A DNA stretch of 64,000 bases from assembly GCA_001417715.1 (NCBI GenBank), contig BBRT01000032.1, positions 1-64,000 of the forward strand. The letters are read 5' to 3'. A program made the position numbers and the translations under genes. Below, piece by piece: positions 1-64,000 of the stretch (positions are counted from its first letter, which is position 1; each line of letters begins with the position of its first letter). The notes below the pieces were generated by a model. The model worked only from the letters and a program-made list of their open reading frames with translations. It did not search any database and was not told the origin of the DNA. This DNA comes from Candidatus Symbiothrix dinenymphae (lineage in GTDB: Bacteria; Bacteroidota; Bacteroidia; Bacteroidales; Azobacteroidaceae).

Positions 1-123
1 GAAAGACAACAATTTATTTAAGTCGTCCACGTATGCCTCTACAGAGTTGCCGGACAGGGATTTCTCCAGCATCAGATAGTTGCGGTAGGATTGTGCCAAC
101 GATTCGGGCGTTTCAATATACAT
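1..123 (-). CDS. xerD: Tyrosine recombinase XerD, N-terminal fragment (runs off the window)
   Basis: An open frame starts with ATG at 123 and reads leftwards to the window edge (41 codons, no stop). The peptide begins MYIETPESLAQSYRNYLMLE and continues through KSLSGNSVEAYVDDLNKLL, which is the SAM-like core-binding N-terminus of XerC/XerD recombinases (the x-x-YLxLEKxLSxNTxxAYxxDLxxL pattern). XerD-type enzymes resolve chromosome dimers at dif with FtsK. The catalytic domain is outside the window, so XerC, XerD or a phage-type integrase cannot be fully separated; the close match to the XerD N-terminal pattern and the divergent housekeeping neighbour hisB favour XerD. A TACCTTTG promoter box lies on the same strand at 170-177. 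Confidence 0.75.
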   Translation of the reverse strand, partial: MYIETPESLAQSYRNYLMLEKSLSGNSVEAYVDDLNKLLSF

Positions 124-155
124 ACTTCAAGTGTTCAAAATCAAAAAAATATTCG

Positions 156-177
156 TACTTTTGCGCCCAAAGGTACG
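156..177. promoter_or_regulatory. Divergent TAnnTTTG promoter boxes for hisB and xerD
   Basis: Two Bacteroidota -7 boxes lie almost back to back. TACTTTTG at 156-163 on the + strand points to hisB. CAAAGGTA at 170-177, which is TACCTTTG on the - strand, points to xerD. Immediately upstream of the xerD box, on its own strand, are two CATAACT heptamers (about 182-198), an arrangement repeated at several other promoters in this window. Confidence 0.6.
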
Positions 178-210
178 AAATAGTTATGAGTTATGAATTA
201 TAAATTTGTT

Positions 211-1329
211 ATGAAGAAGGTGCTTTTTATTGACAGGGATGGGACTTTGCTCGTTGAACCGCCTGTGACAGAGCAAGTTGATACGCTGGAGCAGTTGGAA
301 TTTTTGCCCGGTGTGTTGCGCAATTTGGCTCTCATTCGCGAAAAATTGGATTTTGAGTTGGTCATTGTCAGCAATCAGGACGGTCTGGGTACGCCCGCCT
401 ATCCGCAGGAAAATTTTGACAGGGTGCAAAATAAGATGCTGGAAATTTTCAAAAACGAAGGCATTGTGTTTGATGCCGTTTTTATTGACAAATCCTTTCC
501 TGAGGATAATTTGCCCACGCGCAAACCGGGGACGGCTATGCTAACTGCCTATATGACAGGAGATTATGATTTGGAAAATTCCTTTGTGATTGGCGACCGC
601 CTCACGGACGTGCATCTGGCGGACAATTTGGGCTGCGGTGCAATTTTGCTCAACAACGAACCGCTGTCCGAAAAGCAGAAAGCAAAGGCAAAGCTACGCT
701 CCTGTGTGGTCGAAAATTGGGAGCAAATCACCCAATTTTTGTTTGCCAAAGAGCGCAAGGCAACGGTCAGCCGCACGACCAAAGAAACCGATATTCACAT
801 CGAAATTGATTTGGACGGCACAGGTAAAACATTGATTGCCACAGGGTTAAACTTTTTTGACCATCTACTCGAACAAATCGGCAAACACGCGGGCATCGAC
901 CTGACGGTGCAGGTGAAGGGCGATTTACATGTGGACGAGCATCACACAATCGAAGACACGGGCATAGCACTCGGCGAAGCACTTTTGCAGGCTTTGGGCG
1001 ACAAACGGGGCATCGAACGCTACGGTTTTTGCCTGCCGATGGACGATTGTTTGTGCATGGTGGCGTTGGATTTCGGAGGTCGCCCGTGGATAGTGTGGGA
1101 TGCGGATTTCAAGCGAGAAAAGGTGGGTGATGTGCCAACCGAAATGTTTTCCCACTTCTTCAAATCATTGAGCGATGCCGCCAAAATGAACCTGAACATC
1201 CGTGCAGAAGGCACCAACGAGCACCACAAAATCGAGGGAATTTTCAAAGCATTCGCCCACGCCATCAAAATGGCAATTCACCGCGACATATTTAGCGGCG
1301 AAATTCCCACAACCAAAGGCTGCCTGTGA
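211..1329 (+). CDS. hisB: Bifunctional histidinol-phosphatase / imidazoleglycerol-phosphate dehydratase HisB
   Basis: Catalyses the sixth and eighth steps of histidine synthesis in the cytoplasm. The first about 165 residues are a HAD phosphatase (DRDGT nucleophile motif at residues 8-12, later GDRLTD). The rest is the dehydratase, with its two manganese-binding histidine clusters (DEHHTIED and NEHHKIEG). The fused form is the one found in Bacteroidota and enterobacteria. The ATG at 211 gives [11 protein letters not shown], the family's normal N-terminus; an in-frame ATG at 193 would add six residues read from GTTATGA-type heptamer repeats and is less likely. No other his gene is adjacent, so hisB is separated from the rest of the pathway here. 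Domain content leaves little doubt. Confidence 0.95.
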
Positions 1330-1367
1330 TTTCGCAATAAAAAAATTGCTTTGTGAAAATAAATACC

Positions 1368-1375
1368 TACCTTTG
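1368..1375 (+). promoter_or_regulatory. TACCTTTG -7 box upstream of the vapBC-like pair
   Basis: TACCTTTG at 1368-1375 lies 25 bases before the antitoxin start at 1401. It follows hisB by only 38 bases and gives the toxin-antitoxin pair its own promoter. Confidence 0.55.
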
Positions 1376-1400
1376 TCGAAAATTTTAATTAAAAAAAAAT

Positions 1401-1592
1401 ATGGAAGCAAAAGTGATTAAAGTAACAAAAGCGGATATCGAACGAGATATCGAAGCCCTTGAGGCACAGTACGGTGACAAAGCAAGGAACTCGATAAACC
1501 TCTTGAAAGGTATAATTGTGCCCGGCTCAGATGAAGACATCTTCAATCTGGGTATTTATGATAACAACATATTTAAACGCGGCTGGGCATGA
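1401..1592 (+). CDS. Putative antitoxin of a VapBC-type pair
   Basis: A 63-residue protein whose stop overlaps the start of a PIN-domain toxin by four bases (ATGA at 1589-1592), so the two are translationally coupled. Size, order (antitoxin first) and overlap are typical of type II toxin-antitoxin operons. The N-terminal part (KADIERDIEALEAQYGDKA) looks helical. I see no clear ribbon-helix-helix or AbrB fold, so the DNA-binding type is undecided. The antitoxin call rests mainly on position; homologues of similar size sit before PIN toxins in other Bacteroidota. Confidence 0.7.
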   Translation: MEAKVIKVTKADIERDIEALEAQYGDKARNSINLLKGIIVPGSDEDIFNLGIYDNNIFKRGWA

Positions 1593-2011
1593 ACAGATTT
1601 CTAATCGACACTCACATTTTGTTGTGGCTAATACATGATAATAAGCGTCTTGATAAAAATATTCGGGAAAATATTGAGTATTTTCAACACCCATATTATG
1701 TGAGTGTTGAGTCGTTGCGCGAGATTGTGCTTTTGCAATTACGAAAAAAAATCAAATTAGATTATCCGGTAGATAAGATGGTTTCCATCTTGGACGAACG
1801 TCTGATAACTATTCTACCAACAAAAATCAACCATATCAGAACATTGGAAAAATTGCCTTTCATTGATATTGATGGCGGAAAACACGATGACCCATTTGAC
1901 CGCCTACTAATCGCCCAAGCAATCGCCGAAAAATATACATTGGTCAGTGCCGATAACAAATTTCCACGCTACCGCGAGTGCGGGCTGAGTTTATTGGTCA
2001 ATTCGTATTGA
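1589..2011 (+). CDS. vapC: PIN-domain ribonuclease toxin, VapC family
   Basis: 140 residues, the usual VapC length. The four acidic residues of the PIN active site are visible: D7 (FLIDTH), E45 (SLREI), D104 (DPFDRLLIAQA) and D122 (LVSADNKF). VapC enzymes are Mg2+-dependent endoribonucleases that cut tRNA or rRNA and are held inactive by the cognate antitoxin, here the 63-residue protein that overlaps it upstream. All catalytic residues are intact, so the toxin should be active. It ends 17 bases before the start of the clostripain-like gene. Confidence 0.88.
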   Translation: MNRFLIDTHILLWLIHDNKRLDKNIRENIEYFQHPYYVSVESLREIVLLQLRKKIKLDYPVDKMVSILDERLITILPTKINHIRTLEKLPFIDIDGGKHDDPFDRLLIAQAIAEKYTLVSADNKFPRYRECGLSLLVNSY

Positions 2012-2028
2012 CTCAGCCAACGAACACA

Positions 2029-3168
2029 ATGAAAAAATCACTGCCATATTGCCTCATTCTCTGCTTCTGCCTCGCCTTCACCGCCTGCGAAGACGAGGAC
2101 GACATCGCTATTGAGCAAGTCCTGCTGGTGTATTTGGGCGGCGACAATAATCTTTCTTGGGAAGCGGATGCTAAACGCATCGCTATCATGCGCGGTTGGA
2201 ACGGCGATGTAAGCACACGCATATTGATTTATCAAGACCCTTCCATCAACCCACCCACCAACCCACCCATCCTGCAAGAGGTAGTTCGCCAAAACGGAGA
2301 AAACACCACGCAGACGATTGCCACTTACGATGAGGAAAATTCGGCTTCTGCTGAGGTGTTTGCGCGAGTCATTGCTGATGTGAAACAGCGCTATCGCCCC
2401 ACTGTGAGCTACGGGCTGTTAGTTTTTTCTCACGGCACCGGATGGTTGCCTCAAAGCACCTACACACATCCCAGAAGTAGCAGCTTCCGAACTCTTGTCG
2501 TTGACCACACCGACGAAATGGAAATCATCGACATGGCTGCTGCCATCCCCGACGGCACATTTGAGTACATCATCTTTGAAGCTTGCCTCATGGCAAATAT
2601 CGAGGTGGCTTACGAGTTCCGAAACAAGACCAACTACATCCTCGCGTCAAGTGCCGAAATTCTCAGCCCCGGCTTCACAGGCATCTATTCGACATCCATC
2701 AACAACTTGTGGGCGGGCTACAACGGGCTGAAATCCTTTGCCGAAGATGCTTTCAACTATTGGAACAACCAAATCGGTCCGGCTCAGTCCGCCACGTTCT
2801 CCATCATCAAAACAGCAGCACTGCAACCATTGGCAACATTTATTAAGGAGAATGCCGACACAACAAAAACGGTGGATATATCCGCTATCCAGCACTTTGA
2901 CCGGCATAGCTACCACCTGTTTTTCGATTTTGAGGATTATTACAGCCGACAGTTAGACAACGACATTCAACGGGCGGAACTCACGCACCTGATTGATAAT
3001 GCCGTGGTCTGGAAAGCTGCCACAGAAACTTTCATGCCGGGTAATGACCATGGTTTAATTGGTTTCGCTGTCGACAAACATTCGGGAATGACCACCTATA
3101 TCCCGCAAGCGACGTTTCCGTTTTTGAACGCGGAATATAAGAAATTGAGTTGGACAAATTTGCCGTAG
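2029..3168 (+). CDS. Clostripain-family (C11) cysteine peptidase lipoprotein
   Basis: A secreted cysteine peptidase of clan CD. The ATG at 2029 gives a signal peptide with lipobox FTAC (Cys20), so the protein should be anchored in a membrane as a lipoprotein; the longer frame upstream would place 17 extra residues before the signal and is rejected. The catalytic pair is visible: His135 in FSHGTGW and Cys186 in FEACLMANIEVAYE. It ends with the family's usual TYIPQATFPFLNAEYKKLSW, so it is full length. Clostripain relatives in Bacteroidales cut after Arg or Lys and include toxin-activating proteases. Its last 137 bases are also covered, on the other strand, by the neighbouring lipoprotein frame. 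Confidence 0.88.
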   Translation: MKKSLPYCLILCFCLAFTACEDEDDIAIEQVLLVYLGGDNNLSWEADAKRIAIMRGWNGDVSTRILIYQDPSINPPTNPPILQEVVRQNGENTTQTIATYDEENSASAEVFARVIADVKQRYRPTVSYGLLVFSHGTGWLPQSTYTHPRSSSFRTLVVDHTDEMEIIDMAAAIPDGTFEYIIFEACLMANIEVAYEFRNKTNYILASSAEILSPGFTGIYSTSINNLWAGYNGLKSFAEDAFNYWNNQIGPAQSATFSIIKTAALQPLATFIKENADTTKTVDISAIQHFDRHSYHLFFDFEDYYSRQLDNDIQRAELTHLIDNAVVWKAATETFMPGNDHGLIGFAVDKHSGMTTYIPQATFPFLNAEYKKLSWTNLP

Positions 3169-5053
3169 GATATGCCCAAAAATGCCACGGTCTAAATTTA
3201 TCCATATTACTCGGGGCACCCCATGAACTTGCCACGGGGGGAGTCAGGTCTTCATAGTATAAATATATGGACTGTTTAAATGTAGTTCCGCCAATTGTAA
3301 TTGTGCATGTAACTTTTAAGCTATCTGTATAGCTACCATCTGAGGTTACATACAGAAGCCCCCGGTCAGTAGGATGAAAATAGGTTGTAGTCGCGTCAAT
3401 AATATTTGAAGTATGATGCTCTTGCACAGACCATTCTATTGTTGCCGCCTGTAGCCGTTCATTAATATGGCAGACAAAACGTATCGTATCTAAACTATTA
3501 CCAAGGGCGGCATCATAGTCAGGATAGCTCACAACTCGCTGTATCGCAGCATATTTGGTAGTGTCTGTTAGGTATGAGGAGGACTTCACCATGTGAACAT
3601 AAGGATAAGTAATCCACATAGGGCGCACAAGCACTACTGTTGCGGAATCGGCTATTGTTGCATAGCCGGGTGTGGCAGAATTGGCACGAATTATCAGGCT
3701 GTCTGCTTCCTCCAAAGGATGTAGTTGCAGATGACCGTTGTGGTGAGTGATGTCGTTCAAATAGGTAACGCGCGTGGTGACATTTGTTGGTTTACCGGCA
3801 ACAGGCATTTCAATTGAATCTTTGCTCAAAGCATGAAAAATGTATTTATTCCCTACTATTCGGGGAGTTTTATTCCCCGTAACGCTCCATGTAACAGCCT
3901 GCGAAGGATAATCTGTTCCATAGACGGTGGCTGAAAATATTTGTTCGAGAAGATCGGCATCATCAATGCCCCCATAATATGTATATCTCTTTGGAGATAC
4001 CTCCACACGACTGACCGTAGCGTTTGAAATAGGCTTATTGGGGTCGTTCGCTTTAAACTCAGGGCGAGAGACTATATTACCCATAAAAAACTCAAATAAT
4101 ATACCGCGCGGGGCAACAGAAATTCGCTCTTCGGGCGTAAGCAGAGCGTTGTCAGTTTGTTGCATTCTCAACACAATTCTATCCAGCATTTTTATGCTAT
4201 CACCCACATTCCAATAGCGACCATACTTGTCTGCATCGCCACATGTTTCCGAAACCACATCGTCAGATATACCGCTGTAATAGACATTGTCGTTTAAGAA
4301 ACTCTTGATTCCAGCCGCAATTTCATTACCTTCTGCACTTGGGTTCGTTTGAAGAAACGTTTGCAATTCATCACCTAACACGAGAATCTGTGTGTACAGC
4401 GACTTATAGAGTTCAAAGCGCAACCTGGCAGGCTCCTTTGACAACCATTTCACTTTATTCCTATACTCCGCAGTAGTGAGTGAAGCACCTCCATTATCCG
4501 TCGATAAAGAGTCAACAACGCTATATTCCCAACCTTCCGGACCCGCCCAATAACGGTCAACCGCCAAGATAACGCCGGCATCAATATCTGCCTGCGCCAA
4601 ACCCCATTGTTGGGTACCGGGATTGTATTCCCAACGGTTATAGAGGTTTTTAACCTTGCTGCTTTTGTAATCGTCAACGAAATAGGTTGATTCGCCCCTG
4701 TCATAAACATAAAGTCGAGGCTCTATTTGGGCAGAAAAAACCTGCCATTGCGCTTTCAAGTCGTCTAATCGATTGCTCGCCCGTAATTCTGACGAACGGG
4801 CTACCGACAAACCGGCAACCAAGTCGCGCAAGGTCTGTATATCTGCAGCTGTCGGCAGGGCAGACGCATCGTGCCAATTGGAAACGATGGCACCGCTCTT
4901 GCGGATGTCGCCCTCCAAGTCCACCGGACGTCCCGTAGGAATGGAATCCTCTATCAGATGCGTACTACAAGTGGTGATGCTCAACGCAACACCTGCCATA
5001 AAAAGCCCTGTAAATGCTTTTTTAACTAAAATCATTGTTCTCATGACTTCCAT
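3032..5053 (-). CDS. Large lipoprotein of unknown function, 3' end running into the neighbouring gene
   Basis: 673 residues with an N-terminal lipoprotein signal (GVALSITTC, Cys29 from the first ATG; a second ATG at 5044 is equally possible). It shows YVYDRGESTYFVDDY and a long C-terminal beta-rich part that reads like bacterial Ig-like repeats (for example RVEVSPKRYTYYGGIDDADL and AVTWSVTGNK). I do not recognise the family. The last about 45 residues are antisense to the clostripain gene and look unlike the rest, so the natural stop codon may have been lost and the frame now reads on to a chance stop. A TACCTTTG box on its own strand stands at 5070-5077, 17 bases before the start. Confidence 0.75.
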   Translation of the reverse strand: MEVMRTMILVKKAFTGLFMAGVALSITTCSTHLIEDSIPTGRPVDLEGDIRKSGAIVSNWHDASALPTAADIQTLRDLVAGLSVARSSELRASNRLDDLKAQWQVFSAQIEPRLYVYDRGESTYFVDDYKSSKVKNLYNRWEYNPGTQQWGLAQADIDAGVILAVDRYWAGPEGWEYSVVDSLSTDNGGASLTTAEYRNKVKWLSKEPARLRFELYKSLYTQILVLGDELQTFLQTNPSAEGNEIAAGIKSFLNDNVYYSGISDDVVSETCGDADKYGRYWNVGDSIKMLDRIVLRMQQTDNALLTPEERISVAPRGILFEFFMGNIVSRPEFKANDPNKPISNATVSRVEVSPKRYTYYGGIDDADLLEQIFSATVYGTDYPSQAVTWSVTGNKTPRIVGNKYIFHALSKDSIEMPVAGKPTNVTTRVTYLNDITHHNGHLQLHPLEEADSLIIRANSATPGYATIADSATVVLVRPMWITYPYVHMVKSSSYLTDTTKYAAIQRVVSYPDYDAALGNSLDTIRFVCHINERLQAATIEWSVQEHHTSNIIDATTTYFHPTDRGLLYVTSDGSYTDSLKVTCTITIGGTTFKQSIYLYYEDLTPPVASSWGAPSNMDKFRPWHFWAYPTANLSNSISYIPRSKTETSLAGYRWSFPNVCRQRNQLNHGHYPA

Positions 5054-5069
5054 ATTTCTATTTCGGGCG

Positions 5070-5077
5070 CAAAGGTA
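5070..5077 (-). promoter_or_regulatory. TACCTTTG -7 box of the large lipoprotein gene
   Basis: CAAAGGTA on the + strand is TACCTTTG on the - strand, 17 bases before the start at 5053. Upstream on the same strand is CATAATTATTTCT, a member of the heptamer-linked promoter class described in the findings. Confidence 0.55.
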
Positions 5078-5150
5078 AGAAATAATTATGAATTAACAAC
5101 TATAAAATTGATATTTTGAGTTGAGTTCGAGTTATATCAAAAATTCTTTG

Positions 5151-5158
5151 TACTTTTG
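5151..5158 (+). promoter_or_regulatory. TACTTTTG -7 box of lolD, very close to the start codon
   Basis: The box ends five bases before the ATG at 5163. Transcription would start at or next to the start codon, so the lolD mRNA should be leaderless or nearly so. Confidence 0.5.
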
Positions 5159-5162
5159 TCGC

Positions 5163-5813
5163 ATGATAAATTGCAAAAACATTACTAAAAGTTTCGGACA
5201 GTTGACCGTTTTGAAGGGCATCGACCTGACGATTGAAAAAGGCGAAGTGGTGTCTATCGTTGGTCCCAGTGGTGCAGGGAAGACTACTCTACTGCAAATT
5301 TTGGGCACCTTGGACAAGCCGGACACGGGCGAAGTCTATTACGACAACGTCAATATCAACCAACTGAAAGAGAAAGAGTTAGCCGCCTTCCGCAACAAAA
5401 ACATCGGCTTCGTCTTCCAATTTCACCAACTGCTGCCCGAGTTCACCGCATTGGAAAATGTGATGATTCCCGCGCTGATTGGACACGCCAATTCGTCCGC
5501 AGCCGAAAAAAGAGCAAAGGAAATCCTGGATTTTCTGAAACTTTCCGACCGCACATCGCACAAGCCAGCCGAACTAAGCGGCGGCGAAAAACAACGCGTA
5601 GCAGTAGCCCGAGCCCTCGTAAACCACCCCGAAGTAATTTTCGCCGACGAGCCATCAGGCAGCCTCGACACAGCCAACAAAGCCGAGTTGCACCAATTGT
5701 TTTTCGACCTGCGCGACCAGTTTCACCAAACGTTCGTCATCGTCACGCACGATGAGGCGTTGGCGAAGTTGACGGACAGGACGGTTGCTATGGTGGATGG
5801 TTCTCAGTTATGA
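5163..5813 (+). CDS. lolD: ABC transporter ATP-binding protein, LolD/MacB family
   Basis: A stand-alone ABC ATPase of 216 residues from the ATG at 5163 ([12 protein letters not shown], the usual start; the frame is open 14 codons further upstream but that would cross the promoter). Walker A is GPSGAGKT, the Q-loop region [16 protein letters not shown], signature LSGGEKQR, Walker [13 protein letters not shown] and the switch histidine VTHDE; all are intact. The [16 protein letters not shown] and SGSLD features point to the LolD branch, which powers release of lipoproteins from the inner membrane, rather than FtsE. The permease LolC/E is not adjacent. The last codon and stop (TTA TGA) fall in the first unit of a GTTATGA heptamer array. 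Confidence 0.87.
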
Positions 5814-5917
5814 GTTATGAGTTATAAGTTATGAGTTATGAGTTATGAGTTATGAGGGGGTATGAGGTATAGGGTGTGAGGTATAGGGTGTAGGGTGTAA
5901 GGTATAGGGTGTGAGGG
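5805..5917. repeat. Heptanucleotide arrays: GTTATGA units, then GTATAGG/GTGTGAG units
   Basis: About six copies of GTTATGA (one as GTTATAA) begin inside the last codons of lolD. They are followed by seven-base units alternating GTATAGG and GTGTGAG with small changes. The period is seven throughout. The same two unit types, or their complements, recur elsewhere in the window, including inside hemW. Confidence 0.85.
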
Positions 5918-5926
5918 GCTGACTAA

Positions 5927-6028
5927 CCGTCATTGCGGGCTTGACCCGCAATCCCCTGAAAAGGAGCCTAATGTTGGGCTACAGAGCGATGTAGAGCAGG
6001 GGATTGCGGGTCAAGCCCGCAATGACGG
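5927..6028. mobile_element. 102-bp MITE-like element with perfect 32-bp terminal inverted repeats
   Basis: The left arm (5927-5958) and right arm (5997-6028) are perfect inverted copies. Each arm is itself palindromic (ATTGCGGG-TCAAG-CCCGCAAT). They enclose a 38-bp core with a small hairpin. ACTAA occurs directly on both sides (5922-5926 and 6029-6033), consistent with a five-base target duplication. A second copy in the opposite orientation lies at 44397-44497. Single arms occur at least six more times, five of them inside genes. Confidence 0.85.
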
Positions 6029-6050
6029 ACTAATTAAAATATAAACTGAA

Positions 6051-6848
6051 ATGATGAAAGATTTTTTTTATTTTTCAAAGCGCGAGCGTCAAGGGATTAT
6101 CGTGCTGCTTGTGCTGCTTGTCGGCATTTTCTTCGGGAAGTGGTTTTTTTCTGTGCCTGCGGCAGAGCCTTTGGTGGAGACGCAGGAGGTGGTTGATGCT
6201 TCCGGGAAGGCTGTTGGGGGTTATGTGCCTTTGCCGCAATATTCCAATTCTGACAGGGGGTTGCGGGTCAAGCCCGCAATGACGAGTAGTGCAGGGGCGG
6301 CTCGCTCTGTGGCGAGTAGTGCAGAGGCGGCTCGTGCAAAGACGAGTAGTGCCCCTGCTTCGCGCACTTTTTATGCGCGTGACCGCGACACTGTTGTGCG
6401 TCCTGCTTCGCGGGGCGCTTTGCCTGCGGTGGAGAAATTGGCTGCGGGGGAGACTTTGGAGTTGAATGTGGCTGATACTTTGTTGTTGAAGAAAATTCCG
6501 GGGGTGGGGTCTTCTTTTGCCAAGCGGATTGTGGCTTATCGCACCATCTTGGGCGGATATCATCGGGTGGAGCAGTTGCAGGAGGTGTATGGGATGTATG
6601 TGGAGCTTTATGAGCAGATTGCGCCTTATATTCAGGTGGATGAGGCGTCCGTCACCCGTCTTTCGGTGAATAAAGCCTCATTAGACAAGTTGAGAAACCA
6701 TCCTTATCTCAATTTTTATCAGGCTAAAGCCATTATTGAAACGCGCAAAAAACGCGGCACGCTGCAAGGGATTGAAGATTTGCAACTCCTTGACGAATTT
6801 ACGGCTGACGATTGGGGTCGGATTACTCCCTATTTGGATTTCCGGTAA
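6051..6848 (+). CDS. ComEA-like helix-hairpin-helix protein with membrane anchor
   Basis: 265 residues. One membrane segment lies at about residues 15-33 (IIVLLVLLVGIFFGKWFF). A low-complexity linker of about 80 residues follows. Two helix-hairpin-helix units make up the C-terminal half (LNVADTLLLKKIPGVGSSFAKRIVAYR and LSVNKASLDKLRNHPYLNFYQAKAIIETRKKRG). HhH proteins of this kind bind DNA without sequence specificity; ComEA relatives do so at the cell surface during DNA uptake, but competence is not shown here. The linker contains an in-frame 32-bp repeat arm (residues 68-78) and a following 30-bp minisatellite encoding A/S/R-rich peptide. The gene starts 22 bases after the MITE and its 3' end overlaps the opposing gene by 26 bases. 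Confidence 0.8.
   Translation: MMKDFFYFSKRERQGIIVLLVLLVGIFFGKWFFSVPAAEPLVETQEVVDASGKAVGGYVPLPQYSNSDRGLRVKPAMTSSAGAARSVASSAEAARAKTSSAPASRTFYARDRDTVVRPASRGALPAVEKLAAGETLELNVADTLLLKKIPGVGSSFAKRIVAYRTILGGYHRVEQLQEVYGMYVELYEQIAPYIQVDEASVTRLSVNKASLDKLRNHPYLNFYQAKAIIETRKKRGTLQGIEDLQLLDEFTADDWGRITPYLDFR
6254..6284. repeat. Palindromic repeat arm inside the ComEA-like gene
   Basis: 31 bases matching the MITE right arm with one change (GGGGGTTGCGGG in place of GGGGATTGCGGG). Read in frame it encodes DRGLRVKPAMTS. It is followed at 6281-6356 by about two and a half copies of a 30-bp unit containing GACGAGTAGTGC. Confidence 0.85.
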
Positions 6849-8436
6849 CTTGCGTCGGCGGTTGCACTACCTGCGGGGGGGCTTGTGTGGCGGGCTGAGC
6901 CGGGGTTGTTGTTGCCGGTATCCATCGCCTTTCAGTACCGGGGCGGTGTGGCAGCGAGAGGTCTTCCGGCTGTTCGCTTTGCGGTGCGCTTTGTCGTCTG
7001 CTTCGCGGTCCGCCGAGTGGTATGGAGAGTCCTAATTGCACGTTCAGCCCTTTGATTGACACAGGCAGGAAGTCCTTATTCACTTTCGGTATCAGGTAGT
7101 CGCTGGAGATGAAGAAAAAGTTGCCTAAGTGTAGCGACACACCAAACTGCTCAAAGTTTGCCATGCCGCCGGTGAGCAGCGAATAGCTTAGTCCAAGTTC
7201 CACCCATGTCAGGTTTCTAATAGGGCGAATGGCACCACCAAAGGTGAAATCGGTTAGCGTTTCAACGGGTGTGAAGCGCGTGGAGGTGAAAAATCCCAAA
7301 TTTGCCGGAAAATTGGGGAATGCGTAATCTAACCCCCAATTCATTTTTGCCGTCAAACCGATTCCGCGCATCTGCGTTGGATTTTCTACCTCTTTCAACT
7401 GCATGGCATCGATAATCTTATCTGTTACGTCCGTAAAGACATCTTCTATCTTATTTTCTTCATTTTGAAAGTCAAATTGACCATCGCCAAGTATGGTGAT
7501 TTCTTCGCTGTCGACAGTGCCCACTGCCTGTAGATTTTTTTTGTTCCAATTGATGTAGCCAATATCGGTTACTGCCGCCGAAACGGTGAAGTTATTCAAA
7601 AACTCGTAATTATCCTTAAAGACATCAACGAAGTATTTACCCGGCTGAAAAGTGGCACCCAGGTCAAAGCCAAGACCAAAACCGCTTAGTTCGGGTTTAA
7701 AGTTGTCCATTTTAATGTTGTTGTCGAACGTGCCGTCTGCTTTATATTTGAATTCTACACCCGGCGCATACATTTGGATTGTGGTTTGCGACCGCATCGT
7801 CCATCTATCCTCACCAAAATTGAGTTGGAGGCGGTCGATGTTGAACCCTGCGGCACCCAGACCTGCCAGCACTTTCACTTTTCCACCCAGCACCAGCGAT
7901 TTGTTTAACACCGGATATGAAAAACCAACACCGGCTTGTGCAATCGCTGCCATCGTCATACTCATATTTTTGAAATCATGGTTGCCACCCACTTCTTTTA
8001 TGAATGAAAATAAGCCTTTCGGCACGTTGAAGTTAGAAATGATACGCGGACTCAAGTCAAACGACACAAACGCATCCCCCACATAGAAGCCAAAGCCCAA
8101 GACCGTCAGGTTGAAATCCAACGCCAAGTAATTATTGGCAGAGATATTTTTCAAAAACTCACCGGCAGAAATATCCGGGTGCAAAAACGTAACAGCTTTC
8201 CCATTTTCGCCCTTACCGGGGAAAATAAAATTTTCCAAATTAAACGCATTCGTCTTATAATCCACCAGGATATTCGACACTCCCGGAATGCCAACATAGC
8301 CGCGCGCCGGACGAAGGGCGGGGTTCAAGTTGGTGCGCGTATAAGAACTGCTCACAAAATACTCCGTATTAGTAGTTTGCCCCGCCACCGAAGCAAACGC
8401 AAACAAAAACCAACCAAAAAAACATATTCTTTTCAT
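6823..8436 (-). CDS. DUF5723-type outer-membrane beta-barrel protein
   Basis: 537 residues with a signal peptide (FAFASVAGQ) and the family's opening LNPALRPARGYVGIPGVSN. Many short alternating beta segments such as LGFGFYVGDAFVSFDLSPRI and VELGLSYSLLTGG suggest a porin-like barrel. DUF5723 proteins are common in Bacteroidota; their function is unknown. The last about 60 residues are proline- and glutamine-rich (TTPAQPATQAPPQVVQPPTQ) and may be a periplasmic or surface tail. The start codon is the ATG in the last unit of a GAGTTTA/GAGTTAT heptamer array. The 3' end overlaps the ComEA-like gene on the other strand by 26 bases. It probably shares a transcript with the upstream lipoprotein. Confidence 0.8.
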   Translation of the reverse strand: MKRICFFGWFLFAFASVAGQTTNTEYFVSSSYTRTNLNPALRPARGYVGIPGVSNILVDYKTNAFNLENFIFPGKGENGKAVTFLHPDISAGEFLKNISANNYLALDFNLTVLGFGFYVGDAFVSFDLSPRIISNFNVPKGLFSFIKEVGGNHDFKNMSMTMAAIAQAGVGFSYPVLNKSLVLGGKVKVLAGLGAAGFNIDRLQLNFGEDRWTMRSQTTIQMYAPGVEFKYKADGTFDNNIKMDNFKPELSGFGLGFDLGATFQPGKYFVDVFKDNYEFLNNFTVSAAVTDIGYINWNKKNLQAVGTVDSEEITILGDGQFDFQNEENKIEDVFTDVTDKIIDAMQLKEVENPTQMRGIGLTAKMNWGLDYAFPNFPANLGFFTSTRFTPVETLTDFTFGGAIRPIRNLTWVELGLSYSLLTGGMANFEQFGVSLHLGNFFFISSDYLIPKVNKDFLPVSIKGLNVQLGLSIPLGGPRSRRQSAPQSEQPEDLSLPHRPGTERRWIPATTTPAQPATQAPPQVVQPPTQVTGNPNRE

Positions 8437-8478
8437 AACTCAAAATTCTAAACTCTAAACTCTAAACTCTCATAACTC
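8436..8478. repeat. Heptamer array joining two - strand genes
   Basis: On the - strand the run reads GAGTTATGA, then three GAGTTTA units, GAATTTT and GAGTTATG. The first unit contains the TGA stop of the upstream lipoprotein gene. The last unit supplies the ATG of the DUF5723 gene. Confidence 0.8.
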
Positions 8479-10170
8479 AATAGCAATCCCCCCCGCGATT
8501 TTCAATTTCAGGTCTTTCACATGAATCACATCCCTACTTGTGAGTTGAGTTTCACTTTCTTTCTTTTTCAGCTTAAAAGTTAATCCCAAATTCCGGGCAT
8601 CTTTCATCTTTTCGATATTTTCCCTTCCTGAGATATTGATTGTAAGAGTGCCATCGGGAGACAGAAAAGTGTTAGGTTCACCCAACGTCACACCGGTATC
8701 CACATTGTTCTCTTTCAATATCTTTGCATCCATAGCCAATATCACCGCCATATTATGCTCTATCTTGGCAGAAATTGTAATACCCTCACCATCAGGATTG
8801 ATGTTTTTGAAAAAATCGTCATACATATTGTCGGGAAAAACCTGCAGTGTGTCGGCAATTGTAAATTCAAGGTCATTAAATGTAAATGGCAGTTTGAATT
8901 TATATTTAACGTCTATCTTATTACCCTCCGGTTCGAGGCGGGCAAGCGTATCGTTAATAGACATTACAATCCTATAGACAAGACTGTCAGGAAATGATTT
9001 CTCAAATGGTGTGTCTGGTTTCTTAAACAGTACGTCTAAACCAAATTCTTTCCATTCTACGTCCTCAACAAGATGATCTGCATTGATGGGCGACAAAGTG
9101 TAAGAAACCTCCCGCTCCGGGTTGTAATCCATCGGTTTTGGAAACCACATCGTATCTGTTTCCAATAATCCATCATTCACAATGAGGCTATCAATGGTGA
9201 AGTCAGCCCCTAAATTGGTACTAAAGTCTAATTCCAAAGACGGATTTCTGAACTCCATCGTTTGCCCCTCAAAAGCCTCGCCAAATTCAGCAATATCACT
9301 AATACTCTCCCGAATCGTATCTTTTCCCGCAATAGAACACTCCAAATAGACCATTTCGATTTGGTCATCGGGCGCAGGTACCATTTTCATAATAAATGTT
9401 TGCGTGGGGGAATCATCAAATATTATTTTTCTATTTTCTGCGGTTGCGCCGTCCGGAAATACAGCTTCCAATGTATAAGCGATTGAGTCCGGCTTATAAT
9501 CGGGAGCATCTTCATCAGCAAACGTCAAAATGTCAATTTCTTTCTCTCTTGTACCTATTCTGCTTGAATCAATGGTCATCACGTCTTTTTGAACGTCTTT
9601 AAACTTAAAATTTTCGGGGTAGTCTATTGTTAACCGAAACGTGCCACCCGGAGACAGTTTTATGCCCTTTATTTCAACACTTACCGTGATAGGAAATGTT
9701 TTATAGACCACCCTTTTGGGGTCAATTGTAAAATTGCTTCCTGTCCCCTCCTCTTCCGCGGGCTTCTCTATCACAAATTCTGTTTTTGTTTCACTTAATA
9801 CAACCGTATCTTTGTTGACAACCGTGATTGCATCGCTACTCTCGGGGCGTCTTATGGTCAACTGAGTAGTATCATTTACAGGGCTCATCACCGGCACATC
9901 AAAATTAGGGAGGTCTGTTGTGACAGGTTCGCCTTCAAATTCAAAATACAGGACACTGTCAATGGCATTTTCAACCTTTATGCCGTTGTACACACTATCT
10001 ATCTGCTCTTTGAGCAAGATAGGCGCCAATTCACCGACCGGAACAGTTATATCAGAACCAATCACCGCCGTCTTATCCAAGTCGTCTATGTTGTATTTAG
10101 CATCAACACAAGCCGACAACAAAGACACAAACACCCCACCCAACAGAGCAAAACTAACTGACTTTTTCAT
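8470..10170 (-). CDS. Bacteroidota lipoprotein of unknown function, partner of the DUF5723 protein
   Basis: 566 residues from the ATG at 10170 (MKKSVSFALLGGVFVSLLSAC, lipobox LSAC); a longer frame to 10266 would cross the promoter. After the signal comes YNIDDLDKTAVIGSDITVPVGEL, then a long acidic beta-rich chain with repeated segments of the type FRLTIDYPENFKF and TLTINISGRENIEKM. No enzymatic motif is visible. It probably sits in the outer membrane or periplasm and is transcribed with the DUF5723 gene downstream (33-base gap), which suggests a joint envelope role. That role is inference only. Confidence 0.75.
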   Translation of the reverse strand: MKKSVSFALLGGVFVSLLSACVDAKYNIDDLDKTAVIGSDITVPVGELAPILLKEQIDSVYNGIKVENAIDSVLYFEFEGEPVTTDLPNFDVPVMSPVNDTTQLTIRRPESSDAITVVNKDTVVLSETKTEFVIEKPAEEEGTGSNFTIDPKRVVYKTFPITVSVEIKGIKLSPGGTFRLTIDYPENFKFKDVQKDVMTIDSSRIGTREKEIDILTFADEDAPDYKPDSIAYTLEAVFPDGATAENRKIIFDDSPTQTFIMKMVPAPDDQIEMVYLECSIAGKDTIRESISDIAEFGEAFEGQTMEFRNPSLELDFSTNLGADFTIDSLIVNDGLLETDTMWFPKPMDYNPEREVSYTLSPINADHLVEDVEWKEFGLDVLFKKPDTPFEKSFPDSLVYRIVMSINDTLARLEPEGNKIDVKYKFKLPFTFNDLEFTIADTLQVFPDNMYDDFFKNINPDGEGITISAKIEHNMAVILAMDAKILKENNVDTGVTLGEPNTFLSPDGTLTINISGRENIEKMKDARNLGLTFKLKKKESETQLTSRDVIHVKDLKLKIAGGIAIEL

Positions 10171-10200
10171 ATTTTTATCGTTATTTTTAAATTCCGGCTG

Positions 10201-10229
10201 CAAAGGTACGAAAAAATTATGAGTTATGA
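10201..10229 (-). promoter_or_regulatory. Promoter of the lipoprotein gene: TACCTTTG box with CATAACT heptamers
   Basis: CAAAGGTA at 10201-10208 is the - strand TACCTTTG box, 31 bases before the start at 10170. Upstream on the - strand is CTCATAACTCATAATTTTTT followed by CG, the heptamer-linked promoter type. Confidence 0.6.
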
Positions 10230-10262
10230 GTTTGAAAGGCATTCCCTTATTTTCAGCCGCAT

Positions 10263-10826
10263 TCAACTGCCGAAGAAATAATTGTGCAACGAGCCGTAAG
10301 ATTCTTTATATAAGCTGAACGATTCCTCCAAAATTGTGATTGCTGTGGCTTTGTCGAACATTTTTTCGACCACTACGGTTTTGTTTTCCAATTTTTTGTA
10401 GTCTTCAAAAAAGCTCATGGTTTCCGACACAATATGCGATGGCAAATCCCCGATATTGTTGTAATGGTTCATGCTGGGGTCGCCCGCTGCAACGGCAATA
10501 ATTTTGTCGTCCGCCTCGCCATTGTCCAACATACGCATCACGCCAATGATTCTGGACGGCACAATGCACAAGGGCACCACCTCAATCTGCGAAAGTATCA
10601 GGATGTCCAACGGGTCTTTGTCGCCGCAATAAGTTTGCGGAATAAACCCGTAATTTGCCGGATAATATACCGAAGAATACAAAACACGGTCGAGTTGCAA
10701 AAGCCCGCTCACTTTGTCGAGTTCATACTTGGCGCGCGTACCCTTAGGTATTTCAATAATGCCATTAACAATGTCAGGCTTGTTATAGCCCGGCGAAACG
10801 TGGTGCCATGGATTGAAGTTGTGCAT
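10263..10826 (-). CDS. ppa: Inorganic pyrophosphatase (family I)
   Basis: 187 residues. Hydrolyses pyrophosphate from biosynthesis in the cytoplasm. The metal-binding signature [11 protein letters not shown] (Asp69, Asp71, Asp74) and the second cluster DNGEADDKI are present, as is the family's [15 protein letters not shown] stretch. The start [13 protein letters not shown] is typical of Bacteroidota Ppa. Its own TACCTTTG box lies at 10844-10851. It is divergent from hemW with 71 bases between the starts. Confidence 0.93.
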
Positions 10827-10843
10827 AACAAAAAATTTTTCTG

Positions 10844-10892
10844 CAAAGGTATGTATAATTTTTCAAAATTCGGAAAATTTTATCTAATTTTG
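10844..10892. promoter_or_regulatory. Divergent promoter boxes for ppa and hemW
   Basis: CAAAGGTA at 10844-10851 gives TACCTTTG on the - strand for ppa. TAATTTTG at 10885-10892 on the + strand ends five bases before the hemW ATG at 10898, so hemW should have almost no 5' leader. Confidence 0.6.
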
Positions 10893-10897
10893 CACTT

Positions 10898-12139
10898 ATG
10901 GCAGGCATCTACTTTCATATTCCATTTTGCAAAACACGCTGCATCTATTGCGACTTCTTTTCAGTTACCAGTTACCAGTTACCAGTTGGCAGTTACCGGT
11001 TACCGATTTCGGAGTATGTGGAGGCACTTTGTTGTGAACTTCGGCTACGGTGCGATTATTTGCAAAATCAGCCCGTTGACACAATTTATTTCGGCGGTGG
11101 CACACCCACGCAACTTTCCGCAGCCCACTTTGAAAAAATTTTCTCCGTCATTGCGGGCTTGCCCCGCAACCCCCTGCCAAAAATCACCCTAAAAATCACC
11201 CCTGAGGTTACTCTCGAAGCCAACCCGGACGACCTCACCGCCGCCTACCTCGAAAACCTCCGCCCCTTGCCGTTCAATCGCCTAAGCATCGGCGTCCAAA
11301 GTTTCAACGACAGCGAGTTGAAATTTCTCCATCGCCGCCACGATGCGCAGACTGCCATTGAAGCCGTCACGCGGGCGCAAAAATGCGGCTTCGACAATAT
11401 CAGCATCGACCTGATGTATGGTTTGCCCAATCAGACGCTCGAAACGTGGCAATCTACTCTCAATCAAGCAATTGCGCTGGGCGTGCAACATATTTCTGCC
11501 TACCATATTATATATGAAGAAGGAACTGTGCTGCATAAATTGTTGGAACAAAAGAAAATCACTGAAATAGGCGAAGAAACAAGCCTCAAAATGTTTGAAA
11601 TGTTGATTGACACACTTGCAGGAGCCGGTTTTGTGCAATATGAAATTTCCAATTTTGCACTGTCGGGCTACGAATCGCGGCACAATTCCGCCTATTGGTC
11701 GGGCAAGCATTATCTTGGCATCGGTGCTGCGGCACATTCCTACAATGGGGTCAGTCGGCAGTGGAACAGTTACCAGTTACCAGTTACCAGTTTTCAGTTA
11801 CCAGTTAGCAGTTACCATTCACCCTCTACCTTTCACCCTTTACCTTCCACCTTTCACCCTTTACCCTTTGCTTCGTACCTTGATTTTGCGCCGGAGGTTG
11901 AGGTGATTGATGCGCGGATGGCTTATAACGACTTTATTATCACCCGTTTGCGTACTATGCGCGGGATTGATTTGGATGAGATGGCTTCGCTGTTTGGTTC
12001 AGAACGGCGCGACAAGTGCCTGCAACACGCTAAACGCTATTTAGCGGGCGGTCTTTTGACCGTTGCTAAACAGCGTTTATGCCTTAGTCGTGCCGGCATT
12101 TTTGTTTCTGACGGCATCATGGCTGATTTGATGATTTAG
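10898..12139 (+). CDS. hemW: Radical SAM heme chaperone HemW carrying three repeat-derived insertions
   Basis: 413 residues; Bacteroides relatives are nearer 375. HemW binds heme and a 4Fe-4S cluster and delivers heme to membrane enzymes. The radical SAM motif CKTRCIYC is at residues 11-18, followed by IYFGGGTPTQLS, LEANPDDLT and the C-terminal NSAYWSGKHYLGIGAAAHS. Three stretches do not fit the family: residues about 22-36 (TSYQLPVGSYRLP, from CAGTTAC heptamers), about 82-93 (VIAGLPRNPLP, from the 32-bp palindromic arm) and about 290-325 ([13 protein letters not shown] and STFHPLP repeats, from two heptamer types). All keep the frame, and the conserved motifs are untouched, so the protein is probably functional. 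Confidence 0.92.
   Translation: MAGIYFHIPFCKTRCIYCDFFSVTSYQLPVGSYRLPISEYVEALCCELRLRCDYLQNQPVDTIYFGGGTPTQLSAAHFEKIFSVIAGLPRNPLPKITLKITPEVTLEANPDDLTAAYLENLRPLPFNRLSIGVQSFNDSELKFLHRRHDAQTAIEAVTRAQKCGFDNISIDLMYGLPNQTLETWQSTLNQAIALGVQHISAYHIIYEEGTVLHKLLEQKKITEIGEETSLKMFEMLIDTLAGAGFVQYEISNFALSGYESRHNSAYWSGKHYLGIGAAAHSYNGVSRQWNSYQLPVTSFQLPVSSYHSPSTFHPLPSTFHPLPFASYLDFAPEVEVIDARMAYNDFIITRLRTMRGIDLDEMASLFGSERRDKCLQHAKRYLAGGLLTVAKQRLCLSRAGIFVSDGIMADLMI
10962..11004. repeat. CAGTTAC heptamer array inside hemW (first insertion)
   Basis: Six seven-base units of CAGTTAC type (with CAGTTGG and CGGTTAC variants), read in frame as SYQLPV-type peptide just after the iron-sulfur cysteine motif. Confidence 0.85.
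11145..11176. repeat. 32-bp palindromic arm inside hemW (second insertion)
   Basis: Matches the MITE arm at 30 of 32 positions (CCGTCATTGCGGGCTTG, then CCCCGCAACCCCCTG) and is read as SVIAGLPRNPL. Confidence 0.9.
11767..11871. repeat. Heptamer arrays inside hemW (third insertion)
   Basis: About seven CAGTTAC-type units are followed by about eight units alternating CTTTCAC and CCTTTAC. The second type is the complement-like counterpart of the GTATAGG/GTGTGAG array at 5856-5917. All are read in frame. Confidence 0.85.
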
Positions 12140-12162
12140 TGAACGAGTGTTCCCCAGCACCA

Positions 12163-12870
12163 TCATTTGGCGATATCCGCGGGGGGCGCAATCAGTTTGT
12201 AGCCCTTGCTGTGGATGTTCAGGATTTCGATGCGTTCATCGTCTTTCACTAGCTTGCGCAACTTGGTGATGTAAACATCCATGCTGCGGGCATTGAAATA
12301 GTTGTTTTCGCCCCAAATCGCTTTCAAAGCGGCATCACGGTCGAGCAGGTCGTTCATGTTGTCGCACAAGAGGGTCAGCAAATCGCTCTCTTTGGTGGTC
12401 AATTTGCTGGCATTGGAGCCGCAAAACAGCGTTTGTTTTTGCCAATCGAACGTGTATTTTCCGAAGATGTACGGACCTTCTTTGGGTGGTTTTCGACCAC
12501 GCACACGGCGGAGAATGGCTTCGATACGCAGCAACAACTCTTCCATCCTGAACGGCTTGGTCAGATAGTCATCGGCACCCGCCTTAAACCCTTCCACAAT
12601 ATCTTCTTGCATGTTTTTGGCAGTCAAAAAGATAATGGGGATGTTGGCATTGAACGACCGAATGTCACGCGCCAACGTGAAACCATCCTTTTTCGGCATC
12701 ATCACATCCAAAATACACAAATCGTACTTGGCATTCCCAAACGAGGCTTCTCCCGCTTCTCCATCGGGAAACAAGTCCACCAAAAAGCCCTTGGCTTGCA
12801 GATACTCACTCAAGAGTAACCCTAAATTCTCATCGTCTTCACACATGAAGACTCTCACTTTTTCTTCCAT
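12163..12870 (-). CDS. rprY: OmpR/PhoB-type response regulator, RprY homologue
   Basis: 235 residues. The receiver domain (residues 5-120) has the acidic pocket E11-D12-D13, phospho-acceptor Asp55 (CILDVMMPKKDG), Thr84 (FLTAKN) and Lys106 (YLTKPF). A winged-helix DNA-binding domain follows (KESDLLTLLCDNMNDLLDRD and YITKLRKLVKDDERIEI). The pairing with the kinase gene immediately upstream matches RprX/RprY of Bacteroides fragilis, an envelope or oxidative-stress-type two-component pair. A 57-base gap filled with AATTACC/AATTATC heptamers separates it from the kinase gene. Confidence 0.88.
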   Translation of the reverse strand: MEEKVRVFMCEDDENLGLLLSEYLQAKGFLVDLFPDGEAGEASFGNAKYDLCILDVMMPKKDGFTLARDIRSFNANIPIIFLTAKNMQEDIVEGFKAGADDYLTKPFRMEELLLRIEAILRRVRGRKPPKEGPYIFGKYTFDWQKQTLFCGSNASKLTTKESDLLTLLCDNMNDLLDRDAALKAIWGENNYFNARSMDVYITKLRKLVKDDERIEILNIHSKGYKLIAPPADIAK

Positions 12871-12892
12871 AACTTTATATTTTAATTATCAA

Positions 12893-12951
12893 TTATCAAT
12901 TACCAATTACCAATTATCAATTATCAATTACTCATTGGTAATTGGTAATTG
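12893..12951. repeat. CAATTAT/CAATTAC heptamer array at the rprX-rprY junction
   Basis: About eight seven-base units (AATTATC, AATTACC) lie between the two genes, then two units in the opposite sense. The array extends into rprX and encodes its last residues (QLPITNE and stop). Confidence 0.85.
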
Positions 12952-14409
12952 TATGATGAATTTCGTGCCTACGCCTATCTCACTCACTGCTTTTATGGAA
13001 CCATCCAACTCCGTGATGATGCGTTTGACATACGCCAATCCCAATCCGAAGCCTTTCACATCGTGCCTATTGCCGGTGTGCGCCCGATAGAACCGGTCAA
13101 AAATCCGCTTTGTGTCCTCCTTTTTAATGCCAATACCGTTGTCCTCGATGGTTATTTGAATTTTATCGCCCACATTTTTCGTGCGCGCCATCAATTCCAA
13201 CGGCACTTTGTGCTTGCGATATTTGATGGCATTCTCCATCAAATTGAACAGCACATTGGTGAAGTGCATTTTGTCCACCGCAATGGTCGAATCCATCGCA
13301 CCCAAATCCACATCTATCGTGCCCCCGACTTTTTCAACATGCAAAGCAACCGTGCTTGCAACACTGGCTATCAGGTCGTTAGCATCCAATTTTGATTTTT
13401 TGAATTGAATTGCTTTGTTGTCGAACAGCGACATCTGCAACACTTTATCGACCAAAAACACCAAGCGTTTACTCTCATCGCTGATGACCTGCTTGGCATG
13501 TTCCAACAATTGCGGCGACTGATTGACCTCCGCATCGCTCAATGTCTGAGCAGCCAATGAGATACCTGCAACGGGTGTTTTCAGTTCGTGGGTCATATTG
13601 TTGATAAAGTCGTTTTTAATCTCCGTCAGTTTTTTCTGTCGGAATAATATGTAAATCGTTGAAACAAAAACAATTAGCAACACAAGCGTAAACCCGACCG
13701 ACGGAATGATAAAGCCTATCGAATCAAGCATATATTGATGCTGGGTCGGAAACGCCACTTGAAGCGTATAAAGATTGCTGCCGCTGTCTTTCGGAAACAA
13801 CATCTGCGAATAAACATGCTTCAAATTATCGGGGTCATAGCCCTGACCTTTGTAAATGACTTGCTTGTTGCGATTTAGAACAGCAAAGACAAACGGTGCA
13901 GTCAAGTTGTTGTTAGCCAACTCCGCATGGATATTTTTTTCCAAATCAGGAAAATCAATTCGCTCTTCAATCGGCTTTTCGCTCGCTTTCAAGGCGTTTT
14001 TGATGACCCGTTCCAACAAATTTTGCTGGTAAAAATACCGGTCTTCCAGCACCATTTGAATATGCAGAGAAGCCGTATTAATGTTGTTTTTGCCAAAACT
14101 GGAAGATAGTCCGCGCACATGCGTCTCGATGGAAGACGTCAATTCCGGAGGCGTAACCTGTGGCACAAACGGCTTCTTATGGAGGGATTTTCGGTTGAAA
14201 GTAAAAATTTGTTCTGCGAGGTACTGCTTCGTTTCGTCCAATTCCAAATTGTAGGACACCTGATACAGGCTTCGGCGCACAGCATCCTCAAACTGCGCCT
14301 CCTGCGTGTTCAAAATGATACGCACATAGTTGATTTGCAGGTACAACAACCCCCAGAACGCGAAAACCATCACGCCAGCCAACATCCATATAGCAGACCT
14401 CCTCATCAT
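12928..14409 (-). CDS. rprX: Sensor histidine kinase, RprX homologue
   Basis: 493 residues. Membrane segments lie at about 7-26 and 231-256 with a periplasmic sensor region between, a short linker, then the dimerisation/phosphorylation box with His274 (NNMTHELKTPV). The ATP-binding domain shows the N box NLMENAIKYRKH, DNGIGIKKED and GFGLGLAYVKRI. It phosphorylates RprY encoded just downstream. The last seven residues (QLPITNE) are read from the heptamer array, so the original C-terminus has probably been replaced or extended. A TAACTTTG box at 14439-14446 (- strand) lies 30 bases before the start. Confidence 0.88.
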   Translation of the reverse strand: MMRRSAIWMLAGVMVFAFWGLLYLQINYVRIILNTQEAQFEDAVRRSLYQVSYNLELDETKQYLAEQIFTFNRKSLHKKPFVPQVTPPELTSSIETHVRGLSSSFGKNNINTASLHIQMVLEDRYFYQQNLLERVIKNALKASEKPIEERIDFPDLEKNIHAELANNNLTAPFVFAVLNRNKQVIYKGQGYDPDNLKHVYSQMLFPKDSGSNLYTLQVAFPTQHQYMLDSIGFIIPSVGFTLVLLIVFVSTIYILFRQKKLTEIKNDFINNMTHELKTPVAGISLAAQTLSDAEVNQSPQLLEHAKQVISDESKRLVFLVDKVLQMSLFDNKAIQFKKSKLDANDLIASVASTVALHVEKVGGTIDVDLGAMDSTIAVDKMHFTNVLFNLMENAIKYRKHKVPLELMARTKNVGDKIQITIEDNGIGIKKEDTKRIFDRFYRAHTGNRHDVKGFGLGLAYVKRIITELDGSIKAVSEIGVGTKFIIQLPITNE

Positions 14410-14438
14410 AATATTGAACTTTTTGCCATTTCAGGAGG

Positions 14439-14446
14439 CAAAGTTA
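14439..14446 (-). promoter_or_regulatory. TAACTTTG -7 box of rprXY
   Basis: CAAAGTTA on the + strand, 30 bases before the rprX start at 14409. It should drive both genes. Confidence 0.5.
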
Positions 14447-14535
14447 GTGGAAAAAATTTTAACATTTGCCGAAAATGAAAAATTTTTGAGTGCGAAATGT
14501 TAAAATTATAAAATAAAGTGGCATTTGGCAGGTGG

Positions 14536-14563
14536 CATAACTCATAACTTTTTCTTACCTTTG
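14536..14563 (+). promoter_or_regulatory. Promoter of frr: CATAACT heptamers plus TACCTTTG box
   Basis: CATAACTCATAACTTTTTC at 14536-14554 runs straight into TACCTTTG at 14556-14563. The start codon is 26 bases further on. The serA promoter at 42592-42618 is nearly the same sequence. Confidence 0.6.
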
Positions 14564-14588
14564 CACCAAAATTTGAAAAACGATAATT

Positions 14589-15149
14589 ATGGCAGCTATT
14601 AAAAATGTGTTGGAACAAGCTGAGGCAAAGATGCTTCAGTCGGTAACTTTTTTGGAGGAGGCTCTGGTGCGCATCCGCGCCGGAAAGGCTAATGTGCATA
14701 TCTTGGACGGCGTGAAGGTGGAATCTTACGGCAGTTTGATGCCTCTGACAAGTGTGGCAACGGTTTCTACGCCCGATGCGAAGACAATTACGGTTCTTCC
14801 TTGGGACAAAACCATGCTACAGCCCATTGAAAAGGCATTGATGGACTCCGAAGTGGGCATCACGCCCGAAAACAATGGCGAAATCATCCGTCTGGGCATC
14901 CCACCCCTGACCGAAGAACGTCGCAAAATGCTTGTCAAACAGACACGCACCGATGCGGAAAATGCAAAAATAGGCGTCCGCAACGTCCGCCGCGACGCCA
15001 ACGACACCATCAAAAAGGCAGTCAAAGAAGGCACCCCCGAAGACGAAGGCAAAGAAACCGAAGCAGCCATCCAAAAAATGCACGACAAATACCTGAAAAA
15101 ATTGGATGAGTTGATTGCAGCAAAAGAACGCGAAATAATGACAGTCTGA
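14589..15149 (+). CDS. frr: Ribosome recycling factor
   Basis: 186 residues, the standard length. With EF-G it splits the post-termination ribosome. Conserved stretches include [19 protein letters not shown]-like (RAGKAN), [16 protein letters not shown] and [17 protein letters not shown]. It is followed by a heptamer array and rsgA on the same strand, so two ribosome-related genes may share the transcript. Confidence 0.96.
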
Positions 15150-15150
15150 A

Positions 15151-15229
15151 CAGTTACCAGTTAGCAGTTACCAGTTACCAACTGTGATAACTGATAACTG
15201 GTAACTGGTAACTGATAACTGGTAACTGA
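15151..15229. repeat. Inverted CAGTTAC heptamer arrays between frr and rsgA
   Basis: Four CAGTTAC-type units (15151-15182) face about six units in the opposite sense (GATAACTG, GGTAACTG; 15186-15229). The transcript could fold into one long hairpin. The last unit ends one base before the rsgA ATG. Confidence 0.85.
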
Positions 15230-15230
15230 A

Positions 15231-16163
15231 ATGGGATTAGTTGTAAAAAATACGGGTAGTAGCTATTTGGTTCGGTTGGATGATGGGGAATTGGTTGAGG
15301 CGAAACTTAAGGGGAATTTTCGCCTCAAAGATATTCAGAGCACGAGTCCAATCGCGATTGGCGATGTTGTGAGCATTGAGCGCAATGCTGACGGGGCAAC
15401 GCATATCTATGAAATTGGCGACCGCAAAAACTATATCGTGCGCCGCTCGTCCAATCTGTCGAAACAATCGCATATCCTGGCGGCTAATCTGGACCAGGCT
15501 TTTCTGGTTGTAACTGTCAATCATCCTGTTACGAGCACCACTTTTATCGACCGATTTTTGGCTACTGCGGAGGCTTATCGCATCCCTGCGGCACTGATAT
15601 TCAACAAGATAGACTGCATCAACACCGATGAGCAGGAGTATATGCACACGCTGATTCGGCTTTACAAGTCGATTGGCTATCCTTGCCATCAGATTTCGGC
15701 AACGGAGGATGTGGACGTCAGGGAGCGGTTAATCACACCCCTGCAAGGCAAAACAACGCTGTTTGCGGGGCATTCGGGCGTGGGCAAATCCACACTCATC
15801 AATCGCCTCATTCCGGGTGCGAAGCAAAAGACGCACGCCATTTCGGACTACCATAATAAAGGGATGCACACGACCACTTTTTCGGAGATGCTTGCCCTGC
15901 CTGATGGTGGCTATATCATTGATACACCGGGCATTAAGGGGTTTGGCGTGTTTGATATGGCGGATGCGGAGATTGCGCACTATTTTCCGGAGATTTTCAA
16001 ACTCTCACATCAGTGCAAATACAATAATTGCACCCACCGGCAGGAACCTGAATGTGCAGTCAAACAGGCTGTGACAGAGCAGCTTATCAGCGAATCGCGT
16101 TACAAAAGTTACCTAAATATTTTGGAAGACGAAAATGAAAACAAGTACAGGGAGGCGACTTAA
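15231..16163 (+). CDS. rsgA: Ribosome small-subunit biogenesis GTPase RsgA
   Basis: 310 residues. An N-terminal OB fold (about 1-70) is followed by the circularly permuted GTPase: G4 NKID first, then G1 [10 protein letters not shown]2 MHTTT and G3 DTPGIKGFG. The C-terminal zinc knuckle is [14 protein letters not shown]. It checks late 30S maturation. The start follows directly on a heptamer array, so its translation start lies at the foot of a possible RNA hairpin. The 3' end overlaps the YitT gene by 29 bases. Confidence 0.95.
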
Positions 16164-17082
16164 ATTAACAAAATTGCCCAACGTTGCGACGGCTAAATTG
16201 GGCAGTGTGAAACTTGACAAAAAGGCAATCAAGCGCGAAATTCAGGATGATTTGTTCATCCTGATTGGTTTGTGCCTCTATGCCTTTGGCTGGACGGGTT
16301 TTTTCCTGCCTGCCGAAATCACCACCGGCGGCGTGACGGGCATTGGGGCACTCCTGAAATACGCAACGGGCATTCCGGCGATAATGCCCGTCACTTATTT
16401 CAGCATCAATGCCATTTTGTTGGTGTTTTCGGTTAAGATATTTGGCTTCAAGTTTAGCCTCAAAACCATCTGCTGCGTCTTTGTAATGACCTTTTTGCTG
16501 GCTCTGCTGCAATCGCTTATCACCGCACCGCTGATAGATGATGGAGAGGCATTCATGTCGTGCATACTCGGCGGAACTGTTTGCGGTGTTGGGATTGGCA
16601 TTGTGATTAATTACAAGGGCAGCACCGGCGGGACGGATATTATTGCGCTGATTATCAATAAGTTTTACAATATTTCCATTGGCAGAGCGATGCTTTTTTG
16701 CGATGTAGTGATTATTTCATCGTCCTATCTCGTTTTTGAAAGTGTGCCCAAAATTGTGTACGGATTGGTGGCGATGGCAGCCTCCTCCTATTCGGTGGAT
16801 ATGATTATCAACGGCGCGCGTCAGTCGGAACAATTTATGATTTTTTCCGAAAAATACGACCTGATAAGCACCGAAATCAATAAATTGCATCGCGGTTGCA
16901 CTGTTTTGGACGGTGTTGGCTGGTACACCAAAAAAAATGTCAAAGTGATTGTCGTGGTAGTCAAAAAGAGCGAAGCCCTCACCATCATGCGCATCGTCAA
17001 CGACATCGACCCCACCGCTTTCATCTCTCAAAGCATGACGCGCGGTGTGTATGGCGAGGGATTTGGCGCAATTACGGTGTAG
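16135..17082 (+). CDS. YitT-family membrane protein (DUF161 and DUF2179)
   Basis: 315 residues with about five to six membrane segments between residues 35 and 210 (for example [16 protein letters not shown] and [15 protein letters not shown]), the family motif [16 protein letters not shown] and a [10 protein letters not shown] stretch. A soluble DUF2179 domain follows ([26 protein letters not shown]). Function is unknown; DUF2179 domains are thought to bind small ligands. The start overlaps rsgA by 29 bases, and an internal start is possible because the first 30 residues are charged and not conserved in the family. Confidence 0.85.
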
Positions 17083-18283
17083 TGTTCAGAATCAATTTCA
17101 GCGGTTCATGCTCCTCCTTTGCGGCGGTTACAAATTCTTTTCGTTTTCCTTTAAAAATCGCGTAGTGGCGGTATTCACAGGGGATGTCGCCGTTGATGAG
17201 GTTGTATTTGTGTGCCGGGCGCAGTCCGAGGTAGTCGAATGCGGTCGTGTTGCTCGAAATAATCCAGGCATCGTAGCCCGTGAAAATATGCTTCATTCGT
17301 TCGCCGAGTGCGGCATAAATTGGAAACAAATCGCGCGGGTGCAATCGCTCGCCATACGGCGGATTGGTGACTAATATACCGCCTTCAGGCACCGTTTGCA
17401 GGTCTTTTATGGCACACACCTTTGCTTCGATGTATTTGGAAAGTCCGGCTTTTTTTACATTCGATTTCGTGGTGGTAATCATTTTTTGCGAATAATCCGA
17501 GCCGAATGCCTTAAACTCAAATTCGCGCTCGTGCGAATCGTCCGTACTAATCATCTCGAACAAGTCGGCATCAAAATCGTCCCATTTTTCAAAGGCATAT
17601 TGCTTGCGAAAAACACCCGGAGCGATGTTCAGAGCTATCAACACCGCCTCAATGAGAAGCGTCCCCGAGCCGCACATCGGGTCCACAAAATGGCTCTCGC
17701 CATGCCAGCCCGTTTTCAAAATCATCCCTGCCGCAAGCACCTCATTCAGAGGAGCATCGCCGGCTTCGTGACGGTAGCCCCGCTTGTGAAGCGATTCGCC
17801 CGAACTGTCGAGCGAGATGCTGACCGTTTTGTGCGAAATATGCACGTGCAACTGCACATCGGGATTGCTCACGCTCACAGACGGACGGCGCATGTCATGG
17901 GCTTCAAACCAGTCCACAATAGCATCTTTCGCCCGATAAGCCACAAATTTGGAATGCGTAAATTTCTCGGAATTGACCACCGTGTCGATGGCAAACGTCT
18001 TTTTAGGCGCGATATATTGCGACCAATCAATGGCTTTCAGTTGTCTGTAAACCTCATCAGGGTCTGACGCCCTGAACGTTGCAATCGGTTTCAAAATGCG
18101 TAACGCCGTGCGACAGTGGAAGTTAGCCTTGTAGAGCAACGCCTTGTCGCCCGTAAACGACACCATGCGCCGTCCGATTTGCAGATTGTTGGCACCCAAT
18201 TCCGTCAACTCCCTGGCAAGGATTTCCTCCAAGCCGGAGAGCGTTTTCGCAACCATTCCAAATTCAGTAGTATCCATCATCAT
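17072..18283 (-). CDS. THUMP-domain class I rRNA methyltransferase, RlmL-like
   Basis: About 403 residues. An N-terminal THUMP-like RNA-binding region (residues 1-160) precedes a SAM methyltransferase with DPMCGSGTLLIEA (motif I) and the guanine-N2 type catalytic motif TNPPYGERL. RlmL (YcbY N-half) methylates G2445 of 23S rRNA; this homologue probably does a similar job. Three successive ATGs (18283, 18280, 18277) are possible starts; a frame extension to 18307 would cross the TACCTTTG box at 18297-18304 and is excluded. The 3' end overlaps yitT by 11 bases on the other strand. Confidence 0.88.
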   Translation of the reverse strand: MMMDTTEFGMVAKTLSGLEEILARELTELGANNLQIGRRMVSFTGDKALLYKANFHCRTALRILKPIATFRASDPDEVYRQLKAIDWSQYIAPKKTFAIDTVVNSEKFTHSKFVAYRAKDAIVDWFEAHDMRRPSVSVSNPDVQLHVHISHKTVSISLDSSGESLHKRGYRHEAGDAPLNEVLAAGMILKTGWHGESHFVDPMCGSGTLLIEAVLIALNIAPGVFRKQYAFEKWDDFDADLFEMISTDDSHEREFEFKAFGSDYSQKMITTTKSNVKKAGLSKYIEAKVCAIKDLQTVPEGGILVTNPPYGERLHPRDLFPIYAALGERMKHIFTGYDAWIISSNTTAFDYLGLRPAHKYNLINGDIPCEYRHYAIFKGKRKEFVTAAKEEHEPLKLILNTTP

Positions 18284-18296
18284 TTGTTGTCGGCTG

Positions 18297-18433
18297 CAAA
18301 GGTACAATAATTATTTCAGAGCAAGGCAAAAGCAGGTTATTTCTTGTTCTTTGTTCATTGTGTTTTTTTTATTTTTTTGTTGCCCTCCAAGTCTCGAAAG
18401 AGCATGATGTCCAAAATTTCGGAAACAAAGGTA
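18297..18433 (-). promoter_or_regulatory. Two TACCTTTG boxes upstream of the RlmL-like gene
   Basis: CAAAGGTA at 18297-18304 and again at 18426-18433, both pointing leftwards. The distal one would give a leader of about 140 bases containing a 15-codon frame (MNKEQEITCFCLALK) that could act as a leader peptide. Confidence 0.45.
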
Positions 18434-18588
18434 TGTATTTTTTTTGAGATATGCAAGTGTTTTTAACAGATTTCTCAAGATTTGTTTACAAATGGCGCGA
18501 TTTCGCCGACTTGGTATGGTACAGGACATATCGGACATTCAGATTTTAGCGGCATTAGCGGCAACTTAGCGGCAATTTAGCGGCAATA
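18308..18588. other. Intergenic region with four TTAGCGGCA repeats
   Basis: 281 bases between the RlmL-like gene and the island operon. It holds the distal promoter box, a short leader-like frame, and four copies of TTAGCGGCA at 18546, 18555, 18566 and 18577, directly after the stop of the AlbA_2 gene. No convincing gene is seen. A 75-codon frame covering most of it is low-complexity at its centre and is not supported. Confidence 0.5.
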
Positions 18589-19902
18589 TCAAAAGACATA
18601 CTTAGATAACTTATTGTCGTCTTGCTTTTTAAGCAATTTCTTTTCTGCCAAATCTCTTAAATCATTTCGTGCTGTTCGTTCTGCAATATTATATCGTTTC
18701 ATATATTCAGAACTTACTATTTCGCCTTTCGCCTTGAAAAATATTAACGCATCTATCTGCCTTTCATTCAGCCCTAACTTACTCAAATCCTCTTTGTTGT
18801 AAATGTCTTTGCGGAAGATTGTCCAAAAATCGTTGCCTTTGCAGGAAAATTGAGGAACAGGAATTTTGGCTTCAATGCACAGATTTTTCATTTTATCCAT
18901 TCCCCGTCCCCACGATTCCACATAACCGCTTCGGAAGAAGGCGGTTGCAATATCAGGATTGCGGGGTTGAGAAGAATGTTTGTCGAGCAAATCTTCAACC
19001 GTCCAATTTTCGGGCAATCGTCCGTAATTCCACATCATAATTTTGTCGGCATACACGCTGATTTGAATCGGATACGGACCCGTATAATCCTTGTGCGCAA
19101 CAGCATTCAGCAATGCCTCGCGCAAGGCATCTTTGGGATATTCGTAAGTTTCAACCCGCGTAAGTCCTTCATAAGAAATCAACGCTTTGGTGTATTTTGT
19201 CAGCAAAAAATCCATTGTTTTTTCGACCTGCTCAAAGAAATTTCCGTGTATTTCGTCCTGAAACAGTAAATCGCTGTCGGTGCGAAAAAAACCGATTTTG
19301 ATATACGCACCCGACACAAATTTTTCAGGGTCGGGGTGAAAGAGCATCACGGCGGCTCTGTTCAACAGGTTTTTATCGACAAGTTTCAGGTTTTCAAGCA
19401 CTTGCAAGGGCGTATCGTTGCGGCTGTCTTCATCAATGCGACCGCTTTTGATGCCTTTTTCTTTGAAAAAAGTAAAAGCATCCGCTTTCAAATCTTCTAC
19501 CTGAACATTTGGAACAGGCACGCTGTCCCACTTTTTGCCAATGCGCTCCAATAAAAACTCGTTCAGTGCTGCGCCTGTCAATTCCTGTTTCACGCTGCCG
19601 CTACGATAAAAATACCTGCCACGCAATGAAATAGGCACGGAATAAGGCTGTACAGCAATTTCTATGTAATGTTTGCCATCTTCCTGCAAAAGATTGACTT
19701 CGGCAGTAATGCCCAACTGATTTTTGATTTTGTTGGGGATTTTTTCCATCAAATCTTTGTAGTCGGCAATGCCAATGACATTGCCGCTGTCGTCTTTGCC
19801 GATGTAGATTTTGCCGCCTTGCGCGTTGGCGAAGCCGCAGATCCAATCAAGGTAATCATCATGCCAACTGCTTTTGTATTCTATGTTTTGAGATTCGGAC
19901 AT
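18589..19902 (-). CDS. AlbA_2 / HATPase_c_4 protein (RecG-like regulator family), last gene of the island operon
   Basis: 437 residues. The N-terminal AlbA_2 (Schlafen-type) domain shows NIEYKSSW, DWICGFANAQGGKIYIGKDDSG and NVIGIADYK in the first 50 residues. The HATPase_c_4 region has REALLNAVAHKDY (Glu262, Asn266, His270). The C-terminus is a helix-turn-helix (YMKRYNIAERTARNDLRDLAEKKLL). Such proteins are common in Bacteroidota islands; some AlbA_2 domains are nucleic-acid-binding or nuclease-like, and the combination is usually annotated as a transcriptional regulator. It starts ten bases after the upstream membrane-protein gene, so it belongs to the same operon as the 2005-residue protein. 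Confidence 0.85.
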   Translation of the reverse strand: MSESQNIEYKSSWHDDYLDWICGFANAQGGKIYIGKDDSGNVIGIADYKDLMEKIPNKIKNQLGITAEVNLLQEDGKHYIEIAVQPYSVPISLRGRYFYRSGSVKQELTGAALNEFLLERIGKKWDSVPVPNVQVEDLKADAFTFFKEKGIKSGRIDEDSRNDTPLQVLENLKLVDKNLLNRAAVMLFHPDPEKFVSGAYIKIGFFRTDSDLLFQDEIHGNFFEQVEKTMDFLLTKYTKALISYEGLTRVETYEYPKDALREALLNAVAHKDYTGPYPIQISVYADKIMMWNYGRLPENWTVEDLLDKHSSQPRNPDIATAFFRSGYVESWGRGMDKMKNLCIEAKIPVPQFSCKGNDFWTIFRKDIYNKEDLSKLGLNERQIDALIFFKAKGEIVSSEYMKRYNIAERTARNDLRDLAEKKLLKKQDDNKLSKYVF

Positions 19903-19912
19903 AATACTATTT

Positions 19913-20470
19913 TTATTGTGACTTTTTATTGTGAATACTGTCGATTTCTGCTTGTTGTTTATGTTGAATATTTAAAGTATCAAGATTTAAGATATGTTCT
20001 TGACAATGTGTATTTTGAATTGAATCATTTTGTTGGCAGGGATATACGATATAAGAGGTATTAGATAAATTTTGAAAAAACGAAATTTTTAGCGTTACAA
20101 CTCCAACGAAGAGTAAAACTATTGCTACCCAAAATAACCACTTAAATTTAACTTGTAATTTTTTTGTATTGGAAGTCAGTTTACTTATTATGTTCTCTCT
20201 ATTTTGATATTCTGTCTGGTTTAACACGACATCTTTACAACTTTGAATAAATTTAGTATTTGTATCCATTGCATAAAATATTAACAAGATAGAAAGAACA
20301 CATAGAATATTAAAAACTATTGCTATTATCAGCGGACTATTCCCATTCATAAAAGCCTCTATTTCTATTCCTGAAATAATACCAACAAAAAATCCCAAAA
20401 TAGTATTATCCAATTTTTTATAGATATTATAATTCTCTGTAAGCATTAATATTTTTTGTCCTTCTTTCAT
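19913..20470 (-). CDS. Three-segment membrane protein of unknown function (island operon)
   Basis: 185 residues. Hydrophobic segments lie at about 22-37, 46-67 and 110-129, with a charged loop of about 40 residues between the second and third and a polar tail of about 50 residues. No known family is recognised. The start overlaps the stop of the receiver gene by four bases (ATGA at 20467-20470), so it is made together with it. It may tie the signalling proteins to the membrane or act as the effector; this is inferred from context only. Confidence 0.7.
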   Translation of the reverse strand: MKEGQKILMLTENYNIYKKLDNTILGFFVGIISGIEIEAFMNGNSPLIIAIVFNILCVLSILLIFYAMDTNTKFIQSCKDVVLNQTEYQNRENIISKLTSNTKKLQVKFKWLFWVAIVLLFVGVVTLKISFFQNLSNTSYIVYPCQQNDSIQNTHCQEHILNLDTLNIQHKQQAEIDSIHNKKSQ

Positions 20471-21174
20471 GTGATTATATTTTTACAGTTAGAACATTGG
20501 TTTATAAACTCAGATTGTTTATTATTGTCTATTTCGTTGGTATTCTCTGCAAAAGTGGTTAAAATCGAAATTATACTATCGTTATATAGGGTGTAATTGT
20601 TTTTAATATCATCTAAAGTTTGGTCGATCTGATTATTTCGATTTCGTATTGATTTATGTTTGATTTTTTCAATTAAACGCAAAATAGGATTTGCCTTATC
20701 TACAAAATGTTTAACGCTATTTTGAAAATTAGAATCCGTTAATTGTTTTAAACGCAAAGTTAATTTATTTCTGTCGTTAATTTTATCAATTTCATCAAGA
20801 ATGCTATTTATTTCATTTGCTGATTTTAAATGAGTTAAAATCATACAAGGTTTTGTTGGATATTCTTTAGAAATAAAATCTTGATAAAATTTTAGACCTG
20901 ATATAGTTACCGTTCGTTCATCTACATTTTCAAGTTGATAATCAACAATAAAAGCAGTAATATTATCAGAAAATGTACTAAGAGCGTCTTTTACTGCTTT
21001 TTCTGCATTATTTTTTTGAGGATTCTTGTTATTAATAGAATCTCGCACATTATTAATAAACGAATTATCTGTACTTTGATTTTCAGGATAAAAATCATAA
21101 CGAGATGATAGCAAATTTTTGATTTTATCAATGTCTGTTATATCGTCTTCAATAATTACAATATATGGCTTCAT
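20467..21174 (-). CDS. Receiver-domain-like protein (island operon)
   Basis: 235 residues. Receiver features: acidic pocket Glu9-Asp10-Asp11 (IVIIEDD), probable phospho-acceptor Asp78 (FIVDYQL), Thr114 (MILTHLKS) and Lys117. There is a long insertion (residues about 28-68) between the first strand and the acceptor strand, rich in N, D and K. The C-terminal about 100 residues are helical with no DNA-binding domain visible, and end in a Cys pair (QCSNC). It overlaps the genes on both sides by ATGA (21171-21174 and 20467-20470). It is a natural partner for the ATPase domains of the 2005-residue protein, but phosphotransfer is not shown: no phospho-accepting His box was identified there. Confidence 0.75.
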   Translation of the reverse strand: MKPYIVIIEDDITDIDKIKNLLSSRYDFYPENQSTDNSFINNVRDSINNKNPQKNNAEKAVKDALSTFSDNITAFIVDYQLENVDERTVTISGLKFYQDFISKEYPTKPCMILTHLKSANEINSILDEIDKINDRNKLTLRLKQLTDSNFQNSVKHFVDKANPILRLIEKIKHKSIRNRNNQIDQTLDDIKNNYTLYNDSIISILTTFAENTNEIDNNKQSEFINQCSNCKNIIT

Positions 21175-24100
21175 TTCATTTGATTTTTTAGGGGAATCAT
21201 TACTTTAAATATATTTGTTTCAGATATTTTATCTTCTTTGAGTTCCTTTAACCCATTATGTTTCAATAAGACTTGTTTTAATAGATTTAATCCGTGCACA
21301 TTACCTCTTAATTCATGCTCATTGTGCGGATAGTAGTGATTATTTTCTACTATCAAATATAAAATATCATCTGCCAACTCTGTTTTTAAGGTAATTATTA
21401 GCGGAATATTATTATTAACGATTTTATTATCAAAACTTTTTTCAATCACATGTTTTTTTATATTATAAAGTAATTCAAAAACAAGTTCTGTGCAAAAACC
21501 TTTGGGAAAAGATACTATTTCTCTCAAATCTGTGTAGCTAATATTAATTGCATTAAAAACTATATGTTTATCACATTGTTCTTTTGTAATACTCTTATTA
21601 TTAGCAATTTGCAAGTTAAATATTTTGTCATATGCTCTTTTGAACATATTCACTATATTTATAATTCCAATTTTTTCATCTTCTATTTCTTCTTTTGGTA
21701 AATGTAAAGTAGATAATAACCAAACTTTATTAATTAAATAATCAAAGAAATATTCTAAAGAATTAATATAATTAGGTTTTTCTTTTAATTTTCTGATATT
21801 TAATTCTTTAGAATTATAATAATCGTCTATTCCGTGGTTTAAAGTAAGAGTATAATCCGCTTTTTCCTTTTCAAGTACCCATTGTGAAAATTCATCATTT
21901 TTGTGGTGCTTTCGTATAAATGCGCTCATATCTTTTCGCAATAGCATCAAAAGTTGTTTTGGAAGGATTTCATTCGCTACTTCCTTTTTGCTACTATAAA
22001 AGCCCAATAAGCCTTGTGTTATAAACTTTTCTTTCCCACTTTTCTTATTTTCTTTAAGTTCAGAAATGCGTATGAGGTATAGCCATTGAGTATCGGAGGG
22101 CATAAAGTCAAGATTAACTTCTTTATCGTTGTAGATATTTTTCCATTGTTTTTGTTCATCTTCCCATTGATATTCTGCTGTGGTTTCACAAGCGATACAT
22201 TGCGTATCATCTGTACCGTTGAGAAATTTTATAAACTCAGGAAATTTGTATAAATCCTTATCCGGACTTTCGCTTAATTGTTTCAATTCATTTTTTTTAC
22301 CCTCTATGTCTGGACTATTTTGCTCTAATTTTTTGATTTCTTCTTCGATTTCTTTAACCTCATATTTATGATTAATATAGTATTTTTTGAATTCATTTAA
22401 AATATCACTCTGTTGATATTGTACATGAGGTATTTCTTGTCCATCGGTAACAATAAAAAATGCTTGTACGTTTTTTTCTGGGAAAAAACCCTTCATTTTT
22501 TCAATAATAGCATCAATTTTTTCTTGATAACGAATTTCTTTTGGAATATGCGGGTCTTTATCAATACAATCTGCGTATAGTAATTGTTTAATCCACAAAT
22601 AATTAACAAATTCCTTTTTTTCCAAAACATCAGAATTGTCTAAAAAAGTTTCTTTTATAATTAAGGATTTATTTGTTGTGAGTAAATCGGGTCTTATCTT
22701 AAAAAAATCATCAATTTTATTCGTACCGAGATACAATTTTTCTTGACTATTCTCATTGTCAAGGTCTTTGTACATATCTCGCCATTTAAAACGATAATCT
22801 TTATTTATCATTTCCATAAAATCGTCAATAACAGTAGCGGCGTCTAATTGCAGCATACAAAGAAATTGCCTGCCCTGATTTGAGCTGTTGAAATCAACTT
22901 TTTTTACATTTTTCAAAATATGATAAGCTACCCAACTGTTTTTTTGTATCATTTCTATATAATTGCCTAAAACAAATATTGGAAAATCGCGCAGATTTTC
23001 TTCCTTTTTTCTTAATTTCTCTTGTGCTGTCTTTGAGAACAAGTCAGTTATATCATTTTGTTTTTGTTCTTCTACATTCTTTTTTTTGATAAAGTATAGG
23101 TCAATTTTACGAAACCACCCTAAAATTTTTCCTATAAAATCTATTTCTAATACCTGATAATTGCCTAAAAATGCAGCGTAGCGAAGTCGAAATTTGAAGG
23201 TTGAAAAATCCTTGTCGTAATCCTTTTCCATGTCAAAGCAAACATCTTTATCAGGATTTGATTCTAATATTTCCGTTATAAGGTATTTATGCCATTCAAA
23301 GGTATTTGTTCTTAAATCTTTATATAGAATAAACGGATATTGCGACAATACTTTCAATAATGCTTTTTTGTTAGTATCGTTATCGTCAATGTTAATACCA
23401 TCTTTCTTATATTTCAATTTAAAATCAACAAACTTATCTCTTTCTCCTTTCTTTGTTAAATTTGGAACTGTTTTGTTATTTGGGTCTGTAAAATAATCAT
23501 AAATTTTGTGCGTTGCTTCAAACATTTTTAAATGTCTAATTTTCTCTTCGGTCGATTCAGTTTTTTCAGGCAAGCATTTTTCCGGATTCAATTTATTTGC
23601 TTTTTTGTAAAAATGTTCACGCAAAGTGTCGTGTAAAGCACTTTCTTGCAGCAATTCGTAACGCATACGTTCGTGTTCAAGTGGACGTTTTGAAGTAATG
23701 TTGAGAGTTGGTGGTTGGTTGTAGGTGGCAAATGCAAAATAATTATTAGACCACCGAACTGCACGGTCGTGAATAAAGGGAATGGCTTGGTCGTTAATAA
23801 GAATCGAGGCAGTAAGAGGCGAATCTTTTTCTGTAACATCTCTTATTAAGTCAAACAATTCAAGAAAGTGTGTTCCTGTAATTAGCGAATCATCAACATA
23901 GAAAATTTTTGTATTTTCGCCTGTCAAATAATTTTTATTCAACGAACTAAAATTTTCTACAAAATCAACCCCATTTTGATAATGAATGATTGTTGCAGAA
24001 GAAGAAAAAACAATCTCATTGATAAGATTGATAAATTGCGAATTGCTTTCGTGGCAAGGTGCTACAATGACAATATTGTCGGTCGGTTTTAATTTGTCGC

Positions 24101-27100
24101 ATATTTTATTCTCTAAATACTTTTTTATATCTTTCAACCATTTTATAATATTATCTTTGTTGTCATTCACAAACTTGTCTGAATCCACATCATAAATTCT
24201 GTAATTTTCGTTGCGTGCTACTCTTTGATATTTTATTGAATCTTCAAAATTCAAGTCGCTAAATTCTACAACCGTATTTTTTATTTCAGTTCCATGTTGC
24301 GCTTTTGTTTGTCCTTCTGGATTTCCAAAAATCAGCGAAGGAGTAAGCGAAGAATTATCGGTATCAAACAAAGGTTTTGTTGGAATTGGTCTGCCATCTT
24401 TATCTACACCTCCTCCATAACATAATTTACAATCTCTTATTTCATGCCATTTGGCAGTAAGGTTAATAATTGATTCTTGCCTATCATCTGGATTTCTTAA
24501 GAGTTTAAACTCCTCGCTGGGGTCTTGTGCCAAAATAATATTGTAACGCGGTAAAAAAAAAGGATATTTCTCTCTCAAATTTTCCGCTTCTTCTTCTATT
24601 TCTTTTAAGCTCTTTCTATTTTGTTTATCTTTAGAAATACGGTCTTTTTCTTGTGTGTAAATACGGTTTCTTATTTCTTTTTCAATTTTATGAGTAGTGC
24701 TTCCTGTTGCTGCAATAGGTACAATTATTATTGTTTGTCTTTGATTATATTCTTTTATGTAACTATTAGCAATGTCTTCTGGTAAAAAAAGCAATTTGTC
24801 GTTTTTGCTTTGAGCAACAAAATGAGTAATTCTTTCATTCGTTATTTCCTCTTTCTCTCTTATCGATTCCCATAAAAATTTTTGAGTTAAACTTAAAATC
24901 AATTCACTGTACATTTCATAACCTACAAGAGTAATTTTGATTCTATTAGTATCAATATTGACATCTTCTTTAATTTTATTATGTATCTGTTTAGCCAAGT
25001 ACATAGCCAAGCGAGTTGTATAAAATGAGTTCTGAAATAGTCGTTTTGCATAATAAAAATCTGAAGAGTGAACTTTATTTCCTATTTTGAAATGTGTGTT
25101 TGAAATATGGTAGCCATCACAGTTATCAACATACCCAACAATACTATTGTAAGTGTCTCTTTTAAACAAATCATTTTGTATGATTTTTTTTATATTAAAT
25201 AGAAAAAGTTCTTTTTCTTTATCCTCATTATCTTTGTTCTTTAAGAAAATATCAAAAGGCAGTAGATATTTATCATAGAAAAACTTTTCTTGCAGTTGCT
25301 GCGGAATTGAAAAATTTTCTTCAACTTCAAATGTTGAGTTTGGGTCTGTATTAATTTGAATGTAAGTTGTATTAGGAAAAGTGTTTGCAACAATTTTGTT
25401 GACTGAATTAAACATTTTCTCGGTTTCTCCAAAAAGAAAATCCGCAAAGTAAAAGTACTCTTTCTGTTGTTTTCCGTTTATTTCCTGTATTTTTTCGTAT
25501 CTGCTAAACAATAATATACTTTTGTCTTTTAACCAATAAGAAGTGTCTATTCTTTTATCATTAACGGATTTCCACTTGTCTTTTACTTTTTCAAACCATT
25601 GCCTATTATCTTCAACCAATCCAATAAATTCATTGTAATCTACATTATATACAATAAAATCAGATAATTTTTCGCGAGATAATCTTGCTAATATTCTCAA
25701 TAAATTTGATTTGTTAAGTATAACGCCGTCAAAATCAAGAGCGACGTAATTATTGCCAATGTGTGGCGAACTCAATTTACTGATAATATCATTGCAAACA
25801 TCAGTTTCTATTATTCTACTATTTATGTTATAGTTGTCCATTTCTTTAAAAGAATCCAACACCATAATATTTATTAAATATTTTTTACCAGCCTCCTGTT
25901 GTTCAATATCAGCATATTCCTTTAATCCCAAATCTTTTAAATTGGACAAAGCGGAAACTGCTAACGAATCACTATATGCTGGTAGTATTGTTTTTTCTGC
26001 TATTGCAAACAAATCAGGCTTAAATGGCATTTCAAAATAGTAAGAAGTGCCTTTTGTAATATCGCATTCAGTTACTTCATCGTCTGTGATATCATATTTT
26101 GAGAAAACATATTGCTCTCTTTTGTTTTCATTGTTATCTCTTACCGAAGAGGCAATGATTTTACCATTATGACGTTCAATCAGATGTTTAAAATTCATCA
26201 GCCCATAATGAGCCATATCTCTGTAAAATTGCTGGTATAGAAATTTATCGGTTGGTTCTATAAAATCTTTAAGCGAAAATTCACCGTTCAATATTTCTAA
26301 ATCGTTTTTATATTCTTCAATATGGTCTGCATTGTAATTGTCTTCGGTATTTTTTCTCAAAGTTTTATAAATGCCTTTTTCTCCATAATCAAAAGCATGA
26401 GTTTCAAGAACTTTTGTTTTGTCTGTTACACTTTCGGAATAAGCGCGAATAGTAATTATTCCTTGTCCGTCATTTTCGCCCTGTCCGCTATGTTCTACAA
26501 TATTTTTTGCCAATTCGTGCAAACCACTTACATATTCTTGGGTAAATTTCCAGATTTGTTGGACTACAGTTATTGGACTATTAAACCCTTTGTCTTTACT
26601 CTTTACAAACGGATTAATTTTATGATATGCAACAGAAAAAATAAAGGTGTAAATAGGTGCAAATGATTCTAATTTTTGTATAATATTTGTTGTCTGGTTA
26701 AAATAATTTTTCTCGTTTTCGTTTGCTCCCTTATCTTTCAATTTTTTCAAAGCATTGATATACTCATCTTTAATTGTCTTAATATTGGCGTTTGGTGTAT
26801 TACTAAAAAAGCAATCAATATAATCTTTTGTAATATAGATTGGTGGAGCAAAGGAAGAAGAGTAGCTATTAGGCTTATATGTATTACTTGGTTGTGAATT
26901 TGGAAAAAAATCAAAAAGATTGTCATATTTTACGCCGTACAAATCTTTTATTTGTTTAAGATAATCTTTGTGTATTTCCTTTCTCTTTGATATATTATCA
27001 AGGTTAAATTTTATAGAAGGAAGTTTTTTATTTATTTTCTTATAGTACAAAAACAGTCCTGCCACAAATACAATGTCTACTTCCGAAAAATTGCCAGATA

Positions 27101-27188
27101 TTGGAATTTCTTGTGTGTTTGGAAGTTTTTGTAAAACTTCATTCAGTTCTTTTACTGATAATATTGGTGGCTGATTTGTGTTTAGCAT
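21171..27188 (-). CDS. 2005-residue protein: HATPase, STAS-like, tandem PRTase-like, degenerate HATPase
   Basis: A giant cytoplasmic protein with no name I can give. Residues about 215-390 hold a GHKL ATPase core: N box LHELAKNIVEHS (223-234), FDYGEKGI (266-273), HYGLMNFKHLIERHNGKI (327-344) and GTSYYFEMPF (380-389). Residues about 478-525 (YVALDFDGVILNKSNLLRIL) resemble the STAS-like DUF4325 that follows such ATPases. Residues 817-842 (IIIVPIAATGSTTHKI) look like a phosphoribosyltransferase PRPP loop without its acidic pair; 1094-1108 (IFYVDDSLITGTHF) is a canonical PRPP loop. CxxC pairs occur at 920-923 and 1664-1667. Residues 1901-1980 (ELVFELLYNIKKH, VHGLNLLKQVLLKHNG) look like a second, weaker ATPase. 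The coding sequence is very AT-rich. It starts three bases after the Xre gene. Confidence 0.8.
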   Translation of the reverse strand: MLNTNQPPILSVKELNEVLQKLPNTQEIPISGNFSEVDIVFVAGLFLYYKKINKKLPSIKFNLDNISKRKEIHKDYLKQIKDLYGVKYDNLFDFFPNSQPSNTYKPNSYSSSFAPPIYITKDYIDCFFSNTPNANIKTIKDEYINALKKLKDKGANENEKNYFNQTTNIIQKLESFAPIYTFIFSVAYHKINPFVKSKDKGFNSPITVVQQIWKFTQEYVSGLHELAKNIVEHSGQGENDGQGIITIRAYSESVTDKTKVLETHAFDYGEKGIYKTLRKNTEDNYNADHIEEYKNDLEILNGEFSLKDFIEPTDKFLYQQFYRDMAHYGLMNFKHLIERHNGKIIASSVRDNNENKREQYVFSKYDITDDEVTECDITKGTSYYFEMPFKPDLFAIAEKTILPAYSDSLAVSALSNLKDLGLKEYADIEQQEAGKKYLINIMVLDSFKEMDNYNINSRIIETDVCNDIISKLSSPHIGNNYVALDFDGVILNKSNLLRILARLSREKLSDFIVYNVDYNEFIGLVEDNRQWFEKVKDKWKSVNDKRIDTSYWLKDKSILLFSRYEKIQEINGKQQKEYFYFADFLFGETEKMFNSVNKIVANTFPNTTYIQINTDPNSTFEVEENFSIPQQLQEKFFYDKYLLPFDIFLKNKDNEDKEKELFLFNIKKIIQNDLFKRDTYNSIVGYVDNCDGYHISNTHFKIGNKVHSSDFYYAKRLFQNSFYTTRLAMYLAKQIHNKIKEDVNIDTNRIKITLVGYEMYSELILSLTQKFLWESIREKEEITNERITHFVAQSKNDKLLFLPEDIANSYIKEYNQRQTIIIVPIAATGSTTHKIEKEIRNRIYTQEKDRISKDKQNRKSLKEIEEEAENLREKYPFFLPRYNIILAQDPSEEFKLLRNPDDRQESIINLTAKWHEIRDCKLCYGGGVDKDGRPIPTKPLFDTDNSSLTPSLIFGNPEGQTKAQHGTEIKNTVVEFSDLNFEDSIKYQRVARNENYRIYDVDSDKFVNDNKDNIIKWLKDIKKYLENKICDKLKPTDNIVIVAPCHESNSQFINLINEIVFSSSATIIHYQNGVDFVENFSSLNKNYLTGENTKIFYVDDSLITGTHFLELFDLIRDVTEKDSPLTASILINDQAIPFIHDRAVRWSNNYFAFATYNQPPTLNITSKRPLEHERMRYELLQESALHDTLREHFYKKANKLNPEKCLPEKTESTEEKIRHLKMFEATHKIYDYFTDPNNKTVPNLTKKGERDKFVDFKLKYKKDGINIDDNDTNKKALLKVLSQYPFILYKDLRTNTFEWHKYLITEILESNPDKDVCFDMEKDYDKDFSTFKFRLRYAAFLGNYQVLEIDFIGKILGWFRKIDLYFIKKKNVEEQKQNDITDLFSKTAQEKLRKKEENLRDFPIFVLGNYIEMIQKNSWVAYHILKNVKKVDFNSSNQGRQFLCMLQLDAATVIDDFMEMINKDYRFKWRDMYKDLDNENSQEKLYLGTNKIDDFFKIRPDLLTTNKSLIIKETFLDNSDVLEKKEFVNYLWIKQLLYADCIDKDPHIPKEIRYQEKIDAIIEKMKGFFPEKNVQAFFIVTDGQEIPHVQYQQSDILNEFKKYYINHKYEVKEIEEEIKKLEQNSPDIEGKKNELKQLSESPDKDLYKFPEFIKFLNGTDDTQCIACETTAEYQWEDEQKQWKNIYNDKEVNLDFMPSDTQWLYLIRISELKENKKSGKEKFITQGLLGFYSSKKEVANEILPKQLLMLLRKDMSAFIRKHHKNDEFSQWVLEKEKADYTLTLNHGIDDYYNSKELNIRKLKEKPNYINSLEYFFDYLINKVWLLSTLHLPKEEIEDEKIGIINIVNMFKRAYDKIFNLQIANNKSITKEQCDKHIVFNAINISYTDLREIVSFPKGFCTELVFELLYNIKKHVIEKSFDNKIVNNNIPLIITLKTELADDILYLIVENNHYYPHNEHELRGNVHGLNLLKQVLLKHNGLKELKEDKISETNIFKVMIPLKNQMK

Positions 27189-27191
27189 ATC

Positions 27192-27455
27192 TTATTTTTT
27201 AATGTATTCTTGTGTAATCATCAACGCTTCCTCTGCCAACTCTTTCTCGATTACTTCAATAATCCCATCGGCAATCCAAAGGATTAAAAACTCATTCGAA
27301 TTAACTTTAAAGATTTTGGCAGGTGCAATAGCACAGCGTCCGCCCCACTCAATTTTACTATAAATTGGCGTATCAATTTTCAATGCTGCGGCAAATTGCC
27401 GTTGCAGTATCTGCTTTTCTCCCCTTAACTGTCTAATTCTATTACCAAACGACAT
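27192..27455 (-). CDS. Xre-family regulator at the head of the island operon, internally shortened
   Basis: 87 residues from the ATG at 27455 (MSFGNRIRQLRGEKQ); a longer frame to 27527 crosses the promoter. The helix-turn-helix is LQRQFAAALKIDTPIYSKIE, the form found in small Bacteroidota regulators beside DNA methyltransferase and defence genes. Compared with my recollection of that family, about six residues are missing after SKIEWGGRC, where KREQVI-type sequence would stand, so a small deletion is likely. It probably represses its own operon. The following 2005-residue gene starts three bases downstream. Confidence 0.8.
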   Translation of the reverse strand: MSFGNRIRQLRGEKQILQRQFAAALKIDTPIYSKIEWGGRCAIAPAKIFKVNSNEFLILWIADGIIEVIEKELAEEALMITQEYIKK

Positions 27456-27516
27456 AGCATTACATTCTATTACATTATTCTGACTTTTGCCTTTTAGAAT
27501 TGTCAGAAAAACAGCA

Positions 27517-27524
27517 CAAAGGTA
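27517..27524 (-). promoter_or_regulatory. TACCTTTG -7 box of the island operon
   Basis: CAAAGGTA within AGCACAAAGGTAC. The same AGCACAAA(A/G)GTAC core stands before the Doc/DNA-binding pair (32117-32127) and its duplicate. It gives a leader of about 55 bases before the Xre start. Confidence 0.55.
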
Positions 27525-27583
27525 CATTTTTTCTCGGAATTAACAACCAAAAGAAAGGAAGAACTTTTCCCTATGTTTTTTAC

Positions 27584-27705
27584 TCATTTGTTTACCTCCT
27601 TTTCGTTAATTTTCCAGTATCCATTTTTGTCTGCACCTTCGCGCGAAAGAATACCGAGTGATTTTATTTTCCGGATATTACGATAGATAGTTGTTTCATC
27701 TTTAT
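27584..27705 (-). pseudogene. 3' part of a winged-helix gene split by the insertion sequence
   Basis: Encodes NKDETTIYRNIRKIKSLGIL, then SREGADKNGYWKIN and a stop, the second half of a winged helix. Joined to the fragment at 29940-30167 across the insertion sequence, it restores AEKLNKDETTIYRNIRKIK, the normal recognition-helix sequence. An ATG upstream (27769) lies inside the insertion sequence and would only make a chance fusion. Confidence 0.75.
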
Positions 27706-27709
27706 TTAA

Positions 27710-29935
27710 CCCACATTGCGCACTATCCGGAATAAAGTCGTTGTAAATCAGACTGTTGGAATTTTTCAAAAACCTGTTTGTGTACTACAAATTTTTTCGT
27801 TTGGAATGGATATGGGCGATGCCTTAGTTTGTCGTGGAGCAATTTGACTTTGGGACTTGGCTCGGAACATTTTCGCAGGATAATCACCTCATCCTGAACG
27901 TTTTGTGCCGTTGTCGTTATTGCCTTTTGAGTGTTCGCTGTCCGCACAATTTCCTTCCATTGCGAATGATAAAGTTTGCGCTCTTCTTCGCTTTGTTCTG
28001 CGTTTTGAGGCAGGAGTTTGAGTTGATAACGAATCGTGCTAACTACCTGATAGGCAAGCAATCCCAGGTGTAAATGAGCCAATGAACTTTGGTCTTTTTT
28101 GTGATAAATGGGGCGTAAATCCAGATCTGTTTTCAGGCAGCGAAACGTGGATTCTATTTCGCGAATAATGTTGTAGGAATCCCAAAGTATTTTTTCGGTA
28201 TCTTGAATCGAAGTGCGCAAAAAATAGATGCCACTGTGTTCGTTAATCGCCTCATTATCTTTTATTTGCCACTCTATCGAAGTCACTATTCGCTGCTCTT
28301 TTACTCCTTTTGATTGGTTCTTCCTCTTTTTCGTAATCTGCTTAATCTCAACCTGAAACGTTATGTCGTAATGTTTGTGAATGGACGGATATTTTGCCTT
28401 CAAGCGACCGATACGTTCGTGCACCTTGACTTCCGTTTTGATGCCGCTTTTCTTTGTGAATGAGGACTTTATGCATTCCAAACCATTCTCAAAACCTTGC
28501 TGAAAACGGGCATTCATAGAGCGTTCTTTCTCACCTTTAGCCTCACTTTTTATTCGCAAAAAATAATCATCACTTTTCTCACTTTTAACTGATAACAGCT
28601 CTATTTTCTGACCTTTTCGGTCTGCTACGCAAACAATTTCTGAACTTTCTACCGCTTCATAATCTTTTAATTTAGAACGACTTACAGAAATATAGTCGAA
28701 GTTATTTTCTTTCAACATCGCCAAATTTTCTTCCGTTGCAATGCCCGCATCCATCACCACGATGGCGCGTTGTTGGGCGATGGTAGTCTTCGCCCGAAGG
28801 TCAATAACCACCTGTTTGAGCGTTTGGGGGTCGGCAATATTGCCCTCCAGCAAGGACGAGTGCTTTATAAATCCCTGTGGGTTAATGACTACGGCTAAAA
28901 CGATGAGTTTACAATCCGAGCGTTTCTCCTTGCTACGACCGTGTTTGGCAATTTTGCTCCCCGCCATTCTGCCCTCAAAATAGGTGTTGGTCAGGTCATA
29001 GAGTATGATTTTGTCCTCTATATCAAAGAGTTCGTTGGTCGTTTTGGAAAAATAATGTTCGAGTTCTGTGTGCAAATTGTACAGTTTCTTGGCCATGCGA
29101 TACAGACAGTCTTTATTGATTTGGGAAACGGGAAAACCCGTCAATTCGCATACCGCTGAATTTTCTCTAATCCATTGTGCCATAGCTAATTCGGAGGCAG
29201 GATGCACGGCGCGACTGATAACCTGTGTCTGTGCCAATTGTACCTCTTTTTGAGAAAATCCCTGACTTTTCAAAAACGCTGCAAACTGCAGTCGCTCAAG
29301 CGTTTGAAAGCATATTGACTCTGCTCCGACCTCTTTTACATCGCTGTGTTTCAGGCTGTTAGAGTAAATCGTTTCCAGCACTTCTCCATTTTTACCGCGC
29401 TTTTTTGCCGGCTTTTCACCCGTATCTATGCGCTTTTCGCCAATCAACCGATTCCACCATTCGTCAGTCAATTGATTGACAACGGCATCTTCAATTTCCT
29501 CTTGACGAAACAATTTATTAGTCATATTGTCTTGACGTTCAACGAGTTTGCGCCGTATCAAGTTGAGCCGGTCAATGCTTACATCCTCGCTCAAAAAGCC
29601 AATATTGAGCAACGTGCGATGACAAACGCGGTCATCGTTGTTCCGATAACTCTCAACCAAACGCCAGTAAGCATCACTTCTGTTTATCGCCGGGTTATAC
29701 CGTAATGAAAACTTGAAATACATGCCGCAAAGGTACGACCTAACTTCCTGATACACAATACCCCCCTGTGTACTACAAATGAAAAATTCCCAATTTTTGG
29801 GCAAAAATCACCAATTTTCAGCAAAAAACGTCGAAAAATACACGGAATATTCCCAAAATGACCATTTTTTAGCTTGATTTTATGTTGCAGAACATAAAAA
29901 TTTTTTTTGTGGCAGCTGATTTTGCGCAATGTGGG
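27710..29935 (-). mobile_element. Complete insertion sequence, IS1634-like (IS4 group), 2226 bp
   Basis: Terminal inverted repeats CCCACATTGCGCA (27710-27722) and TGCGCAATGTGGG (29923-29935) match perfectly over 13 bp, with partial agreement for five more. TTAA flanks both ends (27706-27709 and 29936-29939) as the target duplication. One transposase gene fills the element, and its stop codon directly abuts the left repeat. The element interrupts a winged-helix gene; removing it plus one TTAA rejoins that reading frame. Confidence 0.93.
27723..29723 (-). CDS. IS1634-family DDE transposase
   Basis: 666 residues from the ATG at 29723 (MYFKFSLRYNPAINR). The DDE catalytic triad fits YDLTNTYFEG, AIVVMDAGIATEEN and IESTFRCLKTDLDLRPIYH, the last being the YREK-type motif of IS4-group enzymes. 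An upstream extension of the frame would cross a TACCTTTG box at 29728-29735, which lies only four bases before the ATG, so the transposase mRNA should be nearly leaderless. No frameshift or internal stop is seen, so it may be active. Confidence 0.92.
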   Translation of the reverse strand: MYFKFSLRYNPAINRSDAYWRLVESYRNNDDRVCHRTLLNIGFLSEDVSIDRLNLIRRKLVERQDNMTNKLFRQEEIEDAVVNQLTDEWWNRLIGEKRIDTGEKPAKKRGKNGEVLETIYSNSLKHSDVKEVGAESICFQTLERLQFAAFLKSQGFSQKEVQLAQTQVISRAVHPASELAMAQWIRENSAVCELTGFPVSQINKDCLYRMAKKLYNLHTELEHYFSKTTNELFDIEDKIILYDLTNTYFEGRMAGSKIAKHGRSKEKRSDCKLIVLAVVINPQGFIKHSSLLEGNIADPQTLKQVVIDLRAKTTIAQQRAIVVMDAGIATEENLAMLKENNFDYISVSRSKLKDYEAVESSEIVCVADRKGQKIELLSVKSEKSDDYFLRIKSEAKGEKERSMNARFQQGFENGLECIKSSFTKKSGIKTEVKVHERIGRLKAKYPSIHKHYDITFQVEIKQITKKRKNQSKGVKEQRIVTSIEWQIKDNEAINEHSGIYFLRTSIQDTEKILWDSYNIIREIESTFRCLKTDLDLRPIYHKKDQSSLAHLHLGLLAYQVVSTIRYQLKLLPQNAEQSEEERKLYHSQWKEIVRTANTQKAITTTAQNVQDEVIILRKCSEPSPKVKLLHDKLRHRPYPFQTKKFVVHKQVFEKFQQSDLQRLYSG

Positions 29936-30167
29936 TTAACTTTTCTGCAATTTCCCTTTGAGATATTTGAGAGTTTATCTTAATGATTTCTACAATTTCA
30001 GTTTGTACAGAAGATAATTTTACACCTGCATTTTTATGATTTACACCTGCATTTGCCCTCAACTTATCTGCATTTAAAGGGAACATTTCCGCATACTTGA
30101 CATGTAAAAACCTGTTTTTCAATTCGTTTTTCTCGCCCAAAAGCAAATTATCAATTATAATGTCCAT
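29936..30167 (-). pseudogene. 5' part of the winged-helix gene split by the insertion sequence
   Basis: Starts MDIIIDNLLLGEKNELKNRF and runs to SQISQREIAEKL before entering the insertion sequence. The first half of a winged helix (VQTEIVEIIKINSQISQREIAEKL) is present; the recognition helix is across the element. The start overlaps the small gene at 30151-30330 by 17 bases. A Fic-linked or transcription-factor role is plausible but cannot be told. Confidence 0.75.
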
Positions 30168-30330
30168 TTTGCTCCAACCATTCTCCTAATTTATTTATGC
30201 TCTCATGCCCCAGCCTTCGAAATTCTTCAACTGACATGCCATTTTTTTGTGTTTCTTCCGTAAGAATGGTCTTTACTATCCCATTCTCCACAATTATTCT
30301 GTTCTCGGTGATAACATTTTTATTCTTCAT
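30151..30330 (-). CDS. Small protein of unknown function upstream of the split winged-helix gene
   Basis: 59 residues, MKNKNVITENRIIVENGIVK followed by TILTEETQKNGMSVEEFRRL and a short helical tail. It has a TACCTTTG-type box (CAAAGGTA at 30355-30362) 25 bases upstream and overlaps the next gene by 17 bases. The pattern (small helical protein before a DNA-binding protein) could be an antitoxin-like or regulatory partner. No family recognised. Confidence 0.55.
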   Translation of the reverse strand: MKNKNVITENRIIVENGIVKTILTEETQKNGMSVEEFRRLGHESINKLGEWLEQNGHYN

Positions 30331-30463
30331 ATTCTTTCATTTTAAAAACTGCACAAAGGTATAAAAAATCTTGGAAGTTTATGAATTTCTTTTCTTCGGC
30401 AACGGCTAACTGATTGTTGAGTATATTTTGTCGCGTAACCGACGAGTTTGTTAACTCTTTCAT
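30320..30463 (-). pseudogene. Duplicated N-terminus of the toxin-linked DNA-binding gene
   Basis: The frame begins MKELTNSSVTRQNILNNQLA, identical over 23 residues to the start of the gene at 31023-32075, then diverges (EKKFINFQDF...) and stops after 47 codons. It lies in copy A of a 165-bp direct repeat, together with a copy of that gene's promoter. It is best read as a remnant of duplication or deletion. Confidence 0.7.
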
Positions 30464-30560
30464 ATTTATATTTTAATATTCATTCTAACTTTCGTATTTG
30501 AACAGCACAAAAGTACAAATTATTTTTGAATTGCTTGGCATAGATATTCATACATCTTTT
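30395..30560. repeat. 165-bp direct repeat, copy A (left of the Doc module)
   Basis: More than 90% identical to 32007-32173. It carries the - strand promoter (CAAAAGTA at 30508-30515) and first 23 codons of the DNA-binding gene. It ends two bases before the doc stop codon. Confidence 0.85.
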
Positions 30561-30561
30561 T

Positions 30562-31026
30562 CTATTCATTTTCATTAAACCCAATATCTTGATTGTCTAT
30601 TGCAAGTAATATTTTCAATTTTAGTTCTTCGCTAAAATCGGCTTCATTTTCTAAAAACGAATGAACAATTTCGGTTAGCAACTCTTTTTCTATGCGACCC
30701 GCAGCCAAATGATAACTAATGTTTTCCATCTCCCGTAAGAAACGCGCGATGCAGTATAAATATCCATTCATTGATAAAAATTGTACGCCCAATGTAATAG
30801 ACAAGCGTTTGTTTCCATCCGAAAAAGCATGATTTCTATTAACCGACCATATAAGGTGTATTAACTTTTCTTCAAAAGTGGGATAATAATCATCGTTTTG
30901 GATTAGTTCCAAAGCACTGTACAAGTAGCCGATATTTAGGACAGAAACACTTCCGCCACCGCTGTATTCTATGGTTTTACGGTGTGTTTGCTCTGCAAGT
31001 TCATTTGTAATATATATTATCATCAT
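30562..31026 (-). CDS. doc: Doc-type Fic-domain toxin
   Basis: 154 residues. The Fic active-site motif is HAFSDGNKR, a good fit to HxFxxGN(K/R)(R/T); the helix before it (FEEKLIHLIWSVNRNHAF) is typical of death-on-curing proteins. Doc phosphorylates EF-Tu and related Fic proteins transfer AMP. The start overlaps the stop of the DNA-binding gene by four bases (ATGA at 31023-31026). The pair resembles the Bacteroides two-gene loci annotated as DNA-binding protein plus death-on-curing toxin. Confidence 0.85.
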   Translation of the reverse strand: MMIIYITNELAEQTHRKTIEYSGGGSVSVLNIGYLYSALELIQNDDYYPTFEEKLIHLIWSVNRNHAFSDGNKRLSITLGVQFLSMNGYLYCIARFLREMENISYHLAAGRIEKELLTEIVHSFLENEADFSEELKLKILLAIDNQDIGFNENE

Positions 31027-32075
31027 TCTCTGTCTTTTAGGCGTTTGAGAGCATCTTTGTATTCATCAAGACGGCGGTCGAGTTCCATACTTTTTTCGCC
31101 AAGAAAACGGTCGAAATCAGTTTGCGAAACCGAGCCAATGTATTCTTCCAAATTTTTATGCAGGGCATCGCGGAAACAAAGGTCGCGGCTTGCCATTTTG
31201 TTGCGGGCTTTTTCGCGCAATGGTTTCCACAATTGTTGCTTTTCAAAAGCAACAAATAATTTGTCAGTTTCAAAAGCAGAGAGTTTTCGCCCCAGTCCTT
31301 CGGATTTTTGTTTAAGCCAATCGGCAAAACCTGCTTCGTAACTTGAAATAATATCCAGCACTTCGCTATACATTGTATGGCGGACATTTTCGTTCTGTTC
31401 CAATTTTAAAATTTGGCGATATTCGGTAGCATTTTCCTTAAAAATGCTTGTATAAACCTTGTCGGTATAAACCATATACTTAAAATTGCCCATTTCAACA
31501 TAATCGCGCAACGCATCGGTAAATTCTTTGCGGTAATCTTCGCCCCGCAGCATATTGATTACATAATCTTCGTCGCGCTGATTGATGTATTTGGTGCTAC
31601 CCCCTGTGCGGCGATTGATAAAGTCAATGGTAATGTCGAGCATAAGGCTGCGCAACTGCTTGGCTTTTTCGCTGTCGGACAGCAACATGGCAACATTGAG
31701 AAATGCCCTGAAATTGAAGATTCCAAGAACGGTAGTTCTGGTAGGGAAATCGATCTCCCTACCAGAGAAATTTTTGGTTGTGCAATCTGTTGCATAACCA
31801 AAATCTTTTGAATACATTAACTTAAAGTCAATCAGTCGTTTACCTTTTAGCACCTCGTAACCGTTTTTTGATAGTTCCTTCTCGTTTTTGGCAATACAAT
31901 CTCTTAATGTACGTTCAGAAATCTCAAAAAAATCAATAATTTGTCCAAAGAGGAATTTATACTCGTTTTCAAACAACACACCTTGTATGCCTACTGCCTT
32001 TTGTATTTCGGCAACGGCTAACTGATTGTTGAGTATGTTTTGTCGCGTAACCGACGAATTTGTTAACTCTTTCAT
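31023..32075 (-). CDS. DNA-binding partner of the Doc toxin, with a palindrome inserted in frame
   Basis: 350 residues. The N-terminal third shows a helix-turn-helix-like stretch (FFEISERTLRDCIAKNEKEL), then VLGIFNFRAFLNVAMLLSDSEKAKQLR and RRTGGSTKYINQRDEDYVIN, a layout I associate with the conserved protein that precedes Doc toxins in Bacteroides. It probably counters or controls the toxin. Residues about 104-113 (SGREIDFPTR) are encoded by a 30-bp inverted repeat at 31737-31766 and look like an insertion just before VLGIFNFRAF. Promoter CAAAAGTA (TACTTTTG on the - strand) at 32119-32126. Confidence 0.75.
   Translation of the reverse strand: MKELTNSSVTRQNILNNQLAVAEIQKAVGIQGVLFENEYKFLFGQIIDFFEISERTLRDCIAKNEKELSKNGYEVLKGKRLIDFKLMYSKDFGYATDCTTKNFSGREIDFPTRTTVLGIFNFRAFLNVAMLLSDSEKAKQLRSLMLDITIDFINRRTGGSTKYINQRDEDYVINMLRGEDYRKEFTDALRDYVEMGNFKYMVYTDKVYTSIFKENATEYRQILKLEQNENVRHTMYSEVLDIISSYEAGFADWLKQKSEGLGRKLSAFETDKLFVAFEKQQLWKPLREKARNKMASRDLCFRDALHKNLEEYIGSVSQTDFDRFLGEKSMELDRRLDEYKDALKRLKDRE
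31737..31766. repeat. 30-bp palindrome inside the DNA-binding gene
   Basis: TCTGGTAGGGA (31737-31747) and TCCCTACCAGA (31756-31766) are perfect inverted copies around the 8-base loop AATCGATC. It is read in frame. No second copy was found in the window. Confidence 0.8.
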
Positions 32076-32173
32076 ATTTATATTTTAAATTCATTCTAAC
32101 TTTCGTATTTGAACAGCACAAAAGTACAAATTATTTCTGGATTGCTTGGCACAAATATTCAAACATCCTTTGC
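32007..32173. repeat. 165-bp direct repeat, copy B (promoter side of the Doc module)
   Basis: The functional copy of the repeat described at 30395-30560. It includes the TACTTTTG box (32119-32126) and first 23 codons of the DNA-binding gene. Confidence 0.85.
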
Positions 32174-32475
32174 TTTCAATTTCTCAATCAACTCCCTTAA
32201 CGTCGCTACCTTTTCTTTAAACACTGTTATTTTTTCCGGCATCGCGCTTCGCTCAGTGGGTGGAAATTCGTGTTTTTTTGTGTCATTGAATATCAGGGAA
32301 ATGATTGGCGGAGGGCGATTACTATAATAATCCTCATAATCTATCTCATCCCAATCAACAACATCATCACCATAATCGCGGTCTACTTTTATACACACGC
32401 CGGCTTCTCTCTCATAAACACCCTGTTCTTTTGCAAAAATTGATAATACACATACAGCTCTGAAAAATTAGGCAT
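32159..32475 (-). pseudogene. Small acidic protein gene, probably frameshifted at a GTGTGT run
   Basis: One frame from the ATG at 32475 reads [20 protein letters not shown] and MREKPACV, then stops at 32389. The next frame continues CIKVDRDYGDDVVDWDEIDY to a stop at 32159. The two meet in GCGTGTGTATA: removing one GT joins ...EKPACIKVDRDYG... into about 104 residues. The continuous part alone could only start at a GTG (32398). The protein is acidic with a helical end (KVATLRELIEKLKAKD). No family is recognised. Sequencing error is the alternative. Confidence 0.45.
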
Positions 32476-32492
32476 CTTAAAAAAAAAATGCG

Positions 32493-32500
32493 TAACTTTG
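32493..32500 (+). promoter_or_regulatory. TAACTTTG -7 box of pgi
   Basis: TAACTTTG at 32493-32500, 21 bases before the pgi start at 32522. Confidence 0.55.
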
Positions 32501-32521
32501 TACCGAAAAAAAATAAAAACA

Positions 32522-33850
32522 ATGAAAAAAATAGCATTAGACATTGACAAGGCATTAGGCACAGTCACAAAGGCGCAAGTGTACGCGCAAGCAGCAAAGG
32601 CAAAACAAGCCAATCAGACACTTGAAAACGGTACCGGCAAGGGCAACGATTTCTTGGGCTGGTTGCATCTGCCGAGTACAATCACAGAAACAGAATTGGC
32701 TGATATTCAGGAAACGGCGTATAAATTTCGCGCCGCGTGCGATGTTATCGTAGTGGTTGGCATCGGCGGCAGCTACCTCGGCGCAAAAGCCGTGCTGGAA
32801 GCCATTGGTGGCACGTTTGACAATTACCGTCATGGTGGGCTTGACTCGCAATCCACTGCCCCAAAGCAGCCGGTAGTTTTATTCGCCGGACACAACATCA
32901 GCGAAGACTATCTGCACGAACTGCAAGCCTATCTGAAAGGCAAATCGTTTGGCATCATCAACATCTCCAAATCGGGCACAACCACCGAACCGGCGTTGGC
33001 GTTCCGCATCCTGAAAAAGCAATTGGAAGACACGGTGGGCAAAGAAACAGCCCGTGAACGCATCGTGGCTGTTACCGACAAAGCCCGCGGCGCACTGCGC
33101 ACGTTGGCAACCAAAGAAGGCTACAAAACATACATCATCCCCGACAATGTGGGCGGACGTTTTTCCGTGCTGACCCCCGTTGGGTTGTTGCCCATCGCGA
33201 TTGCCGGCATCAACATCCAACAATTAGTGGCAGGAGCCGCAGATATGGAATGTGCAACGGCTTCCACCGTGCCTTTTGAAGAGAATATTGCAGAAATTTA
33301 TGCAGCCACCCGCAACGAAATCTACAAGAGTGGCAAAAAAGTGGAGATTTTAGCCAATTTCACCCCCAAATTGCACTATGTGTCCGAATGGTGGAAACAA
33401 CTTTACGGCGAAAGCGAAGGCAAAGAACACAAAGGCATTTTCACAGCCTCAGTAGATTTCACAACCGACCTCCACTCCATGGGACAATGGATTCAGGACG
33501 GCGAACGCAGCATTTTTGAAACAGTGCTGTCGGTGGAACAAGTCAAATACAATGTGGCAGTGCCCACCGATGCCGATGATTTGGACGGTCTAAACTACCT
33601 CGCAGGCAAGCGCGTGGACTATGTGAACAAGCAAGCCGAACTCGGCACCCAAATGGCGCATGTGGACGGCGGCGTGCCCAACCTAAAAATCACACTGCCC
33701 GAACTGAATGAGTATTATTTAGGACAGTTGCTCTACTTCTTCGAGCGCGCCTGTGGCATCAGCGGCTACCTGCTGGGCGTCAATCCATTCGACCAGCCGG
33801 GCGTGGAGGCTTACAAGAAGAATATGTTTGCGCTGCTGGGGAAGAAGTAG
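32522..33850 (+). CDS. pgi: Glucose-6-phosphate isomerase
   Basis: 442 residues, cytoplasmic glycolytic enzyme of the short bacterial type. The start [13 protein letters not shown] is normal for Bacteroidota. Motifs: [55 protein letters not shown] and [23 protein letters not shown]. Residues about 102-112 ([11 protein letters not shown]) stand in a loop before [13 protein letters not shown] and are encoded by a diverged 32-bp repeat arm, so this core enzyme has also taken up the repeat. It is the first core gene after the island. Confidence 0.96.
32827..32858. repeat. Diverged 32-bp repeat arm inside pgi
   Basis: 28 of 32 positions agree with the MITE left arm (CCGTCATGGTGGGCTTGAC, then TCGCAATCCACTG). 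The palindrome is partly eroded, suggesting an old insertion. Confidence 0.7.
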
Positions 33851-33882
33851 TCCGGAGCAATTACTACACAAGATATGAAACT

Positions 33883-35904
33883 TTATTGATTGGTGTTTTT
33901 TGCCAGCCTCACGGAGTGTGTCCCTTTCCTCCTATTATGAAATCGTTTATCCATATCCGGTTTTTTTGCTATATCTTTCATTTTTTCTAAAAATTTAAGG
34001 CCATTTTCCTCAATAAAAAACTTTTCATTAGGGTCTTCGGCATAATTTAATGCGTCATTTAAACCTTTTTCCGCTTCACTTAGATATTGTCGACACATAT
34101 CCCATGCCCTGGCTTTGGTCTTTGCCGAACTCATTTTATCTCTACCTGTGTCAATGCATGTTTTAGCTAAATCCATGTTGGATCTCGCCCTGTTTTCTAA
34201 TAATTTAGAGTTAGAAGACAAGTTGGGGTGTTTGGTAATTGCATCATCTATGAACTTAATCACATCTTCCGGTTCGCCTAATTTTTTGAGATTAATAACA
34301 GCCTTTTCGATTTGACTTTCTTCGATTCTTCCGGATAGTGCCCTTGATAGTATGTCATCTGCAAGTGTTTGGTAGCGAATGTTACTCCGTTCATAATTTA
34401 ATATTTCAACTATGGTAATAAGGGTATTGGAATTAACCAAATCATAATCAATATTTTTTTTGTTTAGAAAATCAAATAATTCTTGGGGCTTTCGCTGTTT
34501 TCCAACAATTTCACAATAAAGGTCTAATGTTCTAAAATTATACAAATCGGTTTCAAGCAATTGCACTGCTTGGTTCTTGGCTTCATCCAATTTACCCAAA
34601 ATTATTTTATCCTGGATTTCTTGCATTTCTCTAATTATCCTATGACGAGGATGGGCAGGTAAAATACAAGTTAAACTGTCTAATCCAATTTCAAAAATTG
34701 GGTCAGGACAACCCTCTTCTTTCATGGTTCTAATAATGGTTGGAATACCTTGACCCTCTGATTGTGCCAGCTGAAGTTTATTAAACAAGTAAGCAAAACT
34801 TTGATTTTTCCACTTCGGACTTGCCTTTCCTGCTAAAAACTTGTCCTTGTCAACTCCCCAATGCAAACTTCCCGGCGATTTTATTTCAATTCTATCCGCA
34901 AAAACAGTTATCCGAATGGGTTCTGATATTTCGTAATCTCTGTGAACAATTGCGTTTATCAACGCTTCTTGCAAAGCCCTTATTGGGTATTTTACTTGAT
35001 TGGGTTTATCACTTGTTTTGTCGAATGCAGTGTAAGCCTGAGTATTCAGTAACTCTATGGCTTTTTTGGCTTGTTCAATGATAGAACCGGTTAGGAGATG
35101 TTTCTCTGCAGTTGGCTCACTTCTGTCAATGCCATTATAAATAGATAGCGATGTATAAGCTTCCGGAAAATTGAGGCTAATGGAAGTTTTTTTGCCAAAC
35201 ATAAAAAGAGCAAAATTACGGAGGCACAATTCCTCATTAAGTGTTTTTTTTGCAAAAAGCGGAGGCACAAATTCTGCTATTTGTTCTTTATCCGAAAAAT
35301 AATCTTCCAACGGCTTCGATGGTTGCGTTAATTTCATTTCATTCATACAATCACGGAAGAGTAGCGTGTCAATATCAACTTCACCAACGTTTGGATTAGG
35401 TTGTTTATCAAATGGGACTATTTCCTTTTTTGTTGTCAAAAGCTGATTCAAAATACCATTTCGGGCTTCCCTCGTTTCTTTTCCCATTCTAATATAATAA
35501 TTAGCCGTTTCCCCATCTCTGTAAGTATGAGCCTTAGAGCTGGCTATAACTATGAATATTAGTATTTTGGTTGTTTTATCTTCGGGATTATCAATTTCTT
35601 GAGTCATAGGAGATAATGAGGGACTAACGTTTTCTCGGCAGTGCGCTAAAACCTTTCCTTCAATTTCTTTCAATTTATTAGAAGAAAGCCCCGTATAAAG
35701 AACTTTTTGAAACCCAAAGTCATCTTTAGTTTCTTTTGCACCACAAACAACATATCCTCCCCCAATATTGGCGATATCATTCGCAAAGGCAGAAATAGTT
35801 TTAACGATACTTTTTACAATTTCTTTATCGTCTCCATTTTCTTTCCATTCAACCTTCTCGCTTTCCCTTATTGAAAGTTCTTTTAAGTCTATGTTATAAA
35901 CCAT
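33883..35904 (-). CDS. AlbA_2 / HATPase_c_4 protein with helical repeat C-terminus
   Basis: 673 residues. The N-terminal AlbA_2 domain (SEKVEWKENG, ISAFANDIANIGGGYVVCGAKE) is followed by the HATPase_c_4 region with QEALINAIVHRDYE and GQGIPTIIRTMKEEG. The C-terminal about 270 residues form TPR-like helices (LDEAKNQAVQLLETDLYNF and others). It is a larger relative of the protein at 18589-19902 and probably a regulator or defence protein of the same accessory kind. It is convergent with pgi. A TAACTTTG box at 35926-35933 (- strand) precedes it. Confidence 0.8.
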   Translation of the reverse strand: MVYNIDLKELSIRESEKVEWKENGDDKEIVKSIVKTISAFANDIANIGGGYVVCGAKETKDDFGFQKVLYTGLSSNKLKEIEGKVLAHCRENVSPSLSPMTQEIDNPEDKTTKILIFIVIASSKAHTYRDGETANYYIRMGKETREARNGILNQLLTTKKEIVPFDKQPNPNVGEVDIDTLLFRDCMNEMKLTQPSKPLEDYFSDKEQIAEFVPPLFAKKTLNEELCLRNFALFMFGKKTSISLNFPEAYTSLSIYNGIDRSEPTAEKHLLTGSIIEQAKKAIELLNTQAYTAFDKTSDKPNQVKYPIRALQEALINAIVHRDYEISEPIRITVFADRIEIKSPGSLHWGVDKDKFLAGKASPKWKNQSFAYLFNKLQLAQSEGQGIPTIIRTMKEEGCPDPIFEIGLDSLTCILPAHPRHRIIREMQEIQDKIILGKLDEAKNQAVQLLETDLYNFRTLDLYCEIVGKQRKPQELFDFLNKKNIDYDLVNSNTLITIVEILNYERSNIRYQTLADDILSRALSGRIEESQIEKAVINLKKLGEPEDVIKFIDDAITKHPNLSSNSKLLENRARSNMDLAKTCIDTGRDKMSSAKTKARAWDMCRQYLSEAEKGLNDALNYAEDPNEKFFIEENGLKFLEKMKDIAKKPDMDKRFHNRRKGTHSVRLAKNTNQ

Positions 35905-35925
35905 TTTACTCTATTTTATTACGCG

Positions 35926-35933
35926 CAAAGTTA
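35926..35933 (-). promoter_or_regulatory. TAACTTTG -7 box of the second AlbA_2 gene
   Basis: CAAAGTTA on the + strand, 22 bases before the start at 35904. Confidence 0.5.
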
Positions 35934-35995
35934 CTAAAAATCCCGTAATTGGCATACTTTTCAAGTTAGGTTTCCCGAACGTTGAAAAACCGCAA

Positions 35996-37315
35996 CTACG
36001 CCACCGCATACTGCAGCGCATTCCGCTCCACACGACATTTCGCATAATCCAGCGTCACGTGCAACTCTTTTTGGTCAGTGGAGGGGATTTCAAACATCGC
36101 GTCAATCATCATATTTTCGGTGATGGAGCGCAGTCCGCGTGCACCCAGCTTAAATTCGATGGCTTTGTCCACCACATATTCCAGCACGTCCTCGTCGAAA
36201 GTCAGTTTCACGCCGTCCATTTCAAACATTTTGACGTATTGCTTGATGATGGAGTTTTTGGGTTCGGTGAGGATGGCTCGCAGGGTGGCTCTGTCTAAGG
36301 GTTGCAGGTAAGTCAGCACCGGCAGGCGACCTATTATTTCGGGGATTAAGCCGAAGGCTTTCAGGTCTTGCGGGGCGATGTATTGCAGCATGTTGTTTTT
36401 GTCCAAGCGTGTGTTGTGGGCAGGCGATGTATAGCCAACAACCTGTGTGTTAAGCCGTTGCGATATTTTTCGTTCGATGCCGTCGAAAGCACCTCCGCAC
36501 ACGAAGAGGATGTTTTTAGTGTCGATTGGAATCATTTTTTGATCGGGGTGCTTGCGACCTCCCTGGGGCGGCACGTTCACGATAGAGCCTTCGAGTAGCT
36601 TCAGGAGCCCTTGTTGCACGCCTTCGCCGCTCACGTCGCGCGTGATGGAGGGGTTGTCCGATTTGCGGGCGATTTTGTCTATTTCGTCGATGAAGAGGAT
36701 GCCGCGCTCGGCTTCTTTTACCTTGTAATCAGCCACTTGCAGCAGTCGGGTGAGGATGCTTTCCACATCTTCGCCCACATAGCCGGCTTCTGTCAAAACG
36801 GTGGCATCGACGATGGCAAAGGGCACTTTCAGCATCCGGGCGATGGTTTTTGCCATCAGCGTTTTGCCTGTTCCGGTGGCACCCACCATGATGATGTTGG
36901 ATTTTTCAATCTCTACATCATCGTTCGTTTGCGCCTGTTTCAGGCGTTTGTAGTGGTTGTAAACCGCCACCGCCAAAAAGCGTTTGGCATCGTCCTGACC
37001 AATCACGTATTGGTCTAAAAACGCCTTTATATCGCGCGGAGCGGGCAATTTTTCACTATCTCCGGCATTCCCACCGGCATTTTCGCCGACACGTATACTG
37101 CTGCCACCGGCATTGCGGACTTGCCCCGCAATGCCCTGTGCCGAAGCACTCTGCTCCGCCTTCGCGCCTTCTACCTCTTTTTGCGCCTCCGAAACAATTT
37201 TATTAGCCGCCGCCACACAATCGCCACAAATCAAGCCGGTAAGTCCTGTCAGCAAGTAGCTTACCTCGCGTTCGGAGCGTCCGCAAAAACTGCAATGTTG
37301 AATGGGTTTTTTCAT
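35996..37315 (-). CDS. clpX: ClpX, ATPase subunit of the Clp protease, with repeat-derived linker
   Basis: 439 residues. The zinc-binding domain has CSFCGR and CGDC (residues 9-35). The AAA+ core has Walker A GATGTGKT, Walker [10 protein letters not shown] and sensor motifs; the C-terminal domain is complete. It unfolds substrates and feeds ClpP. The linker between the two domains is longer than usual: residues about 60-70 ([11 protein letters not shown]) come from a 32-bp repeat arm and are followed by a Gly/Asn-rich stretch. Start MKKPIQHC is shared, base for base, with the methyltransferase gene inserted upstream. Confidence 0.96.
37107..37138. repeat. 32-bp repeat arm inside clpX
   Basis: 28 of 32 positions agree with the MITE arm (CCGGCATTGCGGACTTGCC and CCGCAATGCCCTG). 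Read on the - strand as [11 protein letters not shown] in the interdomain linker. Confidence 0.85.
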
Positions 37316-37324
37316 TGTTGAATT
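37305..37324. repeat. 20-bp direct repeat, right copy, at the clpX start
   Basis: GGTTTTTTCATTGTTGAATT, identical to 38818-38837. On the - strand it spans the last clpP-type codons and the first four clpX codons, so the two copies bracket the restriction-modification insert. Confidence 0.9.
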
Positions 37325-37326
37325 AT

Positions 37327-37935
37327 TTATAGTTTAATAATTTCTTTTATTAAAGATTTTCTCGCATAAAAAGCCCTACTTATAGACCCATGACCGGGAC
37401 CTTTTGTACGTGCTTGTATCCATTTCCCGTCTTTCCCCGTCAATGCAGAAAATCCTTGTAATGTGCATTTAGTACGAATAAATTCATAATCGGATTGAAT
37501 TTCCTGTATTAAAGTGTCATTTTCCAAAAAATCAAACGACTGAACCTTTAATAATTCAGATTGCACATTATGTTTACCATTCCATGAAACAGCACAAAAA
37601 ACGAGTGATTTCAATTTTTCCCAGCAATGACTTTCAAAGAATGGTGTATCAATTAGATTCTGTGGATTTATCATTGTTATCGCGAAAGTTTCTTTGGGTG
37701 CCCATAGACCTTTTACTTGATAAAAAGCGGTTGATTTCAATTCAAATCCAAGTCCGTTGGGTGCTTGTTTGTTGTCATTTGATAAACCGGCTAAAATTTC
37801 AAGAGTCAACCCTTTCCATCCTTTATTTTGCTTGCCGTCAATATAGGTTGTTATTCCATATTGAACCGCCAATTGTGCAAGATCTTGTCCAATATACTTT
37901 TCGAGATTGCGTATAGCTATTATTCGTGTTATCAT
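37327..37935 (-). CDS. Type II restriction endonuclease, MvaI/BcnI-like
   Basis: 202 residues. GWKGLTLEILAGLSNDNKQA followed by NGLGFELKSTAF resembles the MutH/MvaI-type nuclease core, with Glu46 and the E-x-K pair (Glu65, Lys67) as likely metal-binding residues. Monomeric enzymes of this family nick each strand of short sites. The start overlaps the methyltransferase stop by ATGA (37932-37935), so host protection is made first. Its stop is 11 bases before clpX. The recognition sequence cannot be read from the protein. Confidence 0.75.
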   Translation of the reverse strand: MITRIIAIRNLEKYIGQDLAQLAVQYGITTYIDGKQNKGWKGLTLEILAGLSNDNKQAPNGLGFELKSTAFYQVKGLWAPKETFAITMINPQNLIDTPFFESHCWEKLKSLVFCAVSWNGKHNVQSELLKVQSFDFLENDTLIQEIQSDYEFIRTKCTLQGFSALTGKDGKWIQARTKGPGHGSISRAFYARKSLIKEIIKL

Positions 37936-38828
37936 TTTTCAAATAAATTAGGTTGTTTCTTTAATGCTTCATATCTTTTTATTGTGAGGTCTATATAGCT
38001 CTTCTCTAAATCACATCCAATATATTTTCTATTACCAATTATTTTGCAGGCAATACCGGTCGTACCTCCCCCGTTAAATGGATCAAAAATAACATTTCCC
38101 TCTTTTGTTGATGCCGCTACTATTCTTTTTAATAACGCTAAAGGCTTTTGTGTGGGGTGTTTGCCAAAGATTTTTTCGTTGGGTGAAGGAGTAGGAATAC
38201 TCCACACTGAACGCATTTGCAAATCTTGTTTTTTTAGTTGATCTTCGGGAAATAGTCCACCTTTCATGGATTCATAATTAAAATAATGCTTTGCTTTTTT
38301 GTCTTTTCTTGCCCACAAAACTGTTTCGTGTGAAGCGGTAAAAAACCTGCAACTCAAATTGGGAGAGGCGTTTGGTTTAAACCATGTAATATCATTAAGC
38401 AAATGAAAATTTAGTTTTTGTAACAAAAAGCCACACTGATAAATGGAATGATATGTCCCACTTACCCATATCGTTCCTTCCGGTTTTAAAATTCGTTTAC
38501 ATTCTTTGATCCAAGTTTCATGAAATTCCAAATCATCATCAAAACCTTTGCTTTTGTCCCATTTTCCTTTGTTGACACTAACCATTTGCCCATTTTGACA
38601 GGTAAAGCCGTTATTAGACAACAAATAGGGGGGATCTGCAAAAATCATATCCACATAATTATCCGGAAACTGCGCCATCAGTTCCAAGCAATCATTATTG
38701 TATAAAGCAAAATCGGAGGTTTTGTAAATCGGTCTAATGCTGCGTTGTATATCTTGTTTTTCAACGTGGCAACTGAGATTTTCAACTCCCTTATTTTGTT
38801 CTTTTTCAATAATTTGTGGTTTTTTCAT
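37932..38828 (-). CDS. Type II DNA methyltransferase (beta-class N6-adenine or N4-cytosine)
   Basis: 298 residues. The catalytic motif IV DPPY is at 65-68, followed by the target-recognition region, and motif I FDPFNGGGTTG is near residue 250, the order of beta-class enzymes such as M.HinfI relatives. It protects the host DNA from the endonuclease encoded directly downstream (ATGA overlap). The start MKKP comes from the 20-bp repeat shared with clpX and overlaps the clpP stop by four bases, so translation is coupled to clpP. Confidence 0.85.
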   Translation of the reverse strand: MKKPQIIEKEQNKGVENLSCHVEKQDIQRSIRPIYKTSDFALYNNDCLELMAQFPDNYVDMIFADPPYLLSNNGFTCQNGQMVSVNKGKWDKSKGFDDDLEFHETWIKECKRILKPEGTIWVSGTYHSIYQCGFLLQKLNFHLLNDITWFKPNASPNLSCRFFTASHETVLWARKDKKAKHYFNYESMKGGLFPEDQLKKQDLQMRSVWSIPTPSPNEKIFGKHPTQKPLALLKRIVAASTKEGNVIFDPFNGGGTTGIACKIIGNRKYIGCDLEKSYIDLTIKRYEALKKQPNLFEK

Positions 38829-38837
38829 TGTTGAATT
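38818..38837. repeat. 20-bp direct repeat, left copy, at the clpP stop
   Basis: Identical to 37305-37324. It contains the end of clpP and the start of the methyltransferase gene. Confidence 0.9.
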
Positions 38838-39499
38838 TTACTCCTCAAAATTTCGTCCACCATGCCATATTCGAGGGCTTCCTGTGCGTTCATCCAGAAA
38901 TCGCGGTCGCCGTCGTGCTCCACTTTTTCGTAGGATTGTCCCGAATGTTCGGCTATGATGGTGTAAATTTCCTTTTTGATTTTGATGATTTCGCGTGCTT
39001 GAATTTCGATGTCCGAAGCCTGCCCCTGAGTGCCTCCAAGCGGCTGATGAATCAACACGCGGGAGTGGGGAAGCACATAGCGCAGCCCCTTTTCGCCGGC
39101 AACCAACAGCACAGCCGCCGCAGAAGCCGCCATCCCCGTGCAAATCGTTGATACTTTGCTACTTATGTACTGCATCGTGTCGTACATGCCATAGCAGGCA
39201 TAGACCGAGCCGCCCGGCGAATTGATGTACAGCATGATGTTTTTACCCGCCTCGGCAGATTCGAGATACAGGAGCTGCGCCTGAATCACATTGGCGGTGT
39301 ATTCATCAATCTGCGTGCCCAGAAAGATGATTCTGTCCATCATCAATCGTGAAAACACGTCCATTTGCGACACATTCAATTGGCGTTCCTCCAATATATA
39401 GGGGGTCATACTCGCGGTGACGGTCGCGTACTTGTCGAGCACGTTGGAATTGATGCCAAGGTGCTTTGTTGCGTAATTTCTGAAATCGTTTGTTTGCAT
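38825..39499 (-). CDS. clpP: ClpP, ATP-dependent protease proteolytic subunit
   Basis: 224 residues from the ATG at 39499 (MQTNDFRNYATKHLGI); a longer frame to 39529 starts inside the palindromic repeat. Catalytic Ser in GMAASAAAVLL and His in LIHQPLGG, with a downstream Asp. It forms the barrel that degrades proteins delivered by ClpX. In most relatives clpX follows directly; here a restriction-modification pair stands between them. Confidence 0.96.
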   Translation of the reverse strand: MQTNDFRNYATKHLGINSNVLDKYATVTASMTPYILEERQLNVSQMDVFSRLMMDRIIFLGTQIDEYTANVIQAQLLYLESAEAGKNIMLYINSPGGSVYACYGMYDTMQYISSKVSTICTGMAASAAAVLLVAGEKGLRYVLPHSRVLIHQPLGGTQGQASDIEIQAREIIKIKKEIYTIIAEHSGQSYEKVEHDGDRDFWMNAQEALEYGMVDEILRSKIQQ

Positions 39500-39514
39500 A
39501 ATGTAATGTATTTT

Positions 39515-39541
39515 GTCATTGCGGGTCAAGCCCGCAATGAC
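39515..39541. repeat. Perfect palindromic repeat arm between tig and clpP
   Basis: GTCATTGCGGG, loop TCAAG, CCCGCAATGAC. It is a single arm whose ends have become fully symmetric. It could act as an RNA hairpin between the two coding regions. Confidence 0.85.
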
Positions 39542-39542
39542 A

Positions 39543-40874
39543 TCAAGTATATAATTTTTTAAAATCCTCCATTGAAATATCTTGGGGTTGCAGAGTGGCT
39601 TGCTCTTTCAAAATGTTGATTAGTCTGCCTTCGTAGACTTTATCGGCAAGCCCGCGCACTGTTTCCTGTTTTTTTAGCATCTCTTGGACGTAGTTTTCGA
39701 GCATACTATCGGGGACATTGCTCATGCCATATTGGGCAAATTGTGCGCGTGTGGCATTTTGTGCAGCATTTACTACCTCTTCATCAGTGATTTCGACCTT
39801 GTTTTCCTTGATGATTTCACTTTTTATCAGTTGAAATATCAAGTTGGAGCGAATTTGAGCGTAATCCGTGTCGATGGCTTCCGGCGTGCGATCCGGGTTG
39901 CTTTCGATCAGCCGACGTTTCAAGAACTCATCGGGGAATTGCACGTCTGCTGCCTTTTCTTCCAATGCTTTTTGGGCATCGAGCAGGAAGCGGTAATCGC
40001 TTTCGGGGACGAATTGGACGGCGAGTGTTTCCCTGATTTTGTCGCGCAATTGGGCTTCGGAAGTCACGGTGCCCGGCTCACAGATTTTGTCGAACAGTTC
40101 CTGATTGAGTTCGCCTTCGGTGTAGCGCGTGATTCCTTCGATTTTAATGGTTACCTCGCCCGTGTGATTTTTCACCTCTTCCTTTGCTATTTTCAGCAGT
40201 GAAGCGAGTTCGGCTTCGTGCCCTTCAAAAGCCTTGTAGGGGTTGAATGCGATGGTGTCGCCCTTTTTTGCGCCGTCAAATTTGGCTTTTTCTGCCGCGT
40301 CTTTGATGAATGAGGGCATCAACACAGCGTTTTCTACCACTAACCCGTCTAATTCCGTCAATGTGCCTTTGACCATATCCTTGTCCTGCACCTCATCAAC
40401 TTCTACGTATGTGCCGCAATGGGCTTTGTAATTGTTGATGTGCGGTTCAAGCATCTCATCGGGCACTTGAAGCGTATAATAAGGCAACTTATCCTTTTTT
40501 GTCAGTCGCACATTGATTTCCGGTGCCAAACCGATGTCGAACGAGAACGAGTAATCGTCCTGTTTGTCTAAATCCAATGTCGGGAGTTTTTCCTTTGCGG
40601 GCAACGGATCTCCTATGAGCGGCAAATGGTTGTCGTTGACGTAATCGTTTAAACCTTTGGAAAGCAACGTATTGACTTCTTCCGCCAGCAGTGCTTTGCC
40701 ATACATCGCTTTGATGCGCCCCAAAGGAGCCATCCCTTTACGGAAGCCGGGAACCAGGACTTTTTGCTGATAACTCTTCAGCGCTTTATCAACTTTCGCT
40801 TGATAATCCGCCCTCTCAATGGTGACGGTTAGCGTTGCGTTAACCGGGTCGCTATTTGTTTGTGTAACTTGCAT
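39543..40874 (-). CDS. tig: Trigger factor (ribosome-associated chaperone)
   Basis: 443 residues. The ribosome-docking motif is VPGFRKGMAP (residues about 42-51); an FKBP-like middle region and a helical C-terminal domain follow. It shields nascent chains at the ribosome exit. It lies directly upstream of clpP on the - strand, the usual Bacteroidota order, and 15 bases after the leucine-rich-repeat gene. No clear TAnnTTTG box is seen in that short gap, so it may be read from a promoter inside the upstream gene. Confidence 0.93.
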   Translation of the reverse strand: MQVTQTNSDPVNATLTVTIERADYQAKVDKALKSYQQKVLVPGFRKGMAPLGRIKAMYGKALLAEEVNTLLSKGLNDYVNDNHLPLIGDPLPAKEKLPTLDLDKQDDYSFSFDIGLAPEINVRLTKKDKLPYYTLQVPDEMLEPHINNYKAHCGTYVEVDEVQDKDMVKGTLTELDGLVVENAVLMPSFIKDAAEKAKFDGAKKGDTIAFNPYKAFEGHEAELASLLKIAKEEVKNHTGEVTIKIEGITRYTEGELNQELFDKICEPGTVTSEAQLRDKIRETLAVQFVPESDYRFLLDAQKALEEKAADVQFPDEFLKRRLIESNPDRTPEAIDTDYAQIRSNLIFQLIKSEIIKENKVEITDEEVVNAAQNATRAQFAQYGMSNVPDSMLENYVQEMLKKQETVRGLADKVYEGRLINILKEQATLQPQDISMEDFKKLYT

Positions 40875-40889
40875 TATTTATTTTTATTG

Positions 40890-42467
40890 TTATTTTTTCA
40901 CGATTTTGACTGTTTTTCCGCCTGACTGCAACAGATAAATGCCGTTGGGATAGCCCGAAAGGTCTATGCGGCTTTCATTTGTGCGGAGGAGCAATTCGCC
41001 GTTCAAAGTATGTAGAGAAGTGGCATAGTGCGTCTCTACGCCATTGTCGATATAAACCACACCTGTCGTGGGGTTGGGATAAACCGGTAAGAGCGTAGTG
41101 TGCCCACCGGATTCAATAGCGGTTGATGATGATGATGGATAGAAATCTTTCCAGACCGGAGCCGATTTGTAGAGAGGTTCTTTGCCCGACGGCGCGTTCA
41201 GCGTGCACGACCTGAGCGTAACCGAGCCAAACACATTACTTGGCACCTTTATCGGGCTATTCCACTTGACAGTCACACTTTTCAAACTGTCGCAATTGGA
41301 AAAAGCAAAACTTCCAATAGTTGCTACGCTTTCGGGAATGGTGACAGATGTAAGTCCGGAGCAAGCCCAAAACGCAGCATCTCCAATACTTCCCACACCG
41401 TTCGGAATAGTAAGTGCAGTTAAGGCATCACAACTATGAAAGGCACGGTCTGCAATGCTTTCCAATCTACTGTTTGCTGTAAATATAACGGAAACAAGAC
41501 TGTCACAACCGGCAAAAGCGGCATATCCAATACTTGTCACCTCATCCGGAACGTAAAGCGCTGTCTCGGCATTTTTAACAGGACAGGTAAGCAATATGAG
41601 TGCACCATCCGATAGCTTTTTGTAAAGCACCCCATCCACAGACTTAAAGGACGGATTATCGGGGTCAACATCAATTTTACGAAGACTGTGACAACCTTCA
41701 AAAGCACCCGCTCCAATACTCTCCACTGTTTTTGGGATAAAAATGGTGTCCAGCATACTACAGCCCCGAAAAGCACCCGCTCCAATACTGCGCAACGTTG
41801 GATTAGAAGGGATAGGATTAAGATTAATCCCGGTAATACTATCGCAATTGGCAAAAGCCTCTCGCAGTATTGCTGTTACGCCTCCTTCTCGCAGCTGACC
41901 CGGTCCGGGGGGGGACGGATTGAGTTTGTATTTATACAATAGTTTGCCAATGAAAATGTCTGCCGGTGCCTCACTATACCACGGCGTACCACTGAAAGCC
42001 TCACGCCCTACATTTGTTACATTTTGCAAATAAGTGTCAACAGTAGCGTCATAGAGAAAACTCTCGCAACCGGCAAAAGCCCAATCGCCAATAGTTGTTA
42101 GGCTATATTCAGGATAACCCGGAAAGGTAATAGAAGCAAGATTGATGCACCCTTGAAACGCAAAGTCACTGATAGAGGTAATGTTGCGACTCATTCTTAC
42201 AGTGGTAATAGTCGTTCTGTACTCATGCCATGGCACCGCTTTGGCTTCACCCCACTTTTTCATCGCCGTAGGAGTAGCGGTTGTATTCCCGAGTGTGTCC
42301 TTGACTTTAATGTCAAGGGTCGTGTGGTCAGCACTAAGTGTGGCAGTAAGAGAGTACATCTTATCGCGATTAGTAGCGTCAGAAGCACCAATGTTCCAAG
42401 TCGTTTGTGCAAAGCCGTTTACCGCAAGCAACAAACATACCACCGGAAATAAAAAAGTCCTTTTCAT
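40890..42467 (-). CDS. BspA-type leucine-rich-repeat surface protein with T9SS sorting domain
   Basis: 525 residues from the ATG at 42467 (MKRTFLFPVVCLLLAVNGFAQ, signal peptide). About ten LRR_5 units of the form AFxxCxxLxSVxIPxxVxxIGxxAF lie between residues 90 and 420. The C-terminal about 75 residues are a type A T9SS sorting domain (VYPNPTTGVVYIDN, YPNGIYLLQSGGKTVKIVKK), so the protein should be exported through the type IX system and anchored on the surface. A 28-bp inverted repeat inside the sorting domain encodes about residues 477-486 (ETHYATSLHT). Promoter TAAATTTG at 42504-42511 (- strand). Confidence 0.87.
   Translation of the reverse strand: MKRTFLFPVVCLLLAVNGFAQTTWNIGASDATNRDKMYSLTATLSADHTTLDIKVKDTLGNTTATPTAMKKWGEAKAVPWHEYRTTITTVRMSRNITSISDFAFQGCINLASITFPGYPEYSLTTIGDWAFAGCESFLYDATVDTYLQNVTNVGREAFSGTPWYSEAPADIFIGKLLYKYKLNPSPPGPGQLREGGVTAILREAFANCDSITGINLNPIPSNPTLRSIGAGAFRGCSMLDTIFIPKTVESIGAGAFEGCHSLRKIDVDPDNPSFKSVDGVLYKKLSDGALILLTCPVKNAETALYVPDEVTSIGYAAFAGCDSLVSVIFTANSRLESIADRAFHSCDALTALTIPNGVGSIGDAAFWACSGLTSVTIPESVATIGSFAFSNCDSLKSVTVKWNSPIKVPSNVFGSVTLRSCTLNAPSGKEPLYKSAPVWKDFYPSSSSTAIESGGHTTLLPVYPNPTTGVVYIDNGVETHYATSLHTLNGELLLRTNESRIDLSGYPNGIYLLQSGGKTVKIVKK
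41012..41039. repeat. 28-bp inverted repeat inside the T9SS sorting domain
   Basis: GTAGAGA (41012-41018) and TCTCTAC (41033-41039) frame an imperfect AGTGGCATAGTGCG centre. The outer and inner sequence matches the palindrome at 53886-53909, a different repeat family from the 32-bp arm. Confidence 0.65.
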
Positions 42468-42503
42468 ATATATATTTTTAATTTTTTTTTGAAAATTCGG
42501 GTG

Positions 42504-42511
42504 CAAATTTA
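42504..42511 (-). promoter_or_regulatory. TAAATTTG -7 box of the leucine-rich-repeat gene
   Basis: CAAATTTA on the + strand, 37 bases before the start at 42467. Confidence 0.45.
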
Positions 42512-42591
42512 CGGAATATTTTTCAATTGCGCAACAAAAAAAAAATTATTGGGTGCCCGCCTCGCAAATCGCTTTAATGCGGTTGCCCTGA

Positions 42592-42618
42592 ATAACTCAT
42601 AACTTTTTCGTACCTTTG
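42592..42618 (+). promoter_or_regulatory. Promoter of serA: CATAACT-type heptamers plus TACCTTTG box
   Basis: AATAACTCATAACTTTTTCG runs into TACCTTTG at 42611-42618. It matches the frr promoter at 25 of 27 positions or so. The start codon is 25 bases downstream. Confidence 0.6.
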
Positions 42619-42642
42619 CGCAAAATTTTTAAAACTGATTAT

Positions 42643-43563
42643 ATGAAGATTTTGATTGCTACAGACAAGCCTTTTGCGGCGGAAGCGGTGAAGGGCATTC
42701 GGGAGGTGGTTGACGGTGCCGGTATGCAGTTGGTGCTGTTGGAAAAGTATACGGAGAAAAAGCAGTTGCTGGATGCCGTGCGCGATGCGAACGCGATTAT
42801 TATTCGCAGCGACATCATTGATGCGGAAGTGTTGGATGCTGCCACGCAGTTGAAAATCGTGGTGCGTGCCGGTGCGGGCTACGACAATGTGGATTTGGCT
42901 GCTGCCACTGCCCACAATGTGGTGGTGATGAACACGCCCGGACAAAATTCCAATGCCGTGGCGGAACTGGCGCTCGGCTTGATGGTTTATGCCGTGCGCA
43001 ATGCCTACGATGGCAGTTCGGGTAGTGAATTGCAGGGCAAGAAGTTAGGCATCCACGCTTATGGCAATGTAGGGCGCAATGTGGCACGCATCGCCAAAGG
43101 TTTCGGCATGGAAATCTACGCCTACGATGCCTTCTGTCCCAAAGAAGTGATTGAAAACGATGGCGTGAAAGCTCTTTCGTCAGCCGACGAACTCTACGCC
43201 ACCTGCCAATTCATATCGCTGCACATCCCGGCAACGGCTGAAACAAAAAATTCCATCAACGCCACCCTGCTCGACAAGATGCCCAAAGGCGCAGTTTTGG
43301 TCAACACGGCACGCAAAGAAGTCATCAACGAAGCCGACTTGCTCAAAGTGCTGGAAGCTCGCCCCGACTTCAAATACGTGACGGACATCATGCCGGACAA
43401 AGACGCCGAAGTAAAAGAAAAATTTGCCAAACGCTACTTCTCCACCCCGAAAAAGATGGGTGCACAGACCGCAGAAGCCAACAACAACGCAGGCGTAGCG
43501 GCAGCAAAGCAAATTGTAGATTTTCTCGTAAACGGCAACACCAAATTTCAGGTGAATAAATAA
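42643..43563 (+). CDS. serA: D-3-phosphoglycerate dehydrogenase
   Basis: 306 residues from the ATG at 42643 (MKILIATDKPFAAEAVKGI). A D-isomer 2-hydroxyacid dehydrogenase: nucleotide-binding GIHAYGNVGRNVARIAKGFG, catalytic region VVRAGAGYDNVD, NTARKEVINEADL. The C-terminal FSTPKKMGAQTAEANNNAG is the Bacteroidota SerA signature. It oxidises 3-phosphoglycerate in serine synthesis. There is no ACT domain, as usual for this short type. serC is not adjacent. It is followed 20 bases later by the SUMF1-type gene. Confidence 0.93.
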   Translation: MKILIATDKPFAAEAVKGIREVVDGAGMQLVLLEKYTEKKQLLDAVRDANAIIIRSDIIDAEVLDAATQLKIVVRAGAGYDNVDLAAATAHNVVVMNTPGQNSNAVAELALGLMVYAVRNAYDGSSGSELQGKKLGIHAYGNVGRNVARIAKGFGMEIYAYDAFCPKEVIENDGVKALSSADELYATCQFISLHIPATAETKNSINATLLDKMPKGAVLVNTARKEVINEADLLKVLEARPDFKYVTDIMPDKDAEVKEKFAKRYFSTPKKMGAQTAEANNNAGVAAAKQIVDFLVNGNTKFQVNK

Positions 43564-43583
43564 CGGAGTACTTTGCAGGCTCA

Positions 43584-44300
43584 ATGAAAAAAAAATTAGC
43601 ATTATTTATCTCCCTCACCCCATTTACGATGGGGTTTGGGCAAACGGATGCGGTGGAAGAAGATTCGCTGTTTAATCCGCTTGACATCGAAATGGTGTTT
43701 GTGGAGGGCAGCAAAAAGTTTGCTGTTGCCGACTTTTACATTGGCAAATATGAGGTGACACAGGAGCAGTGGGAGGCTGTGATGGGCGACAATCCTGCCG
43801 ATTATCGGGTCTATGACCACCCTGTGGAGCATGTCAGTTGGAACGATGTGAAGCAATTTCTCACTAAATTGAACACCCTGACAGGTAAAGAATATCGCCT
43901 CCCCACGGAAAAGGAATGGGCTTATGCCGCAAGTGGCGGCAAAAAAGACGAGCCGTATAAGTTTGCCGGTGGCGATAAAATCGGTGCAGTGGGGTGGTAT
44001 GCCGGCAACTCCGAACAGGCAACGCATCCTGTTGGAACGAAACAGCCCAATTCGTTGGGCATTTATGACATGACCGGCAATGTGTGGGAGTGGTGTGAAG
44101 ATTGCTATGATGCGAAGTGTATGTATCGCGTGTTTCGCGGCGGCAGTTGGCTCAATCCGCCGGAGTTTTGCGAAATACCCTATCGCAACTACTTCATGCC
44201 GGTGTATCGCTACGACTATCTGGGAGTCCGCGTGGTTTATTCAGCCCCAAAAGCCATCCCAAAAGCAGCCACTCCCAAAACAGCCACTCCAAAAAAGTAG
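43584..44300 (+). CDS. SUMF1/EgtB/PvdO-type protein (formylglycine-generating-enzyme fold)
   Basis: 238 residues with a signal peptide (FTMGFGQ). The fold's landmarks are FYIGKYEVTQEQWEAVMG, HVSWNDVKQFL, YRLPTEKEWAYAASGG, GNVWEWCEDCYD and RVFRGGSW. True formylglycine-generating enzymes use two cysteines near the C-terminal core; here only CEIPYRN is found after GGSW, so sulfatase activation is doubtful and a structural or binding role in the envelope is as likely. The C-terminus is a short AATPKTATPKK tail. It probably shares the serA promoter. Confidence 0.75.
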   Translation: MKKKLALFISLTPFTMGFGQTDAVEEDSLFNPLDIEMVFVEGSKKFAVADFYIGKYEVTQEQWEAVMGDNPADYRVYDHPVEHVSWNDVKQFLTKLNTLTGKEYRLPTEKEWAYAASGGKKDEPYKFAGGDKIGAVGWYAGNSEQATHPVGTKQPNSLGIYDMTGNVWEWCEDCYDAKCMYRVFRGGSWLNPPEFCEIPYRNYFMPVYRYDYLGVRVVYSAPKAIPKAATPKTATPKK

Positions 44301-44379
44301 TGCACCCTGCCTCTTCCCTACACTTATATCCAAACTAAAACGCAGTCGTGGTCGGAAGATTGGTTGGATGTTGAATTTA

Positions 44380-44394
44380 CGGGCTGAAAGCCCG
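44380..44394. terminator. Possible hairpin terminator after the serA operon
   Basis: CGGGCT (44380-44385), loop GAA, AGCCCG (44389-44394). There is no T-run directly after it; the MITE follows. It may be another small repeat rather than a terminator. Confidence 0.35.
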
Positions 44395-44396
44395 AA

Positions 44397-44497
44397 CCGT
44401 CATTGCGGGCTTGACCCGCAATCCCCTGTTCTACATCGCTCTGTAGCACAACATTCAGCTCATTTTCAGGGGATTGCGGGTCAAGCCCGCAATGACG
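44397..44497. mobile_element. Second MITE-like element, opposite orientation
   Basis: Arms 44397-44428 and 44467-44498 are inverted copies (31 of 32). The 38-bp core is about 85% identical to the reverse complement of the core at 5959-5996. No clear target duplication is seen here. Confidence 0.85.
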
Positions 44498-44577
44498 ATA
44501 ATAACGAAATTAACAAACATTAACATATTGAAGTGTTAAAGTTTAGAAAATCTATTGTCAATTCAAAAAACATTCCT

Positions 44578-44585
44578 TACCTTTG
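44578..44585 (+). promoter_or_regulatory. TACCTTTG -7 box of the susCD locus
   Basis: TACCTTTG at 44578-44585, 61 bases before the susC start at 44647. Confidence 0.55.
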
Positions 44586-44646
44586 CCGCCGAATTGTCAT
44601 AGTGGCAGTTCACAACAAATTTTGTTAAACATTAAAAATAAAATTT

Positions 44647-47600
44647 ATGAAAGAAAAGTTCAAATGTAAGAAGTTTGCAAACTTTGCAAAAACTTTGCTT
44701 CTAAGCAGCATTCTCTTGGGGGGGGGGGGGCGCAAAGCATTCGCGCTGAGGCACCGCAGGAGGCGCCGCAAGTTACAAATGCTTCGGCACGGACAAAGAC
44801 CGTTACCGGTTTCGTGTACGATGAAACCGGAGATGGAGTCCCCGGTTCCACCATCACCATCAAAGGGAGCTCTCGTGGAGTAGTAACCGACTTGGATGGT
44901 TCATTCAAAATAGACGTTTCGCCGACGGATGTTTTGGAAGTTTCTTTTTTGGGGTATGACACCTACACTGTGACGGTGGGCGACAAGGCGAGTTTTGTGA
45001 TTCCGCTCAAGCCCAAGTCGAATGAATTGGATGAAGTGACCATTGTTGCTTTCGGCAAGCAGAAGAAGGAAAGCGTGATTTCTGCCATTACCACCATCAA
45101 CACCAAAGATTTGAAGGTGCCGAGCAGCAACCTCTCCACAGCACTTGCAGGGCGTGTGGCAGGTATGGTTTCCTATCAAACGAGTGGTGAGCCGGGGCAG
45201 GACGATGCCAGCTTCTTCGTGCGCGGCGTTACTTCGCTCACTTATGCCAGCGGACCGCTTATCCTGATTGACGGCGTGGAAATGTCATCGGCAGACCTTT
45301 CGCGGATGCAGCCCGATGATATTGCCAGTTTCTCCATCATGAAAGATGCTACAGCAACGGCTTTGTATGGTGCTCGCGGTGCCAATGGCGTCATTCTTAT
45401 CACCACCAAGGAAGGAAAGGAAGGCGCAACTACCATAACATTCAGAACAGAGACTTCCATATCCGAGCCGACCTTTAAAGTTAAATTTGCCGACCCTATC
45501 ACTTATATGCGATTGAACAACGAGGCGGTCTTGACGAGAGATCCAAGAGGCTATGTGCCCTACTCGCAGGAAAAGATTGACAACACCATGGATCCGAACA
45601 GGAATCAATACATGTATCCTGCCAATGACTGGTATGACATGCTGATGGAAGACCATACCGTTAATTACCGCACTAATCTGAATGTGAGTGGTGGCGGCAA
45701 GGTAGCCAGATACTATGTGGCGGCTACCTACAATCAGGACAATGGAAATCTGAAAATGGACAAACAGAATAACTTTAACAACAACATTGACCTCAAAAAA
45801 TACCAGTTGCGTTCGAATGTCAATATCAATCTGACTAAAACCACAGAAGCCATTGTGCGTTTGTCAGGTACTTTTGACGATTATCAGGGACCCTTGGACG
45901 GAGGCGATGCGCTGTACAATAAAATAGTAAGGGCAGACCCCGTGTCGTTTGCCCCCAAATATGCACCGGACGAATTAAACTCTTATGTGCAACATATTTT
46001 ATTTGGCAATGCTGACGTCGGCAATCATATCAATCCGTATGCCGATATGGTAAAGGGGTATAAAGAATACAACAGGTCAAAAATGATGGCGCAGTTCGAA
46101 TTAAAACAAAATTTGGACTTTGTTACTCCCGGGTTGGCGATAAGAGCCTTGTACTCAACCAATCGGTATTCACTCCATGAGATAAAAAGAGAATACAAGC
46201 CGTATTATTACGACATAGTTGCTTATGACAAATCCACAGACAAGTATATCTTGAGACATTTAAATACTGCTGCAGGGGCGTCTGAAGAATTTTTAGGTTA
46301 TACAGAAGAGCCCAGGGTAATCCAGACCACCAATTACACTGAAGCGGCTGTAAATTATGACCGTACATTTGCAGATAAACATGCTGTCAGCGGTTTGTTG
46401 GTGTTTACCATGCGGAATTATTCGGAAGCCAATGCCGTATCTTTAATCTCATCTTTGCCTCACAGAAATATCGGTTTTTCGGGTAGAGCTACTTATGCCT
46501 TTGACAGTCGGTATTTTACAGAATTTAATTTCGGATACAACGGTTCGGAAAGATTTGCCAAGGAAGAACGGTTTGGATTTTTCCCTTCCGCCGGATTGGG
46601 CTGGATCATATCCAATGAAGGTTTTTGGTCGAATAGTTTGGAACTTGAGAGAATAATACCCAAATTGAAATTTAAAGCCACTTATGGATTAGTTGGAAAC
46701 GACGCCATCGGAAATGTAACCGACAGATTCTTTTATTTATCGGATGTGAGAATTGGCAGCCTTTCCGGTAGGAGTTATAATTTTGGATATAATTTTGACC
46801 AAACGAAGTATGGTACCACTATAGACAAATATCCAAATGATAAGATTACATGGGAAACAGCCAAGAAGATGAATTTGGGGATTGAGATGAATCTGTTTGG
46901 CAAATTGGAATTTATGGCTGATTATTATACCGAGAATCGATCAGGCATCTTGTTAGACAGAGCGTATGTGCCTGCAAGCATGGGATTTATGTTCACACCT
47001 CAGGCAAACCTTGGTAAGGCAGATGGAAGCGGAATAGATTTTTCCGTTGATTATGAGCACAGTTTCAATAAGGATTTCTGGCTCACCGGCAGGGTGAATT
47101 TCACTTATGCCACCACCAAATTTACCGAATACGAGGAAATTGATTATTCCGATACCCCTTGGAAGTCCATGATAGGACAACCCGTTTCACAGAAATTCGG
47201 GTATGTGGCAGAACGGTTATTTGTTGACGATTACGAAGTTCTCAATTCGCCTTCTCAAAACTTCAACGATACCCGTCCGCTTATGGGCGGTGACATCAAA
47301 TACAAAGACCTTGACGGCGATGGTCAAATTACCGAATTGGACATGGTGCCCATCGGATTTCCATCCGAACCTCAAATCATATACGGGTTTGGATTATCGT
47401 CCGGATATAAAGGACTGGACTTCTCATTTTTCTTCCAAGGGTTAGGACAACGTTCTTTCTGGATTGACGCGGCAACAACCGCTCCTTTTCTGGATACAGA
47501 CGACAACAGTGCGACTATATCCAAAAACGCCCTGTTGCAGGCTTATGCAGATAACCACTGGTCGGAAGACAACCGGAATTTGTTTGCGCTATGGCCCCGC

Positions 47601-47873
47601 CTTTCCGACCAAAGAGTAGAAAACAATGTACAGACAAGTACATGGTTTATGCGGGATGGCAGTTTCCTGCGCCTGAAATCGGCAGAATTGGGATACACCA
47701 TACCGGAACGCATTACCAATAAAATCAAAATGAAAGCGTTCCGCGTTTATGTTAGTGGAACCAATCTGCTCACTTTCAGCCACTTTAAATTGTGGGATCC
47801 GGAAATGGCCGGTAATGGCTTGGGGTATCCACTGCAAAGAGTTTATAATCTTGGTTTACAATTCACTTTTTAA
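44647..47873 (+). CDS. susC: SusC/RagA TonB-linked outer-membrane transporter, frame broken at a poly-G tract
   Basis: The start codon at 44647 opens a signal peptide (KTLLLSSILLGG). A run of 13 Gs follows (44718-44730), after which the original frame soon fails. The true mature sequence continues in another frame from AQSIRAEAPQEAP, through the carboxypeptidase-like domain (VTGFVYDETGDGVPGSTITI), the plug (VPSSNLSTALAGRVAGM, GVILITTKEGKEG) and the beta-barrel to YNLGLQFTF at 47873. With 11 or 14 Gs the gene would be whole (about 1075 residues). It imports oligosaccharides or peptides with SusD, powered by TonB. Either the locus is phase-variable and captured OFF, or the homopolymer is misread. 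Confidence 0.88.
44718..44730. repeat. Poly-G tract (13 G) in the susC signal peptide
   Basis: Thirteen Gs immediately after the hydrophobic core codons. Gain of one or loss of two Gs restores the susC frame. Confidence 0.9.
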
Positions 47874-47884
47874 AATTACATAAT

Positions 47885-49828
47885 ATGAAAAAGTTAGTAT
47901 ATTCTTTATTTTTTATGATTTTTTGTTGTTCATGCGATAGTTATTTGGACATTGTGCCGGATAATGTAGCAACAATTGATTATCTTTTTCGCGACAGGGC
48001 CGGTGCCGAGCAATATCTTACCACCCTCTACTCTTACCAGCCATACATTGGTGATCCGGCTTCTGATCCCGGACTGATGGGGGGAGACGATACATGGTCG
48101 TATATAGACCAAGTAGGGCTTAGGGATTTAGGAGATATGGCCTGTTTCAATCTCAAACGGTCACAAAATATCAATTCGCCCTTGGTGAATTGGTGGGAAG
48201 GGCTGAATCAGGGGAGAAGTACATTCAGATTACTCCGAGATTGCAATATTTTCCTTGAAAATCTGGATAAGGTAGGCCCGGATTTAAAGGAAGCCGAAAA
48301 AGAACGTTGGAGAGCTGAAGCGAAATTTTTAAAAGCCTATTATCATTACTATGCGTTGCGCATGTATGGGCCTATCCCTTTGGTTAAAGAAAACTTACCG
48401 ATAGATGCCGAGATAGCAGAAACAAGAGTATATCGGGATAAATTTGACGATTGTATAGATTATATTGTACAGTTGATAGACGAAGCCGTACCCAATCTTC
48501 CACTGGTTATTACTGACGTTTCCAGTGAATTGAGACGAATCACGCAACCGATAGCATTGGCTATCAAAGCGGAACTATTGGTGACGGCAGCGAGTCCTCT
48601 GTTCAATCACAATCCGGATTATGAACAATTTAAAGACAACAGAGGCGTCTATCTTTTTGAAAGCAAATTAAGTAAAAAAGAGAAGTGGGAACGTGCCGCA
48701 ATTGCCTGCAAAAATGCCATTGATACGGCAGAATTAACGCAGCAAATTGAATTGTACGATTTTTCTAAATCAGCTTACTACGCGAACTATGCCGGGCTTT
48801 CAGATACCAGTAAATGGGTGATGACATTACGTACCGTTGTTACAGACCGATGGAATAGTGAAATCATCTGGGGAACTCGCAACAATTGTTCTTATTGGAC
48901 ATCTCCTAAATTTTTAACGGCTCAAGCAGGAATATCTGCGGAACCTCGCATTGCTCCCACGATGCGCATGGTAGAATTGTTTTACAGTAATAATGGCGTA
49001 CCTATCGAAGAAGACAAGTTTTATGACTATACCAATCGTTTTAAGGCAGAACCGGCTCCCCCCGATCAGCACTTATTTATGATTACAAATGGTATTCGCC
49101 CAATCGCCAAAATTAATATGCATCGGGAACTAAGATTTTATGCTAATTTGGGATTTGACGGAGGTTATTGGGTAGGGAGTGGTAGAAATTTGGATGGTGA
49201 TGCCACTCCGACGTCTTCGGCTGCTTGGCCGCTGTATATGTTGCAAGGCGAGGCGTCCGGCAATTCTGCGGGAGGAATCAGATATTCCGTTACCGGATAT
49301 ATCATCAAGAAATTATCGCATAGCGAAGATCAGTACAATGCGGCAAATACCGATCATGTTCGAACAGTATCATCTTTTCCCATCATACGTTTGGCTGATT
49401 TGTATTTATTGTATGCCGAAGCGTTGAACGAAAGTGTGGATAATCCTACCCCGGCGGTTTATGAATATGTGGATTTGGTAAGGGCCAGGGCAAAATTGAA
49501 AGGTGTGGTGGAAAGTTGGACAGACTACTCAACCAACCCCGGCAAACCCAACACTCAAAGCGGTATGCGTGACATCATCAGACAAGAACGCATGATTGAA
49601 CTTGCTTTTGAAGGGAAACGCTTTTGGGATATTCGACGCTGGTTACTTTCCGAAACATGGTTGAACAAACCTATCAGGGGATGGAATACACTTGGTGCAG
49701 TTCCTGATGATTATTACCATGTGACGACACTGAGTCAATTGAAGTTCAACAAAAGGGAGTATCTATGGCCTATCCGTCTGGGAGAATTGTTGAGAAATCC
49801 AAACTTGGAACAAAACCCGGGATGGTAG
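47885..49828 (+). CDS. susD: SusD/RagB nutrient-binding lipoprotein
   Basis: 647 residues with a lipoprotein signal (MIFCCSC, Cys17) and the SusD pattern DSYLDIVPDN, AEAKFLKAYYHYYALRMYG and LADLYLLYAEALNE, ending GKRFWDIRRWLL and LNPNLEQNPGW-like (RNPNLEQNPGW). It forms the lid over SusC at the cell surface. It follows susC by 11 bases. The substrate cannot be told; no glycoside hydrolase lies in the window part of the locus. Confidence 0.93.
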   Translation: MKKLVYSLFFMIFCCSCDSYLDIVPDNVATIDYLFRDRAGAEQYLTTLYSYQPYIGDPASDPGLMGGDDTWSYIDQVGLRDLGDMACFNLKRSQNINSPLVNWWEGLNQGRSTFRLLRDCNIFLENLDKVGPDLKEAEKERWRAEAKFLKAYYHYYALRMYGPIPLVKENLPIDAEIAETRVYRDKFDDCIDYIVQLIDEAVPNLPLVITDVSSELRRITQPIALAIKAELLVTAASPLFNHNPDYEQFKDNRGVYLFESKLSKKEKWERAAIACKNAIDTAELTQQIELYDFSKSAYYANYAGLSDTSKWVMTLRTVVTDRWNSEIIWGTRNNCSYWTSPKFLTAQAGISAEPRIAPTMRMVELFYSNNGVPIEEDKFYDYTNRFKAEPAPPDQHLFMITNGIRPIAKINMHRELRFYANLGFDGGYWVGSGRNLDGDATPTSSAAWPLYMLQGEASGNSAGGIRYSVTGYIIKKLSHSEDQYNAANTDHVRTVSSFPIIRLADLYLLYAEALNESVDNPTPAVYEYVDLVRARAKLKGVVESWTDYSTNPGKPNTQSGMRDIIRQERMIELAFEGKRFWDIRRWLLSETWLNKPIRGWNTLGAVPDDYYHVTTLSQLKFNKREYLWPIRLGELLRNPNLEQNPGW

Positions 49829-49829
49829 A

Positions 49830-49880
49830 TTGAGTTATGAGTTATGAGTTATGAGTTAAAAATTAAAAATTAAAAGTTAT
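49830..49880. repeat. GAGTTAT heptamers and A/T-rich repeats between susD and the next lipoprotein
   Basis: Three to four GAGTTAT units are followed by AAAAATT units. The last GTTATG overlaps a possible start codon at 49879. Confidence 0.7.
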
Positions 49881-49902
49881 GAATAATTTAAAATTAAAAG
49901 AT

Positions 49903-51138
49903 ATGAATAATATCTGTATCAACGCGATCCGTCGGTGGTCGCTCAGAATTTGTTCTGTTTCACTTGTGGGGCTGTTCGCTTGTTCGGAAGCACCTATCGG
50001 GCAATACCCGACAGACAGCACTCCGCCCAAACCTGTTAGCAACCCCCAAGTGGTCAATTTCCCCGGAGGCGCATCAATTACTTACGACCTGCCGGATGAA
50101 ACAGATTTGCTGTATGTCAAAGCAAGTTTTGTGCTTCCGAATGGAACAAAGCAGGATATCAAAGTATCCTCCTTTTCTAACACCCTTACAGTTAATGGAT
50201 TTGCCCGCTCGCAGGAATACAAGCTGCAACTCATAGCCGTTGATAGAAGTCAAAATGAATCCGTTCCGGTTGAGGTACCCATTCATCCTGAAGACGCCAA
50301 CATATATGATGTTCGTCAAAGTGTTAATTATACCGTTGCACGAGGTGGCTTTAATGTGAACTGGGAAAACGCTAATAACGAAGACATCACGGTTTTTGTC
50401 CTTAAGAAAAATGAAGGAACGGGAAATTTCAGTCTTATAGAGTCTTTTTACTCTGCGGAAAAAAATGTGCAGAAATCTGTTCGTGGATTGGATGCCGTGT
50501 TGACAACTTTTGCCGTATTTGCCCGAGACAAGTATAATAATAACTCCGATACAGTGCAATTTCAGTTAGAGCCTCTGTTCGAACAGTTTATCGACCATAG
50601 CACTTTTGCCGGTATGCCTAAATTACCGGCTCATACAGAGCATGCTACTTGGTGTGGTCCCATGAGCGTTTTGTGGGATGATGTTTTAGTTGCAGGAGCC
50701 GTAGCCAGAACGGTATATTACATTTCACCCGGTACAGTCCCTGCTTATTTTACTATCGATTTAGGCATCAAAGTCAAACTATCCAGATTCAAATTGTTTG
50801 GTCGGGAGGATTATTATTTTAGACTTCATAATCCGCGTGATTTTTACATACTGGGTACCAATGATTTGTCGGTTGCACAAGATCCGGCAAGTACAGATGC
50901 TCAATGGGGCGATACTTTGCTCAATTGCATTTCCCACCGTCCGTCAGGATTGTCGTTTGACGTTGTGGCAACTCCGGAAGATTATGCTTATGCCTCCGCA
51001 GGAGAGGATTTTGAATTTCCCGAAGCAGCCCCGGCTGTACGTTATATCCGAATTAGAGTCAGAGGCAACGGCTCATGGAGTGGCACCAACGGAATGCATC
51101 TTGCTGAATTGAGATTTTGGGGTGAACCCATCAATTGA
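49903..51138 (+). CDS. SusCD-associated surface lipoprotein (DUF4959/DUF5126/DUF5000-type)
   Basis: 411 residues from the ATG at 49903 (an ATG at 49879 adds eight residues). Lipobox LFAC. Ig-like DUF4959 domain (PPKPVSNPQVVNFPGGASIT), a middle domain, then a C-terminal discoidin-like DUF5000 (YFTIDLGIKVKLSRFKLFGR, AVRYIRIRVRGNGSW, HLAELRFWGEP). Such proteins follow SusD in many utilisation loci and are thought to bind glycans on the surface. Confidence 0.85.
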   Translation: MNNICINAIRRWSLRICSVSLVGLFACSEAPIGQYPTDSTPPKPVSNPQVVNFPGGASITYDLPDETDLLYVKASFVLPNGTKQDIKVSSFSNTLTVNGFARSQEYKLQLIAVDRSQNESVPVEVPIHPEDANIYDVRQSVNYTVARGGFNVNWENANNEDITVFVLKKNEGTGNFSLIESFYSAEKNVQKSVRGLDAVLTTFAVFARDKYNNNSDTVQFQLEPLFEQFIDHSTFAGMPKLPAHTEHATWCGPMSVLWDDVLVAGAVARTVYYISPGTVPAYFTIDLGIKVKLSRFKLFGREDYYFRLHNPRDFYILGTNDLSVAQDPASTDAQWGDTLLNCISHRPSGLSFDVVATPEDYAYASAGEDFEFPEAAPAVRYIRIRVRGNGSWSGTNGMHLAELRFWGEPIN

Positions 51139-51177
51139 ATAAATGAATAATTGAATAAATAATTAAAAAAAAATGAT

Positions 51178-52305
51178 ATGAAAAATTTTGGTTTCTTTAT
51201 TTGTATGATTCTCTTGGCCGGTTGCGCCGAGATGAACGATAAGCACGATGAATTTCTTGCCAGAGGCGAGACGGTTTACATCGGGAAAGTAGATTCGGTA
51301 ATAGCCTGTCCGGGAAACGACAGTTTGCTGCTGAAGTATTATATCAGCGATCCGCGCGCAAAAACCTTGACGGTCTATTGGGGTTTCAATAATGCTTTCT
51401 CAAAAACATTTTCTATTCCGCCCCATCAAGCCACAGAGCCTTTGGAAGTATCTTTTGGTGCCGCCGATGGTATTACTGAAGAAAATTATACTTTTCAGTT
51501 GATATCTTCCGATCTTTCCGGAAATAAATCCATGGTATTTGAAACATCGGCAAGTGTATATGGCAGTATTTATAATGACTCGCGGTTGAATAGACGCGTT
51601 TTGGGAGCAGACTTCGGCGTAGCACCGGGAGACATTACGGTTAATTTAGCCCCTGCATTGACAAACGACGAAGCAGGGATGGAATTTTATTATACGGATA
51701 GAGGTAATAATCCTGTGACGGCATATTTTCCGCATCCCGAGACTTCCCTGTCTTTAGCGGATGTGGATATTTCTAAAGTTGTTCAATACAAAACAGTATA
51801 TCGACCTGAACCAACAGCAATTGATTCTTTCTCTGCCAATATTGTCCCCATGGATATGAAATTTATTCTTTCGCTTAATAAACCGGTAACAATACAATCC
51901 GGTGATCTTAATGGTGGCACCGGCAATGCGGCTCAACGAGAATACAATGCTGTTGATGGGAATTATGCTCTAACTGCGGGACGATGGGTTTCACTGAACA
52001 ATACCAACCTCCATTATATGGAAATAGATTTGCAAGGAGAATATCCTGTCAATAGTTTCAAAACATGGAATGGAACCCCTGATGGCTATGGGGGAGTTGG
52101 GGGTACTCAATATGTGCTTGACAGATTAATTTTGAAGGCTTGGGATGGTAGTGCTTGGATAACTGTTCATGATTCCGGCACCGGCAATACGAATCCGACG
52201 TATGGGGCTGATTTCACTACTGTCACAACGACTAAGGTCAGGTTCGAAACATATACCATGACGAGATTATTCGAAATACAAGTGTATTATATTGTCACAC
52301 ATTAA
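51178..52305 (+). CDS. DUF4998-type surface lipoprotein of the susCD locus
   Basis: 375 residues. Signal with lipobox LAGC; a DUF4998 domain follows (LARGETVYIGKVDSVIACPG, LLKYYISDPRAKTLTVYW), then a C-terminal discoidin-like part (NAVDGNYALTAGRWVS, HYMEIDLQGEYPVNSFKTW, FEIQVYY). It probably binds carbohydrate together with the preceding lipoprotein. It is in one operon with susC and susD. Confidence 0.83.
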   Translation: MKNFGFFICMILLAGCAEMNDKHDEFLARGETVYIGKVDSVIACPGNDSLLLKYYISDPRAKTLTVYWGFNNAFSKTFSIPPHQATEPLEVSFGAADGITEENYTFQLISSDLSGNKSMVFETSASVYGSIYNDSRLNRRVLGADFGVAPGDITVNLAPALTNDEAGMEFYYTDRGNNPVTAYFPHPETSLSLADVDISKVVQYKTVYRPEPTAIDSFSANIVPMDMKFILSLNKPVTIQSGDLNGGTGNAAQREYNAVDGNYALTAGRWVSLNNTNLHYMEIDLQGEYPVNSFKTWNGTPDGYGGVGGTQYVLDRLILKAWDGSAWITVHDSGTGNTNPTYGADFTTVTTTKVRFETYTMTRLFEIQVYYIVTH

Positions 52306-52319
52306 TAAAACAGTTTGGG

Positions 52320-53825
52320 ATGAAAAATCAAACACGGAGAGATTTTATTATACGTTCAGGCTTGGGCACAATCGGTCTAATGACCGGAACATACGCAATT
52401 GCGGCATCATCAGAGAAAACAAGCCGGGAATCAAGCGCCGGAACGTATAATTTCTCACGCAAAATACCGGTTGATGCTACGAATTATGACATTGTGGTCA
52501 TCGGAGGAGGTCCGGCAGGCGTAGCGGCATCCGTATGTAGCGCACGCTTGGGCGCAAAAGTTTTGTTACTTGAAGCCACCGGTTGTTTGGGCGGAATGGG
52601 TACCTCCGGATTGGTAACATGCTTCGATCCAATGGCAAACGGCGAACAAATGTTAGTCGGAGGGTTGATGCGAGATATCATCGAAACATTGTATCAACGC
52701 GATTCTCTTATCCCCGATATTGACCCGGATAACTGGCGCAAAAAACTCAACAAGTGGACTCCTTATCAGGTAGAAGGCTACAAATTGTTATTGGATGAAT
52801 TGGTTGTTGAGGCAAATGTCAATGTTCAATTTTTCACAAAAGTGATTGATGTTGATGCCGACAGTAAAAAAGGCCGGGTAACGGGAGTTATCACTCACAA
52901 CATAGAAGGATGCCATTATATCAAGGCAAAAACGTTTATTGACTGTACCGGCGACGGTGTTATTGCAAAGTTGTGCGGAGTAGTGTGTCGGGATGCCGGC
53001 ACAGACACTCCGCATATCATGCCTTCCACCTTAATGTCGCTTTTTACAGGCATTAACTGGGATAAATTTACCGATCAAGACCAATGGGGCAAAAATGTAA
53101 AGGCAATAAAAGACGGTCATTTCACACAGATAGACCGGCATCTTTCCGGAATGAATCATGTAAGCAGACTGACGGGGAATTTAAACGGTGGTCATGTATT
53201 CAATCTAAATTCCCTGCGGTGTAAGGATTTAACGGATGGAATGATATTGGGCAGAAAAATTGTTCAGGAATACAAAACGTTCTACCAGAAATACGTCAAC
53301 GGATGTGAAAACATCGAACTTGTTATTACAGCCGATGTTATGGGGATTCGTGAATCCAGAAGAATACTGGGAGAATATGAATTGAATATTGACGATTATA
53401 TGGAGCGAAGAAAATTTTCCGACCAGATAGGCGTATATTCCAAATTTTTAGATAACCATCCTTACGATACTTCTCAGGCGGAATACGACCGGTTTAATGC
53501 AGCAAGAGCACTCGGCGCCAAAACGATGTACAAAAGCGGCGAATATTTCGGACTTCCTTATGGGATTCTTGTACCCAAAGGCGGATGGAAAAATTTCTGG
53601 GTTGCAGGCAGATGTGCATCCAGTGATGTCAAAGTACATGGGTCAATTCGAGTTCAGCCTGCCTGTTCAATGATGGGACAGGCAGCAGGTACAGCAGCCG
53701 TACAATCCATCAAAACCGGTCAACCGGCCAACGATTTGGATACGGAAGCATTAATCAGAACATTGAGAGAAGCCGGAGCTAATTTACCGCAAACCACCTT
53801 GTCAAAAAAAATGACACGAAATTGA
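52320..53825 (+). CDS. FAD-dependent oxidoreductase (FAD_oxidored family), Tat-exported
   Basis: 501 residues. A Tat-like signal (TRRDFIIRSGLGTIG, residues 5-19) is followed by the dinucleotide fold IVVIGGGPAGVAASVCSARL (GxGxxG at 62-67), LEATGCLGGMGTSGLVT and a C-terminal GxxVQPACSMMGQAAGTAA-like stretch (RVQPACSMMGQAAGTAAV). Proteins of this family occur at the end of glycan utilisation loci and probably oxidise a sugar or related substrate in the periplasm; the reaction is unknown. It is the last gene of the locus, 14 bases after the DUF4998 gene. Confidence 0.85.
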   Translation: MKNQTRRDFIIRSGLGTIGLMTGTYAIAASSEKTSRESSAGTYNFSRKIPVDATNYDIVVIGGGPAGVAASVCSARLGAKVLLLEATGCLGGMGTSGLVTCFDPMANGEQMLVGGLMRDIIETLYQRDSLIPDIDPDNWRKKLNKWTPYQVEGYKLLLDELVVEANVNVQFFTKVIDVDADSKKGRVTGVITHNIEGCHYIKAKTFIDCTGDGVIAKLCGVVCRDAGTDTPHIMPSTLMSLFTGINWDKFTDQDQWGKNVKAIKDGHFTQIDRHLSGMNHVSRLTGNLNGGHVFNLNSLRCKDLTDGMILGRKIVQEYKTFYQKYVNGCENIELVITADVMGIRESRRILGEYELNIDDYMERRKFSDQIGVYSKFLDNHPYDTSQAEYDRFNAARALGAKTMYKSGEYFGLPYGILVPKGGWKNFWVAGRCASSDVKVHGSIRVQPACSMMGQAAGTAAVQSIKTGQPANDLDTEALIRTLREAGANLPQTTLSKKMTRN

Positions 53826-53855
53826 ACAAAAATCAATTCATTCAACAGACATCTC

Positions 53856-53909
53856 GCAAGACGTGGCACAGCACGACGTGGCGCAAGACGTGGCGCGCCA
53901 CGTCTCTAC
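53856..53909. repeat. Palindromic repeat of the GACGTGGC family
   Basis: CGCAAGACGTGGC occurs twice, and AGACGTGGCG-CGCCACGTCT (53886-53905) is a perfect palindrome, followed by CTAC. It is the same family as 41012-41039. Confidence 0.75.
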
Positions 53910-53962
53910 AATGTGGTGTTATTACGGATTATCCGCAATTCCCATGGCGTGCCTTTGGGCGT

Positions 53963-53985
53963 TACCCCGTATGGGGTACAATTTT
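53963..53985 (+). terminator. Likely terminator of the susCD locus
   Basis: Stem TACCCC (53963-53968) and GGGGTA (53973-53978), loop GTAT, then CAATTTTTC. Confidence 0.5.
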
Positions 53986-54025
53986 TCAAATGCACAAGCA
54001 TTTTTGCAATTTTTTTCAAAAAACA

Positions 54026-54057
54026 TTTGGCAGTTCCAAAAAATTGTTGTACCTTTG
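54026..54057 (+). promoter_or_regulatory. Strong promoter of the ribosomal-protein operon
   Basis: TTTG (54026-54029), a 20-base spacer and TACCTTTG (54050-54057) match the full Bacteroidota consensus. The leader to rpsH is about 140 bases and contains the hairpin TCCGGA-AAG-TCCGGA (54160-54174), a candidate site for feedback control. Confidence 0.7.
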
Positions 54058-54159
54058 CACCGTTTCACGGGCGAAAATCCGCGTTTTAAGGGGTTAATGG
54101 TTTGATTATTAGCAAATTAAGAAGTGCTTTTTTTCTACGGGAAACACATTTAAATATTG

Positions 54160-54174
54160 TCCGGAAAGTCCGGA
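54160..54174 (+). promoter_or_regulatory. Leader hairpin upstream of rpsH
   Basis: Six-base stem TCCGGA/TCCGGA with a three-base loop, 25 bases before the rpsH ATG. Possible ribosomal-protein autoregulatory element; inferred from position only. Confidence 0.35.
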
Positions 54175-54199
54175 TCAATTTAAAACATTTATAAAGAAA

Positions 54200-54595
54200 A
54201 TGACAGATCCAATTGCAGATTATTTGACGCGACTGAGGAACGCCATTAAAGCGAAACATCGCGTGGTGGACATTCCGGCGTCGAATTTGAAGAAGGAAAT
54301 CACTAAGATTCTCTTCGACAAAGGCTACATCTTGAATTACAAGTTTGTAGAAGACGGTCCACAAGGCTCGATAAAAATCGCCTTGAAGTATGACACCGTC
54401 AACAAAGTGAACGCGATTAAAGCCCTGACACGTATTTCTACGCCGGGTTTGCGTCGCTACGCAGGGCACAAAGATATGCCGCGCGTACTGAATGGGTTGG
54501 GTATCGCGATACTTTCGACCTCCAAGGGAGTGATGACAGACAAAGAAGCCAAAGACCTCAATGTGGGCGGCGAAGTTTTATGTTACATCTATTAA
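54200..54595 (+). CDS. rpsH: 30S ribosomal protein S8
   Basis: 131 residues. The start [15 protein letters not shown] and the RNA-binding end [20 protein letters not shown] are standard. S8 binds the centre of 16S rRNA and, in many bacteria, represses its own operon. It is the first gene here: rplN, rplX, rplE and rpsN, which normally precede it, are absent, and the gene has its own promoter. Confidence 0.97.
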
Positions 54596-54611
54596 TGAAG
54601 GAGGAAAGAAA

Positions 54612-55163
54612 ATGTCAAGAATAGGAAAATTACCCATCACAATCCCTTCGGGAGTAACCGTAACACAGCAAAACGATGTTGTGACGGTTAAGGGTCCGAA
54701 AGGAGAGTTGAAACAGGAGATAAATCCCGCTATCACTATTGCGGTGGAAGGCAACACTTTAACGGTGACGCGCCCCGATGACGAACGTCAAAATCGTGCT
54801 TACCACGGTTTGTATCGCTCGTTGCTAAATAATATGGTGATTGGCGTATCGCAGGGCTACAAGAAAGAGCTTGAATTGGTTGGTGTGGGTTACCGCGCGG
54901 CTAACACGGGCAATTTGTTGGACTTCTCGCTCGGCTACACGCACAATATCTATTTGCAGTTGCCGCCCGAAATTAAGGTGGAAACGAAGTCGGAACGTAA
55001 CAAAAACCCGTTAGTGATTTTGGAGTCGGCTGATAAACAGCTAATCGGACAAGTTTGCGCGAAAATTCGCTCATTCCGTAAAGTTGAACCTTACAAAGGT
55101 AAGGGTGTTCGCTTTGTGGGTGAAGTGGTTCGTCGGAAATCCGGAAAATCAGCAAGTAAATAA
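54612..55163 (+). CDS. rplF: 50S ribosomal protein L6
   Basis: 183 residues from the ATG at 54612 (MSRIGKLPITIPSGV). Two L6 folds, ending with FVGEVVRRKSGKSASK. It is preceded by GGAGG at 54599-54603, one of the few Shine-Dalgarno-like sequences in the window. Confidence 0.97.
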   Translation: MSRIGKLPITIPSGVTVTQQNDVVTVKGPKGELKQEINPAITIAVEGNTLTVTRPDDERQNRAYHGLYRSLLNNMVIGVSQGYKKELELVGVGYRAANTGNLLDFSLGYTHNIYLQLPPEIKVETKSERNKNPLVILESADKQLIGQVCAKIRSFRKVEPYKGKGVRFVGEVVRRKSGKSASK

Positions 55164-55181
55164 CATTAAAACCGGAAGATT

Positions 55182-55526
55182 ATGACAACAAAGGAATTAA
55201 GAAGAATAAAGATAAAACAAAGGGTGCGCAAGCATGTATCAGGCACCGTTGCCCGCCCTCGTTTGACAGTGTTTAGAAGCAACAAACAAATTTATGCCCA
55301 AGTCGTGGACGACTTGACAGGCAACACTTTGTGCGCTGCAAGCTCCCTCGCTTTGACCGAAAAAGCCCCTAAAAAGGAAATCGCCGCGAAAGTGGGCGAG
55401 GTCATCGCCGAAAAATCTAAGGCAGCCGGTATCGAAACAGTGGTTTTCGACCGCAATGGCTATCTGTACCACGGTAGAGTGAAAGAATTGGCTGAAGCAG
55501 CCCGTAAAGGTGGACTTAAATTTTAA
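55182..55526 (+). CDS. rplR: 50S ribosomal protein L18
   Basis: 114 residues, 5S rRNA-binding protein. Conserved [20 protein letters not shown], and [19 protein letters not shown] at the end. Confidence 0.97.
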
Positions 55527-55533
55527 ATAAGAA

Positions 55534-56049
55534 ATGGCAATAAATAATACAGTAAAGACGACAAACGACTTGGAATTGGAAGACCGTTTGGTAGCTATCA
55601 ATCGGGTAACGAAGGTGACCAAGGGTGGTCGCACGTTCAGTTTCGCCGCCATCGTGGTGATTGGAAATGGAAACGGCGTCATCGGTTGGGGCTTGGGAAA
55701 AGCCGGCGAAGTGACGGCAGCTGTTTCCAAAGGTGTAGAAACGGCGAAGAAGAACTTGATAAGAGTGCCTATTCATAAAGGAACGATTCCTCACGAGCAG
55801 GTAGCGAAGTTTGGCGGGGCGCAAGTGTTTCTCAAACCGGCTACGCACGGTACCGGAGTGAAAGCCGGAGGTGCCATGCGCGCGGTGTTGGAGTCGGTAG
55901 GTGTGACGGACGTGTTGGCGAAGTCGAAAGGTTCATCCAACCCCCACAACTTGGTGAAAGCAACCATCGCGGCATTAAACGAATTGCGCGACCCCGCTAT
56001 GGTGGCTCAAAACAGAGGTATTTCAGTTGAACGCGTATTTAAAGGTTAA
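55534..56049 (+). CDS. rpsE: 30S ribosomal protein S5
   Basis: 171 residues. Double-stranded-RNA-binding N-terminal domain ([21 protein letters not shown]) and C-terminal [17 protein letters not shown]. Part of the decoding-fidelity region of the 30S subunit. Confidence 0.97.
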
Positions 56050-56063
56050 GGAGGACAAAAAAA

Positions 56064-56264
56064 ATGGCAAAAACAACAACAACAGCGGCAACAATCAAAG
56101 TAACGCAAGTCAGAAGTCGCATCGGATGTCCGAAAGTCCAACGCTTGACGTTAGACGCTCTTGGATTGAGAAAAACAGGTCGCACGGTAGAACGTCCGGC
56201 AAATCCCGCAGTGTTGGGAATGATAGAGAAAGTGAAACATTTAGTAAAAACAGACGCAAAATGA
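56064..56264 (+). CDS. rpmD: 50S ribosomal protein L30
   Basis: 66 residues (KVTQVRSRIGCPKVQRLTL). An AAGGAGG sequence at 56048-56054 precedes it. Its stop overlaps the rplO start by ATGA (56261-56264). Confidence 0.95.
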   Translation: MAKTTTTAATIKVTQVRSRIGCPKVQRLTLDALGLRKTGRTVERPANPAVLGMIEKVKHLVKTDAK

Positions 56265-56725
56265 ATTTATCAAATTTGAAACCCGCAAAAGGCTCTACTC
56301 ATAGCCAAAGACGCATCGGTCGTGGCACCGGTTCAGGCATGGGAGGCACTTCCACACGCGGTCATAAGGGACAGAAATCGCGGTCGGGCTACGCCAAGAA
56401 GATTGGTTTTGAAGGCGGGCAGATGCCTATTCAACGGCGTTTGCCGAAGTTCGGCTTCAAAAACATCAATCGCGTGGAATATAAAGCCATCAATTTGAGC
56501 ACTTTGCAAGCATTGGCAGAGGCGCAACAATTGACGAAGATTGGTATTGAAGAGTTGAAAACGGCAGGATTCGTTTCCTCCAAGCAATTGGTGAAAGTGC
56601 TTGCAAAAGGCACAATTTCTTCAGCAGTGGAAGTGCTCGCACACGCTTTCTCCAAAACCGCCGAAGAAGCCATCGCCAAAGCAGGCGGCAAGGCAACGAC
56701 CCTCAAAACAGTTAAGGAAGCATGA
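56261..56725 (+). CDS. rplO: 50S ribosomal protein L15
   Basis: 154 residues from the ATG at 56261 (MNLSNLKPAKGSTHSQRRIG, then GRGTGSGMGGTSTRGHKGQ). A longer frame upstream overlaps rpmD and is rejected. Its stop overlaps secY by ATGA. Confidence 0.97.
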   Translation: MNLSNLKPAKGSTHSQRRIGRGTGSGMGGTSTRGHKGQKSRSGYAKKIGFEGGQMPIQRRLPKFGFKNINRVEYKAINLSTLQALAEAQQLTKIGIEELKTAGFVSSKQLVKVLAKGTISSAVEVLAHAFSKTAEEAIAKAGGKATTLKTVKEA

Positions 56726-58062
56726 GAGCAGTTGATACAATAAAGAATATTTGGAAGATTGAAGATCTGAGAATGCGGATAGGCATCACGCTGGGCATTA
56801 TTTTGGTGTATCGCTTCCTGTGTACCATCGTCCTTCCGGGCGTTGATTCTGCGGGGTTGGCGGCATTGCAAAGTCAGACTGCCGGTGGGTTGTTGTCGTT
56901 GCTGGATATGTTTTCGGGCGGTGCGTTTTCTAACGCTTCAATCGTTGGGTTGGGGATTATGCCCTATATCTCGGCTTCTATTATGATGCAGTTGTTCGCG
57001 ATTGCGATTCCGAGTTTCCAGAAGTTGCAACGCGAGGGCGAGAGCGGACGGCGAAAAATTGCGCAATACACGCGCTATCTCACCATTGCGATTTTGATTC
57101 CTCAGGCGTTTGCATACCTTACAAACTTGGGTGTTCAGTTGCACGCAGCCGGTGCAGCGGTTCCTACGGGTGCCTGGTTCACCTTTTCGTCCATCATCAT
57201 CCTCACGGCGGGTTCGATGTTTGTGTTGTGGTTGGGCGAGCGCATCACGGATAAGGGTGTTGGCAATGGTGTTTCGTTCATCATCATGGTGGGGATTATC
57301 GCTCGTTTGCCGCAGGCTTTGAGTCAGGAAGTTGTGTCCCGCTTGGGTCAGGATGCCGGTGGTTTGGTGATGTTCCTTGTGGAGTTGGTTATCATGTTGG
57401 GTGTAACAGCCGGTGCTATTTTGCTTGTGCAGGGTACCCGCCGTATTCCGGTGCAATATGCGAAGCAAATGGTTGGTAATAAGCAGTTTGGTGGTGCGCG
57501 TCAGTACATTCCTTTGAAGGTGAATGCGGCTAATGTGATGCCGATTATCTTTGCGCAAGCCATTATGTTTGTGCCGATTTCGTTGATTGGCTATAGTGCC
57601 GATGCAGAGAGTTTTGGGATGAAGTATTTTGGCTGGTTGACGAATATGAACGGCTTTTGGTACAATTTTGTTGATGTCGTTTTGATTATCCTGTTCACCT
57701 ATTTATATACGGCAATCACGATAAATCCGAAGCAGATGGCTGACGATTTGAAGCGTAACAACGGCTTTATTCCGGGTATCAAACCGGGGAAACAGACGGC
57801 GCAGTATATTGATGAAATCATGTCGCGCATCACGCTTCCGGGTGCAATATTCCTTGCAACAGTGGCAGTTATGCCTGCGTTGGCAAGCTACATTGGCATT
57901 CAACAGAGTTTTGCGTCGTTCTTTGGCGGCACATCGTTGTTGATTTTGGTGGGCGTGGTGTTGGATACCTTGCAACAGGTGGAGAGTCATTTGCTGATGC
58001 GTCACTACGATGGTCTGATGAAATCGGGTCGTATCAAAGGTCGTCAGGGCAATATGTATTGA
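56722..58062 (+). CDS. secY: SecY, protein-conducting channel subunit
   Basis: 446 residues with ten membrane segments. Signature stretches include PGVDSAGLAALQSQ, GIMPYISASIMMQLF, and MSRITLPGAIFLATVAVMPA. It is the translocon pore in the inner membrane, in its usual place after rplO. Confidence 0.97.
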   Translation: MRAVDTIKNIWKIEDLRMRIGITLGIILVYRFLCTIVLPGVDSAGLAALQSQTAGGLLSLLDMFSGGAFSNASIVGLGIMPYISASIMMQLFAIAIPSFQKLQREGESGRRKIAQYTRYLTIAILIPQAFAYLTNLGVQLHAAGAAVPTGAWFTFSSIIILTAGSMFVLWLGERITDKGVGNGVSFIIMVGIIARLPQALSQEVVSRLGQDAGGLVMFLVELVIMLGVTAGAILLVQGTRRIPVQYAKQMVGNKQFGGARQYIPLKVNAANVMPIIFAQAIMFVPISLIGYSADAESFGMKYFGWLTNMNGFWYNFVDVVLIILFTYLYTAITINPKQMADDLKRNNGFIPGIKPGKQTAQYIDEIMSRITLPGAIFLATVAVMPALASYIGIQQSFASFFGGTSLLILVGVVLDTLQQVESHLLMRHYDGLMKSGRIKGRQGNMY

Positions 58063-58076
58063 TGTTTTGATAGAAA

Positions 58077-58850
58077 ATGATATTTCTTAAAACGGATGAA
58101 GAAATAGAATTGATGCGGGTGGCAAACCTGATGGTAGGCACAACCTTAGCAGAGGTGGCGAAAGTCATCAAAGTAGGGGTTACCACACGCGAGTTAGATG
58201 AAATAGCGGAAACGTATATCCTTGATAACAAGGGAGTTCCATTGTTCAAAGGGTATAAAGGATTTCCAAACGCTCTTTGTATTTCGGTGAATGAAAATGT
58301 GGTACACGGCATTCCGGGCGATTATCGGTTGAAAGATGGCGACATCGTTTCGGTCGATTGCGGAGTAAAAATTAACGGTTATTGTGGCGACTCAGCCTAC
58401 ACGTTTGAAGTGGGGGAGGTGAAGCCGGAAGTTAAAAAACTGTTGCAAACAACAAAGGAATCGCTGTATGCGGGAATAGCAGCCGCCATTGAGGGCAAAC
58501 GTATCGGAGATGTCGGCAATGCAATTCAGGTTTACTGCCAGTCACGAGGTTTCAGCGTAGTACGCGACTTAACAGGACATGGCATCGGTAAAGAGATGCA
58601 CGAAGACCCTGAAGTCCCCAATTACGGAAAGCGAGGCGCAGGACCACTGCTAAAAAACGGGATGTGCATCGCGATAGAGCCGATGATAAACTTGGGAAGG
58701 AAGAATGTGAAATTTGAAAAGGACGGTTGGACCGTTCGCACGGCTGACGGTCGCCCATCTGCCCACTACGAGCACACGATAGCCATTCGCCCCACAGGAG
58801 CCGACATTTTATCGTCGTTTGAAATGATTGAAAAAGTATTAAATAAATGA
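58077..58850 (+). CDS. map: Methionine aminopeptidase type I
   Basis: 257 residues. Metal ligands are seen in [21 protein letters not shown] (two Asp), [12 protein letters not shown] (His) and AIEPMINLG (Glu), with the final Glu in YEHTIAI. It removes N-terminal methionine. It has its usual Bacteroidota place between secY and infA. Confidence 0.96.
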
Positions 58851-58851
58851 T

Positions 58852-59070
58852 ATGGCTAAGCAGTCTGCTATAGAACAGGATGGAGTAATCGTGGAGGCGT
58901 TGTCGAACGCAATGTTCCATGTAGAGTTGGAGAATGGGCACGAGATTACGGCTCACATCTCCGGAAAGATGCGAATGCACTACATCAAAATCCTCCCGGG
59001 GGATAAGGTGAAAGTTGAAATGTCGCCATACGACTTGTCAAAAGGTCGAATTTCGTTTAGGTATAAATAA
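58852..59070 (+). CDS. infA: Translation initiation factor IF-1
   Basis: 72 residues, one OB fold ([40 protein letters not shown]). Begins one base after the map stop. Confidence 0.97.
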
Positions 59071-59089
59071 AAATTTAAAAATATAAGAT

Positions 59090-59206
59090 ATGAAAGTAAG
59101 AGCATCTATTAAGAAGCGCGGTCCCGAGAGTAAAATCGTGCGCCGACAAGGGCGTTTGTATGTGATTGATAAGAAAAATCCGAAGTTCAAACAACGTCAG
59201 GGTTAA
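59090..59206 (+). CDS. rpmJ: 50S ribosomal protein L36
   Basis: 38 residues: [20 protein letters not shown] followed by [18 protein letters not shown]. It lacks the zinc-binding cysteines of the classical L36, the C-minus form. It is easy to miss because of its length. Confidence 0.95.
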
Positions 59207-59238
59207 GTTATTTACCGTTGAAAAAAAATTTTTACTAA

Positions 59239-59619
59239 ATGGCAATAAGAATAGTCGGGGTGGATTTACCCCAAAACAAGAGAGGCGAAATAGCACTGAC
59301 CTACATCTACGGATTGGGTCGCAGTTCCTCGAACAAAATCCTGACGGAAGCAGGAATAAATCGGGACATTAAAGTGAAAGATTGGACAGACGACCAGGCG
59401 GCTGCAGTGCGTGAAATCATCGGTCGGACGTTCAAAGTAGAAGGGGATCTTCGTTCTGAAGTTCAGTTGAATATCAAACGATTGATGGATATCGGTTGCT
59501 ACCGCGGCGTGCGTCACCGTATCGGACTCCCAGTGAGAGGTCAGAGTACAAAAAACAATGCCCGCACACGCAAGGGCAAGAAAAAGACTGTTGCTAACAA
59601 AAAGAAGGCAACGAAGTAA
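59239..59619 (+). CDS. rpsM: 30S ribosomal protein S13
   Basis: 126 residues ([34 protein letters not shown]), with a Lys-rich C-terminus. It contacts the tRNA anticodon stems. Confidence 0.97.
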
Positions 59620-59631
59620 TTAAAGAGAATT

Positions 59632-60021
59632 ATGGCAAAAAAAGCAGTTGTAGCTAAAAAGAGAGTTGTTAAGGTGGATGCCAACGGTCAGTTGCATGTT
59701 CACTCTTCGTTCAACAACATTATTGTGACACTCACAAACAGCGATGGGCAGGTGATTTCCTGGTCGTCTGCCGGAAAATGTGGGTTCAGAAGTTCCAAAA
59801 AGAACACCCCGTATGCCGCGCAGATGGCAGCACAGGAATGTGCCAAAATCGCGTTCGACTTGGGGTTGAGGCGGGTGAAAGCCTATGTGAAAGGTCCGGG
59901 AAACGGTCGTGAGTCAGCTGTTCGCACGGTGCACGGTGCCGGCATTGAGGTGACTGAAATCATCGACGTGACACCGCTGCCGCACAACGGATGTCGTCCA
60001 CCCAAAAGGAGGAGAGTATAA
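59632..60021 (+). CDS. rpsK: 30S ribosomal protein S11
   Basis: 129 residues ([37 protein letters not shown]). Platform of the 30S subunit. Confidence 0.97.
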
Positions 60022-60042
60022 ATTTTAAAAAATTAAAGAACA

Positions 60043-60648
60043 ATGGCAAGATATACAGGACCCAAGACACGAATTGCACGCAAATTCGGTGAGCCAATCT
60101 TCGGACCGGATAAAGTTCTGAGCAGAAAGAGCTATCCTCCGGGCCAACATGGCAATGGTCGCAAGAAGAAACCGTCGGAGTACGGCATTCAGTTGCGTGA
60201 GAAACAGAAGGCGAAGTACACTTACGGGGTGTTGGAAAAGCAATTCCGCAACTTGTTCGAAAAGGCTTCGCGTAGTAAAGGAATTACCGGCGAGGTGCTT
60301 TTGCAGCTGCTGGAAAGCCGCTTGGACAACATTGTGTACCGTATGGGATTGGCAAGGACGCGCGCAGGAGCCCGTCAGTTGGTATCCCACCGTCACATTG
60401 TGGTGGACGGCAAAGTGGTTAACATCCCCTCTTATTCCGTAAAGCCGGGGCAAATCGTTGGTGTGCGCGAAAAGGCGAAGTCACTGGAAGTGATTTTGGA
60501 GAGCGTTACCGGCGTCAACCACAGTAAATATCCGTGGATAGCGTACGAGAAGCACACGATGAGTGCAAACTATTTGCATATTCCCGAGCGCGCGGATATT
60601 CCGGAGAACATTAAAGAACAATTAATTGTAGAATTATATTCTAAATAA
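60043..60648 (+). CDS. rpsD: 30S ribosomal protein S4
   Basis: 201 residues. The S4 RNA-binding domain is [20 protein letters not shown] followed by [15 protein letters not shown]. Primary 16S-binding protein, and in some bacteria repressor of the alpha operon. Confidence 0.97.
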
Positions 60649-60661
60649 AACCCTTATAAAT

Positions 60662-61657
60662 ATGGCAATATTAGCATTTCAGAGACCCGACGAAGTAGTG
60701 ATGTCGGAAGCAAACAATAAATTTGGCAAATTTGAATTTCGTCCGTTGGAGCCCGGCTTCGGGATGACAATCGGCAATTCTCTTCGCCGCATCCTTCTGT
60801 CTTCACTGGAAGGATTTGCGATTACGAGCATCAAGATTGATGGTGTTGACCACGAATTTGCAGCCGTTCCGGGCGTTTTGGAAGATGTGACAAACATCAT
60901 CCTGAACCTCAAGCAGGTGCGATTAAAACAGACAGTGAAAGATGTGGAAAGCGAAAAAGTGGCGCTCAAAATATCCGGTATGGAGGAATTTAAGGCAGGC
61001 TTGATTGGAAAGCAAATGGCCGGCTTTGAGGTACTTAATCCGGATTTTGTGATTGCACATTTGGGCAAAAGCGCAGTCTTGAAATTAGAATTGAACATAG
61101 GCAAAGGTCGCGGCTATGTACCTGCGGAAGAGAACATTACGCCGGATGATGTTGCGAATCAGATTGCGATTGACTCCATTTTCACGCCGATTGTAAACGT
61201 GAAATACACGGTGGAGCCTTTCCGTGTGGAACAGAAAACGGACTACGAAAAGTTGGTACTGGAGATTTCTACCGATGGTTCGATTCATCCGAAAGAAGCC
61301 CTGCAGGAAGCGGCGCATATCCTGATTCAACATTTCAAAATGATTTCGGATGACAAAATCAGTCAGACTACGGTGCCTGACGTGCCGGAAGGCGATTTTG
61401 ATGACAATTTGTTGCACACACGCCAATTGTTGAACACCGTGATGACCGAATTGGGATTGTCCGTTCGCGCCCTCAACTGTTTGAAATCGGCAGACGTGGA
61501 AACATTAGGCGGCTTGGTGAAATACCAGCGTGCCGATTTGTTGAAGTTCCGCAACTTCGGAAAGAAATCGCTGACCGAGTTGGACGAGCTGCTCGAACAC
61601 CATCACCTGTCGTTCGGCATGGACGTTGCGAAGTATAAATTAGATAAAGCAAAGTAA
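60662..61657 (+). CDS. rpoA: RNA polymerase alpha subunit
   Basis: 331 residues. N-terminal dimerisation domain ([20 protein letters not shown]) and C-terminal domain with helix-hairpin-helix ([36 protein letters not shown]) that contacts upstream DNA and activators. Confidence 0.97.
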
Positions 61658-61658
61658 A

Positions 61659-62363
61659 ATGAGACACAATAAAAAAATCAATCATTTGGGTCGCACCTAT
61701 TCGCACCGTGCGGCATTGTTGTCGAACATGGCAGCCTCTCTGATACGCCATAAGCGCATTTTCACGACCGTAGCGAAGGCAAAGGAGTTGCGTAAATATG
61801 TGGAACCGTTGATTACCAAATCGAAGGAAAACACCACGCACGCACGCCGTTTGGTGTTCGCCGAACTGCACGACAAACACGCCGTGACAGAGCTGTTTCA
61901 GGAAGTAGCCCAAAAAGTGGGCGAACGCGCAGGCGGCTACACGCGCATCATCAAGACAGGCAACCGTTTAGGCGACAACGCCGAAACCTGCTTCATAGAG
62001 TTGGTAGATTTCAACGAACTGATGCTAAGAGAAGGCAAGAGAGCTGTTGCAAAAACACGCCGCTCGCGGCGCGGTGGCGGCGGAGCCGTAGCCGGTGCTG
62101 CACCGGTTGCGCCTGCTGCAAGGGCTATTCAGATGCCTGTTGCTGAGGCTGAGGTTGTCGAAGAGGCAGAAGTTGTTGATGAGGCTCCGGCTGTTGAAGA
62201 GGATGAAGTTGTTGATGAGGTTCCGGCTGTTGAAGAGGCAGAAGTTGTTGCTGAGGCAGAAGTTGTCGATGAGGCTCCGGCTGAAGAAGAGGAAGAAGTT
62301 GTTGCTGAGGCTCCGGCTGTTGAAGAGGCTATTGCTGAAGAAGAGGCGAAAGAAGAGGAATAA
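61659..62363 (+). CDS. rplQ: 50S ribosomal protein L17 with long acidic repeat tail
   Basis: 234 residues. Residues 1-125 are the normal L17 ([20 protein letters not shown]). The rest is an acidic tail of repeated blocks such as [13 protein letters not shown], rich in Glu, Val and Ala. Bacteroidota L17 often carries a tail, but this one is internally repetitive at DNA level, with GAAGTTGTTGATGAGG-like units. The tail may extend from the ribosome surface; its role is unknown. Last gene of the operon. Confidence 0.95.
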
Positions 62364-62388
62364 AAGAATCCTGTTTTATACATTTGGA

Positions 62389-62421
62389 GGGCTTTTCGGG
62401 AAGGAAAGTCCTTGTTTTTAT
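62389..62421 (+). terminator. Terminator of the ribosomal operon
   Basis: Stem GGGCTTTTC (62389-62397) pairs with GGAAAGTCC (62403-62411), allowing G-U pairs, loop GGGAA, then TTGTTTTTATT. Confidence 0.65.
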
Positions 62422-62496
62422 TGATTAGATTCCAGATTCAGATTCAGATTTTTGGGGTTTGATTTTTTAAGAGGCACAAAATTAAAAAATAAGTAG

Positions 62497-62563
62497 TAAC
62501 TTTGCACCCCAATTACCAATTACCGATAACCGGTAACTGGTAACTGGTAACTGATAACTGATT
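62497..62563 (+). promoter_or_regulatory. thrA promoter box and heptamer leader
   Basis: TAACTTTG at 62497-62504, then a leader made of CAATTAC, CCGGTAACTGG and GATAACTG heptamers that ends one codon before the thrA ATG. The array could pair with itself only weakly since most units point the same way. Confidence 0.6.
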
Positions 62564-64000
62564 ATGCGTGTAATGAAATTTGGCGGCACCTCCGTTGGCT
62601 CCGCAGAAGGTATATTAAGAGTAAAAAAAATCGTTGAGGCGGTTGATGAACCGGTCATCGTGGTTGTGTCTGCGCTCGGCGGAATTACTGACAAGTTGTT
62701 GACAACCGCTCGCCTCGCGGCGGCGGGCGACAGTGCCTACGAGCAGGAACTTGCGCTTGTGGAACAGCGGCATACGGATGTTGTTGCGGGTTTGGCTCGC
62801 AATGGCTGTTCTGCGGAGGGGATTGCGGGTCAAGCCCGCAATGACAGTGTGAGCAGTGCCGTTTTGTTGGATGAGTTGAAAAACATCCTCAAAGGGGTGT
62901 TTCTCGTCAAGGAATTGTCGCAAAAAACCTCCGACAGCATCGTGAGTTATGGCGAACGGCTCAGTTCGCAGATTGTGGCGGCTGTTTTGGATGGTGCGCG
63001 GCTGTTTGATGCCCGCACGTTTATCCGAACGGACAGGCAATTTTCCAAGCATATTGTGGATTTCAAGGCTACTAACCCACTGATTGAGCAGACGTTTGTG
63101 GATTTGCCGAAAATCTCTGTCGTGCCCGGATTTATTGCGGCGGACAAGGCAACGGGCGACGTCACCAACCTCGGAAGAGGCGGCTCGGACTACACAGCGG
63201 CGATTTTGGCGGCGGCACTCAAAGCAAGCATCCTCGAAATGTGGACGGATGTGGATGGTTTTATGACCGCCGACCCGCGCGTCATCACCAATGCCTACGT
63301 CATCGAAAAAATGACCTACGTGGAGGCGATGGAGTTGAGCAATTTTGGCGCGAAAGTCGTCTATCCACCAACGATTTACCCCGCCTATCACGAGAATATA
63401 CCAATTTTAATTAAAAATACGTTCAACCCCGATGCGCCGGGCACCTACATCACGCGCGACCATCTCCGCGACGACAAGCCCATTCGCGGCATTTCGTCTA
63501 TCAACGACACGAGTTTGATTACCGTGCAGGGGCTTGGCATGGTGGGCGTGCTGGGGGTTAACTATCGGATTTTCAAGGCTTTATCAAAAATTGGTGTGAG
63601 CGTGTTTATGGTGTCGCAAACGGCTTCCGAAAACACCTCTACGCTGGGCGTGCGCGATGCCGATGCCGAGTTGGCGGTGGAGGCTCTGCGCAAGGAGTTT
63701 GAACAGGAGTTGCGACAGGGCGAAATCAACAACTTCAAAGTCGAAAAAGGGCTGGCAACGGTGGCTATCGTGGGCGAAAATATGAAACACGTGCCGGGCA
63801 TTGCCGGCAAATTGTTTGGCACACTGGGGCGTAGTGGCATCAGCACCATCGCATTGGCGCAAAGTGCCAGCGAAACGAATATCTCGTTCGTCATCAAAAG
63901 CGAACACCTCCGCAAAGCCCTCAACTCGCTCCACGACTCGTTTTTCTTGTCGGAATATCAGGTGCTCAACATCTTTCTGGTGGGCGTGCGCACGGTGGGC
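62564..64000 (+). CDS. thrA: Aspartate kinase, probably bifunctional aspartate kinase/homoserine dehydrogenase ThrA (runs off the window)
   Basis: 479 codons with no stop by the end of the window. The kinase starts MRVMKFGGTSVGSAEGILRV, with the Asp-binding FMTADPRVI and GRGGSDYTAAILAAAL motifs; two ACT domains follow (ISSINDTSLITVQGLGMVG, TVAIVGENMKHVPGIAGKLF). The last visible residues, VLNIFLVGVRTVG, fit the start of a homoserine dehydrogenase Rossmann fold, as in ThrA. It makes the first and third steps of threonine synthesis and is feedback-regulated through the ACT domains. Residues about 85-95 (EGIAGQARNDS) come from a 32-bp repeat arm. Confidence 0.92.
   Translation, partial: MRVMKFGGTSVGSAEGILRVKKIVEAVDEPVIVVVSALGGITDKLLTTARLAAAGDSAYEQELALVEQRHTDVVAGLARNGCSAEGIAGQARNDSVSSAVLLDELKNILKGVFLVKELSQKTSDSIVSYGERLSSQIVAAVLDGARLFDARTFIRTDRQFSKHIVDFKATNPLIEQTFVDLPKISVVPGFIAADKATGDVTNLGRGGSDYTAAILAAALKASILEMWTDVDGFMTADPRVITNAYVIEKMTYVEAMELSNFGAKVVYPPTIYPAYHENIPILIKNTFNPDAPGTYITRDHLRDDKPIRGISSINDTSLITVQGLGMVGVLGVNYRIFKALSKIGVSVFMVSQTASENTSTLGVRDADAELAVEALRKEFEQELRQGEINNFKVEKGLATVAIVGENMKHVPGIAGKLFGTLGRSGISTIALAQSASETNISFVIKSEHLRKALNSLHDSFFLSEYQVLNIFLVGVRTVG
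62816..62847. repeat. 32-bp repeat arm inside thrA
   Basis: 30 of 32 positions agree with the MITE right arm (GAGGGGATTGCGGG, TCAAG, CCCGCAATGACAG). Read in frame as EGIAGQARNDS. Confidence 0.9.

Follow-up and report, generated by a model that had tools for sequence, protein, structure and literature searches.

A poly-G tract in the signal peptide of SusC receptors as a likely slippage switch repeated over the receptor family of Candidatus Symbiothrix dinenymphae

A poly-G tract in the signal-peptide coding sequence of an otherwise intact susC gene, located in a 64,000-nt stretch of Candidatus Symbiothrix dinenymphae DNA (the whole of which is hereafter the window), recurs before other susC genes of the same genome and, depending on its length, keeps or breaks the reading frame of the receptor. 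The best explanation is ON/OFF phase variation by poly-G slippage, repeated over the receptor family and residing on an exchangeable 5′ block; this explanation is likely, with the reservation that no variation in length has been demonstrated within a single population. The initial annotation had described this single gene as likely phase-variable, which remains the best-supported reading under the same reservation, and the arrangement is larger than that annotation stated, since it is family-wide and lies on a 5′ block that has probably been exchanged.

The poly-G tract and the susC reading frame

The tract (44718–44730, + strand) consists of exactly 13 G and covers codons 24–28 of susC, its first G lying 71 nt downstream of the A of the start codon (ATG, 44647). 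The start codon and signal-peptide coding sequence that precede it (MKEKFKCKKFANFAKTLLLSSIL, 44647–44717, +) are closely shared among tract-bearing genes, and the Kyte–Doolittle hydropathy peak, TLLLSSILLG, is immediately 5′ of the Gly run and AQS; this places the tract after the hydrophobic core and before the probable cleavage region, the cleavage site being inferred without a predictor. With 13 G the open reading frame (ORF) stops after 78 amino acids, and tracts of 9, 10, 12, 15 and 16 G yield 32, 77, 33, 34 and 79 amino acids, respectively, whereas 11, 14 and 17 G yield 1074, 1075 and 1076. Past the tract, the SusC frame runs uninterrupted over 1046 codons, beginning at 44733 and closed by the stop codon at 47871–47873 (susC body, 44733–47873, +), and at 13 G this frame is lost, the listed SusC-frame ORF beginning at GTG 44814 without a signal peptide. 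The product is a full-length match to TIGR04056 (positions 1–981 of 981; 987.8 bits versus a cut-off of 368.25), the body contains the Plug and CarbopepD_reg_2 domains, and Plug and CarboxypepD_reg domains together with an adjoining susD agree with assignment to the SusC/RagA TonB-dependent transporters.

No 13-G run occurs in any of 100 dinucleotide shuffles of the window, and an order-2 model predicts about 0.0001 runs of ≥13 G per window. The locus shows two features expected of a simple-sequence-repeat (SSR) contingency locus, namely a homopolymer far beyond chance within an ORF that changes the frame, and an intact downstream gene, under selection, that is regained by tract length alone. 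The claims of the initial annotation on this gene (a 13-G tract at this position, its placement between hydrophobic core and cleavage region, a wrong frame at 13 G with about 1075 residues at 11 or 14 G, and an otherwise intact susC) all held: the count was confirmed, the placement is supported by hydropathy with the cleavage site inferred, and the body carries no further lesion and is under purifying selection.

The tract is followed by the linker and the start of the CarboxypepD_reg domain (44731–44870, +), where, judging from identity to the orthologue, the exchangeable 5′ block ends. Domain matches identify the partner gene susD (SusD_RagB; 47885–49828, +) and, in the same locus, genes for a DUF4959/DUF5126/DUF5000 protein (49879–51138, +) and a protein with DUF4998 and F5/8-type C domains (51178–52305, +). 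Upstream of susC, the promoter and 5′UTR (44500–44646, +) form part of the shared 5′ block, with the boundary set by alignment to the orthologue, and contain TACCTTTG at 44578–44585, an instance of TAnnTTTG, the Bacteroidota −7 promoter motif. Just upstream of this block, the repeat search found a perfect 31-nt inverted repeat (44398–44497, no strand assigned) with 38 nt between its arms; it holds CATTGCGGGCTTGACCCGCAATCCCC, and similar letters were seen by eye elsewhere in this genome (G000) and in a congener (G005).

In the mechanism proposed, slipped-strand mispairing at the poly-G run during replication would change tract length; at 11, 14, 17 G and so on, the signal peptide would be in frame with SusC (ON), and other lengths would cause an early translation stop with a leader fragment of 33–79 residues (OFF). 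Because the tract lies within the signal peptide, OFF frames would give no product carrying both signal and receptor, and the glycine added in ON frames would probably be tolerated. With 18 of 30 susC genes and two TIG/NHL genes switched, the cells of a population would differ in their combination of receptors, and the switch would be carried on a conserved 5′ block of ~370 bp exchanged between paralogues. Slippage in vivo, loss of the receptor in OFF cells, the mechanism of exchange and the benefit (glycan choice or phage avoidance) are inferred from sequence alone.

Poly-G tracts across the genome and the susC family

The window's own genome (3.52 Mb, 346 contigs) contains 61 G-runs of ≥10 preceded by a non-G letter, versus ~0.8 expected, and one more run begins at a contig end (C319). 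In the 381 kb of stretches picked for tracts, the distribution of run lengths is bimodal, with 44 runs of 6, four of 7, one of 8–9 and 58 of ≥10. For runs of ≥10 G, this genome ranks first among 294 genomes sampled from its order (Bacteroidales, inferred; ≥80% complete), the next having 18 and 165 of the 294 having at least one; outside this sample, the congeners G005 (77% complete) and G023 carry 60 and 31 runs. Lost mismatch repair as the cause of this abundance is rejected: mutS1 and mutL models exceed their cut-offs in all 14 genomes of the genus that were examined (mutL being partial in G005), both genes are open and without stops in G000 and, since they are present, no general repair defect explains instability.

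By script, 25 of the 61 runs lie in a signal-peptide context, most of them ending in ...AGCAGCATTCTCTT before the run; C35 and C319 were added by their susC bodies to give 27, some of which are probably contig-end halves of one gene. About half of the tracts fall outside this context and many are intergenic, so that poly-G builds up also at places where its length cannot affect a reading frame. TIGR04056 matches over the cut-off number 31 and correspond to 30 genes, one being split; a same-strand upstream tract is present in 18 of the 30, at 63–87 nt from the match in 17 genes and at 343 nt in C271, and one signal-peptide sequence is common to the tract-bearing genes where readable. The check proposed in the initial annotation, a search for poly-G in the other susC genes of the genome, was thus strongly positive, with 17 further cases. 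Among the 12 tract-less genes, five have a readable 5′ end without a G-run (C208:14079, C216:20813, C208:84394, C96:28602 and C50:8181), two have interrupted runs (C327:2110 and C96:18281) and five start at or near a contig end (C247:84209, C229, C333, C323 and C138); interrupted tracts read G8-A-G3 before C327:2110 and G6-A-GG before C96:21217. GGG makes up only 11% of Gly codons in the 18 susC bodies, which suggests that the run is kept as DNA rather than as glycine, and the longest G-run in these bodies is 6.

Two TIG/NHL protein genes, each located before a tract-free susC gene, also have the tract, and the switch may thus sit on the first gene of an operon. In these two cases (C50:12773 and C96:33160; L020, L027, L142, L143), the same signal peptide and tract are followed by a same-strand, tract-free susC; the C50:12773 protein has TIG and NHL domains, and the C96:33160 protein resembles it, a judgement made by likeness without a domain scan.

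As assembled, two of 12 readable genes of this genome are ON, no different from a random frame (1/3; P = 0.18). The count omits the contig-end halves C10, C35, C216:127, C248, C286, C293, C312, C319 and C335, C271 (with ~270 nt of extra sequence after the tract), C281 (off, body split), the fragments C13:6256 (off) and C41:26227 (on), and the TIG/NHL genes C50:12773 and C96:33160, neither of which is in frame from the ATG at −71; in-frame starts exist at the ATG at −60 for C96:33160 and at −13 for C50:12773. Tracts lie within 200 nt of a contig end in 16 of 62 cases, versus ~2.4 expected, a breakage that could fit length heterogeneity, shared repeats or poor sequencing alike, and noisy letters adjoin several tracts. 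Exact counts and ON/OFF calls may be wrong because the assembly is error-prone at tracts.

The tract in related genomes and selection on susC

The signal-peptide-linked pattern matches only G000 among 97 genomes, and a DNA query with the 5′ block (scoring at most ~20 candidates per genome) gives long matches only in G000 and G005 among 38 genomes of the genus, with short, weak ones in seven others. In G005 a homologous arrangement is found at the same susC site, with diverged letters and runs of 8–13, and 10 of 15 readable genes (n = 8–12) are ON (P = 0.0085 versus 1/3). These 15 come from an incomplete susC list and represent at least 15 readable genes; L207 and L226 (one flank missing), the tract-poor or interrupted L148, L213 and L215, and tracts inside bodies (L101, L222) were omitted, L095, whose body is also split, was counted off, and L210, with two frames tied, was counted ON. 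By contrast, 27 of 27 susC genes from eight other congeners, these being the top-scoring loci and not all, lack any G-run longer than 4 within 160 nt downstream of their first in-frame ATG. The window susC was also compared with its nine closest relatives in other congeners, and no run of ≥5 G lies in the stretch examined; one of the nine is truncated, and the one from G005 has the same signal peptide in a form without the tract.

In a set of 71 loci drawn from named genomes, L241 alone carries ≥9 consecutive G before susC; in L296, another locus of the set, 9 consecutive G or C stand elsewhere in the stretch. L241 (BNTU01000055.1, 'Bacteroidia bacterium MS499-82') is 96.3% identical to the window over 44500–49370, and its tract, of 14 G, is also out of frame. 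The susC bodies of the two are 97.4% identical in nucleotides, with dN 0.0119, dS 0.0796 and dN/dS 0.15, and the window body gives a dN/dS of 0.14 to the paralogue C208; all three genes are out of frame as assembled. The susC body is under purifying selection, though both orthologues read out of frame. The difference of 13 versus 14 G between them is not a clean slippage event, since the two 5′ blocks look to be of different paralogue types. Since 17 further susC genes of this genome, as well as two other genomes, carry a tract at this very position, the tract itself is no error.

The nearest named relatives of the window's organism come from termites. MS499-41 is a single-cell genome from the gut of Reticulitermes speratus, obtained by MDA in gel capsules and MiSeq sequencing (PMC12887300), an amplification method described separately (PMC9579161); MS499-82 is inferred from its name to belong to the same series.

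An exchangeable 5′ block

Identity between the window and L241 is only ~78–79% from 44491 to 44870, rising to 93% near 44870, and drops further, to 63 matching columns out of 100, where the tract and a 21-nt indel lie; past 44870 it is 93–100% in the blocks compared as far as 46070, and 90% in a gapped block at 46170. This 5′ divergence exceeds what a dS of 0.08 allows. Upstream of the block the window and L241 do not align, the neighbour being infB in L241 (read from translation) versus a gene with an FGE-sulfatase domain in the window. The G000 infB stretch (L315, C280:71600-84753) is 96.7% identical and then continues into other genes, with no susC in the 13-kb stretch retrieved, which reaches the contig end. 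Relocation of the whole nutrient locus or an amplification chimera could each account for the different infB neighbourhood; 6–8% of reads are chimeric in the gel-capsule MDA method (PMC9579161), which makes such chimeras a possible source of the junction.

Over 13 members (12 of G000 plus MS499-82), mean identity is 78% in the 130 nt before the tract, 78% in the linkers and 62% in the bodies. How similar two bodies are is no clear guide to the similarity of their 5′ ends (Mantel r 0.16, p 0.06) or of their linkers (r −0.07, p 0.68), and 5′ and linker similarities agree weakly (r 0.25, p 0.02). The trees conflict: the body tree joins the window and MS499-82 at 100, a pair rejected by the 5′ tree (AU p 0.010), and itself rejects C152 with C165 (p 4e-39) and C247a with C247b (p 3e-8), which are mutually closest at the 5′ end. 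Support is low for most branches of the 5′ tree, a long-branch warning applies to the body tree, and the tested pairs were picked after the identities had been seen. Given this conflict, the ~370-bp block, comprising promoter, 5′UTR, signal peptide, tract and linker, has probably been exchanged between paralogues, by a mechanism that is inferred. A bolder reading, as easily doubted as accepted at present, is that of a portable switch cassette, in which recombination would move the 5′ module among susC genes and loci would change place behind it.

Poly-G tracts outside susC

Methyltransferases of the FkbM type, formyltransferases, hexapeptide transferases and glycosyltransferase-like genes are kinds often phase-variable. 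G tracts lie inside or at the start of such genes, among them an FkbM methyltransferase, a formyltransferase and a hexapeptide transferase, in G000 (C129, L029-L031) and in G005 (L088, L090, L102, L104, L119), where the genes, some of them glycosyltransferase-like, were named by eye; these may represent a wider set of switching surface genes, although only as a possibility.

Other runs, outside the signal-peptide context, stand beside a AACTTGCTGATAATCAGCAAGTT-type palindrome, in G000 (L014, L015, L017, L019, L028, L049, L062) and likewise in G005 (L091, L103, L121). They measure 11–23 G, the palindromes having been judged by eye and some copies being imperfect, and in L015, L017 and L028 an opposite-strand gene with a signal-like start lies ~75–150 nt away; an action of such runs on transcription or the 5′UTR is conceivable. 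In the fetched stretches of G005, 21 of 37 long G-runs are followed by TAC (L087-L106, L117-L121, L148, L158, L165, L207-L226), a triplet that does not rank with the six most frequent followers of short G-runs; these TAC-ended runs belong partly to the homologous susC site, and the same ending also occurs in unrelated genes.

Alternative explanations

The first alternative is a homopolymer miscount, in which the tract would be real and constant, in frame at 11 or 14 G, and the assembly wrong. In its favor are the breakage of contigs at tracts (16/62), the noisy letters beside them, and the contig ends C312 and C286, which share a near-identical flank (132 of 136 letters) and give 16 and 15 G. 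Nevertheless, a miscount does not explain why long tracts recur before 18 susC genes and are present as well in a congener and in a genome that was sequenced independently, and the 10 of 15 genes in frame in G005 show that the counts there are not random; this explanation is unlikely. The sequencing error named as an alternative in the initial annotation is accordingly rejected, as a pure artefact, for the existence of the tract, and still stands for each exact count.

Transcriptional or ribosomal slippage, by which each length would yield some full-length SusC and the tract would act as a dimmer or simply be tolerated, is likewise improbable. It is favored by the 10 of 12 readable genes of G000 that are out of frame with tested bodies constrained, but purifying selection is equally expected if ON and OFF cells alternate.

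DNA inversion, as in the susC shufflon loci of Bacteroides fragilis, with the tract incidental, is very unlikely, with the proviso that recombinase genes were not covered. The 5′ block and the bodies are reshuffled between paralogues and a perfect inverted repeat lies just upstream of the block; however, the 31-nt repeat encloses 38 nt and not the promoter motif, and the 9-kb region holds three further inverted repeats, which measure 17–23 nt and are 83–88% complementary. None of the four pairs detected at 41000–50000, the only part searched (seed 11, minimum 14), is a long, well-matched inverted repeat enclosing a promoter or 5′ ends. For want of a suitable repeat pair in this part, promoter inversion is not supported at the window locus.

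A decaying pseudogene, suggested by a susC out of frame as assembled, is very unlikely and is rejected on dN/dS (0.15 against the orthologue, 0.14 against C208, with each of the three genes out of frame as assembled), the 1046 codons also lacking another lesion.

Relation to known systems and significance

Poly-G slippage switching, as preferred here, has its closest counterpart in HmbR and HpuA of Neisseria meningitidis, where a G tract lies within the ORF of an outer-membrane nutrient-receptor gene, every third length is ON and interrupted tracts occur (PMC3786947). There, however, two genes are concerned versus 18 paralogues here, and in the present case the tract is in a conserved signal peptide, the receptor is a SusC/SusD system of Bacteroidota, and no experiment has been made. 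Meningococcal isolates show 59% of hmbR and 65% of hpuA tracts ON (PMC3786947), and by analogy mixed ON/OFF states would be expected of contingency loci. Phase-variable SusC/SusD receptors are known in Bacteroidales from the invertase (Tsr0667) shufflon of Bacteroides fragilis (PMC4747536), which relies on site-specific inversion, unlike the homopolymer slippage and 5′-block exchange proposed here. Within the same order, slipped-strand variation was proposed by the authors for a polysaccharide locus of Bacteroides fragilis (PMC3090145), where one extra C in a 4-C run causes a frameshift in an acetyltransferase-related gene; that case involves four bases, one gene and no nutrient receptor, in contrast to runs of 10–18 in a receptor family. 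The SSR phasomes of Campylobacter and Neisseria (PMC6321876, PMC5953494) also have many repeat tracts per genome, in another phylum, whereas here one transporter family with one signal-peptide sequence dominates. The Opa proteins of Neisseria are a multigene surface family with a repeat in the signal-peptide coding region, a pentamer instead of poly-G.

The openly licensed literature searched contained no report of SSR switching of SusC, nor of a poly-G switch shared by the SusC family in Bacteroidota; on this basis, and absence being weak evidence, the kind of switch is known (poly-G contingency loci) and the setting, SusC in Bacteroidota, appears new.

SusC/SusD receptors set which glycans a Bacteroidota cell eats, and they are exposed surface targets. 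On the bolder reading of a portable cassette, slippage and cassette exchange would be two layers jointly generating receptor repertoires in the symbiont. If the proposed slippage switch is real, consensus assemblies of such genomes would misannotate working transporters as frameshifted pseudogenes, the range of poly-G contingency loci would widen to include uptake receptors of the glycan type in a group probably associated with termites, and stochastic switching across the whole family would let cells hedge their bets on diet and surface.
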